Positions 1-64,000 of a stretch of DNA of 64,000 bases are shown piece after piece (position 1 is the first letter of the stretch; each line of letters starts with the position of its first letter). The position numbers were made by a program, and so were the translations under genes. Where the stretch lies: positions 4,593,001-4,657,000 of the forward strand of contig NC_134025.1 of assembly GCF_964204645.1 (NCBI RefSeq), given 5' to 3'. The notes beneath the pieces are model-generated. The model was not told the origin of the DNA and did not search any database. It worked only from the letters and a program-made list of their open reading frames with translations. The stretch comes from Tubulanus polymorphus (taxonomy: Eukaryota > Nemertea > Palaeonemertea > Tubulaniformes > Tubulanidae).

Positions 1-2640
1 GATGTGTCGCCATGAGCTATCCCATGTCCATGTCCCATATGATTGAGTTGTTTTGTCCACAGCGAAAATACTTTAAAATCCGCGGTGTCGCAAAAATGCC
101 CTTCCCTTTGCTCTTTGAGATTAACGATGTCGTCCTCTCTCGTTTCAAATGTTGAGACATTAAGAACAATAAATCTTCTTTGCAATAATTGAGAATAATT
201 GAATTCATTAGTTTCTGAGAGAACCCTGCATGCAAACTCTCGAGTGATTCGAACTGGTCGATCATGCCCGTCGCGTCTCTGGTTCACAGTACTTGTTCCG
301 ATAACCAACAACCGCAAATTATACTTACCCGGTATAATGGCTATCAGAAGGTGGAGCTGCCTGCGATTGCGGGAGTTTTTAATTGTCTCATACTCATTAG
401 AAATAGAATAGAACAGTACTATAGTCACTTGCTGCTTAATGTCAAACGCATACAGGAATACGTGCAGTACAAACAGGTTTGAAAGCGTGTAAGTAAACAA
501 ACCATCGATAACGTCAACAATTACTAATTAACTTGTACGCATAAACTATTTTAGCCTGCGTTTAGTGAGTAGTGGGGCCTGAAAATGAAGTCGAACGGGT
601 GAGCAGCATTAGATAATAATTATTGTAAATAGTGACACTATCAATCAATGTTACTGATTCAAGGTGGATCAGATCTAGTGACAGTTGATATGCCATTTTA
701 AAATGTATTCGAGTTAGAGAAATAAAATTCTGTGTGGGACATCAAGAATTGCCAGGCCTACTGTTCATGCTGTTTATATCATGTGGTGAATAAAATAAAG
801 TTCAAGTTCAAGTGTGACGAGTGATAAGTTTCCAAGGCTATAGCCATAGGGGTTGATTTAGAGGAGGGCATGTAGTGGGTTGAAAAAACAATTTGTATTT
901 TCGAAAAAAACCATTTTGAATACTGGTATGAAATCACATTTAAAAGAGAATAGATATTCCAAAATATTCTTGCATGGGAGGGTCCACACGCCAGAGTAGA
1001 TTGATGGATGGGACTCTGATAGTAGATGATATACACACATGATCATAATCTACAAAGTAGAGAGTGTAAAAACAACTCAGTGCTTCACTAGATATACGTA
1101 GTAATGATAGCTTCAACTATGCATTGTGCAACTCTGCAATAAAGGTTTTTCTCTGCTAGGAAGCTATGATGCTGGATATATAGAGCACAACTGATACTAC
1201 TGTGGCCCCTTGATTCGCGATGAAAAATATTTTGAAAAAATTGACAAGTTGTAACATATTTCCTTCTCCTGGGGAGCTGATGTACATAACATGCCCTCAT
1301 TAAATGATTTTTTCTATGACTGTGCTGTGTATGAAATACAATCTGCTATGTGATGATCTGTAATTTCAGCCTTGAGGTAGGGTGAATTGTTGAATTGATT
1401 CATGTATCATTTTCAAACGTTTTTATTTCACAATAGATGTATGCTATGCTAAAACACTGTTTGGATATGGAACATTTTTACAGCCTTGAACGCTTAGTAC
1501 ACATTGACCACATTTTTGCTTTGAACTAAACCTTCACGAAACATTGATAATAATATTCATATAAAGTTGAAGCCAATAAAGCCAGTAAGGTTACATTCAG
1601 GCCACTTTGAAGGTTCCAAAGCTGTAATGCTATATCTTCGTATGTTAAGTCTTCAACTAGCATTTGACGGTAAAGGGTCAAATAAAAGAATGTCAGAAGT
1701 TTTGGTTGAGTTATGTTAAATCATTTTATGATTATGATAGGTCAGATATGAAGACAAGCAATTATGGCTTTGTCCTATGTAGGTGGCATTAGCCAAAACA
1801 GTATGGGGGTTTCTTTGAGCGTCGAGTAAATCTATTGAATATGGACGCGGTTGGTGTATCATCTATGCAGTTATGGATTAGTAGAATTCTTTGGCTAAGC
1901 ATTCGTTAAGAATTGTGTCGTTTAATATGCCTGCGTTAATTTTTCTCAATGTCTGTATTGGTCCATAAGAAGGCTAGATCGTTGTGACTTGCTCGTCGTT
2001 CTTTTGATTTGACCTAAAACGCGTTAAAAAGTGATTTAAACGGAAATTGGAACAGTGTTATACTCTTCAATATGTGTAAGTTATTCATTGTTTCGCTTGA
2101 ATTCTGACCTGATATTATATATTAGATATTTCAATTGGATTAAGTTCTAACTTGATGTAATGAATTTTTGATTTCCTGTGGTTGTGGTGATTACTGGTAG
2201 GTTGTAATTTTGTCTTATCTTTTATATTCGAATATGAATATAAGACTAATTTTTATATAGCAGTTGATTGAAGTGCTAGGTTCATTCTTAAATTCTTATC
2301 AAATACTTAGTTTTCTTATCATGACACATATTCAAAAAATTCTGCCTAAGTGTGTAATATATTAAAAGTCAATATTTGTCAAGACGCGCGTATCGTACAG
2401 CTAATCTTTGATTTGTAAAAATCAATGCGAATTTAGTCAATACTTCACGAGACTTTTTACCTATATTTCATGCAAAATCACTTAGGAATTTCTAAAGTAT
2501 ATAGAGCTTGTTTAATCACTGTTCTCATATTTTCATAGATAAATTAATGGTCAAGTTAGATATCCGCATTAGGAGAAGCAGGAGTCTAATGTGACCTATC
2601 ATTGAAAATGTTATCTCAAATACATAATTGCCAATGTAGC
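1..2640. other. Intergenic region, no gene recognised
   Basis: Both strands carry only short, compositionally random reading frames (the longest about 80 residues) with no recognisable domain or convincing splice pattern. The sequence is A/T-rich with many homopolymer runs. It could hold upstream regulatory sequence of the Rab27-effector gene that starts near 2.7 kb, or a non-coding exon of an upstream gene, but nothing specific can be supported. Confidence 0.5.
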
Positions 2641-2676
2641 AACCATGCGCGCGGCATTAAATGGTTTAGGCACAGT

Positions 2677-2684
2677 TATATAAA
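2677..2684 (+). promoter_or_regulatory. Probable TATA box of the Slac2/MyRIP-like gene
   Basis: A perfect TATATAAA sits in a locally more GC-rich stretch, about 30 bases before a plausible transcription start near 2708. It is followed by a leader that ends in a good splice donor (GTAAGA at 2820). The next acceptor used by the first coding exon is at 3852-3853. Promoter function is inferred from motif and spacing only. Confidence 0.45.
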
Positions 2685-2707
2685 CGAGCGTGAGCCACTG
2701 TATAGAT

Positions 2708-2819
2708 CACTAACACACTAACTGTTAGCCACCGCAGAGACAACAGTGCCGCTAATTTCGCTCCCGGAATATATGACCCATTCAAGGATTTAGCGCTTGA
2801 AATCGTTATCATTTTGTGG
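2708..2819 (+). other. Putative non-coding first exon (5' UTR) of the Slac2/MyRIP-like gene
   Basis: The 5' boundary is estimated from the TATA box; the 3' boundary is the donor at 2820. No long reading frame crosses it. It would splice to the acceptor at 3852-3853, giving a second exon that begins at 3854, 35 bases before the start codon at 3889. Confidence 0.35.
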
Positions 2820-3888
2820 GTAAGATACCAACCTGGCACCGTTGACTGAATTCTCAGTTCAGTTTTATTGCAGTTCTAGATTCGAATTAAAAGATTCTCA
2901 AACAATCGCGACATATTTTCATCATGTCGTAAAAAGGAAGTTTCATCTTATTTCACTCTTTTGGACTTTTTTATCTCCGAATTTACTCAACTACATGTAT
3001 ATGTTTTAGAACTCAATAACCACTATGGGACATGAATGATAATTTTGAAAAACGGGAAGATTATTTAAGATTAAGATAAAAGAATTAGAAAACACAGCGT
3101 CTATATTTCGGTTATATTTATGTTTGATGTGTGTATTTTATGAGTGTCGCTTCCAAGACTGGAATTTCTTGACGGAAGAATTTTCTTCAGTCTCGTGATA
3201 TTAATGGGTCATAGGTAAATAATGACATTTCAATCTAGTTTAGTGTCATGGTTTTGATTTTTCCGAGTAAGCTTTATTGTAACAATTCCTTAGAGCATTA
3301 TCAAGGCTATGTTCAATGACTGAGCTAGATATGTTTTACGATCTCGCACAATAAGCGATTTACTTTGACCTCAGCGCAAAACCTTCAAAAGACTTACACA
3401 ATCAAAGTGTACTGGTGTAAACTTTTTAGATCATCCCCTGTTTGCTGAATCAGTTTATGTGATTATTCGATGACAATTTTCATTATGAAATCAGCCGGGA
3501 GGAAAATTTTATAATTATCTTAATTCCTGATACATCGAAATGAGTTGAAACTTTTGAATTTGCATTAAAAATTTTACTTCCAAAGTTTTCATTTAGAACA
3601 ACTTAAGACTTTCCACGTAGATCAAATACATCCTTGATGATTACAATAAATCTTCTGGATAGTGGTATTTACCTACGGTATATGATTTTGTAATGGAAAA
3701 GAGTTGATAATTTTACTATCAGAATATTAGTTTTGTCAAAGATTTACAGCGATGAGTCTTTTTAAGGTGTATTTGGCTGTTGCAAACATGGTGTAAAACA
3801 CCTCGGAATAAACATATGCGGAATATCTGCAATGATGTGTTTGTATTTTGTAGATCACTCGAATAAAGCAAACTCAGACGTCGGAACG

Positions 3889-6800
3889 ATGGGAAGAAAA
3901 TTAGATTTGTCGCATCTCTCAGAAGAAGAATGTGAAAGCATTCTGCAAGTTATACAAAGAGATTTTGCTCTTAGAGAGAAAGAAAAGGAGCGCATTCAGT
4001 AAGTTCTATTGATTCTACATAAACCCGAAAATACCATTTAGTGTAGAACATTTTCAATCCATTTAGAACATTTGCAATCTGGCTTTTTGGATCAAAAAAT
4101 CTTTTTAGTTATGATAATATAGATTTTATGACTTGAATTGAGTTATATCTGTATTTAGTTCGACACCCGTGGCAGGATCAGTTAAGGGCTATATTGTCCA
4201 AGGCCATTTTAACATAACAAGATTGATTTTCTTAAGAAACTAGCCAATCCTATTTGATGTTGCCGGAATACATGTTAGATTCATTTGGAAACAATAGAGA
4301 TTTCTGTTTACGTTCTTCATTATATTTGCTTATGCCAATGTCATTATTATTATATTAACTACTCTGTTGAATTGGAAGAAGATATGAAATTTTGATTGTG
4401 TAAGTTGTACAATTAATGTAGTATCTGGCATTTCTCTTGAGAAAGTTATAGGTTTCCGATGAAGAAATGCTTTCTGATATCACCCATATCACCAAACTTT
4501 CATACTATATGTTTATGAAATTTCCGATACCATTGCGTCTAATGAAATCAGTTTTGTTAACCTTTTTATGATCTGGGTTTCTATTTTTACATTCAAGTAA
4601 ACATCAATAGTATTAGGGCTATTGAGAATTTAAGAGCGTTGTTAATTTAAGATAAATATGCAGTATCAAATAATGAACATACGATATAGCAAGTAAGTTT
4701 ATACATTGACTACAAAGGAAAATATTGTTACCAGCAAAGCAATGAAACGTAGTAATTGAGCAATATTTAATCAATGGGTTACACGTTTATAAGTAAATTG
4801 ATTTGAAATTCAAATCGAATTTTCCTTCTGGAGTTCATTACTTAATTTTGTGTAATGAGTAAAATGATGCTGTTACGGACATGTAACGGTAATAACACAT
4901 TTTGAAGCTTAATTCAGACATTTTTTCATTATTATTCATGTCACACCGTAGGATGATATCAAAATGAACATCTTTTACTCGGAGTTCAGTCAACAGTTGA
5001 TTTACTCTTGTCTTGTGTTACCATGGTTTCCCAGGTTTGGAAACAAGGTTCGAGTTTGCCACTCACTTGTCAAATCGAACGCGAACCAAATAACGCAAGC
5101 GTAGGAACAGAACGGAAGTTCAATTAAGATTTTTATTGCTTGAAGGATGTAGTTTATTGCGAAGATGACTCGATTTTATTAGGATATCAGTTCGTTTGCT
5201 TTAGTTGGTATGGAAATGATATATTCATCTTTTCGTTGTTTTTGATTGCATTTTATGACTACTTGATTTTAATGTTTCACTGTGTCAAATGCTTTTAAAA
5301 ACAAATTAGATTTTCCTATTAAAATCAGTATAGTCGAGAATACCAGCCAACCTCAGTGATGACTATAATTTTCACTGATATCAGGAAAATGTTTAGTCAT
5401 TTCAGACTTCGGGAAATGTTTCTCTCATTACGTATATTCGCGATCTGAAATTTCACGTCCCTGATTCTCGGCTAATTAGTCTCGACGAATCCATCCGATA
5501 GAACTGACGATACCCTATAGCTCCGTGGCAATGAATTCTATCCGGAACATTTTCAACGTTCAAACTGATACATATCCGTTCTGTAGAATAATTACGCATT
5601 AACTATTGGAGTGAGTCTCCGGGGATGAAACCACAAATGTCATATTGCGCCATTGGCCTCGGTGAGCCTTGTTTCTCCCGTCAGATTATCGGATCACGTT
5701 GTCTTGTAGAGCTTTTCGTGGAAATTATATATTTATGTTAAACTGAAATCTGAACGAAATCTTTCAATGTCATCGGCAAAATGTGATCCACATTCCATGT
5801 TCCTCCCCATTGAAGAATATTTCAACACATATCATGGACACGTAATGATTTAGTTTCAAAGCCCATGCCCAAGATTAAGGGACATGTTTTCCCTTAGATT
5901 ATGCAGGTATGGCTTACACCTAAACGAAGGGGATAGGTATGTCGTTAACAGCAATTCGCTAACTTATATTCTTGAAGCAAATTCTATGATACGGTTGATG
6001 ATATCTTGTGTTTGTAGTAATGGACATTTAACCCTTTTAGTCATCTCTTCTACCAACTGAATTGGAAGCTTTCGATTCAACTAGTGGATGGTCTTCTGAT
6101 ATAGCTGGATATTAGTCTAAAAACTATTGTCTTTTATTATTTTTGAATGATCTGTTGAAATTTATGGGTTCAGGTATTAACATATAATTGTATCAGCGAT
6201 TTATCCAGTCCATTTGATAATTGATCCAACTCTGTTTCATAATTCTATTAACTCCACCGAAAATAAAAAATCGGGTAATCAAATCATATTCGCCACTGGA
6301 ACCACTGATACATGTATGTATGTACCATCTTGCACAAAATATATACCGGGTATTGTGTATGTATACAAATAATTGATATACCACGGGAAACAATTTCATC
6401 AACTGAACTAAACGGTAATGAATGGGATAATTGGAATGTTTGATATTTGTGTGTTAAGTCTGAGGCGCTTTGTTTTTTTAATGTCCTTGCATTTTTGTAC
6501 ACAAATGCTAAAAACATAGAACATGTAGAAAACAAAGACCTGCACCACTATGCTGGGACACTTAGTTTTTGTATTGTCATAACATGAAATTTTGTTTACC
6601 GAGTACTACCAAAGAATACCGGTAAGTTTTTAACATTTTAGGAAAATGTTTTTAACTCTAAAATCGATTTGATTTCTTCATCAAGTTCAGTTTCCTTATT
6701 CAGTTTACTCATAGCCGTGAACAGATCTGAGGAACTGAACGTTGATTTACATAGAATGAATATCGTGCAGTCCTTTTTGTTTGGTCATAGCGTTGCATTC

Positions 6801-9800
6801 TTTAATGATAAATCGATTTACCATGGAAACGGTCATTGATGGTCATATCGCTGACCGAATGATTGGACTGATTCATCGTATAGCGATGTACACGTTTCAG
6901 CACTCTCGGGAAACTCCTGTAAAATGAGTACCGGTTTACTTAGCGCGATTACCGCTACCGTAAAATCAGTCGACGACGCATTTAACGTGGAGTGGTCTTT
7001 GTCATTATCGCTCTCGTATAAATTTACGGGACTAGGTGATAAACTGTCTGCTATATGTCGCGAAGCTCACACTATTTTTTATCGGAGCAACTATAATTAC
7101 AGCCCTAATGCTTACATTACATCATCGGTGAGGTGATCTATATCAGGAAATATGCCGACTACTTTCTGTCTGGAAGTCTAAACATTTATCAACCTTAAAT
7201 GTATGAGCTCCTCTTAGGTTTGCTGCATTTTTACCCAATCCATTGGAAATGAATATTCAATAATCATACGTCATCTCAATTGTCGTTTCAGAAAATCCCA
7301 AACCGAGCTCATTACGGAAAATGAAAAACGAAAACTTTTGAGCGCCAGTAGCAAATTCAACGAGAACTGTTGCATCCGATGTTGCGCAACGTTCGGATTA
7401 TTTTTCAACCGAAAGCGAGTTTGCCACGGCTGTCGATTCAATGTGTGTAGTAATTGCTCTGAACCAGATAAACACGACAAATTGTTCATTTGTACTATTT
7501 GTGTCAAGCAGAGGTAAGTATATAATTGCCGTCCCTATGTTGTTTTGCTGCTGTATATTGCGTACAGTAATGTGATAATCCACGGTGCTAATTTTCGGGG
7601 GCTTGCGTCCATATATATTAGTCGAAACGGCTTAAAATTGGGTTCACGACATCTGATTTCCTTCAATGTGGAGACATGTCGTTTGTTTGTTTCCAACTGT
7701 GTAAGTATTCATTCATTCATTCATTCATTCATTCATTCATTCATATCAAGCAACTCCATACAACTCCATGAAACTTCATGAATTTTGATGGCTCACTGCC
7801 CAGAAATGTTTGTACCTGTGTTTTGGCAATAACCGTTTTTACCCATTTCATATCACTTAATAGGTAACAAATCCCCGATGTTTTATCAAAAGTTTCTGTC
7901 TCCGAGACGATCTAGGGACATAAATCATAGAGGGGTTACTCTTGATTTTATAGAAAATTGAAACAGGTTTTACTGCTGTTATTTCTTGATCTTAGCCCCT
8001 TGAGAATATGTATCGAATGTTCGAGTTTTAAGATATGGCTGAATATTGCTAATCAATGTGTGCAATGTATTTATATCTATAAAGATTTTAGCCAGTTTTC
8101 CTCACGATCTGTAATTTTCCAATAACAGGTCGGCCCAATAAATTGATTAGGCTACTTTTACATTTCATATAAGATGATGTGTAGTCTTTGCTGGGTATGT
8201 TTCCATGTTATAACTACCGGTAGATGTATTTCTTCAGGGCAGATGATAAATCTTGTTTGTCAGTGAACGGACATCTTAGGTTTGCCAGTTAATAATAATT
8301 CCATCCATACCACCTAGCCAGCCCCAAGGCAGTTAGTGGTATCGTACATTCTGCTGGATTTCCTGTAAATCATAAACCAAATGGCAATTTAATCACTCAC
8401 GACATGGATCGATATGTCTTCAACACTTTTCAAACGCCTTTATTTGCGGCTACTGTACATAAATAAACTGCCTATTTTTTCATAGCAAAATATTGTTCTA
8501 TAAAGTCTTTGTTGAGGTTTTGTTTTTATTATTGTATTCTATTCACTATGATTATCATTGCATGATGAATTATTTGTTGTTCTTTTACAGAGATTTACTC
8601 ACACAATCCTGTGATTGGTTTTATACTGATGTCAATAAACGCTTTAAAAGATTCGGCAGCGCTAAAGTTGTGCGGTCTCTTCATAAACGCGAATGTAAGT
8701 TCGCTAAGTGTAATGAAATCTTTTAATTCCTGCAGCTGAATTTATGAGTACTTACAAGAACATGTATTCATCTTGTATTCAATTGTTTCTATTTTACAGC
8801 TGATTCGGCGAGTGATTGCGGTGGATACAAACACACTTATTCAGACCGACCACGGCCGACAGTACAAGGTCTCTTTGAATCAATTCACATGAATACTGCT
8901 GTTGCTTTAGATGGTAATGGTAAAGATCCCTTCGCTGCATGCTTATCATTAACACCAGCTCATATTATACTACCGGAAACGGAACGGTTGATTCACTTTA
9001 AGTCATGAAATATCTTTTCTTTTTGTCAGTTCCATTCATCCTCTGTAAATCAGAGTACCGTACCGGGTATTGAATATGAGGTGGCTTCAGATAGAATACT
9101 GGTTTCATTTATCTGACTTTTCATTGAAACATAATTTCAAACGAAAAATGCGACATTCATTTGATTGAAACCGGTATCAATCAATTCAACTGCTTTTTAA
9201 TGTTTTTAATGTTTGTCAGTTTGATTGTAGTAAATCATAGTCAATGACAAAAATCATGGTTTCAGAGGCACGTATTTTTATCCGCTGTTAAATCAGAATA
9301 TTTCTTTCTTCGGGTATTGGTGACGGAAATCATTCTGGAAACTTCGTAAATTTTCGCTGACAGTGATGGCATCTGATTTCGGTCGGCGATTGATTTATTC
9401 CACGCAATTTTCTCCCTCACATGATTTTTTTATAAGCTATCTATACTGGTGGAGGGAAAATTTTCATCGCAACACCTGAAGCCGAGTCTAGAACTTCAAT
9501 TCAGCATTTGAAAGCGAATACCTTCCAATTCATTAGTAATTCTGTCAACTTTCTCTCCTGAAATAAATCTCTGCGATTTCAGTTTCATCTACGGTTGATT
9601 AGAAATAGGAAAAGGTGTTTCACATCGAAAGGAAATGCAGTGTTTTAATCAAATGTTGATGTTAGTTTTGTCTGATTTCGCAAAATCCATCATTGTTTCT
9701 CTGCTCATATTCTCATTATGATTAGGCATGTGTTGTGATGATAAATTGGTGTTATTTTAATCCGTATGGTGCTATGGTAAAATTGTTGAATGTTAAATGA

Positions 9801-12800
9801 TAAATGAGTGTTCACATTGGATTCTACCGTAGTCATCTTCACACTATACATTATTTAGAAATTGATCTTAATTTAGTCTTTTCCAATTTAAAACGGACTA
9901 AGCGTTCATACTAGTAAAAAGTCTGTTTTGAATTGGTCTGTTTGATATTCGAAACGACTGACCAAAGAGACCGATCCAGGTGCTTTCTAAGTGTTGCCTC
10001 TGATTGGACCAGTGATAACAGCAGATTACGAACATGCGTGAATGCACAGGTCGGGTTTGGTCCATTTTAAATTAATCCATTTCAGAAGAAACTAGCGATA
10101 GTGAGAATGTAGCTTATGAAGGCATTTAGATTCCACTACATGGATTCCTCATAGTTCCCCGAGTCTTATCTGTGCTACCATGAACGTTCAACAATTCCCA
10201 TAATGGTCATCATTTGAAATTGTCCCGTAGGTTTTGCGCACGATCACTATTTACATTCTTCTCCTCGGAGAAATGTCGACCTAGCTTCAGTAGGATGAAA
10301 AGCACCTTTACAAAGTTAAGATTAATGATATATAGAATTGTGATTTATGAATAACAGGATTAATAATGATCATATTTCTAACTGTGAGAATTGGACACAG
10401 ATAAATTGCCTGTTTTGAATACCGTACTCCTGCTTATAGTGGAATAAATGGGCATTACCGTATCCTTGTGGGAGTAGTATTCTCTACCAAAAATAAGGTA
10501 TGCGTAGATTGCCCATATGCTTTTTTGAAAAAAAAGTGAGGGGACGGTCCTAGACTAGATTATACATGCATCAATTCTTGTATTGTAGATAGGTCTCTAA
10601 AATGTAACACACCGGTACTGAATGTCAGAATCGAGTTTTTCAGTTTGAATTATAACAACTGTTTCATTAGTCGGATTCATATCTAATCATTATCTGAGGC
10701 CGTGTCTGATAAAACTCCAATTTATCATTTCACTTTGATGCTTCCGATAATTGTCATAACATCACAGAATCAGCGATTTCATTGCAGTCAAACCTTTAGT
10801 TTTAGTCGAGGACTGCTGCGTCCGTTGTATGACTAGAATTGCTAATTTTGTCTGAAACTCACAGCGAAGAGGTACTTATTGTCAGTTCTGCAGCATGTAC
10901 GCGGAAAGTCTATATCATATTTGTTCGTATAAGTATTACCGGAGATGATTATCAAATACCACTGAATTATCCATATTACATCGCTTCAACAAGTCACTAT
11001 TTTCATGGAATAATGTCCTCAAGGATTATTACTTTCCAGTCATCATCTTGCGGTTAATGAAAGATAAACAACTAGAACCACATTTTCTACCACGACGAGA
11101 TGTTATCTTCACTGATTCGATCGGACATCTGAAATGACTTCCAATACAAATTGACAGGGAGGTGTTCGGGGTATCAACCACTCCCTATTCAAGCTACTTT
11201 AAGCCCCACGAACCATGTCAAGTATTCTAGCAGATTAAACCAGCTGGTTATCTTCCCTACAGTATTTTTAGTATAAACTTGTATGATGGCGCTTGTCGCA
11301 ATCATCATTACTTGTTAGTAACGTCATGGTTTATGCATAGACACAATTTTTTCCAATAAATGCAATTGGTATCATGTTTACCCGGTCCAATGTTTATCTA
11401 GGGAGAAACTTTCATCTGATGCATTGTCATTTAAATGGCAATCTACTTGTGGGTTTGATACATACAAATACTGATTATGAGAGAATGTTTGTCAGTAATT
11501 AGCTCTTGATTCCTTTTGCATTCTTTAGCCTAAAGAAGCATAAATGGAATTTTGATGAAAGAGTCCGCACCCCTGGACACATGATGTTGACCTCGGCTTT
11601 TTCTATCAATGTGAAGATAATGCGAAAGACACTTATTTCATATTTAGGTGGAGAAGCATCGATATAATCATAAAATCCAGTCTCGTTCTTGATGGTGGTA
11701 GGATTGCTTTGGTACAATAGATATCTATTTCAGCTTCTCATCAAAAAATGCTTGGTTACTGAAATGCTTTCAATGGATGGAAGTGTTTGCATTCTGTGGT
11801 GTAGAAAATTATTTCTATTTGACAAACCCTCACTATGACAAATACAGTCCTTGTTCATCAGTCATCAGTCAACAATAAATATTATTAGTTTTCCCGACAA
11901 GGTCATGCTTGATTATATAAAATGGAGTTTTCTCATCGATTTTGTGATAAGAGTTTTTGTATGGTACTTTTTTGATCATAGTTATATTATGGTACATGAA
12001 TGAATTATTTTAGTTCGGCAGCACTTTTGGGTTATCATCAATTCGATTCTTTGTTATTTATTGTTTAGACGTTCGTAAATCCGCAGATGAACCGGTAATT
12101 CAAGCGAGCTCCGATGTTGGCGTTAATTCAGAAATCCCTGACGGCGAAAATAAATCGCGTGCTCTCGTCGACTCCAGAATCAGTGCGGAGATATCTTCTT
12201 CGGAACATTCACATTCAGCACCGATCATTAGCCACCCCTCGGGCGCAAATAAAAAGCTAGAAAACGGTGATTACGACTGGCTGCAGTCGGACAACACGAA
12301 AGAATTGTTCGGGCAGGCGCGACTGGAAAAATGGCTTGATTCGACGGAGAATTCAGTCGAGCAGATGATTGCCGAACAACGTGATGCTGCATTGTCATCG
12401 TGTAAGAGAGATAACGATCTTAACGAACCATCTAATTACTAATTAATGGGCTTAATTAACCGCATCTCTTACCTCCTTATCTGACTTCCTTTAACTAACT
12501 CATCTGAGGATTGGATTGAGTTGCCTATGACAAGTTTAATTCCTTCATACCAGATCAGGTTCATAGTTTCTTAGTGACATAAGTTGTATGCTCTTGGCAC
12601 ATGTAGTTGTAGGGATTTGATGAAGTACGAAGCATAAAAGGTTTCTAGCATTTCGTATGAATAAAAGCAGCCAAGTGTCATTGCTGGCCCTAGCTTGAAC
12701 CTTCAGCTATAGAATATGATGCACTCTACAAGTGTAACATCCCGAGTATATTTTAACCATGATGGACACAATCACATTTATTTTAAACTATACTTCAGTA

Positions 12801-15800
12801 GTTGTAGCGTGCTTCTAACCTACGAGTGCTCACAGTTCTAACCAAATAGCTTATTTCATCCAAATGTAATATGATGTTATTTTGAACCGCATGTTACTCT
12901 ATTCTCTACATAATAGTGGCGGAATTTTATACTGTCTTTGTTTGCATGATCATGTTCCCCTTGTGTATAGATTATGGCGATATTAATGAGCTGCTTGGGA
13001 CTTAATTAACTTTTACAACATCTCATTTACTATTGGGAATAAATGCTCGAGCATATGGACATCCGTTGTGAGTGTACATTCTATACCCTACTTCTCTCTC
13101 TATCAATTTCAACTGATTTTCACTATATTTTGCAGATTCACCTGAAGATCATCTTTTGAACGCAAAAAATAGCCAATTACAAAGATACCAACATGAATTG
13201 ATGGATGTAAGAGGCCAAATTGAAAAATTACTAGCCAGCAACACTACAGAAAATGGTCATTCCGCGATAAATGCCGGTAAGTAGTATGGATATCTTTTAT
13301 TATACAGCTCTGTAGTTCTGTATGCTCAGGTGTCACAGTTGCTGCAAACTGACGAGGTTATTCTCCGGTGTCTCTGCGTGAATAGGCTGCCCATGAGTGT
13401 CTCAGACAATCATTCCCCTGAGAATAATCTAATCCAAACAATTTTTGGAATTTCCGATATGCATTACTTCAACTGCCATTCCTTATGAGAGGAAGTTTCC
13501 TAGGATGGGTTTATGCAACCTACTGAATGCTATGTTCTCAGATGATGTTTTTCGATCTACAGTCGGCTGCGTATTCATCAACTATTTGCTTATTACATCA
13601 GCTCTGAGCTCATATCAATTCCGGAAATTTACGTCAGTGCCTCAGAAATTCAGTTGTTACATACTCATTTATGCGGCGGGGTGAGGCAGACATTAACGCT
13701 TAAAGCGTTACTAATATACTTAGTGAGAATCCCAAGAAAACAGGTAGTTTAATTCGAAGTACTGACTCAAGATAGCCAGTGTGAGTCAAGGCCATATTTC
13801 ATTCAGATGAAATCGTTTTATGGTCCACTAGATAGTGCTGTATATTCAATCGTATGGTCACGCAGAATCATGCGTGTGAATGTGGTTAGAACAGTGAAGT
13901 GTTGTGACAATATTAACTCCAGCTCATCAGTCACCATTTAGATTATTTCATCTCATCGTATACGTTAATGCTTCATCACAATACTTCTCAGTTTGACTCG
14001 GCTGTAGTACTGAGTATCTCACGTTTTACGTCTTGTCTCTCGCTGCGGATGAATAATTCTTTCAGAACGCATAAAGGAACTGTCGCCGAACTGTCTCTTG
14101 TTTGAATAATAAACAGGGATGATGTGGCTTTAGAGCTGTACCTTATTCAGTAACCAACATTCTTTCGTTTGTCCCCTGGAGAATTAAGCGATTGGTGGTA
14201 TCCAATATCCAATATTAAGTCTACCTGAATCTAGTCTTAGCTGTGCCACATGCATGAACCCATTGGATACATTCCTAATTCTTGTCATTTCATGTTAATT
14301 CAACCCCTTTAATGGATAGGTTACTTGCATATGGAACGTTACATTGATTTGAATAAACTGAATTTATACTGTGGCATTGTGTATTAGTCTTCGATGGGAG
14401 AAATACCTGTTTACTATGCTTCGTTTAATTCAGGACAATCATCTATCTTTATTAATGCAGTACAGCAGCAAACAGCAAATATATCATTGTTGATTTGTAT
14501 AAATTTACAGGCAAGCCATTTCTCCCTGTATTCCTGCTCAATAAACCAATTTGAGTTTGTAAAAATGTTGTTTGAATGTTCAGTATTTGTTGGCCATAAA
14601 TTGTCTTGTTTAAGGGCCATTTCTTATTCAAAAATGGAATTTAAGATATGATTGTATGCGGTATGAAATAGCTGAACCTGTTTTCAGGGCCCTTTCCTAA
14701 TCGGGATATGTCTAAAAGTCACTGTTAAATCAGATTATAGTGTAGTATGTATCATAGGAATACATATTTTATAACATATGCTGATAATTGTATAACGGAT
14801 ACTGAATGCTGCTGAATGGTGAAATATCCCTTGATTAACCTGTACGGTTTCCCCCATAATTGCTTAAATATTGATAGCAATTCTGATCATGGGTATCGGA
14901 AACTACGCAGTTTAGCAATGATCATTACCAAGTTATCGCTTTAACCCTCCCACAAAACGAATACATGTTCTAGCAATAGCATAAATATACCTGACAAATA
15001 TATAGGATTTGATACCAAGCATCAAAAAAGGATATTTCTAAATGTAATTTTACCAACAGATATTTTTGTTCATTTCAGTTTTTTAACTCCACCTCGATTT
15101 CAAATTTTGTCGATTCAATCAGGGAATGCATCTCATTCAATGAAATGGATTTAAGAATTTCCCACTGCAGAATATCACTGGTTAGAATATTCTAGGTTGC
15201 TTCCCATGAATGGCTCTTAGTCAATTTCTCATGAGGCCTGGTCGTAATTGGAAATGTACCGCAGATTTCGCATGTTTCAATTTCCACATGATGATTTAAT
15301 CTCACATCTGCTGTGGAAGGATGATTAGAATAGTAGAAATAATGAATTGTGAACTGCACTTCGCTATTGGTGGTGCAGTCAAATAATTTGTCTTTGGGTG
15401 TTACAATTTACAGATTTAGTTTGACATAATCAGTAGTTGCCAAATTTATGGAATATTTTGAGACCATCTCGCATCAATAATCGTTTGGTATCATTTATAT
15501 TTTATAGAAAATTTGGTTTTGGTACCCCTCAAAATACGCATCAGTAATGCACTTCGAAACTTAGCGCAAGGCTTGTATATGGCACACAACACAGGTAAAC
15601 TATATGAGAGTAGAAATTTTACTCAGTAGCAGTTCTTATGTTAACATTCATGATTTTTTGTTAGGTGATGAAGAGTTTAACGATAATGAAGTCAACAAAC
15701 AAGTTCAAGAGGCAGTAATCGAAGTGGTTGAAACGTATGTTGGTGAAAAAATCAATTTGGTAAGTGCTCATACATATATGTGTAGTATTGGATGCATTGC

Positions 15801-18800
15801 AATTGTATTTGTATGTGTCATGAATACAGGGATATGACATTTATTATTTCAGTATAATGACTTGGAGTTTCTCTGGTGATTGTCATAATATTTCAATCTT
15901 GTTTCCAGCCAGTGGATGAATTTGATGAACTCACGTCAAGCGATGACGGTTCTGTTGTTGAATCAATACCAGAATCTCACACATCACAGGCACCGGTGCA
16001 AGATTCATTAGCTCAAGCTATTGTTGTCAAAGTACGTGATAAGATTCTTTATAGCTTTCTATCTACTCATATGCACCGCTTGCCACATCAGGTCTTTGCT
16101 TCACACAGAAGTCTAAGTCTAACTTACTTCACACCGATTAAGCTAATCTATATATGGTTTGTTCAAATGCTTTGCTTGAATTTATTGCGTAGTATAGCAC
16201 TAATGAAGTTGTGGCACTACACTACATCCATCAGTTGAACGCTTAATTATTACATTACTGAGGAACCATAAAAGACAATATTGATTATATGTCAAAACGA
16301 TAGATACCGTGTTGTAAGATGCAATATTACCTGTTGATTTGAACTGATTTTCATTGCCAGAAAAAAACAATCTTAAGTCAACGTTTCATTTTTCCAGTAG
16401 TCAAATATTTGCTTAGGTCGAATATTAGTCGAACGAATGAGAATGTGGGTAATAATGTCGCTGATAAATGTTTGATTGGTAAAAGTCATTTATTAGCGTA
16501 ACATGTATTGATTAGTTCATTGGAATATTAGTTCGTGACATCAAGTGCTATGAAATATCACTTCAGCAATTTGTAAAATCATCCGGCGAATACTGAACTC
16601 GGACTAAACAACTATTTGTTTTACATTAGAAATCATTTGTATTCTATTTGAATATCAGAAATAAGAGAAGTAAATTTGTTTATGCTTAATAAATAGTGAT
16701 TAGCGGTGAAAGATAAATGAAATGCAAATATGTCGCTAAGTACAGTACATATACTTTTATGCAAGTATCACTTGCCTGTTGCCTGTAATAAACACAATGT
16801 ATTTAAGAAATTTCGCATCGCCAGTTTTCCGATACCTACCCACTACTGTCAAGTACTGGCAGCATTTCAAGTCTTAAGCTGACACTATTCTCATTAAGTA
16901 CTTCATGATGTAGGTTTCGTTTCAAATTAAAAGCTGTAATGGAAATAGCTACAAAAATAAGCTTTGTTCTGATGACTGTCAACTTACTGATACCGACGAC
17001 TGTCAACTTACTGATACCGTCAGACTAGATGAGATTAAAAAAATATTTTGATCTCATCCCGATGTTGTTCAAGCTGTTCTTAGAATTTTCAAATGATTAG
17101 AAAGATTTTTATAACATCTTGATGAAAATTCTTTGAACACTCTTCATGTGCTTCTTTGTTGCATATGACAGTTAGCTTAATCAAATCAGTCCCTGAGACT
17201 TGATAAGCTATATTTCTTCTGTAGATAATCAATGATTACAATGAAGCTGAAGATGCTAAGATTGCGAAGATAAAAGAGGAAGAAGCGATTAGAGAGCTCG
17301 AAGAATTGGCTCTGTTTTCACAAGAAATTCAGTCGCATGTACAGATAACGAAGCCAGTTGTGAAAGAAGTCATTGAGGAAGTCAATTCGGATGATGAAAA
17401 AGACTCAGCTGAAGAAGAGGAAATTGTACCATTAAGCGTAGAACGGGAACAATACATGAGGACCCCGACTGAATTTTTCGACAAAAATGAAATTGTTTCA
17501 AATAATTATAACCAAGAACCACCAAGTCCAAATTTCGGTCCTCATCCAAATTTCGTACAAACACAATTATTAGGGAAATCGTCACCATTGCCGAGTTTCG
17601 AGCCGTCTCCGTTAGGATATGATGAAATTGATTTCGATAATTTTTCGTCGTTGAAGTTTGGCACATCAGATATCAACGGAGAGGAGCATTTGGGAGATAA
17701 TGGTGACGAAGATATTGATGGTGAATTCAAGGCAAATAATTGGTTGTTAAAAGGCACAATGGGAGATGAGGAATATAAAATGGATACGTCCTCATCTGGA
17801 TTTAAGATAACTATGCCACAGTTCAGTCATCGAGCTTCTCCCATGGTTGGAAACAGGTTTGTATTGAACTTCAAGGCTATTCAGATGAATTGCTTTGAAA
17901 CTGTGTCTTTCTAAGAAGAATGTATCTTAATTTTCTAGAGAAGTGGATGAACTTTCGGATTTGACAAGTGTTGGTGCAGATGATTTGACCGACGATGATG
18001 AAGGTGGTGATAATGATACCGTAGCCAGTTTATCGAGTGTTGAAGAATTAGAAGAAGAAACAGAGCACTGCGACAAAAATCTGCGGAAATCTGCAGAATT
18101 ACCGGTCACTTCTTCAGAGTCGAATTCTAGTCAAACAGTTGATATGGATGTAAAAAATGACAATGTAAATATAGATGATGATAATAGTGTGTCTGCCGGT
18201 GTTGAAAGGACTGAAAATAAAACTGCATTCGATGAAAAAACAGGTGTATTAAACAACGTGATTATAAAAGCTGTGGAGAATGTTGTTGTAAGTCAGGACG
18301 TTTGTACCGATCCTGTGTTCGATCGTTTGCCGGTAGATATAAGCGTTCCTGAGGGAGAGATGATGAGATTTTCTTGCCAAGTTTCCGGAACTTCTCCGAT
18401 TGGTAGGTGGTTTAAATGAATTAGCTATTGAGTTACCAAGAGATATCAAATTAAATGGTGAAAGCCTTTTTTGTTTCAAATTGAGTGGTAGGTTTCAGAT
18501 TTTGTCAGAATACTCCTACGTACACAGTTCTTGATATCATTCCTGCCTGCATGCAACATAGTGTGCTTCAAATGCTATCATATCAGATTATCTTGCTTGA
18601 AAGAATGTAATAAAATCTAGATTTTCTAGTTCCTAATGCAAAATCCGCTTAATCTGAAGTCAGTGTAACTAAAATGTGAATTCAGATAGAACAAAATGTT
18701 ATCTAAGCCAATGATTAGGTTACAGTGGTGTTGGAACTATAGCGACTGCTGTGGTGAAAGCTGTGGCAATAATTTACAGAATGACGTTTTTTTTTCTATC

Positions 18801-21800
18801 TTCCAATGGACCTTAGGGTTATCTACTAAGAATGGACTGTATTGTAATTTATTTGAACTTATATGATATTTGATGCTGTATATTTAAAACTGGTTTTACA
18901 GACGTTTTTTGGTATCGAGATGGGGGAAAAGATATTGATCAGCTAGAAGACAATGATAAATACGATATCTATAGACATGGCAATGATTTTTATTTGGATG
19001 TGTATGATACCTGCGAGAAAGATGCTGGTGGCTATCTTTGTATTGGAATCAATGAACAAGGCCAATGTAGTCACACAGTACAAGGCAGAGTCACTGGTAA
19101 GGAAAATAGGTTGATGAATACCTGTAGTATGTTGCATATTCTATAACAATACCAGTACATAATTTAATTGCACAAGAATTTTCTATTGCTTTGACATACT
19201 AGTGCATGCATGATGTTAATTGTTCCAGCTAATCTACTGGATAAACATAAACCTGAATTCATCAAATCCCTTGAAGATGTTGAAGTCATCGAAGGTCAAA
19301 CTGCAAAATTTTTTGTCAAAGTCAAGGGATATCCGATTGCCAAAGTAACTTGGTACAAGGATGGTAAAAAGATCAAAGCTAATGATGAAAAGTTTAAGAT
19401 GATCAAAATAGGAAATCGGCATCATGAATTAGTGATTAGCTGTGCAATGATTGAAGAAGATGCAGAGTATGCGGTCATTGCCAGTAATGTGGTAGGCAAG
19501 GCTAAAACTTATGCCCAATTGATTGTGGAACCAGCTCCTCAACAACAAGCAGGTGTTGTAAAAGGCTTTCATATATAATTTCCTTCATGATAGTTTCATA
19601 TTTGAATGGTTTTTCATAAGATTTCTTATTTGACATTGCAGAATCGCCTAAGAGGCCCATGTCTTTGCCTATTGCATCATCCACCCTCAATTCTAGTACG
19701 AGTGAAGTCAACAAATTAGACAGTTTATCGTACAAGGTTACCAAGACACGAAGCAATGTAACAAACACCGCAGAAAATGTGCTGACATCTGCTCAAAAGG
19801 TTTCTGTTTATCTTATGCATATATTTGTAGATCTGTAGATTTTTCTGGTACATGTGATTTTAAATGTGATTTACTTCTATTAGATTTCGGACATTGATCG
19901 AGACCTTGATGAAATGGAAAATCGATTGGATAATATGGAGACAAATGTTATGTCTACTAATGCTGTACTAAAGAATAATCGTTATTTAGATGACGATGAT
20001 GACAGTATTGAAGACATTTTAGCGAGATATACTGAGAAGGTACAATGCATAACATAATAGCAGAAATTTGTCAATGAATTCTTTGTCTCGCTGATTTTTC
20101 ACAATAACTGTGATTGCGATATTTTCAGAAAAAGGCTGCTGCAAACATTCGAGCGGTTACATCAACAGCAATGGATGTACTCGCTGATGCTGAACCAACA
20201 ACAGTGAAAGAAACACCGAGATTTAGTACTCCAGTCGTTCAAGCTATAATAAAATCTGATAAAACGAATGTATCAACAGGGCAATATAACTTGAATCAAG
20301 TAAATTCAAACAATAATTATATCACTGAAGATACAACTGCTGATGAAAATGAAGTTCAGTTAACAAATTATCGCAGTGTTTCCTCTTCACCGCCACCTAT
20401 TCCTGCTTTGAATGAAAATCCCACCACTTCACTTCAACCTGAATCTGTCACTGAATCACAATATTCCCAACCGCTGTCGATTGAAATTGACAATGCTGCA
20501 TACCACAAGCCACAAGAACAACGCTTAAAACCAAATGTTCATAAATTGGCGCCAAACATTCCGAGCAATGACAACGATGGGGATATGCTGATAGATTGTG
20601 GTCTGAAACGTGTTGATTCAAAACGGTATAAACGTGACTACCACATCAACAGAGCAGCAGTCGCTGAAAAGAAGAATTCTAATATTAATCCTCCACCGCC
20701 GCACCAACAAGATACAAATGAAGTTGTGAAGAATGTTACTGAGAAATTGGAAAATTTTGTCTGTGAAACAGAAGATGAGGTAAAAATTACTTATGCAAAA
20801 ATTTTATTGTTAGAAATATGTGGAATGTGCAATTAGCTACATTTACATGTACAGTAGTTAAAACGAATTTACCTTCTAAGTAATGAATATTGTAAAAATT
20901 ATATGCATGAAAATTTTCAGCCAAGTCAAGCAGCGGTATCATCTCCAGCAGCATGTGAGGAGGATGAAAATCAGAAATATGTAATTTTTTATGAAGTATT
21001 TTTTATTTGAGGAAATGGTGAAGGATTTGTCAGTGCTTTTCGTTTACCAGTACCCGTTTACCAGTACCAAAAAATTATTTGTCTCGACCTTATGTCAACT
21101 GATGAAAGCTCTTGGAGCAAATGCTAAAAAAACGTTTCATCATAATTTCTTGGTACTGGATCTCTGTAGCCGGATTTGGGCCTTTGGCTTAAGAATTAAA
21201 CGATCAGTTATTTAAAAGAACCTAACGATGTAGAAAAATGATTTAACTCTCCAATAATTTGATTTTGTGAGGATTTGATTGATTGTCTGACACTAGTATA
21301 GTTGTATCATGAATTGTTTCGTAACGCTGCTTCAATCAGTTAACATGATATCCCTATTTTAATTGGAATGCAAATGTCAGTAATGATTACACTGAGCCGA
21401 TATTTAAATGGTTTTTTCATTCAGACAAAATAAAGACTAATCATTCATTTTATATTTTTCAGGTATATATGGTTGCCGGTGATATGTTTTCATTGGAAGA
21501 AAAAATAAAGAAATTAGAATCGAAGATCAATGATGTTGGTGACGACACGTCTCCTGAGGTGATTGCTGCTCTTGAGGAAGAGGTTGCGCGAGCAGTCGCT
21601 CAGGTTTCACAGAGTGAAAAACGGGTATGCCCCTTAATCAGACATAGATTGATAATTAATCGATGATTACTTTGATTCATTTCATTAATTGTTTTGAAAA
21701 TGATGTATTGATGATTACCAGATTACACCTCTTCTCAGTCAATTCGCAGGCCTCCCATCTTCTATTTACCACGTATTATGATAGCTTACTACTGCTTTAT

Positions 21801-24028
21801 TTTACACCCCATCATTTGAATGATGTTTATAAGTTCTCCAATCATTGGATCCCGGAACTCTGACATTCTTGAATATTGAAATCTTCTGCCAAATTTGTAT
21901 GATTATGCTCATTTTGACTGCAGGTGGCCCACATAGAAAGTCATGTTGGTGATCTGAACAATATTGTTTCAAACCCAGCATTTCAGTCGCAGTATTCATT
22001 CAACTCCGAGGCTGACTCGGTTGCAGACTCTGGCCTGTCTACCGGTGCAACAACTCCTGTTGATTTGATGTCCCCGAGATCAAGTTTGGAGCAGTCATCA
22101 CCTATTTCCTATCCATCAAGCGTTAATGAAGAAAATGTACCTTTACCATCTGTCAAGCGACTTTCGGCTATATTCGATAGTGCTCCCGCACTTCCCTCTC
22201 CAAAATCAGCTCATTGCAAACGTGTAAGTTTAAGATAAACCGATTGTTACCTAAATCAAGTCCAATCGCGATGATTATTCAGTGATTGGCCATTGGTAAT
22301 CAGTTTGTGGAAATTCTTTTATTTCTGCTGTGAAATGATTAGTATATCTTAGTAGATCAATTTCATAATTTTGAGCCCAGAAATATATGTATGCCAATCT
22401 GCAGTAATGGCTTGTATCGTCAAATTAGGTAACTCATGATCCCATACTGTAATTGGTGAGTAGAAGAACTCAAAATTGGCACGGGCAAGCATGAATTCCT
22501 GGCTCATAATCATAGGGTTGTGTATTTATTACAAACACAACTTTTACCTGGATTTTTTATCCATGGTTTCTACGTCATGTGAATGTGATAGATAGATGAC
22601 TCCTCTACATTCCTCTGGCATGCTTATATCATACTTATATGGCAGCGTTCACATAGCATGTACGATTTCAAGATGTACATACATGTACATTGTGGACGAG
22701 ACATATCCTCAATACGACAAAAACTGCCTGATGCGAAACTAAATTACCATTTCATGTATCACAACGCTCTCACCCTACTTCCTAATTAAAGAAATTGATA
22801 TCCTTGCGTCGGTGAAATGGCGGTTGCATCTTATAGATAATTTTTTCAATGTGTACCTGTTATTATTAGGCTATTGAAGTCTGATGTTATGATGTCCACA
22901 CTGCGGTTGGATGGGGATGTTCAGTCAAGTACAGATGGAGGGGGGTTTGAAATGTGGAAGAATTGGCCATACATGTACATACTATTTGAACGCTCCCTAT
23001 CAGTAGAGAATCCCTTAAGCTAAAAATTTCAATTTTTTCGCATAGTTTTCACATGTGTACTGCAGGTAAGTTTAATTAAAGTATTTTTGTCTTTGTTGTC
23101 ACACGATACATTTTTCATGTAGAGTACATATTACCTCCTGCACAATGTACCAGTACTAGTTTTGTAGGCTGCAACCTCTTCAAAGATCAGTTCAAGATAC
23201 CTAATGCAGATAGATATTTCTTATTTGTGCATCTCACCTTATCTTTTGCTTCAGATTTCTTGTGAGTTGGTGGTCTATTATTGTCATCCTTATGAGTAAT
23301 GTGTGGAATATGAATGACTTTTGGACCTATGCATATTTTTTGCCATTTAATTCTGCTTTTTTGACATAATCTCTTACATTGAGATGAAAATACCACTTAC
23401 TTAGTCCTACTCGGACATAGTTAAACTTGTCCTTTGTGAACATTATTGAAATTAAACAGTATCAAGTTATGGTCCAGATATTCCATTGGTCGTATGGTAA
23501 TTGGCTACTCTTGCGTATTTAGATGGATGTAGTTGTACATTCTGCTTGATTTATTGACAGGTAATGAGCTTAACAGCTCGTACACCAATTCTGCTGCCAT
23601 CAAGTAGTCCTGGAAGTCCAGTCGTGCGTCGAAACCACCTGAAACCAGATACAGCTCGACAGCGTCCAAAATCAGATAACTACGAAACCCTCAGTCCGGC
23701 ATCATCGGCCAATGAGAGAAAACGTTCATCTCTGCATTCAGCGATAAAGAAAGAAGCCTCTCCGCGATCACTGCTCAGTCAAAATCCTCGTACATTTTCA
23801 TTACCAGCTACTCCGACCAATTCGCATATCGTGTATCAGTCTCCGAAGCCTTTATTACCATCACCTCAGAGTCCTACTACAGATAACGCTAAACTAAAAG
23901 GTCAAAGAAGTGGTAACATACTTGCCAGAGCTGCATTCTGGGATTCACGAATTAATGAATGTGTTACATCGGACCATGACATTCAGTCATTCCCTGTAAT
24001 GGATGATGAAAATGTAGACTTGTTGTGA
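3889..24028 (+). CDS. Slac2/melanophilin/MyRIP-like Rab27 effector with two Ig domains (1634 aa, 20 coding exons)
   Basis: Rab27-binding effector expected to tether vesicles to actin motors. Coding exons: 3889-3998, 7292-7513, 8591-8694, 8800-8919 (or 8913), 12069-12401, 13136-13276, 15508-15594, 15665-15759, 15909-16031, 17225-17856, 17939-18402, 18902-19096, 19229-19552, 19642-19799, 19884-20039, 20129-20779, 20921-20980, 21463-21624, 21924-22223, 23561-24028; phases agree throughout. Residues 1-36 match the first helix of the Slac2 Rab-binding domain (MGRKLDLSHLSEEE, ILQVIQRDF). Residues 64-107 form a FYVE-type zinc finger with CxxC pairs at 64/67, 81/84, 89/92 and 104/107. SCDWFY at 117-122 resembles the (S/T)(G/L)xW second Rab27-binding motif. 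The middle is acidic and low-complexity with coiled-coil segments. Two I-set Ig domains follow (about 788-876 and 880-975). Residues 1326-1400 (VYMVAGDMFSLEEKI onward) resemble the C-terminal helical segment of MyRIP/melanophilin. Vertebrate Slac2 proteins are shorter and, to my knowledge, lack Ig domains. Myosin- and actin-binding regions are inferred by family only. Confidence 0.85.
7707..7744 (+). repeat. (ATTC)n microsatellite
   Basis: About nine tandem ATTC units inside the second coding intron of the Slac2/MyRIP-like gene. Simple sequence repeat with no sign of function. Confidence 0.95.
16974..17021 (+). repeat. 24-bp tandem duplication in an intron
   Basis: Two adjacent copies of a 24-base unit beginning GACTGTCAACTTACTGATAC, almost identical, lie in the intron before the exon at 17225. 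This looks like a recent local duplication. Confidence 0.85.
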
Positions 24029-24856
24029 TTTCAGTATGTACACAATACACAAAGTTTTGCATTTCTAGATCAATTACCTTTGCATTGTTTAGTATTAAAG
24101 ATAAGGTATTGAAAATTTGTATATTTTGATATAGATGATAACCTTCCTTTCGTCCATTGAATTTAGGGTGAATTGAAAAATAGTTTCTTGATTTTGAGAA
24201 AAAATTGTCATTTGAAAGTTCGAAACAACACAATTCACTTACTATAGGATTATCATTCATTTCTTGTAGCATTTTATTTTTTATAAACTATAGGACAGAA
24301 TTTGATTATTATGACTAACATAGATGTAAATATACATTGTTTATTTCCTTTATATTTATTAATGAGAGTATATATTTATTTGAATATATTGCGGATGCTT
24401 GATTAGAAATACTAGTTACATCCAATGATTTCAAAAATCATGATCAATAATAATGGCAAATTATAATATTTTGGATGAATCTGCCTGGGAACTACTTAAC
24501 TGATGATAATGTATAATATAATGTGTAATATATAAAGTATTTATGTTGACTTTGAATATGTTCTTTGATCTATAAATGTGGGAGATTTACTGTAAACTAT
24601 TTCACAATTTGAAGTGAATGAATGTGATATACAGATAAGTAAGTCAAATGGTGCATCAAACTTAGAATCCTAATGCAAATTTCTATATACCAGTAAGGAG
24701 AATAAAAGAAATTAATATCTTATCATGCTAGGGGATTTTATTTGGGTTCTAAGAAAGTCAAGTGATGAGCAATGCAATCAAATTGTTTAAATGTTATGTA
24801 GTAGGAGCCTACATTGATTGTTATACATGTTTGAGACAGTTTGTGATTGTTTGTGC

Positions 24857-24862
24857 AATAAA
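24857..24862 (+). terminator. Polyadenylation signal of the Slac2/MyRIP-like gene
   Basis: AATAAA, followed at once by further AATAAA-like hexamers and a T/G-rich tract (TTTTTTGTTTGTTTG near 24887). It lies about 830 bases after the stop codon at 24026-24028, and the intervening sequence is A/T-rich and non-coding like a 3' UTR. Confidence 0.5.
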
Positions 24863-24880
24863 ATAAATGTGAATAAACCT

Positions 24881-26007
24881 TCGGAGATTTTTTGTTTGTT
24901 TGTTAAGTTGGCTTTACGTCGCTGGATCTTGGTTTCCCAAAACTAACCCTATTGGATTATTCATTTAACCTACGACGTTATTATATTATTCGATACTGCA
25001 ATTAGTTTAGTCTCTCATCGACAATGTGAAATACTAATCATATTCAAAAGTTCGTGGACGCCAGCAAATTCATCCGGATTCACCCGTGGCTACTTCATTA
25101 TGAACAATCGGCCTTTGGTAAGCGATTATGTGTCCGGGCCCGCGTCATCGAAATAGAATGACCTCTGGTTAGCGACCCTATTACAGGTGGCAGCACCTTA
25201 CGGCATATCTTGTGATAATTATTACGACAGCCATATTTTTACGCTGATGTGTCCTTCATTTCTTGCGTAGCTTACACCACTTCGTATTATTATTTCGCCA
25301 ACGATTTAGAACCGATCTGGTTTTCTCGTCCGCAGAGGAAATAGAATAAATTAGAACATTTTGGTAAGTTGAAAGTTGGAATATCTATCTATGATGCCGA
25401 TGGGTCTAGAGCGACAGTAGATGAGACAATCCATCCTGGTCTGGATTTGTGCCGTGGTTTGGGTAGTCGAATTTTTCCCATTTAATCAATCATTTATGCC
25501 TCATCACTGAGGCTACGTAAAAAAGGGAATGAGAATGGGACTGGATGATTATTACTGATCCCTATATTTTCCTCCAATCCCCTCTATTTACTTCCACAAT
25601 GCTTTTTGTTGTCAACTTGCATAAACACACTTGTCATCATGACATTTGCCGTTAGTTTTGTTATCATTCAGTAAATTATACTGCAGCTTTCGCCGCTTCA
25701 GTTCCAACACCAAAAATGACTCCATTTTTCACTTGTAACACCGTAGTTCGTTTGACAAAACTGCGTGTCATTTTTATATCTGAAATTTAATCATACCAAA
25801 ATAGATTTGATAGTCCAAACGATATAATTAACAAATGCAAAATGTCATAAGGTCAGTGTATTTATCAGAAACATGTTTTCAAACCGAGATATTGCAGTTT
25901 AAACGCAGAAAAAGAATCGACCAAATTTTGGTGAAGCAATATTCTGGGTGGGTGGTTTAGGTGATGAGTCTTGCTGTGGCACTCCAGGAATGGGTGAATA
26001 TATATAG
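24881..26007. other. Intergenic region between the Slac2-like gene and TMBIM6
   Basis: No reading frame of note. The stretch is somewhat richer in G/C between 24.9 and 25.5 kb than its surroundings. A donor-like GTAAGT at 25364 could end a non-coding first exon of TMBIM6, whose first coding exon opens after an acceptor at about 26508. That first-exon assignment is a guess from signal and position. Confidence 0.35.
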
Positions 26008-26429
26008 GGTCCTCCTTATTACCGAGATGACGTATTTTACCGAGATGAACCGAGATGACATGATATATAACATATTTATTTATTCCTTATCGATTTTAAC
26101 ACTTGAAATGATGTTATATCAGTAATAAATACCTTCTAGAGTCATATTTTGCATATTTTTCCGGATATTTTGTAAAAAAAAATTTGACTTCAAATACGTA
26201 ATCTCGGTTAACAAATAAAATTTCATTGAATTTGATTGATCGACGATCCCATCTCGGTAAAGTTAAAAGTTATTTTTCTACAAAAATATCTGACAAAATA
26301 TGACTCCAGCAGGCATTTATTACTGATATAATATGATATATCAAGTGTTAAAATCGATAAGGAATAAATAAATATATTATATTTCATGTCATCTTGGTAA
26401 AATACGTCATCTCGGTATTAAGGATGACC
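26008..26429. repeat. Foldback (inverted-repeat) element, MITE-like
   Basis: Two arms of about 155 bases are inverted copies of one another. Left arm 26008-26165 opens with CCTTATTACCGAGATGACG; right arm 26275-26429 ends with its near-exact complement. The arms share the run TTTATTTATTCCTTATCG. The short unit ACCGAGATGA recurs three times in the left arm. TATA-rich flanks give no clear target-site duplication. There is no coding capacity. It ends about 110 bases before the TMBIM6 start codon, so it may sit in the 5' intron or promoter of that gene. Confidence 0.85.
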
Positions 26430-26538
26430 GCTTATATATTGAATGCAATTTTTGAGTTATTTATTTACACACCAACTCATTGCTGTTATTCTTTACTCTT
26501 TTTGTAGCGAAAGAAGGTTTCTTGCAAACAACATCAAG

Positions 26539-29500
26539 ATGCAGAGAACTGAACACATTGATAGCTATGCAGCATTCTTCAAATTTGACAGATTGTAAGT
26601 ACGCTACAAGTCAATGCACCTATATATGGTCACATTAACAATTTAGGTTTACATTTGTTCCTGTTGGGCCTGGGCTTATTAAGATCCTAAAAGGCTGAAT
26701 ACCCGGGCCCGGTTTTATAGGCTGGTATTAACTTTAACCCGGGGCTTAACTCAATTCATTTTCAATTGAGTTAATCCCCGAGTTTAAGTTAACACCAAAC
26801 TATAAAACCGGGCCCTGATGTTTATGCCTTAATCCTACAGACATCTAATCTAATTTACTACTAACCGGTAACTCTACTTATTTGCTTCCTTTCCTCCATT
26901 TACATAGGCCCTACAGCCCTAACCTCTTAATTAAATGATAATGATTCCATTAAACTTTGAATATATGGAGCGCATGCCATTCGATTCAATGTTGTTAAAA
27001 TCCTAATCCAGAAGAGCTGTGGTTGTTATTTTCATTTCAATTGATGTTCGAATGCTCCAGAATTGTGACACTAGTGATAACATATAGGCCTAGAAGAGTG
27101 AAAGGTGTTGATTTTAATATTATAGATTTAATCATTATATTGTTATCGATGTAATTTTGCCTGTGAATTTTAATTATTGCTTAGTGCGTTAGGCGTAGTG
27201 CACCCGGGGCAAAAAATGTTGCGCGAAAAATAATTCGTGTTTATCTCCTCAAATTCATCAGCATAAAGAACAAATGCAACATCGATTTCACCCGCCTAAA
27301 ATATATGTCTCAAGCTTTAATGATACGTGACTGAGGTTCGGGGAGCATTAGCTTTAATAGAACTATTCCATACAACAAAGTGATTATTGCTCATGGCCAA
27401 ATTACATATAATATGGTAGAGTCAGCAGTCACGGGTGGTTAACACCTACTGTGAACATAATCCTGGATCAATGTGTTAATATATATGCTTCAATTTTATA
27501 TAATACACTACTTTGTTAGCCTGCTACCCCACCTCTCTGCAGCTACTACTGTATTCATGCGTTGATGAATTGATGAATTTGTCTCTGGTGGAATAATGTT
27601 ATTCACCTTGTGTGACAATGATATTATGTTGAATTCCTTGATTCATTCTTATGAAAACTTACTTCTCTAAATCTGTATAGCCTAAATGACATAAGTAGGC
27701 CTATGTGTGCGTTTAAAATGAATTTTTATAACCAAGTATAAATATGAATAGACGATACATTATGATATATATGAATCATTCCGAATTTGAATTAAGACCC
27801 ACTCATATTTAATCGGAATTTGAAAGGTACAATAATTGATTTATACAAGGCTTACACTATACATATTACAGCAGTTCATTTCGAATCTAACATATTCTAG
27901 TATTTTTTTTTTTAGGGAAAAACCTGTCCGCGTTCACTTGAAGAATGTCTACAGTTGTTTGGCCATTGCCATGTTATCGGCCGCTGTTGGGGGCTATGTT
28001 CACCTATTCACCAGAATGTTTGAGGTAAAAATTTATTTTTCATGCAATACAATGAACAAAAGAAACTGGAATAACTTGTTTTGAAATGTGCTTTCGGAAG
28101 TTATAGTGTAAAATCACTGGCATAGAAATGTCGATCCTTTGAAACTGAGAAATGTTTGCTAGAAATCCTTCATCGATTATTGGATTTAATTTTTGGTCTT
28201 AATTTTCCATGTGTAAAAAGATAGATATAACTTCAATACTTTATCTGCCCAGATAATCTATTAAATTGACAGGTGTTTTATGCTACATGTAGCGCAATGT
28301 AATTTTGAATTCCTCCATTGTTATTGAAATACATGTAATGGGGAAACGATGAGAAACAAGAAAATTAACTTTAATAAATTATTTGACGCCTGCGAAAAAA
28401 TGTAGAATTTCTGGGAGAAGCTAATGTTGAATTGCAAATTTGAAATCGAAGTTTCAACAGGTCTAATTTAAAAAAAATTGTCAACTTGTGACCGACTTCG
28501 ATTTACTTTTGCCTCTAAGCTGGTCTGCAACTTCATTGCCTCCATGGTTGAAGAAAGAGTTCTTTGGATGTTTGCTTCCTCATGACGTTGAGCATATCGT
28601 GTAGCCAGCCGGCCCGGTCCTGGGGCCCGGTTTGGTTGTCACTCGATATCCTAGACTTGAGTCTGGGTTGAAGTAGACATTGTCATTTAAAGAACTTATT
28701 CATATGTTATTCTGTATGAATTAACCGTGTGTCTTGTATTTTGTATTTTCTTATTTTAAGATTTGTAAGTTTTTTAAATTTTATCCCGGAATTTCAATGT
28801 AATAAGGATCAATAAAGTATTGAATTGAATTGTCACCTTATAAACATGCCATCAATGGACGCGGAGCCGTATATGACAGCTATGCTATTGTAAATTGCTA
28901 ATCTCATGAAACTTGCATACCCCTTATATCCAACATATTTTCTAAAACATTTGAATATTGAAATTATATGTTAACACGTTTTTATATAGACCGCTTGTAG
29001 CCGCCGATGAAATTCACGCCGGCCCTACTCAGATCGTAGATAGCTTCGTCATTCCACTAGCATCCCCATGTCAGGGTCTGACTTTTATATCAGACTTCCA
29101 AATCGTGTATACATCCGCCATTTAACCGAATAATCCGATTTACTTATCATTTCTATTTATGCCTGCCGCTCCTGATATAATCATACATCCTTTACTATTA
29201 CAATACGTCTTCTCATGATATTCAATGCAATATAACATTTCGACGTTCAAATAGACGTCATTATATAATCAAAGGGAGCCATTCTACATCTTTATCAATA
29301 ATATTTTGTCAAATAGCTTGTATGTGTACACATAAACCTGTGACGTTTTGCACATCGATTTACGGTTGTCGTTTGTAAAATGACGCTGAATGGTTAACAT
29401 TGTTTAGGTTTCATAATGGTAACGTTTTATAAGGCGTCAAAAAATATAGTTATTTCTGTTTATTTCAGGGAGGTATATTGTCTTGTTTGGCCTCAATTGG

Positions 29501-30425
29501 ATTGTTGGTACTATTAGCCCTGACACCAAACACCCGCGAGAATCAAGTTAAAAGAATGGGAATGTTGACTGGATTTGCGTTTTTCACAGGTGAATTTTCA
29601 AGCTATGACATTTTGAATGCTAATAATGTTTAACACATGCTGAAATTATTCATCAATATTCTGTGAACTGTTATTAGGTATTTCTCTCGGTCCACTGATG
29701 GATATGGTTATTGAAATTGATGCGTCTATTATTCCGTCGGCATTTCTGGGCACGACTGTAATCTTCGTGTGTTTCAGTCTCAGCGCTCTGCTCAGTGACC
29801 AGAGGCAATGGCTCTATTTAGGAGGTACGTGAACGAGTCCTATTGTGGTTCTTAAGCATTCAATAATTCAGGAAAATACTGCATGATATGTATATGAAAA
29901 TCATTGTTCTTTTTTTATTATTTCAGGAATCTTGTTCTCTGGCTTGTCTGCATTGTTTATGCTGTCATTATTCAATTTGTTCCTTGGATCACGGCTTATC
30001 TACGAAGTAAGATATCATTTCATTTTTTACTGAATATCCTTGTATCCAGTTGATTAATCTTGCAACAATCTTGCCATATATTTAACGATGAATTTGTTTT
30101 CTCATTCCTCCAGATCAACTTATACTTGGGTCTGCTTATCATGTGCGGATTTGTGTTGTATGACACTCAGCTGATAGTTGAGAAGAGACGAAATGGAGAT
30201 GATGACTTCATCTGGTAAGTTTTAGCGATCGAATCAAAATTCATAAATTCTGTTTTAACTCGGGGTCGGCTTAACAAGTGCAACACGTCAAAGGTTCAAT
30301 CAAATTTCCTAAACTCTTGTTATTGTAGGCATTGCATTGACCTCTTCCTCGACTTTATCCACATTTTCCGAAAATTGATGATCATTCTTTCTAACAAAGA
30401 AGAGAAGAAGAACAAGAGGAATTAG
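26539..30425 (+). CDS. TMBIM6: Bax inhibitor-1 (TMBIM6), 236 aa, 7 coding exons
   Basis: ER multi-pass membrane protein that limits cell death and ER calcium release and modulates the unfolded-protein response. Coding exons: 26539-26594, 27916-28024, 29469-29589, 29678-29824, 29927-30006, 30114-30214, 30329-30425; phases agree and the total is 711 bases. The 236-residue length fits the family (about 237). Recognisable elements: [14 protein letters not shown] in the first membrane segment, [20 protein letters not shown] in the second, [15 protein letters not shown], then [20 protein letters not shown], the family's conserved YDTQ motif, then [20 protein letters not shown] and a lysine-rich tail EEKKNKRN that matches the basic C-terminus associated with pH sensing. 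The start was chosen because it gives the typical family length and follows an acceptor-like site and short leader. Confidence 0.95.
26705..26815. repeat. 111-bp hairpin element with GC-rich termini, TMBIM6 intron 1
   Basis: The termini GGGCCCGGTTTTATAG (26705) and CTATAAAACCGGGCCC (ending 26815) are exact complements. The inner arms are imperfect complements meeting at TCAATTCATTTTCAATTGA, so the whole unit folds into one long hairpin. It looks like a very small non-autonomous foldback element; no target duplication was identified. Confidence 0.85.
28610..28836 (+). mobile_element. Possible 3' relic of a non-LTR retrotransposon or SINE, TMBIM6 intron
   Basis: A stretch richer in G/C than the surrounding intron (GGCCCGGTCCTGGGGCCCGG) grades into A/T-rich sequence and ends with AATAAAGTATTGAATTGAATTG. 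A polyadenylation-like signal plus a short TTGAA-type tail is typical of invertebrate non-LTR element 3' ends. No reverse-transcriptase frame is present, so at most this is a truncated or non-autonomous copy. Confidence 0.35.
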
Positions 30426-32354
30426 AGAGGAAAGAAGACTGCGTAGTCGTTATTTGTTTTTTGTTATTAGTTGATTTCCTATTACCAGATCGTCTATGAC
30501 TTGATGTCGATTTCAATGATTTAATTGAACTAAATTTCGCTTCAAAATTACAATACAACTTTCATTTTGACACAGCGCTGTTGTAAACAGTTAATGATTT
30601 CAAAATTTCTATTCTTCGGTCATTTCAAATTTAGAACTGGGCATGTATTTATTTGGAAAATGCGTAGTCATCAAAAGTTGATGAAACCGCAGGCTGTATT
30701 TGGTAAATGTGCTACATATTCCCCGCTATATTATAGTATTTGCATGTAGATTTCCATATAATTATTTTATTCTTTTTTGTGTAAAAAAAAATCTGTACCA
30801 GGAATGTCTGGAATTTCAAATGATGACCAATAGTTATTTATTTCTAAGACATGACAATGCTTAGACTAACCAAATATCCTAAAATTTTATCTTTATGATG
30901 TAGCAAAAATGTTCGAAATTTTCAAGTTTTGGTTTAACTAACTGTAGAAGCAACTTCGAATTTTCATCAGTCTTGCCTCTGGTCCTCACAGTCCGAGGTG
31001 CAAATGATTAAGGTTAATATTAGATTTGTAATTACACATATTTTTGATTTTCACCTGCCAAATAATTAATACCTGATCAATAATGAAAAGCTGTGATATA
31101 TACTCAATTATAACTTGAAATAACATAATTTATTCAAAGAAATTCATGTTTAGAAATACTTTGAAAGCCAATCTAAGAAAGCTTAGCTTTGACAATGGTC
31201 CAACACTCGCTTCCTAAACATGTAATCAACTTTGAAGGAAAACTTTTTGACTCGAAATTTTTTAATTCGGAAGATGCATGACTTTCTAAAAAAAGCTTTT
31301 AGCTTATGGCTTGTAATCTCACACCATATTCGAGTAAGGTGAAGGTAAGGCTTTTATTTGTCCTGGCTTGAAGTTTGGTCTGTTTGTTTTTGCTGAAAAA
31401 CGAAAATTGGCGGTATTAGAGAATAGTGGGTATTGATGTTTGTTGTAACGTGTATTGAGTGTTTATTGTGAATCTTCTGGTGTCATTGATTAATAATTTG
31501 TCACTTGATTTCTGCTGTTCTATTTATTATTCTGAAATGCTAAGATAATGACGAGGAAGGTTTATTTTCCTTGATGGAATGCAACGGTGATTCATGAATT
31601 GAAACATCGACCGTGCAGACAGTGTTATTGAACTTGTTTGTAGGACTTTTTTCGGTTGTATTTTTCGATGTTCATGAATCACAGTGGTTTAACACTAATA
31701 AATGTAAATAGATCGAATCACGCATTTCATTTGTAATTTTTATCGACCACTTTTGAATATTGTCACATTATTATTCTGCTTCAACGAATCTGCATTCTTT
31801 AAAGCGATGGTGTGCAACTTTTTATCAGCTGGCATTACCCGTACAAACATGAGCAGTTGCCATTTCCAAGTATATTGTGCATGTTCTATATATGTATCAA
31901 CGTCATGAAATATCCTGGTACTGATATACGCGTGCCTATTTATCGCACCATAGACTCTAAAACGAAGAGTCCATGATCGCACCTAGTATCCATCCTTAAA
32001 ATGTATTTTTCTGCCGATAAGCTGTGTAGTTAGATGTACTCGAGCAATGTTTCGAATGACCATATGTAAGGACACTAAGTCGAATCAGTTAGAAAAGCCA
32101 ACAAATTCAACCAACACCAAGAGATTAGGAGAAAGTGCGAATTTGACCTGGGAATTTATGTAGGGGAGTTTAGATGTACATGTATAAACAAGGTAAAATC
32201 GTGGTTCTAGGTGAATGAACTTGCAGTATTCATTAATGCACTACAAGATGATTAGTTCGGATGTGTCGATTCTTGTACATGTAACATATGATGAATATAT
32301 TTGTCTACGTTAAAAATATGAATTATGTTTGTTCAGTTGTTGACTAATTTTGTG
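30426..32354. other. TMBIM6 3' UTR and intergenic region
   Basis: A/T-rich sequence after the TMBIM6 stop, with no recognisable exon on either strand. Possible 3' UTR covers the first several hundred bases. The missing N-terminal exons of MMS22L could in principle lie here, upstream of the oppositely oriented fucosyltransferase, but I found no convincing candidate. Confidence 0.4.
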
Positions 32355-32558
32355 TAGAAAGGACATCTCTTTCATAAGTTTCTTGGTGGTTTTGTGGTCT
32401 CAGCTTTCAGTTAGGATGAATGGAATGAATAGGAATTGTCATCGTTAAACAATGCAGTTATAGAGACAAAACACTATTTTACATAACTGATTGAATCGCT
32501 GTAATATCATTAGCGTTTCGATATATATTGCAAAAATTAGTTACCGCGTTCAGTATAG
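32355..32558 (+). repeat. Dispersed repeat, copy 1 (pairs with 35744-35948)
   Basis: About 200 bases matching the stretch at 35744-35948 in the same orientation. Shared landmarks in order: GAAAGGACA, TTTTGTGGTCT, GGATGAATGGAATGAATAGG, a GTTAAACAATGCAGTTATA block, GAATCGCT, TTAGCGT and TTACCGCG. Copies differ by substitutions and a small insertion. No coding capacity; family unknown. Confidence 0.8.
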
Positions 32559-32947
32559 TATTCAAAAATCAATTATTTCATCTACAATGATCTTGAATTC
32601 ATTCAAATGCAGTAAATAAGACCTAAATTTAATCTCACCAAATAAACCACCACGATAGCAATAGCATTTTTCATTAGATAATTGTACTTTCCGTGGAAGG
32701 AAGCAATGTATATAACATCATGGAAAATGGCGCATGATGTAAATTCTCAATAAAAACTATCTTTCATGACTCAGTTGAATGACTACATCGATATGAAAGA
32801 ACCTGACAACATAAACAGAATTACCCACCAGTACGATAAGAAAATACAATTTTAGCTTTATTACAACTTTACCGATAGTAACACTTACATTTTTAAAATG
32901 ATATCGAAACAGATACGTAACTAAGTCAACGGTGATGATATCTTTAG

Positions 32948-33958
32948 TTATCCCGATAGACCGACCCAATGTGGCGGAAAATAATCGTCGTGGCTGACTA
33001 AACGCGCCAAAGATGAATTCTTACGCGGCCAATCTTTGTAATAAATGGTTGTCCCGCTTGCTAACCAGGCCGCCCACCAACCAAATGTACCAGTCGATAT
33101 AATAACGTGCTCACAAGAAGATAATATAGCCATATCTAAAGACGGATCTTTTGCTTTAGAAAAAACCACTTTCTCAGTCTTATTGGGTACATTTCTTTCG
33201 CACCACGGAATATCATCTGACGTTACGATGAACAACGTATTTTGACCATACAGTGACGTCATATAGTCCATCGCATTCCTCAAATAGCTGACCGGAACTG
33301 TAACATAACCGAAGTTAGAATAAGTTATCATATCTCCACGTCTTACATGTATACCGATGGTGGTGATTTTGGCACCAGTAAGCAGTGATAAATTGTATTT
33401 ATTACGATCGATAAAATTGACAGCCGCTCGTTTTATGTGTCTTCTGAATGAAAATTGTTTCCGTATTTCTTCCGTGTCATTTCGAAAATATTTCCAGGAC
33501 TGTAAATAGCCAGTAACACGGCTTGCGTACAAACCAGCTATGTTTATATTTCGGATCCTAGAGTCAAATTTACACGCATATCTCTCACGAAATACCTCAG
33601 TGACGGGCTCTTCAAGAACGGCAGAAGGTGCCGTCAATTCGTACATAATCGCTAGTTGAAAGTTGGTAGGAATAACGGGTATGGCGCCATGGTTTTTAGA
33701 AATTGAAAAAAGGGCTGCGTACTGGAACATCAAGTTACCAGTTCGTTCCATGAATGAAGCGGTCATCATCGGGGAGGGTTGCGCGATTTTTATCTCCTGC
33801 GGATATCGAAGTTTTCGCAAGGGAAGACCATGTTTTCGGGACAATCGAGTACTTACGAAAACCAAATCTTTAAAATGCAAGTGACGATGCAAAAGAATAT
33901 CAACAATTATCCATATCGCCAATATACAAGTGAACTTAAAAAAGAAAATCCCACGCAT
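32948..33958 (-). CDS. GT11-family fucosyltransferase (galactoside alpha-1,2-fucosyltransferase-like), 336 aa, intronless
   Basis: Golgi type II membrane enzyme that should transfer fucose from GDP-fucose to a glycan acceptor, most likely galactose in alpha-1,2 linkage. Residues 5-22 form a hydrophobic signal-anchor after a one-arginine N-terminus. Family motifs are present: TGNLMFQYAALF at 73-84; the donor-binding HxRRxD motif as GIHVRRGDM at 202-210; FIVTSDD at 243-249; and STGTFGWWAAWLASG at 288-302. Length and single-exon structure match FUT1/FUT2-type genes. The family is large in invertebrates and individual linkage specificity cannot be read from sequence. The start at 33958 gives the complete anchor. 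The gene is oppositely oriented to its neighbours and flanked on both sides by copies of one dispersed repeat. Confidence 0.9.
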   Translation of the reverse strand: MRGIFFFKFTCILAIWIIVDILLHRHLHFKDLVFVSTRLSRKHGLPLRKLRYPQEIKIAQPSPMMTASFMERTGNLMFQYAALFSISKNHGAIPVIPTNFQLAIMYELTAPSAVLEEPVTEVFRERYACKFDSRIRNINIAGLYASRVTGYLQSWKYFRNDTEEIRKQFSFRRHIKRAAVNFIDRNKYNLSLLTGAKITTIGIHVRRGDMITYSNFGYVTVPVSYLRNAMDYMTSLYGQNTLFIVTSDDIPWCERNVPNKTEKVVFSKAKDPSLDMAILSSCEHVIISTGTFGWWAAWLASGTTIYYKDWPRKNSSLARLVSHDDYFPPHWVGLSG

Positions 33959-34044
33959 CTTAGCCTCTAACTAGAAATAGACACAATCTGTCTGATCTGA
34001 ATCAACCTGGAGTGTTTTGCCGCTAACGCGAGTACTGAAAACAT

Positions 34045-34460
34045 TTTGCGACGCGCGCTTGTAACCACCGGGAAGCCGAGCCGAGCCGCCCGCACCCCGG
34101 CGCGACCGACAGTTGTGCGGCGTGTACGTGACAAGAACGTTGCTTGAACTAGGAATGAAAACTATGGGATTCTAAATGGTGTAGGACAGAGGTCGGACGG
34201 GTGGGCCAAGAATTATCAGCTGGGGACAGGCGCGTCGCCGTGCAGTGATCGCCGGCCCCGGGAGAGGTGCCGAGCAACGCGGGCGCCCGCCCGCCGGGAC
34301 GCCGCCGGCCCAGTTTGCCAGGGCCCGGCATGCAAGCGGCCTACGTCTTATGTGTATTAATGATAGGGCTTCTTGTCACGCGATTGAAGTAGTTGATAGA
34401 AATCCAGCTCCCTTTATGTCCTGCCCGAGCTGACACTGCGCCCGGTCGCCGGGATCCTTT
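34045..34460. other. Anomalous GC- and CpG-rich island of unknown nature
   Basis: G/C content jumps far above the surroundings, peaking around 34245-34330 with runs such as GGGCGCCCGCCCGCCGGGAC. CpG is frequent. Reading frames on both strands here (60-62 residues) are low-complexity and match nothing known to me. It could be a promoter CpG island between the divergent fucosyltransferase and MMS22L genes, a fragment of a structured non-coding RNA or ribosomal spacer, or foreign or misassembled sequence. I tried to match it from memory to 18S, 28S, 5S, RNase P and MRP RNA without success. Confidence 0.5.
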
Positions 34461-34926
34461 GATAGACCTATGCGATTCCTAACGTTCCGTGACCTATTCC
34501 GTGTTTTACTTTTTCGTTCTCGGGCCATTTATTCCTACTGCCGCGCTTTAGTCGTATCATTCTCCACCCAAAAGTTCATCGCGGATATTTCGAGATATCC
34601 TCTCATGTCACCATGATTAAATTATTTGGATATTTCATTAATAAAGATGATCTTTCAGATTATGTTTCACTTGTGAGGTCAGTCGATTTTGATTGCAAAA
34701 GAAGGAACAAATCTGCTGTTTTTAAGACGTGTTGTTTTTGGAGGATCTACTAAATAAATGTTATACTATTCTATTCTAGTGCTTGCTTCTTAACCCCACC
34801 CCCACCACCACGTCCACTCCGACCACACAAAAAGAGCTGGTGGTTAAGCTTTTATAATTATTACGATCGAAGGGCTTTGTGAAAATATCCGATCGTGAAT
34901 ATTAACTACAAACCCATGCCCTAGGG

Positions 34927-35117
34927 TTCACCAAGAACCTTAGTGTCTGATATGAAGGATCGTATAGAGCGACGGTGCTGGGTGAAGCCCTATGGAGGCC
35001 CGCTGGATGTAAGACGAGTGAAGATTGTTATAGCCGGAAGTGGCTTCACCCGGGCCCCGGCCTATACTTTTTAGTGTACCCAGACCCAGTACATCAGACA
35101 CTAAGGTTCTTGGTGAA
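34927..35117. repeat. 191-bp element with perfect 25-bp terminal inverted repeats
   Basis: 34927-34951 (beginning TTCACCAAGAACCTTAGTGT) is exactly complementary to 35093-35117. A nested inverted pair, CTGGGTGAAGCC near 34979 and GGCTTCACCC near 35042, lies inside. The interior is G/C-rich and non-coding. Size and structure suit a small MITE or a structured RNA-encoding repeat. No clear target duplication was seen. Confidence 0.85.
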
Positions 35118-35212
35118 GAAATCGAAGTGCACAGTGGGGATGGGGGTTTTGTTTATGGTTTGTTGTTGGGTTGAGCCAAAGTTTCAAAAAGATACCGATT
35201 TAATTTTTTCAG

Positions 35213-38200
35213 ACAAGCTTTACAGGAATGTGGAACACCAGGAAAAAGCAGTGGTAAAAGTTTTTGTCCGGTTATAAGCAGTAGCTTAACCCGAATTATC
35301 CTTCATTTTATTCATGCCAGTATAAATATACTTATTGTTATATGAATAATTATAAGTTGAAGTAAATTTTTTACCCTTTACTTCTCAGCGTTTGTTATTG
35401 GAGCAGATTCTAAAATAAAAGATGTGAATCATTTCTTAAGACTGCTTGGTGATTCTGTTAGCGGGTATGTTGTTTTTGATTTACACAATCGATCTTTCAT
35501 TATAAATAAGTAATTTCTTACAATTTACTTTATTTTATGTTGTATTTCAGTGATACCGCCTCAAAAGTTTACAAGCATTTGTCCGATTTTCTACTATTCG
35601 TTGGTTTATTGTCAGATATTGATATATCAATGCTGCCTACTGGTGTTTGTGGGACAAATTTCAATCAGGTATGAACTTCTTTTATCAGGGATCATCCATT
35701 AATGTAGATAAGACTCCAAAATTTGGGTAAGTGTTTGTTTTTTGCAGAAAGGACAACTCTAATATAAGTTTCTTGTTGCTTTTGTGGTCTTGGCTTTCAG
35801 TGAGGATGAATGGAATGAATAGGAATTGTCGTTAAACAAATTAACATCGTTAAACAATGCAGTTATACGTGAACTAATAGAATCGCTATGATGGCACTTA
35901 GCGTATCAATATAATCATTGCACAACAGTTACCGCGGCGTACAATATACAAGATAGGGTGCATTAGTTCACTTGGCCGGGCATGGGTTGGAAATCTTTGA
36001 GAAATAGATCTTTAAATCGTCTGTCAACTATTATTGAAATCCCATTCATTTTTCTTTCAGAATAACAACTTTCATACGACTATCGAAGTTTGGCAAAACG
36101 TTCTTTCAACACTAGTTAGCTTAGAGGAGCGATATCCTGGTGTGTACCGATATATTATTTGTGCTAAATTTGGGTTAGCCTATAAACAAACTAAACAGTT
36201 AAAGCTGCTTAATTCGGATCAGTTTGATACGGATTTCGATCTAATCTGGATATTATTAATGGTTTTACTTATAATGTGCTCTTTGTCTATGGTCAGGTCA
36301 TCATTTATCAATCATGCAAACATTAGGAGGAATTGATGGTTATCATCATTCTACAGCTACAATTGAAATCTGTCAAGTTATTCTTTGGGATCTTGTTCTT
36401 GTTGCTCATAGTAAATACAAAGTGGTAAGTAACCCAGAAATCACTCTCAAATATGCAGCTTGACAGACAAAAATGAGAATAATTACGCATTAATGTATTC
36501 TATGATAAATTCAGATGAAACCGGGTGAATTATTGAGATCGTCTCCTTTCTGTTGTGCATGCATGAAGCAGATGTGGAAAACTATTATATCACACTTTGA
36601 TTCGTCAGAAACTCATGTGAGTTCATCAAAATTTGCTGTTTACGATAATATCTGGTCAACATCCACTTAAATGTCTTCCTTTACGATCGGAGTTTCCTTC
36701 ACATTGTTGGAATCAATTGTTCTTTTTCAGCCATTCTGGTTTTGCTTGCAACAAATTTGGAGGATATCAAAGCAAGATGTGAACTCGGACATCGATATAG
36801 GTACATATAAACTTAACAATTTCCCCAATGTCTTTTTGTTTCTCCGTCCACTCTTTTTGCGATATCGCGTGTCTACGTGATATTTACAGATTCGAACATG
36901 TTTTTGTTTCCACCGAGCGTTGAATGGAAGAATGAGATTAAAGCTGAATTCTGGTGGTGGCTGACCATGAATATCACAGATCTGTATGAAAATGATCATC
37001 AACATCAGGTAAACTTTTATAAGGAAAAATTTCATAGGTATCACTTGATTACCATTGGTGCAACACTATACGAGTTGTGACGATATATAGAGAATCCCAC
37101 ATTAATAAAAAGAGAAAAATGAAGTCCGCAAAATGAAGTCCGAAAATAGATTTCCTTTAAAGTTTCCTTTAAAAAGATAATTTTTTTGGTTATATTTTTG
37201 TTAAGTCAGTATTCCTGAAGATGATTATTAGGTTACCAGGCATAGTCAAAACATCGAGTAAATAAATTATCAGCTAAAAGGAACCTTCATCTTTCTTGAT
37301 TGATTATTTGATTCAGTTGTTTATTTGATTCAAAAGTTGCTGTATCTATTTTCTTGTCTATATTCACACTGTGTATTGGTGCACTTTTTGTAGAATGCCG
37401 AGAGCTCAGTGTCTAATTTACTTCTTGGATTAATTCAAGATGTTCTACCTCGAGTAAGTTCTTATGAGTTTTTCCAGGTGTATTGAAGACTCAATGTGTT
37501 ACAGTGAAAAATTATTTTGTTCATATTTGTTTGTATTTATTGAATATAGGATGGATGTCAGGTTGAACAGGTCTCATTTGCGATGAAATGCATGATTCTG
37601 ATAAAACAGAGCAAATTAACAATCAAAGGTGATCTGATCACACCATTTTGGGAAAGATATTTTCACAAGAAGTTGGTATGTGTGCAAAGTATTCTAAAAC
37701 GGAACAGTGATAGATTATACCTTGTGTTTCACTGTGGTATTTTGTCTCTTAGACTGAGCAGCAATTGACATTGTCATTGGGAATGAAAGGTCTCACAAAT
37801 ATCCCGTAAGTTGTTAAACAGTCTTCAATTTGTATGTTGAATAACAATAGAGATGTAATTGTTGATGCTGTTTTAGGAAAAGCTCATCTCAATGGGTGCA
37901 GATGTGGAAAGATAAGTTGAATAAACGCGTAATTGGGTATGTGTGGTTGATATTTTTTAACCGTTGGTTCATGGCACGAGACATCAATTCTAGCTTGGAA
38001 AGTCACAATGACACTTGACATGATACTTTTGTTTGTATTTTAGAAAAGATCAAATTGAAAATGAATCATTATTCAACCAATTTCTGATCATGTTGGGCAA
38101 AATGCTGCCCTTAGCTGAAAAATCTATAAAAGGACGGTAAGCTGTTCTTAATAGTCAACATAAGGTATGTCATTTTATGCCATTCACCTTGATAGGGAAT

Positions 38201-41200
38201 TAATTCATTTTCAGTATCTTCTCCAAGTTTCATGAACGGAAGATGAAATCATTGACAGAGGTGGGATTCGTGAATTTCACTAGTTTGTTTATGGTGATGA
38301 CGCTCACGGGTGGAACTCAAACTGATACGGTTTGTTTGTACTTTCATTCGAGATCTATATTTCATCTCTGGAATCTTCGTTCTGTTTTCCCTAACTTCAT
38401 TTGTATCTTTAGGTGAACAAATTGTCCGATTTGTATTCGATGCTGTCATTCACCCCAAAATTTCTGAACACAGTGATAAAAGGCATGCTCGGCATTCTGC
38501 TGATTATTCATACGTCAAAAATTGATAACATCGAATTCACCAAAGAAATTGGTCAAACGTTCGGTAAAGTTTGCACGTAAGTCTGAAATAGTTTCTACCA
38601 TCCATTATGACTTATACAATGTATGATAATTGATTTCATTAAGCTGACAAATAATAAGATAAAAACCCACTATCTACAGATTAAAATAATTTAAAAACAA
38701 GAATTTATTTATTCAATCTAAAATATTTAGAATACACGACGTTTCGATCTCACCCTAGAGATGATCATCAGGTGTGACACCTGTATCGTGTATTCTATTC
38801 TGAAACGTCGTGTATTCTATATATTTTAGATTGAATAAATAAATTCTTGTTTTTAAATTCTTTCAATCTGTAGATAGTGGGTTTTTATCTTATTATCCGT
38901 TCACCACGTTTGACAGTGGTTTTCGTTCTAAGCTGACAAATGTTTATGCATTTCAGTTGGTTTCTTGAGAGTAATAATAGGAATGAGCCCGGCGTGCACC
39001 ATCAGTTGTGGACTGTAATGTGTACATATATGGATGGAGTACAGGAGATACTAGACCTCGGACCAATTTCAGCTGGGGTTGCGCCACTTATTCGTAAGTA
39101 CCCATAAAACAAAAATCCTTCATCATTCAATACAAATATTGAGTACCACTTCTTATTCTGATGTGATTTTTGATCTCTGATTTACTTCCAGCTGGTCATA
39201 TGGCTGATGCTCTTGAAGGTTCTTCTGGCAACAATGAGATGATCAGAATTTTGCAGTTTGTGCAAACTGTGATGCACAAAGTTAGGTGCGTTGTGCAAAT
39301 CTCTGCGTTCTATGAAATGCTTAACCATAGCTGCGGTGAACACTGAGACGATTTGGCCCGGGCCAAATTGGCACAGATCAGGCCACGCAAATCACTCACT
39401 CAATACTAAACAAAGTGAAGATAGGAACTAGTTGGATTTCACATGCAATAATTTGACCCATGCTAAGATTTGGCTCTGGCTTGGTCCGACATTGATGTTC
39501 GGGCCAGACAGGCATGGGTCTGTTTGGCACCTGTGTGAACAGTTTTGCTCCAGGCCTAATTTGGCGCAGGTCAAAAATACTTGTTTCATCGCAGCTTATG
39601 TTGTATTTGTTTTGGTTATTCAGAAACAGAGAAGAAGCAATCAATCAGTTAGTTAGTTTAGATAGTTACACAGGTTAGTAGCATTGATGCAGAATGCTTG
39701 AATGATGTATTTGAATTATTTTTTGAAGGAAGTTTATACACTTTTCAGAAATTGCTCGAATTCTATGGACCAGTGTGTTTCCATTCGTGAAAACTCATTC
39801 GACAACATTGACACCGCCTGAGATTTTGGCTGATGTTGCCACTAGTTTTACGCTATTAGCTCAAGATAGGTAAAAATACTGGACATACTGATGTTACCTG
39901 TATTTTTGCTCAAATGATGGATGAAAACTAAAACTTTTTCTATTTGTGTCTGGTTTTTTTTAAAGCCCACCTCCCGCATCAAGTGGTATAAAAGAAAATG
40001 TTTCAAGTCTCTTCAATTATTTCTCAATTAATGAGAATGTTAATGGACTGTAAGTATAAGTGTTCACAGATTGAGCCTTGAATAATGTCTGTAATGATGG
40101 CTTTATCTTTTCATCTATGTTTTTCAGATTCAGTTGTCGGTATATGTGTCACTTGATTCCACATGGTTTACTGTTCCCTCAGAATGATACACTATTGCAA
40201 GCATGGATACGATGTTGTCTTCTAATACCCGATGACTCCAGTGAACAGTTCACTGAGTTGACCAGGTTGATCTTCACTAGTGGGGCTATGAAAGACTTTG
40301 TGACATCGCAAGTTGATCCATCACCGAAAGTTTGTTTCCTTCATTTCCTGAAGTCCATACAGGAAGGTTATGAAAATGCTGTCAAAGAGGTAATAAACTT
40401 GTAGATTGTAGCTTGAATGCCAGTTGCCACGCGAATTTAGCCTACCGATATTAGGTAGTGTACTTTTATTTTCTCTGATTTTAGGGTTTATTGCATAAAA
40501 CAAACTACAGGGAAAAAGTGTTTAACTTGTTCAGTAATATGAACAAGTATGTGATACCACCATTGCGAACACCTTCTGGTTCACATATCTGTCACGTTTA
40601 CACGATGTGTGGACACATTATCTCACGCTGTGGATCTGCCTTATATCTACAGGTATGATTTACTGTAGTCAAGTTCATCTACTTAAAATTGTTGTCATTT
40701 ATTCATCATTTAGCCTTTTAGTAAATTCATTATTTTCGTATGGTACAAAATAACCAAATACATGTATTTATATACTTTGTCTATTTAATAAGTTTAATTT
40801 ATGTGTTTAGTCGAGAGCTGATTCGCCTTTACCTCCCCTTATCAAGAGCTTGATCTTACCACGTGTGATCTATGATGGTAACAAAGTTCTCCATTCTGCA
40901 CTACTTGCTGCTATGAAAGACACTATCCACATGGTAGGTGCAAGTATGCTCACATCATCTAAACTATTTCAGCTACCGGGTTTTTCATTGCTTCATTGTG
41001 TTTATTTTGTTGACATCTTTCAGTATGTTACTGGTTTGGCTAGTATAAAGATGGACCCTTATATTGAGAGGTGTATCCGTGACATATTCAAACATTATAT
41101 GAAAAGATTTCCATTGGTAAGTTCAAAAATGTGAAAATACCGTTCAGTGAAAGTCGTGTTTTAAACTTTTACATTGAACTTGTAATTTTTGCAGAGATCA

Positions 41201-42294
41201 TCATCGGGTGGAGGTGGTAGTTTACATCCCCTTGTGGTAAGTACGTAGTCGTTGATATTCTTTTGGTGTGAGTCGGTTTGCATCAATTTCGTAGCTAGAT
41301 TTTCATTGCTTGTTATTTCAGAATTGCTTACGTTTGATGCCAGCTTCCGTTAGAAAACTCATCTATGAAACAGTATTATCAAACTTTACTCAACCAGATA
41401 GCTCTACAGTAAGTACCAGCTCATAATGCAGGCCGAATGTACAATAGCTTTTCTTCTTAACTTGACCAGTTAGTTAGTATGTCACAAACTTTTACTGGAC
41501 TATCAATGATGTGTAGAATTCTTTTTAATTAGGCATGGATGTTTCTGAGTGAAGCATTTGTCACAAACCCTCCACAAGTTACATCAGAGTGAGTCATAAC
41601 AATACTCTTCTAGTTTACTGATTCTTAACAGGAGAAGCCTTGAATTCTACCATGAAATGAAATATATCAATTTTTCAGGGATTGCAAATATGTTATGAAC
41701 ACTCTGTTGTACAATTATATCGTGATCAAACAGCAACAGATTGAAGAAATCATGCAAAAATTACTGAGAGTCCTTCACAAAAATGGAACTGATTTAGATA
41801 AGTAAGCATACTTTTGCCCAGGCATCTATTGTGTGATATTGTGAAGTTTTATTCATTCTTAGAGTTTCATTTAAGTACATGCGAAATAAACGTATTATTA
41901 TTATTGCCTTATGTTTGATTTTGTCATTAAAAATTTTCAGAAATCAAACTGCTGATGTCATGAAAGAATTCATTGTGCAGCACTTCAAAGCATATTCAAT
42001 CAGATTATTGAAAGTACTAGACTTATTATCAAATTGGTGTCCGTCGGTTTTGTGTTTGCTCATACAAACTCTTACTGAAGTAATCCTCTACACTGAAACT
42101 AATCGTGGAATTGATACTCAATTAAGGTATTGATCAATGAGGAGATTAATTTGAGAGTGAATCTATTAGTTTTGAATTCTAATCTAATCACAATGTTGTT
42201 GTTGTTGTTGTCTCTTCGTAGAGAGAAGTATTACTGCATTTTGCGAAAGCTAGGAAATGAAGGCCAAGTGGAGATTTCTAGATTGACGTCTTAG
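35213..42294 (+). CDS. MMS22L: MMS22L, DNA replication-repair factor (about 1033 aa recovered, 30 exons, N-terminus not found)
   Basis: Partner of TONSL in recombination at stalled replication forks. Exons: 35213-35253 (tentative), 35389-35464, 35551-35668, 36061-36139, 36297-36424, 36515-36616, 36731-36800, 36890-37008, 37394-37453, 37550-37675, 37753-37805, 37877-37936, 38044-38136, 38215-38329, 38413-38576, 38957-39093, 39192-39285, 39624-39673, 39749-39869, 39966-40049, 40128-40389, 40485-40652, 40811-40933, 41024-41116, 41195-41236, 41322-41408, 41533-41588, 41679-41801, 41941-42126, 42222-42294. All phases agree. Similarity to vertebrate MMS22L is co-linear: FCCACMKQMW; GRIFSKFHERKMKSLTEVG; LWTVMCTYMDGVQEIL; ILADVATSFTLLAQDR; QAWIRCCL; and the final helix LRKLGNEGQVEISRL. 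The vertebrate protein is about 1243 residues, so roughly 170-200 N-terminal residues are missing; their exons were not recognised upstream. Confidence 0.85.
35744..35948 (+). repeat. Dispersed repeat, copy 2 (pairs with 32355-32558)
   Basis: Second copy of the roughly 200-base repeat, in direct orientation, inside the MMS22L intron between the exons ending at 35668 and starting at 36061. It carries a partial internal duplication (GTTAAACAAATTAACATCGTTAAACAA) relative to copy 1. Confidence 0.8.
38640..38941. mobile_element. Non-autonomous foldback retroelement, Penelope-like debris, with 13-bp target duplication
   Basis: The sequence TAAGCTGACAAAT occurs at 38640-38652 and again at 38929-38941, directly flanking a 276-base insert, as expected for a target-site duplication. 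The insert is an inverted repeat: TAAGATAAAAACCCACTATC near 38655 is mirrored near 38872-38892. A long A/T arm (AAGAATTTATTTATTCAATC and its complement) and the block ACACGACGTTTC / GAAACGTCGTGT lead to a central segment. About 30 bases at the right end (CCGTTCACCACGTTTGACAG) are unpaired. The central GTTTCGATCTC...GATGATCATCAG segment resembles the hammerhead-bearing terminal repeats of Penelope-like elements. It lies within an MMS22L intron. Confidence 0.7.
38741..38771 (-). ncRNA. Hammerhead-ribozyme-like core inside the foldback element
   Basis: Read on the minus strand, CTGATGA (38765-38771) is followed by a potential helix II with ATCTC pairing to GAGAT across a TAGGGT loop, then GAAAC (38741-38745). 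This is the order of the invariant hammerhead core boxes. The two bases between CTGATGA and the helix, and the single C before GAAAC, make helix II imperfect. Helices I and III were not established, so activity is doubtful. Hammerheads are established features of Penelope-like retroelements. Confidence 0.3.
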
Positions 42295-42440
42295 TTGATC
42301 GAGCCATGGATGTTTAAACTCTAGGTTATACGACCAAATATGTTTGAAACAAAGAACTGATTGCCTGAAGAGATATTATGATGTGCAAATCCGTCTGTGA
42401 TGCATTTTTAGATAAAAGAGATACGTACCTGTACATAGTA

Positions 42441-42446
42441 AATAAA
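42441..42446 (+). terminator. Polyadenylation signal of MMS22L
   Basis: AATAAA, 147 bases after the MMS22L stop codon at 42292-42294, in A/T-rich sequence with a downstream T-rich tract. A second AATAAA near 42592 is an alternative. Confidence 0.5.
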
Positions 42447-43051
42447 TTTCCTTAAAAGTTCATTAAATGTATTTTAATTTGTTACTCTTCATCATGATTT
42501 GTCAAACCATGACAACTATCTTCATGGACACAATGACCCTGTACACAGGATTTAATTCTAGATTTATTAACAGAAATTGTAAATCCTACAAAATAAATTA
42601 GAATCTTTGCTATCAAAGATTGGCTTTCAAGATTATCCACAATGGATGCCGTGACAAATATTTTTCAGATAGCACTGATAGATCACATTTTTGTGAAAAT
42701 ATATCTCAAAGAGGGGCCTTAAATTTTTTCCATAAGTAGCACTTAGTAGTAGACTTGCTAAAAACCATGTAATTTGACTTTTGTCAGTTTCTTTGTGCAT
42801 GAATTGCTGTTAAGATATCTCGGCCTTGACAAAGTGATTATTGTGAAAACTGATCAGCTTATATTAACTAATTACTTAAGAGATTAATTAGTAAATAGTG
42901 ATTAGATTAAGCCTTTATAACTATAGTCAGTTTCATGACCAATCATCTCAAGTAGTCAAAGATGACGAGTCTTTGAGATGGCAGACGGCTAATTGTGCAT
43001 AATTTGATGCAGTCAACTGCTAATTGTCTCAATTTATCATCATGTTCTACA

Positions 43052-43059
43052 TATATAAA
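43052..43059 (+). promoter_or_regulatory. Probable TATA box of the 97-residue orphan gene
   Basis: A perfect TATATAAA stands 79 bases before the start codon at 43138, leaving room for a leader of about 50 bases. The preceding 150 bases contain repeated TAATTG/AATTG and GATGAG-like motifs that could be regulatory, but no specific factor can be named. Confidence 0.5.
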
Positions 43060-43137
43060 GGACAACGTTCAGGGAAAATGTCATTACTCATCTGCCATCT
43101 ATCAAACTAACAGATCAGCAGCTAGAATTTAGTCATT

Positions 43138-43431
43138 ATGGACCGTTCTTTATTGGAATGTTCAATCATCAGTGGATTAGATGAATCTCTGTTACTGACA
43201 CCGATAACTCCTCTAGATGGTAGTGAACTTAGCGATATCAGCAGCTGCTGGGAAGATGAAGAAAGTGTATGTTATGAAATAGACGAACCACAACTAGATG
43301 TAACAGATGAAGAATATCCTAATATGAACGCCTCGAGATTTAAGAAATATTTGCGCAGATTCGACACCTGGGAGCAACAAATAACGGCATCACCGGAATT
43401 GAGGAAAACTAAATCGTGCATTGAGAAGTAA
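43138..43431 (+). CDS. Small acidic protein of unknown function (97 aa, intronless)
   Basis: I do not recognise this protein. It is strongly acidic in the middle (SCWEDEESVCYEIDEPQL, then DEEYPN) with a short basic, probably helical C-terminal part (FKKYLRRFDTWEQQ) and no signal peptide or membrane segment. A coding role is supported by a TATA box at the right distance, codon choice richer in G/C than the flanking DNA, and a compact unspliced layout between MMS22L and the phosphonatase-like gene. TATA-driven, intronless, short acidic proteins are often inducible or developmental regulators, but that is conjecture. It could also be a fast-evolving lineage-restricted gene. Confidence 0.55.
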   Translation: MDRSLLECSIISGLDESLLLTPITPLDGSELSDISSCWEDEESVCYEIDEPQLDVTDEEYPNMNASRFKKYLRRFDTWEQQITASPELRKTKSCIEK

Positions 43432-43770
43432 TTGTGACTAACTTCCAACGATCCAAGGTGAAGTGGATTACTTTAGACTTTGAACTTCTGTGCTACTGGA
43501 ATTTGAACCGGCTATGGTATTTCAAGTTTCTATACAATATGGTGCTACGTGTATATAGCTCGTATTTGTAAATACTTATCTATATTGATCTAATATAAAA
43601 TATTCTATCTACCAACATTTTTGTTTGTATCTTTTTTGCTTTTGAGATTTTTTGATCAGTTTTTCTTGAGTCGTGGTTGGATTTCAAGTATCTATCAGAC
43701 AGAACAAGAGGACAGTTTTTAGCTTCGATCAGAACCAAAACAAATTACCTACGATTATATCTGATGGCTT

Positions 43771-43776
43771 TTTATT
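43771..43776 (-). terminator. Polyadenylation signal of the phosphonatase-like gene
   Basis: AATAAA on the minus strand, 184 bases after the stop codon at 43960. This is the nearest canonical signal in the right orientation. Confidence 0.45.
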
Positions 43777-43959
43777 CGAGAAAACACAATTACGAGTATT
43801 TAAGACAATAGTCCACTTAGAACACATGTTGAAACAGAAATAAATTCACTCGTCATGGAAATCGTAACAGGAATTACACAAACACATGATATGCACAAAC
43901 CCAAGAGAAGGTTAGAAAAATATTTGTAATTTCATAGTACAATTAACCCGTGATTAACA

Positions 43960-44805
43960 TCAAGGTTTTTCACCTTTCGAAAGACGGTGATTGATCTCAT
44001 TAACAATATCAGGCAGTTGTACAATACTGTCTATTACATAATGAGCACCACTGTTGATTAAAATCTCTTGTGCAACTGTATTGCGTTGTTTCATATCATC
44101 TTCGCTGACTTCGTTTTCTTCCTCAAAAGAATTGATATTCATGTAGTTGCTGTATCTTGAAACAGCAACTGCCCAGCATCCGGCTTCAAGAGCTTCATGG
44201 ATTGTATAAGAAGTAGCGCCAACTTTAACAACTGATTGAATAGGACTAATATCCAAAAGGCCCATACTTTTGTAAATCATATGAGGTTTTGGATGGATTC
44301 CATTGTTCACTTCATCACTGGCAACTGTAGTATTAGGATGGTAGCCTTGTTTAACGGCAGCATTTAGTAAAATATCGACCATCGAACGCGATAGACAAGT
44401 AGTGCTTCCGATCTTACAATTCAAGTCCGTCTTTAAAGAATCTATTGCTTTCGATGTACCGGGTATCAATTCACCGTATTCGTGTAGACTTTTCATAAAC
44501 ATAGGCACAAAGTCTGAATACATACTGTTAACATCAGCTTCATTAGGTAATTGACCATGTAAATCCTTCCATCTCTTCGACACGGATGGAATTTTCAATA
44601 TTTCCAAAATCTGCAAATCCATTCTTAGTCCTATTGATTTACGTACATGTTCAACACCGATCGGAACCTTGTATTTTTTGAAAAACTGGTCGAAAACTCG
44701 CGTTGTGGCAAGGGAATATTTATTTGCAGAAGTTCCGCACCAGTCGAGAATGCAGGCTTTCACCGGTCCGGTATAAATCCGGTTGTAGCGATATAGAGAT
44801 GTCAT
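43960..44805 (-). CDS. Phosphonoacetaldehyde hydrolase (phosphonatase)-like HAD protein with altered active site, 281 aa
   Basis: Similarity to bacterial PhnX runs end to end: VKACILDWCGTSANK at 16-29, the QLPNEADVNSMY segment (bacterial QLPTEADI..MY), KIGSTTCLSR at 131-140, KVGATSYTIHEA at 194-205, and NSGAHYVIDS at 251-260. PhnX splits phosphonoacetaldehyde into acetaldehyde and phosphate using Mg2+, an Asp nucleophile and a Schiff-base Lys. Here the nucleophile remains (D21) and so does the core Thr (T136). Aligning by hand to Bacillus cereus PhnX, Lys53 corresponds to M62, His56 to Q65, Tyr128 to L138, the Mg2+ ligand Asp186 to A197 and Asp190 to T201. The fold is probably kept but classical phosphonatase chemistry looks impossible, so a pseudoenzyme or a different HAD activity is likely. 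The gene is intronless and divergent from PIGN. No targeting peptide is evident. Confidence 0.85.
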   Translation of the reverse strand: MTSLYRYNRIYTGPVKACILDWCGTSANKYSLATTRVFDQFFKKYKVPIGVEHVRKSIGLRMDLQILEILKIPSVSKRWKDLHGQLPNEADVNSMYSDFVPMFMKSLHEYGELIPGTSKAIDSLKTDLNCKIGSTTCLSRSMVDILLNAAVKQGYHPNTTVASDEVNNGIHPKPHMIYKSMGLLDISPIQSVVKVGATSYTIHEALEAGCWAVAVSRYSNYMNINSFEEENEVSEDDMKQRNTVAQEILINSGAHYVIDSIVQLPDIVNEINHRLSKGEKP

Positions 44806-45783
44806 CTTGTGTGAACTGTGGTGAAACTATAGAGAAGTAGAAATATTAAAACTGACTGCAAAAAAAGTACTAATATATATATTACAAATAAGGGTAAAGG
44901 AACGAAGATTTAGAAGAGAAGAGATAGAATAGAAATTGTTGTTGTTGTCAAATTAGAGCAATTTAGGATACTTTATTGATACAAAGCACAAGAACCAACA
45001 TTAGGCCTACTTAGAGGCCCGAGGACCATCCTTATACATTAAAACATCCAGTTTCACCTTCATTAATACTTACTCGATATATGTGCAATAGAAAGTACGT
45101 CTAAACGTTCCTGTCCAGTGAACTGACGCCAACGTAGACACTTTTATATTTCCGCATGTTTCGTCGAAGAGTCATGTGACCACATGTTACATGCTACTCC
45201 AAACAGTTTCACTTCCATTTAAAGCATAGTTTACCAACCAATAATTGAAATCTAATCCCTTTATTGAAATTCTAATTGATATGTGTTCATAATTTGATCA
45301 ATAAATTAATTCTTTATTCTACAAAATACGGAAATCACATGTCATTTGCCGGTACATGTACATGTAACATATACTTCCGCATGTCGCCTCGGTTTACACA
45401 TTCTCCGCAAGAAATATAATGGTTTTCTATCTTAAAGTTGACAATCGAATTATAGGTAATTACCAATTAAATTTTCAATATGTTTCAACGTATAAGATTG
45501 TCAGTTTCGAGTGTAGACGGCTTGCAATAATCCCGCTTTAAGGACAAAAGTCTTGAAAATAGCTCTCAATCAAATTCAATTTGTTTTTATTGTATATCTC
45601 TGGACTGTGGGATTTACTGGATGATAAAACTTTGATGTTATCGACCGAACTTCCAATCGTTCAAATATTATTTCTTTTCTAATCTTTTTCAGCATTTACG
45701 ATATTCAACGTGGAAATTCAAAAAGAAAGAGGTCACTATCCGGAAAATCATCGATCAGAATATTCTGTTCATAGAAATTAAGA
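44806..45783. other. Divergent intergenic region shared by the phosphonatase-like gene and PIGN
   Basis: About 980 bases between two start codons facing away from each other. Near PIGN there is a good acceptor (TCTTTTTCAG ending 45692) followed by a 91-base leader 45693-45783, so PIGN probably has one non-coding upstream exon. No TATA box is obvious on either side. No reading frame is supported. Confidence 0.45.
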
Positions 45784-48600
45784 ATGTCAACGATACTGCT
45801 TGTGATCGTTGGGCTTCTCGTCCATTTAGTATTTTTCTACTCGATATTTGATATATATTTCACATCTCCGTTAGTACACGGGATGACGCCACAAGTCAAT
45901 ACGTTACCGAGCCCCGCGAAACGTCTCGTACTGTTCGTCGCTGATGGATTACGTGCGGATAAATTCTACGAACTCGATGAATCTGGAAACACGAGAACGC
46001 CGTTTCTTCGAAATATAGTCGAACACGACGGAGCGTGGGGAGTATCGCATACACGCGTACCTACAGAATCCAGACCGGGACATGTAGCTCTGATCGCTGG
46101 ATTTTATGAGGACGTCAGCGCTGTCGCTAAAGGCTGGAAAGAAAATCCGGTTGAATTCGATTCGGTTTTCAATGAAAGTCGATACACCTGGTCGTGGGGA
46201 AGTCCGGATATCTTACCGATGTTCTCTAAAGGTGCGACCGGTGATCATGTCTTCGCGTACACGTACCCAGCAGGAAATGAAGATTTTGCTGCGGCTGATT
46301 CTTCCAAATTAGACACTTGGGTGTTCGACAAAGTGAAAGATTTCTTCCAAAGCGCGCGCTTGAATTCCACGCTTACAAAAATGTTACAGCAAGATAAACT
46401 CATATTTTTCTTACACTTGCTCGGTATTGATGTAAATGGCCACGCTCATAGACCATATTCTAAAGAGTATCTAAAGAATATCGAGACTGTTGATAATGGT
46501 GTTGAAGAAATTGTGGCTAATTTAGAAGACTTCTTTGGACATGATGGTAAAACTGCTTACGTGGTAACTGCCGATCATGGTATGAGTGATTGGGGATCGC
46601 ACGGTGCAGGAAGCTTGAGTGAAACACTAACACCTCTGGTTGCTTGGGGTGCCGGGGTTCGCAAAGCGAGGCGTTCTGAACAAAATTTCGCGGATGATTT
46701 CGCTAAAGATTGGAGACTCGAAGGAATTGAGCGCGTCGACGTCAATCAGGCGGATATCGCGCCTCTCATGGCCAGTTTGATCGGAATTTCATACCCAGTG
46801 AATAATGTCGGAACTTTACCGGTTGAATATTTACGAACAGACAATCGTTTTAAGGCTCACAGCTTGTGGGCTAACGCCCGCCAAATGATCCAACAGTTCG
46901 AGGTGAAAAAGCTCGAAAAACGAAACAGCACATTGTCGATGTTGTTCAAGCCTTTTCATAAACTTTCGAACTCGAAGAAGATAAAACTGATGGCGTCGTT
47001 GGAAGATCTCGTGAAAGCTGAAAGGTACAGCGACGCCATTCCATTAGCGAAAGAGGTGATTGAATTGGCTTTAGAAGGATTGACGTATTATCACAATTAC
47101 GATCGGTTCTTTCTGGGCACGAGTGTCGCCCTCGGTTACGTCGGCTGGATGGGATTTATCATTACTACAATCATTAATGAACATACCGGAATACAAAAAT
47201 TCAATAACAAAGTTCGAAATGGATCGCAATTGTTGAAACTGTGCGTGCACCTAATGTCGATATTTACGGCTTGTTTTATCATTGCTCTTCTCTACGTTCA
47301 ATCACTACCGGTCCCCTATTATATCTACTGTCTGTTACCGGTGATTCTTTGTGACCTGGTTTTATGTCGAATACAAGGATTTAAAGCCTTTATTCAGTAC
47401 GCCGCGCGATATCGACAAAACCTACGCGTTTGGGTGCTCATAATCATCGGATTGTTCGGACTTGAATTACTGTTGCTTAGTTTCTTTTATCGAGAAATTC
47501 TATCGCTGATACTTTTCGGTATGGGAATCTGGCCGCTTCTGACTCCCGTTACGAAACTGGACAAGCTAGCCAGAGCTGGATGGGTGATGAGTTGTCTTTG
47601 CGTTGGGTGCTTTCCGTTGATGCCTGTTGTCGGCAGAGATCATAATTATAACTATGTATGTGCTGCTTGTATCATAGCTGTTGCCGCTTCCTTATACTGC
47701 CTGCAAAGACCCGAATGTGGAATCGCTGCCACAAAGAAAAAAATACAGGATTCGCCTGTAATGTATCTGACTATTGTCCAGATAGTCATAATGATAGCTT
47801 CTATGATGATAGTGCTGTACACTTCTCAACAAATCAAAAACAAAGAAAGTGTACTCTTTATTAGTCAATTGATAAGCTGGTCAATTTTAGGTTTATCAAC
47901 AGTACTGCCATTACTAAGTAATTTACAAATAGTGACTAGATTATTTAACATAGCTTTAGCTTTAGTACCGCCGTATTTACTATTGAGCACTGCTCACGAG
48001 GCGTTGTTCATTGTTTGTCTGTGTTTTCTGATGTATTTTTGGATGCGTATTGAAAATGCGATGTATGGCAGTAAAAGCTTGCAGGTTTATCAATATAGTT
48101 TCGTTGAAAATGATAGCATAATACAATCATCGCACCGTCCATTGGTCGCCACAGATCTGAGAAGAGCGTATTTCTTTTTGTTCTTCATTATGATGGCATT
48201 CTTTGGTACTGGAAATATCGCTAGCATAAACAGCTTTGACCCATCATCTGTTTATTGCTTTGTGACTGTGTTTAGTCCATTTACTATGGGCGGTCTCATG
48301 TTAGTTAAAATTATCATTCCATTTTTGCTTGTCACTTGTACATTTCAAGCCATTCATGTTACAATGAAAGTTCCACTAAAAAGTCTTTTTCTCGTTGTGC
48401 TATTAATGTCCGATTTTATGGCCTTGCACTTTTTCTTCCTGGTAAAGGACCACGGAAGTTGGCTTGAAATTGGCACTACCATCAGCCATTATGTTATTGT
48501 AATGTCAACGATAATTTTTTTGATGCTGTTAGTCGGCTTGGCTAGGATTTTGACAACGTTTAGTTTACGTAAGATTCCTCTGCCAAAGAAACGTCACTGA
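45784..48600 (+). CDS. PIGN: GPI ethanolamine phosphate transferase 1 (PIG-N), 938 aa, intronless coding region
   Basis: ER enzyme that adds ethanolamine phosphate to the first mannose of the GPI anchor precursor, using phosphatidylethanolamine. Residues 5-25 are an N-terminal membrane anchor. A lumenal alkaline-phosphatase-superfamily domain follows, with the metal site and nucleophile visible: FVADGLRADKFYE (D54), PTESRPGH (T94), GIDVNGHAHRP (D216, H220) and TADHGMSDWGSHG (D264, H265, H273). From about residue 445 the protein is a multi-pass membrane domain with a dozen or more hydrophobic segments, ending in the basic LRKIPLPKKRH, which resembles a C-terminal ER-retrieval signal. Length fits animal PIG-N (about 930). 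The whole CDS is one uninterrupted frame, whereas vertebrate PIGN has around 30 exons and most genes in this window are split. A downstream AATAAA at 49151-49156 may be its poly(A) signal. Confidence 0.97.
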   Translation: MSTILLVIVGLLVHLVFFYSIFDIYFTSPLVHGMTPQVNTLPSPAKRLVLFVADGLRADKFYELDESGNTRTPFLRNIVEHDGAWGVSHTRVPTESRPGHVALIAGFYEDVSAVAKGWKENPVEFDSVFNESRYTWSWGSPDILPMFSKGATGDHVFAYTYPAGNEDFAAADSSKLDTWVFDKVKDFFQSARLNSTLTKMLQQDKLIFFLHLLGIDVNGHAHRPYSKEYLKNIETVDNGVEEIVANLEDFFGHDGKTAYVVTADHGMSDWGSHGAGSLSETLTPLVAWGAGVRKARRSEQNFADDFAKDWRLEGIERVDVNQADIAPLMASLIGISYPVNNVGTLPVEYLRTDNRFKAHSLWANARQMIQQFEVKKLEKRNSTLSMLFKPFHKLSNSKKIKLMASLEDLVKAERYSDAIPLAKEVIELALEGLTYYHNYDRFFLGTSVALGYVGWMGFIITTIINEHTGIQKFNNKVRNGSQLLKLCVHLMSIFTACFIIALLYVQSLPVPYYIYCLLPVILCDLVLCRIQGFKAFIQYAARYRQNLRVWVLIIIGLFGLELLLLSFFYREILSLILFGMGIWPLLTPVTKLDKLARAGWVMSCLCVGCFPLMPVVGRDHNYNYVCAACIIAVAASLYCLQRPECGIAATKKKIQDSPVMYLTIVQIVIMIASMMIVLYTSQQIKNKESVLFISQLISWSILGLSTVLPLLSNLQIVTRLFNIALALVPPYLLLSTAHEALFIVCLCFLMYFWMRIENAMYGSKSLQVYQYSFVENDSIIQSSHRPLVATDLRRAYFFLFFIMMAFFGTGNIASINSFDPSSVYCFVTVFSPFTMGGLMLVKIIIPFLLVTCTFQAIHVTMKVPLKSLFLVVLLMSDFMALHFFFLVKDHGSWLEIGTTISHYVIVMSTIIFLMLLVGLARILTTFSLRKIPLPKKRH

Positions 48601-49903
48601 TTTATTAATGTAGACATTCAAGCTTCACAGGGGCAAAGGGCCTCTCCATTTTGATCAGTGATCTGAGTATATACCCAAAATAGATGAATGATTTACATAT
48701 ATTTTCAGAAATGCTATCATAGTGAGGTTTGTCTGTACGAACACGAGAAACCATCCATGAATACTTGTACATGTACAATGCTAATGGGCATGTATATATA
48801 TATTGTATAAAAAAAGTAGCAATACAGAAAAAGCTAGGGTTAGAAGCGATAAAATATGTACGTGTATATAAATGATGTTGATCTACTGTGTAGGATACAA
48901 TATTATGCAATGTAGAATCAGTATATCAAAACTAGATGTACGATATGCATTATTAGAACTCATTTGGGTTCATTATCTGTGATATTTGATGAAATATGGA
49001 TAGAAGTTATCATGAATTGTTTGTCTCTGAAGTAATAGATTTGTATTCACAATATCATTAAGACGAAATCACATTGTAATGTGATGAGCATTTTTATGTG
49101 TAAGGGAATTATATTTTTAAAATGGTAAATGCGCACTACACTTTTAGGACAATAAATTACTACAGAAAAAAATAGTTTGGTTGGGATTGTAGAGGGTTTC
49201 TAACTACATGTATTACATTTTTGCACATTATTTGTAACCGTTCTTAAGAGTAGGTAATTTCTTATATCGGCTGTAAAATCAACATAATTACTGTTAATAA
49301 TGTGGTACATTCTTCGTTAAGGTGTTAATTGGATACTTGCAGTACGTGGCCTGCTCTGAGAAATCTGGAGGCTGAAATGTTGTTCAATAAGCCAAAACAA
49401 CGATCTTATAGTTATCATTCAAGGAATCATGGTTTTCGCCATCCAAATCTTAACATGAAATAAATGAAAGTCTTGTATGTAGCCTACTTTTAGTATTTCA
49501 TATCATATCAATGACTTATGAGATAAAGATAAAATTTGATTTCGAAGAATCGACACTTGTTCATTGTTCAATATATCGAGGCAACGGAATTTTCTGATCG
49601 TAGCGAGGATTTTTTTCATCTTTCTTCATCTACATGTATTCCCCCAGAAAACTCAATATGGATGAGCCATTGTTAGAGGCCCACTGTCTATTGTACCCCT
49701 GGTTTCAGCGGGATGATTTTTCAGCGGGATGATTTTGCGAACTAATTCACTCCCAAATAAGAAAGGCAAAATGGCAGCTTTTAAGATCACACAGATATGC
49801 AAACATATAAGAGAAAATGTGTGATTAATTTCGCTACTTTATCATCGAAGTACGAGCTTATTCAAATCATCGTAATTAACTCAAAAGTGGAAGAGTATGT
49901 TGG

Positions 49904-49995
<92 letters not shown>

Positions 49996-50182
49996 CATGT
50001 ATATATAAGTGGTATTCGTACTAACACTGATAAGCATTTTTATGGTAATATTTAAAGTAAGCACGACTGATTTGATGATAATTCAAAATAACGTGTGGAA
50101 TTCACATGCATAATATACGTATTAACTTCATCAACATCGTTAGTTTCATGGAACGGTACATTTCGTGATTTGACCTTCGATC
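48601..50182. other. PIGN 3' UTR and intergenic region
   Basis: A/T-rich sequence without supported genes. AATAAA at 49151-49156 is the best candidate end for PIGN. The segment also holds a TA microsatellite. The channel gene on the minus strand ends at 50183. Confidence 0.45.
49907..49990. repeat. (TA)n microsatellite
   Basis: About 42 uninterrupted TA dinucleotides followed by a short imperfect TACATACATGTATATATA tail. It creates meaningless Tyr-Ile reading frames. Confidence 0.98.
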
Positions 50183-52066
50183 CTAAGCATAGATAGAAAA
50201 ATATATGATAACGTAGAGCAGGAAACTAACTGGAAACAGAATTCTTGAAATGAAATCGATCTTCATTGCTACTTTGGACATTCCGTTCCCATTTTCCGAT
50301 TCGTCTTTGTTAGTCTGAAATGAAATGATTTAACCATTACGTTCGCGTAAAAGATCAAAATATTACATGTTTCATAAACTATTGGCAATCAAACTCACTG
50401 GAGACAAGGGAATCATTTCCGTATTCGAATGCGCAGTTTTCGCACGTTTCGATAGGAACGTAACTATTGCAGTTTCCAGAAGAGCCATGAACACGTATAA
50501 CATATTCAACAACATCCAGACATCAATCGCTTTTACATAGGAGACTCGGGGTAACATGGATCTGATACTGGACGTTTGGGTCGTCATCGTCAGTAATGTC
50601 ATCAAGCCGAGGAATACTCGAGCCGTGACCGCATCATTCATCCAGAAACCAAACCACGACACAATAACAATTAGAATACTGGGAATGAAAACCTGCAGTA
50701 TGTAATAACCCTGAATTCGCTGTAACTTAAAATCCACCTTGAGACACGGATAGGCCCCTATAAAGATAAAATACGAAATATGTAGGATGTACTTAAAAAA
50801 CAACTTATATTTTTCTGTAAGGAAATCGAACCTGTAGCATAGTGGACAGAGCAGTCACTAAGTTGCGTATCCTGTATAATGAATTGTGGCAAGTGATCAA
50901 CTGATGCATCCATCGCAAGCCCTGCGCCCATCCAGCCATACGTCATCGTATCCATAGTGTATCCATCTGTAAAGTGGTAAATTTATGTATCTCTAACCGA
51001 TACGAATCTGTCGATGGAATATTGTAAAGAGTGGGAATGAATCCGCAGTTTCTTTCGAACTTACACGATTCTACCATGAGTGAGCAAACTTGTGTATCGA
51101 ATGGGAACTTTTGGAGATGTAATGGACAGGAAAAAGTAGCTGTAATTCTATGAATGAAAAAGAATAAGATTACAATTTTCCTCAGGACGAACTCTCAGGC
51201 ACTATTCTGGTCATAATACCTAGTAGCGAACCAGACATCGCCATTGCTGTATATCCTGAGAAGTCTATTTGGAACTGTAATATCGTGTGTTTTTCCAGCC
51301 TTTTCATTCCGGAAAAATGTGTCCGGCAGCCATAGTTTGTCAATATCACTTGCTTTTGGTCTGATCATTTTAACGAAGTTTTTCGGAGTGAATTTCAGTC
51401 TCGGGTCGTTCCAACTTTGTCGCAAATAGAAGTCTATAGAATAATCCTATATGAAAGACATAATCTTATGTAATTTGCTTTTATAATCTAATATCTAATT
51501 TCATTTCGCTTATGAACGATTCTGGACATAAGGCCGAAGCAAACAGAATGGATGCTTCAAAGCTAAATCTTTACCATTTTCTGTTCATTCAATGAATGGA
51601 AGTTGTTAACATACAGTCCAATTTCTACTTTGGTCGCGTTAACTAAAAATGATGATATTTGATAGTTTGTGAATAACAATATAATAGAAAACTATTAGGT
51701 AATTTGTTGAACAACACAAATAATTGTGTCAGCAATAATCCCAAACTTACGGCTCTTTGGTGGTTGTTGCCTGTCATAGTTTTTCATCAAATTATCGAAT
51801 ATTTGTTCGCTAATATCAATGATAAAAACAAACAGACTGTATTAATAATGATAGGTAATTTACCGAGTAGGTTTTGGTGGTAATGGGTGACTGTTAACAA
51901 ATTACATATACAAAGTCAACTGTACAAGAAAAAGTAGCGGTAATATCATGTGAATATGTCGTTTTACAGTATAAAATGCTTAAAACTTAAAAATACACCT
52001 GGAAGATAGTGTTACCAAAAACAATAATCCCACCAAATAACGCATCATTCTTCTCGGAATCTTCAT
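50183..52066 (-). CDS. Cys-loop ligand-gated anion channel subunit (glycine/glutamate-gated chloride channel type), 376 aa, 8 exons
   Basis: Subunit of a pentameric plasma-membrane channel. Exons in transcript order: 51999-52066, 51751-51809, 51575-51642, 51220-51446, 51065-51147, 50832-50966, 50399-50757, 50183-50314; total 1131 bases with matching phases. Residues 1-22 are a signal peptide. The extracellular domain shows YLRQSWNDPRL, KLWLPDTFFRNEK, the Cys-loop CPLHLQKFPFDTQVC and the second disulfide pair CSVHYATGAYPC typical of GlyR/GluCl. M1-M3 follow, with pore helix VTARVFLGLMTLLTMTTQTS, and M4 ends the protein (RILFPVSFLLYVIIYFSIYA). The 0' Arg and -1' Ala of anion channels are present, but the usual -2' Pro is Thr. 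The M3-M4 loop is only about 40 residues, far shorter than normal. Ligand cannot be assigned. A noncoding 5' exon probably exists (acceptor just upstream of the start exon). Confidence 0.92.
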
Positions 52067-52833
52067 AATGGGGAACTTTCTGAAAGTAAAACACAGAATT
52101 TCCACGGAAGGAAAAGAAGAAAGAAAAGCCTATAAATGCAATGCACACAGAGCTTAAGATTATGGAAAATATGTACTGTACAAGTATCTACACTCAAATC
52201 AAATATATTTACAAAGTTCAAATCTTGTTTTTGCAAATAGTGACAAAAGATATTTGATAGAAATTCCATGATGCCTAGACAGAAGTCATACCTTTTAACT
52301 GAAAATGCTTGACATGGATGTTGCCTTGTTCAGTTGGCCTCCTGTGACTGTGATGACGACGAACTCTCGTCACAGAACTGGGTCGAATATTCAGCAATTG
52401 CCGTTAATCAGCCTCGAATACGAGCCACCAAAGTCGACGTCTGCACGATCCGATCGTTTCACCCATAACGGTTATCATTATTCTACGCATCCTCAGCTAA
52501 TTTGCAAATAAATTGATCGTAAATCCCCAAACACGATCGCCGACATAGCATTTTAGTTTGATAAAAACGGCCGGAAAATCATGATTTGCCACTAAGTTAT
52601 ACCACGGACTCCTCGTTTTAGAGTCCGGTTATACGTGCCCTGTGCTGCAACTATGACACAAACAACGCTCGCACAATTGTAATTTTGTGGAGAAATAAAA
52701 CCTTGAATGTAAAGGAAAAGATAAAGACATATCTGCTTATAGTTTTACATTTTTCTTTATCCCCGGTACGTACATACATCGCTAAGAATACGAACATTTT
52801 ATCATTTTACATAATCTTTTAATGAATATGCTT
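52067..52833. other. Upstream region of the channel gene and 3' region of the protease gene
   Basis: Contains a minus-strand acceptor (TTTACTTTCAG) ten bases or so before the channel start codon, implying an upstream non-coding exon somewhere between 52.1 and 52.6 kb. The 52.3-52.7 kb part is more G/C-rich and could hold the channel promoter. A minus-strand ATTAAA near 52816-52821 may serve the protease gene. No protein-coding exon is supported. Confidence 0.35.
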
Positions 52834-55800
52834 CTAATTCGTCTTCATTTCATCGAAAATCCACTCAAGATGTGATTCGATTTTCGTATAGACACCGGGG
52901 TACTTAACATCGGCACAACTTTCTCCGAATGACACAATTCCAACTAATACCCAACTTGCACCGTCCCTGCAGATTAACCCGCCGCCTGAATCACCCTGTA
53001 AGCAAAAGACTTTTTCATGAGGCAATTTGAAAACGCTGGTTTTAATGCAATAAGCAAGGTTGCTTCGTAGATAAAAACAAGTTTTCTCGAATTAGTGGAT
53101 GTCGAATGAATCACTGTACCTGACATGCGTCCCCAACTTTTTCTGCATTCTTTGAGTATCCACAAATCATGTTTGGCAATATTTCGATATTTTTTCCGTT
53201 AGTCCTATATCGTGCTTCACATTGCACGTGGTCCATTAAAGTCAGAGAAACGTGTTGAAGTAGATCTGGTCGTACTATAAAGTAGTGATACAGATTTTCT
53301 CATTGAATGTTTTACGTAATAACATTTTTGATAAAATGGATGAAATGTGCCCTTACGATATCTACTGCTGGACAAGTCTCCCCAACCAGCCACTCGGCAT
53401 TCGCTTGAACTGTCAAAAACTGATTTCTCATTCGGTAAACATGCTACGTTGATAAACGGCGTCAAATAAACTGGCCTGACCAGTTTCACCAGTGCTATAT
53501 CATTCATATAACCTTTACTCATATCTAGAAAATATCCACGTTGTCTCTTAAGAACAGAGCGAAGCCTCGTGAAAAATATCTTTCCAAACGTCCGTTTCTT
53601 TTCTTACTGACAAGGTTTTTCGTCGTTACAACGTTTTCTTACCGGCTAAAGGGTGGTTGATGATTTTGCTGATGTTCACTTCAATCTCTGTGCCCTCGTT
53701 CAGTTTTTGATTATGTTCGCCGACCCTTATACTCCATATATCAGGATTATTCATTGACCGTCCACCGCGAAACAATTTCTCTCTTAAATGTTTAATCTCA
53801 ATGATAGGATAAGACAAGACTGAATGGAACAAGTGATGTTCCACGTATATGCAAATAATTGTTATTGCCAATTAATTGATTCAAACCGTTATTCTACTCT
53901 TTCACATTAACTTATCCGACGATATCTTTTGAAATCAGTTTTTTGCACGTTTGTAAAGTTTACTTACTGGAAGCAATGAGCTGCTGACAGGACCCACTGT
54001 GGTGCGATCAGAGTACCACCACACTCGTGTCTTGAGTTGAGGATCCTGAGTGACGCAATCCAAGGCCACTGACCATGGACGACCGGAGAACCATTGACAA
54101 TTCGTTTCGCTACAGATATCGCTGATGAGTCGGAGTGATAAGAAATACCGCATTGGTCACCTCCTTGAATATCTAAAAACAATTTAAGCAATCGTTGAAA
54201 GACGATGTATTGGAGGAAAAAGATACGCCTTGTATACAAAAAGTAACTTTTATTGAATATTCCACTTACTCTTAACAGACTCAAATCCGGGCACCGTACC
54301 TGGAAATAAATGAAAAATGTCAGAATGTTCTCAAAATTACAATTGGAGGATGTTCTGACTTTGATGTAAGTTTTCGAAAATTAGACGCTTTGCTTACCGC
54401 AGCCAATTAAACCAAAGCGCACAGCAGCAGTATTGTAGGGATATCTAACTGGATAGAGTCGAACGCAAACGGCTCGGATGGGATACCGGAACGTGATATC
54501 CTTATCCGGCCGAAACCAGGTTGGCCCATTGAATATCTGTAAATCGAAAATGGTATCAATTATGATCTATATAAAAATCATATTCCTAAAGTTTGTTTGC
54601 AAATGATAGCAGTATACCACATGTTACTGGCCTTTGTTGTAGGAGAAGTCGGTGAAATTTTGATTTGATGGAAATTTTCACAATTCCTGCTGTATCCGAT
54701 AGTGAATAGCTGAACACGCTTCCTGTTGGAATCTGAGTCTGACTGGATTTTGACTCCGGTCAAAATCAATTCGTACGGCAATTCTATCTGAACCCATGAT
54801 CCCTCGGCCTTTCGTGGAATCCACGAATTTTTCGCACCGTATCGGGCATGCGCTGGACTGTGATCTGAATCGGTTCCTGCATCGGACCCAGTAAAAACTG
54901 AATCTGGGAAGAGTGTTTTATCAAACAGGTTTGGACCCGTTCTGTGACATATGTTCTTATCTAAAATCAAATTAAGGTCTAATGTATATAACGATAGTTG
55001 AAATAACAATAGCGTTGTCTATCCGCTTTCTGGGGCCCTGGCGATGATAGTTGACACAGAAAATATACTGATAATAGACCTTATAGTATAACCGACTGCC
55101 TGGAGATATCAAAATAGTTTTCATATCTAACAATATCATATACATAATGATAAAAAGACGGCAAATTCCTTTTTTGAATAAATAAGGATTGTTGGTACGT
55201 CATAAGTGATGACGTAATGTTATTCTGGCACTTGGTACTTATGCAATAAAAAAAAAAAATATTGGGTAATAGGACTTTAAGTAGTCATTTATCAGGTCAT
55301 TATAATATCTTCGTTCTTCGTTTGGGTCATTCAATGAATGCTTTTACCCTCTCCACAACCAAGTAGGACGATGTTCGCTGCTGCAGGTTTATCTTGTTTC
55401 TCAACGATAATCTTCACACATCGAGCTTTAAAAACTTCTGGAAATAACGTAGTTGTCCAAGTGTCATGATCACGGTTTCCTCGAAATATCTGAAGTTAAG
55501 AATTAAACATTTGAGGAACTGTGCTCGCAATTTTAGTTAGTCGGCCAGATTCTAATAATAACCTGCTGGTCGCCATTACTGTCCAGTAAATCTGTAAACC
55601 AGGTACAACCTAAACTGTAAGAAACCTGAAACTTTTCGATAAATTGGGTCCCGGATCCTTTCATTCTTATTCCTGTCACTAATTGCCATTCGGAAAATTC
55701 AATCTGGAATACAGAAAAAAGTATATGAGTTATAAGCCCATGAGTAATTTGATTTTTCTCATGTATATCGATCTATCATATATTGTACATATTCATGTAT

Positions 55801-57430
55801 TTTTGGTTTATTATGCATAATATATCTTACGAAAAACCAATCTAAATGGATTTCAATTTGTTCAATTACGCAATTTATGTCAACGCTGTCTGGTTAAAAT
55901 CTACGTATATTAAGTAATTACCAAAACATAACGTGATTAAATTCAGTTATTTTCCCCACTGGAATACAAATAAGTTTCATGAACTCACATTGTGCATGTA
56001 AAACCGATTTCATCTTTTAATGGTAATTCTTTGATTAAAAGCAAAAACTCAAAGTTTTTATCATTTAAGATATACGGAAAATCATTATTATGTAATGTAA
56101 TGCAATAATACAACTATGAAATATTGAAATTTAAGAATTTATAAAATTTTCCATCGATAAAGATAAAATCCTTAATTTTGCGAATATGAAGAAGTACATA
56201 CCTGTATTTTACCGGTATTATCCGGATACAGCGCATCACGATAGACATCATCGTCATTGTAGTAGTATCCATTATCCTTCTTATCATCTAGTTCTTTGTG
56301 ACAATGCGGTAAACTGCCTTTGAAAATTATAAGAAAGAAACGATGATGGCGGTTATTGTAGGTCATAATAATTTCTCGTAGTATTTTGGCCGCGTTTGTA
56401 GTGCCCTTTTCCTCAAAATCAGGGGCGGATCCAGGGGCCTCTGTCGAGGGTAGCACTATGGAATAGAGCATAATCCACGACAATGGAGGGGGCTGGAGGT
56501 CCCCCAGAAATTCTTTGAAGATTTGGTCCTTTTTATTGCAATTTTAAGCAATAAATATGTCTGTAAAATAATTCCTGATGCAACGTGCTTTCTATAAACG
56601 TTATTGCATTGAGATGTAGTTTCCAGTGAATATAGTACATAAGAAAGATGAAATCCTGAAGAATGGTGCGCCTTTTTGTTTAAAATTATCTGTGCTCTTT
56701 CTTTTTGGGATTGATAGGGACGATTAATGTTTTCTTTTGCTTTGGGGATGAAAGTTTCGGGATGGTAGCACGTATGAATCCGCACCTGAAACTGTACATT
56801 CCAATTACATAGCATAACACGTAATCTGTTAATCATAGGATAAGCGACATCGAATTAAACGAATTTACCTAATGCTGCGATAGGAAATGTTGAATGGATT
56901 AAAAATATCTGAAATAACAATGAAACAAATTAGTAGCCTACATTACGATAAAATTACGATAAAATCATGGCATTTCTGCATTTCTATAAGATCATCATCT
57001 ATCCGTCGAAGGGTCATTTGTCAAAGCAGACAAAAATCTTAGATGTTGTAAATAGGACTGGGTTATTGCTGGCGTTCGTTCAAATCAATATTTAGATGGT
57101 CTGCATCGACATATCAACAGTCAGACAATACAAAGATTATAAGAAAATGTGATGGTCTCTGATGAAATGCCAAGAAAAAGTTTTCACGTTCAACTACAAA
57201 AAAAACAATGACTTGATATAATCTACAATTAGAAGAGTCTATTTTTGACCTAATATAAAAGGATAGGAATAAGATGGGAATCCAAAACCTATTATGATTG
57301 AAGAATGATTTAAAAAACGGCCGAGTTCCACAACTTATAGTTAGATTTTACTATTGATATGCAGCTCAAACTCTCGGAATGTTAACCTGTAAGGACAGTA
57401 AGTACTCACCAACAAGCTGAACGAATACAT
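52834..57430 (-). CDS. Secreted trypsin-like serine protease with two discoidin (F5/8 type C) modules, 595 aa, 13 exons
   Basis: Exons in transcript order: 57410-57430, 56869-56908, 56202-56317, 55563-55703, 55348-55489, 54632-54960, 54398-54536, 54270-54299, 53968-54172, 53643-53782, 53357-53524, 53120-53274, 52834-52995; 1788 bases, phases consistent. The signal peptide spans the first two exons (MYSFSLL joined to [14 protein letters not shown]). Two F5/8 type C modules follow, the first short at its N-terminal side, each closing with a Gly-Cys-Gly ([13 protein letters not shown]). A peptidase S1 domain begins at the activation site KRIVNG. The catalytic triad is intact: His in SAAHCF, Asp in NDIALV, Ser in GDSGGG. 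GDACQGDSGG places Asp at chymotrypsin position 189, predicting cleavage after Arg/Lys. The usual Pro198 is Gly. Discoidin modules suggest binding to cell-surface or matrix glycans or lipids; roles in innate immunity or coagulation-like cascades are possible. The intron after 54632 seems to use a GC donor. Confidence 0.88.
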
Positions 57431-58366
57431 GATACTGAAGTATCTTTTTCCAATTGACGATCAACTGAATGGCGATACAAGATTTCACTCGTATTTATAG
57501 CGATTGGAAAACCCTTGTTAATTGGAAAACCCGCATTTTAACGCATCTATAGTTGAGATACTACGCTTTGCGTTACGATAATTACTGATGTTAATGACGG
57601 GGTCATGATTGTAAATCATTTATTCCCCAGAGACAGAGTATCATCGCTGATTTCTAGATTTTGATTCTAGTTAGCCTCTCACAGGCAATGCAGTAAATTC
57701 TCTGTTATCATTGCCATATATAAAAACGAATTAAGTAATCGGAGTCGACGACATTTTTAAGTGCAATGGTTGTCGGTCATTTCATTTGTTAATGGGGAAC
57801 AGTTCATCCGTTTAGTTATGTGTAAAATCGTTATTTCTACTAACGTTAAGGCAGAAACTCAGGAAGTACCTGAAAAGAAAACTGAACGTTCGCTTTAAGG
57901 AATCTAATGAAAGAGGGCTTCCGAAAAGTATAACAATTTACTAGGTTCCGAGTTGCTCGCATTTCGTGTGCACGCGTAATTTACTCAACTGAAAATTTCT
58001 CTATATAAATCATGCCTATATGTAACGGTACCAACAGTTATTTTGGTTTGTGAAGTGGGCAGATATTAATCACATACGCCTTCCTACATAGGTCCTTAGA
58101 TATTCGAGTTTCATTGTCGTATCATCAGATACGTGATTGATGCAACTCATATTATCACCTTATAGTTGATCTCTATTTGAGGTTATCAATTCTCGTACAG
58201 TGTTGATTAGAAAGTTTTCATTTGCCTTTATATAGTGTATTGTTCAATTGATTTTTGAACAATCTAACTTTATGATTATCAGTAGGCTTATATTTATTAA
58301 CTAATGCAGCTGACTGGTTTGATGGGATGAAATAATTTCACATTTAGCACCGTAAACTAAACTGAA
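57431..58366. other. Upstream region of the protease gene, no gene recognised
   Basis: A/T-rich sequence between the divergent protease and the small ORF at 58367. The protease promoter should lie just above 57430; no TATA box stands out with confidence. No exon was recognised. Confidence 0.4.
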
Positions 58367-58615
58367 ATGAAAATGGAAGTAAATGATCATACGAATTTCT
58401 GTGAAAATCTTCTGAGCTCTCTCGTACGCGTTAGGCGACAAGTGTCACAGACTCTCAAGTCGGTTGACAGGAAGTGCATCATCGGTTACTCGAAGAGAAG
58501 TAACACCTTGGAGGTTGACGTACAGAATGAAGTAACCCGTCGTCTCACGTGGAATCATATTGTGGCTCAGCATCTGAGCTCAGATGACGATTTTGAAGAA
58601 ATGCCCGAGTTTTGA
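58367..58615 (+). CDS. Small hypothetical protein (82 aa)
   Basis: I do not recognise this protein. The frame is markedly richer in G/C and has a more coding-like base pattern than the A/T-rich DNA on either side, which is the main reason to list it. The central part is basic (LVRVRRQVSQTLKSVDRKC) and the C-terminus acidic (SSDDDFEEMPEF). No signal peptide, membrane segment or known domain. It may be a complete single-exon gene, a terminal exon of a longer gene, or a lineage-restricted protein. Confidence 0.4.
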   Translation: MKMEVNDHTNFCENLLSSLVRVRRQVSQTLKSVDRKCIIGYSKRSNTLEVDVQNEVTRRLTWNHIVAQHLSSDDDFEEMPEF

Positions 58616-62696
<4,081 letters not shown>

Positions 62697-64000
62697 ATGA
62701 CTGAAGCAGCGGTAAGTTTTTGATAGAAATTTTACAATTTTCGTACGTGATCTGAATGATTCGTTTGAACTTCCATTTATTTTTCGTTCTTATCTTCAAT
62801 TCGCGAGTGTTTATTTGGAATGCACTTGAAATGTGTATCTTGTGTATTATAAATAGTAACCAGTATATTAATTAAAGGATGATTATGTCAGCCATTGTCT
62901 TGGAAGTATCTTTACATATAAACTGCTCTTCACAAGACAGTGATACACACGTTTCAGACAACACGAAGCTCTCTATACTTTTTCTGTGACATTACACATT
63001 TTCATCGTTGTGTTATGAAATGTTTGTTTCGTGGGTTTCAGGAAACATGTGCGTTTGTTTATGTGAAGAATTGTACTGCTCGTGGCGCAGAAGATTGGGC
63101 GGCCATAAGCCAATCAAAACACGTTTCTCGTGACACACCCTATTTTATTCCGGCGTTTTTTGGTAGAAAACGAATTAACAGCGCTCTTTATTTTCGATTC
63201 AGCTGGAATTTTTAAAATGACAGGAATTAATATCAATAATTTCAGCTAGCATCAGCGAATGTAAATTCTATTTGTTCATTTTTTTTTAAAATCTAGCAGT
63301 ATTTCGAAATAATGGAGTCATTGTCTTGAATATTGTTTTGCCTGGTTCAATATTTAGAATGTGAATGCGGCATAGAGCAAAGACCACAATTTGGATTTAA
63401 AAATCGTTGTTTAAGATAAGAGTTACAACATTTGTAACATGACCGTAGAACACATATATGACCGCGCCAAATATTCTGATGTGGGAAAAATGCTAGTTGA
63501 TCAGGATCATTCTGGAACATGGGCTACGCACTGTTTTCAATATTAAAACTATTACTCAAATAATACATATATATCTGTTGACGTAATATTCTTTGATTAA
63601 TCAATGCTAATAGCTATTATTCATATACCGAACTTATCACTTTCGAAACACACACGTGTAATAATACCTGGTTTGAGTTTTAGGAGTACAGTACAAGTGA
63701 CGATGGGTCATAGTTCAGCGATTTCGTAGTTTTCAAGTTGACCCCTGAAAACTGCACAATCAAACACACTATTGTATCGAACCAATAAAGATAAAATCAA
63801 TTGAACAGACAAAAAACTACAATATTTGGTTTTAGTTCTAAACACAAGTTTCGAACTATCAATCGAATTGAGGACTTACTTTTTCGAGAGAAGCTAAGAA
63901 CAAAGTTTTTGAAAAAATTTTCTCCATTTTATGTTTTTCAGATCAAAATATTTGTCGTATTCATTATAATTCTGAGTACGTGCTGGCTTGCCGGCTGCCT
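62697..64000 (+). CDS. Possible 5' end of a gene for a secreted or membrane protein, cut by the window edge
   Basis: A candidate first coding exon 62697-62711 (ATG then Thr-Glu-Ala-Ala) ends in the strong donor GTAAGT. A pyrimidine-rich acceptor at 63940-63941 opens a frame that continues to the window end and, joined in phase 0, reads IKIFVVFIIILSTCWLAGC, a typical hydrophobic signal-peptide core. The evidence is only two splice signals and a short hydrophobic run, so this is a weak call. Confidence 0.25.

Follow-up and report, generated by a model that had tools for sequence, protein, structure and literature searches.

An intact homologue of the bacterial enzyme phosphonoacetaldehyde hydrolase (PhnX) sits on an animal nuclear chromosome, with residues required for phosphonatase chemistry replaced. 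In the window, that is, the whole stretch of 64,000 nucleotides analysed here, the gene occupies 43960-44805 on the reverse strand and has 281 codons and no internal stop. What is an animal doing with a phosphonatase that lacks the Schiff-base lysine? Comparison with bacterial relatives points, with fair probability, to a phosphonatase that was acquired by transfer, lost catalysis and was kept under constraint, probably as a non-catalytic binding module for a protein partner or a ligand. The question matters for annotation as well: a phosphonatase label on an animal gene would be taken as a sign of aminoethylphosphonate breakdown.

The family assignment is straightforward. The frame is a single coding exon that starts with the ATG at 44805, ends with the stop at 43960 (included in the span) and encodes 281 amino acids; it was identified from the open reading frame, the NCBIfam equivalog model TIGR01422 and the solved PhnX chain 3iru. 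TIGR01422 is matched at 223.4 bits (E 2.7e-66) over model positions 1-251 of 251, narrowly passing the curated cut-off of 220 bits; three bacterial proteins of the nearest clade that were scanned for comparison score 279.8-287.2 bits. A Pfam scan of the protein gave no family at E 0.001. Among solved structures, searched by sequence, 3iru is the best match (E 1.3e-41), followed by six more PhnX chains (E 6.4e-37 to 6.1e-39) and, weakly, by 2oda (E 2.2e-5). Judged by sequence, the fold is probably largely kept.

The active site was read against 116 aligned bacterial relatives, made up of 80 loci (the best of at least 571), 5 plasmid records chosen from 50 with a match, and 31 of 34 sampled-genome loci, 3 duplicates being left out. 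In three genome samples a match at E 1e-40 was found in 7/369, 12/296 and 16/390 genomes, and, as a check for a viral origin, two scans of viral contigs turned up no relative. How does PhnX work? As described in the excerpt of PMC7916636, Lys53 forms the Schiff base and Tyr128, Met49 and His56 activate the water. The same excerpt has Mg2+ held by Asp12, Asp186, a water bound to Asp190 and the oxygen of Ala14, with a further water via Cys22, and the phosphoryl group bound by Arg160 and probably also by Thr126; residue roles are also treated in the excerpt of PMC11203657. The first-pass annotation of this DNA had proposed that the Asp nucleophile is retained and that five other residues are replaced. 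Alignment to solved PhnX chains and re-reading of the codons bear this out exactly. Asp12 corresponds to Asp21 (codon 44743..44745; all codons given here are on the reverse strand) and is Asp in 116/116 relatives, in part by construction, as it belongs to one of the two search patterns, the only one that 32 of the 80 loci match; the other named active-site residues are absent from both patterns. Lys53 has become Met62 (44620..44622) and His56 has become Gln65 (44611..44613), Tyr128 is now Leu138 (44392..44394), and in motif 4, residues 196-201 (G-A-T-S-Y-T; 44203..44220), Asp186 and Asp190 are replaced by Ala197 and Thr201. Further losses went beyond that list: the phosphoryl-binding Arg160 is His171 (44293..44295), Met49 is Ile58 and a Gly is Cys137. 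Lys53, Arg160, Asp186 and Met49 are each present in all 116 relatives and His56 in 115 of them, 80 of the relatives being the best of at least 571; such conservation speaks against chance differences and agrees with the proposal that residues needed for phosphonatase chemistry are gone.

Two of the five substitutions carry less weight than the first-pass annotation gave them. The change of Asp190 to Thr201 is real, but it is not diagnostic alone, since 78 of the 116 relatives have Gly there. Motif 4 among the relatives is either DD..G, with the acid at the Gly185 position (78), or GD..D (38); the GA..T of the animal protein is neither, position 196 is Gly rather than Asp, and both possible sites of the second acid are thus without one. 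Likewise, Leu138 does stand in place of Tyr128, but Tyr may not be its immediate ancestor: 99 of the 116 relatives have Tyr in this column and 17 have Phe, and as these 17 make up the whole of the nearest clade, the change to Phe may predate the animal lineage. The Ala14 column is Cys23 here and Ser in the nearest clade. Could the missing residues be an artefact of misalignment? No gap adjoins the five substituted columns in the printed alignments, and the flanks are near-identical to those of the nearest bacteria (GLR-M-DLQI against GLR-K-DLHI, and VVKVGATSYTIHE against VVKVDDTASGVGE), which rules misalignment out. Other active-site residues are kept, namely Asp21, Thr25, Gly59, Thr136 and Lys194.

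The relatives also locate the animal protein within the family. The 17 nearest (clade S: L009-L013, L093, L094, L099-L106, L108 and L109) are 41-47% identical to it within the 116 aligned. They were first picked by an identity above 40.9% and put to a tree afterwards; of the 12 that are not among the 80 top loci (chosen from at least 571), 10 come from the class sampled around an Acidimicrobiaceae member. A tree of 36 rows was built from the 17, a choice of 18 from the other 99, and the query. It joins the animal protein to clade S with 100/99 support, and the end branch leading to the animal protein is 1.42 long where the median is 0.24. A quick tree of 86 rows with the five clade S members then known gives the same grouping with support of 99. 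Whether the animal protein is sister to clade S or nested in it is a node with support of only 59/82 in the 36-row tree, in which the unusual letter composition and the long branch of the query are known sources of error. Clade S has peculiarities of its own: Phe for Tyr128, Ser for Ala14, Val for Cys22 and one extra residue inserted ahead of the Arg160 motif. A phnW-like gene adjoins 3 of its 17 loci (L010, L013 and L094), and TIGR02326 confirms two of these genes with 544.6 and 536.9 bits. Some of the clade, at the least, therefore looks like ordinary phosphonatase; over all loci examined a phnW-like gene lies near 67 of 114, both counts being from short flanks only.

The substitutions cluster in the active site. 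Clade S has 86 invariant columns, of which 64 are unchanged in the animal protein; those that changed comprise 9/13 catalytic and 13/73 other columns (Fisher, p = 0.0004). If the comparison is made instead on columns conserved to at least 95% in the 116 relatives, it is 5/8 against 4/24 (p = 0.023). The six residues of the first-pass annotation alone give 5/6 against 17/80 in the clade S-invariant columns (p = 0.004) and 3/4 against 6/28 in the columns at least 95% conserved (p = 0.057). These Fisher tests assume that columns are independent, and the 13-column list was written from recall; 11 of its columns are named in the excerpt of PMC7916636, those of Thr16 and Gly50 are not. A second list, of 16 columns chosen after the alignment was seen, shows no significant contrast in columns invariant in all 116 (5/9 against 2/6, p = 0.61), and in a leave-one-out control with it bacterial sequences lose at most 1 active-site column each and the animal protein loses 6. 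Within the 13-column list, columns 23, 31, 138 and 201 are not the same even in clade S and Bacillus cereus PhnX, so changes there are weaker evidence. Of four regions compared, the cap has diverged most, with an identity to L010 of 0.32 (three bacterial pairs, 0.56-0.73), and the last 78 residues (204-281) have an identity to L010 of 0.56, inside the range of the same bacterial pairs (0.54-0.69).

Is the gene truly part of the animal genome? The window covers positions 4593001-4657000 of its contig, C1, 4.6 Mb in, in an assembly of 267,791,593 bases and 77 contigs. Pfam matches were found in 9/10 further window frames scanned, the families including a family 11 glycosyltransferase, a FYVE-type zinc finger, Ig I-set, a Cys-loop receptor region, trypsin, F5/8 C and an MMS22L fragment. 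Bacterial contamination is ruled out because the window lies deep in the contig and is surrounded by animal genes (PIGN and exons of Ig-domain, Cys-loop receptor and trypsin type). The glycosyltransferase (fucosyltransferase-like) is a single frame of 336 amino acids at 32948-33958 on the reverse strand. PIGN, at 45784..48600 on the forward strand (PF04987, 413.9 bits), is the head-to-head neighbour, and as 978 bases separate the two start codons (44805-45784) the divergent pair may share a promoter region. PIGN is split into many exons in most animals; here its 938 amino acids stand in one open frame, which may reflect a retrocopy or a lineage of intron loss. Rfam and tRNA scans of the whole window gave no matches, and a COX1 search gave none either. 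The first-pass annotation had spoken of marine invertebrates; the sequence supports an animal host, though not specifically a marine one.

By consensus matches, the PhnX-like gene itself reads as eukaryotic, with a putative intron of 218 nt in its 5' leader. This would run from a GTAAGT (45068..45073, reverse strand like the elements that follow; first base 45073) to a candidate 3' splice site, TTTTTTTGCAG (44856..44866), which is 50 nt upstream of the ATG. The window has a single instance of the acceptor form, where 0.13 would be expected, and 12/100 shuffles have one too; its looser form, Y7-N-CAG, occurs 16 times with both strands counted. Candidate core promoter elements, by consensus, are a TATA-like TATAAAAG (45148-45141) and an initiator-like TCAGTTC (45126-45120), at a rather short spacing, and a candidate AATAAA polyadenylation signal lies at 43771..43776, 184 nt 3' of the stop codon. 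A protein search of the 267.8-Mb assembly gave one match, this locus, and a TIGR01422 search gave the locus and two weak matches on contig C3 (40.6 and 21.9 bits); no second intact PhnX copy was found by either. The two weak matches (L090 and L091) are about 3 kb apart, one of them within an open frame of 778 codons, and they are possibly other HAD-type genes.

What could such a protein do? The first-pass annotation had suggested a sensing or regulatory role tied to aminoethylphosphonate. Spelled out as a sensor, the dead pocket would still bind 2-aminoethylphosphonate, phosphonoacetaldehyde or phosphate and signal through opening and closing of the cap. The pocket nucleophile, Thr25, Thr136 and Lys194 are kept, the cap is present at full length, and 2-aminoethylphosphonate occurs in many invertebrates. 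The genome was searched for other genes of phosphonate metabolism, exon by exon, a reading that split genes can escape. The PhnW model had no match over its cut-off, the PEP mutase model TIGR02320 had no match, and as both models also gave 0/14 control genomes over cut-off these searches are without a true-member control. The one weak PhnW match (26.6 bits) is presumably, from its appearance, an exon of an alanine-glyoxylate aminotransferase (AGXT type), and was set aside. Literature abstracts do mention 2-aminoethylphosphonate for molluscs and invertebrates, and genes for its synthesis are described in corals in the excerpt of PMC3640398. However, the losses include the residues on which the phosphoryl group and Mg2+ depend, Arg160 and the acids of motif 4, which argues against strong phosphonate binding, and the cap through which the signal would pass is the region that changed most of the four compared. 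The PhnW and PEP mutase searches, within the limits given, also count against the sensing role, which is not directly supported and which we consider unlikely.

Another reading is that the chemistry was altered rather than lost, with Asp21 acting as nucleophile on a new substrate in a reaction independent of Mg2+, as in L-2-haloacid dehalogenase. HAD dehalogenases work without Mg2+, and retention of Asp21, Thr25, Thr136 and Lys194 does leave room for other hydrolase chemistry, a point that counts against a pseudoenzyme. However, motif 4 of L-2-haloacid dehalogenase is Ser-x-Asn-x-x-Asp, to which G-A-T-S-Y-T bears no likeness by eye, and the Arg160 of motif 3 is now His. Altered chemistry therefore appears rather improbable.

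Is the gene simply dying? The first-pass annotation had argued that an intact frame of conserved length speaks against a decayed pseudogene, and a simulation of drift agrees for long decay. Starting from the present sequence, with substitutions only, 100 runs were made at each of seven distances. Drift that changes 6-8 of 12 active-site residues brings 8-10 stops on average, and 0/100 runs at every distance joined at least 7 of the 12 changes to an open frame; the active-site losses are thus unlikely to come from unconstrained drift. A more recent death, in which function went, the active site changed first and the frame is still unbroken, would fit the long end branch, the single copy and the searches for PhnW and PEP mutase (which can miss split genes). 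It would also fit the base composition: G+C at codon positions 1, 2 and 3 is 0.463, 0.356 and 0.342 in the PhnX-like gene and 0.472, 0.359 and 0.425 in PIGN, and the third-position value is below those of two other window genes (0.425 and 0.399). Against it stand the simulated stops and the clustering of changes in the pocket while 64 of the 86 clade-invariant columns are kept, and a recent death seems distinctly improbable. That the protein still works as a phosphonatase, its catalytic residues merely rearranged, is hardly credible, although the score over the TIGR01422 cut-off could be cited for it: no Lys or acid that could substitute was seen adjoining the lost positions, and Arg61 (by Met62) and Lys173 (near motif 3) also occur in bacteria with the standard residues, for example L010.

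A transferred phosphonatase turned pseudoenzyme accounts best for these observations. A PhnX gene of bacterial type, akin to the distinct clade that Acidimicrobiaceae-type and other bacteria carry, would have entered the ancestry of the animal by horizontal transfer, either directly or through another eukaryote, and would then have acquired the eukaryote-like surroundings suggested by the consensus matches. From the published residue roles, loss of the Lys would preclude a Schiff base with phosphonoacetaldehyde, loss of the motif-4 acids would leave Mg2+ poorly held, and loss of Arg160 would do the same for the phosphoryl group. Preserved are most of the clade-invariant columns, Asp21, Thr25, Thr136, Lys194 and, above all, the C-terminal region; this retention suggests that the protein probably serves as a non-catalytic binding module, most likely for protein-protein contact in a dimer or with a partner. 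In favour of this scheme are the replacement of residues kept in 115-116 of 116 relatives and the long branch within a clade of 100/99 support; against it, the score of 223.4 bits is still over the equivalog cut-off of 220. That a gene passes a curated cut-off with its catalytic Lys, Arg and motif-4 acids gone means that such annotations need a residue check, and this one is likely mislabelled by automatic annotation. The first-pass annotation had also raised the idea of a repurposed animal protein. A wider version can be held only tentatively, namely that a captured enzyme of bacterial C-P bond cleavage became a standing family of animal pseudoenzymes, stripped of catalysis residue by residue, with fold and C-terminal surface kept for a regulatory or structural role. 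If the pseudoenzyme is maintained, it would offer a well-defined case for testing the uses of a dead HAD fold.

How does the protein compare with known systems? To PhnX proper (TIGR01422; 1fez, 1rql, 3iru) it is homologous over its full length, core and cap, with up to 47% identity to the bacterial members (116 aligned, of which 80 are the best of at least 571). It retains the equivalents of the nucleophile Asp, Thr16, Gly50 and Thr126 and the invariant Lys194, but differs in the Schiff-base Lys, His56, Tyr128, Met49, Arg160, Asp186 and the second motif-4 acid. With clade S it shares the RYSNYMNINS signature region besides the identity and tree grouping given above, but all 17 members keep Lys53, His56, Arg160 and the motif-4 acids and the animal protein does not. 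From the Mg2+-independent L-2-haloacid dehalogenases it is set apart by motif 4. Animal genes annotated as PhnX have precedents in excerpted texts: PhnX is among the foreign transcripts of bdelloid rotifers (PMC3499245), a PhnX-annotated protein is reported in hemocytes of the snail Biomphalaria (PMC6281880), and a PhnX-annotated gene of the coral Seriatopora carries the label 'Dino' for its origin in a transfer table (PMC4878875), so that routes other than direct transfer from a bacterium are conceivable. Among the matches listed in a search of open-licence texts, no title or opening of an abstract dealt with loss of catalytic residues in an animal PhnX.

The closest parallel is PcrP (PA2803) of Pseudomonas aeruginosa, a phosphonatase relative without catalytic activity which, according to the excerpt of PMC12632274, acts through protein partners. 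Like the animal protein, the PA2803/PcrP subfamily (NF053741; PSPTO_2114, 2oda) is a PhnX-related HAD group without the motif-4 acids and the cap Lys and has a conserved C-terminal region, again by that excerpt. The two differ in that the cap is truncated in PcrP, where the nucleophile Asp and the motif-1 Thr are missing as well, whereas the animal protein keeps both residues and has a full cap. Membership in the subfamily is rejected: NF053741 gives 47.2 bits against a cut-off of 240, the full cap aligns and Asp21 is present. Three intact bacterial PhnX proteins score 40.9-55.0 bits with the same model, and a value within their range indicates an independent loss. The analogy nonetheless lends moderate weight to the idea that the animal protein works as PcrP does, by binding a protein partner. 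A standing family of animal pseudoenzymes, as tentatively put forward above, would mean that non-catalytic phosphonatases arose a second time, independently of PcrP, and for the first time in an animal within what was searched. If the pseudoenzyme is maintained, it would be an animal parallel to PcrP in which a transferred catabolic enzyme has given up its chemistry and is still under selection.
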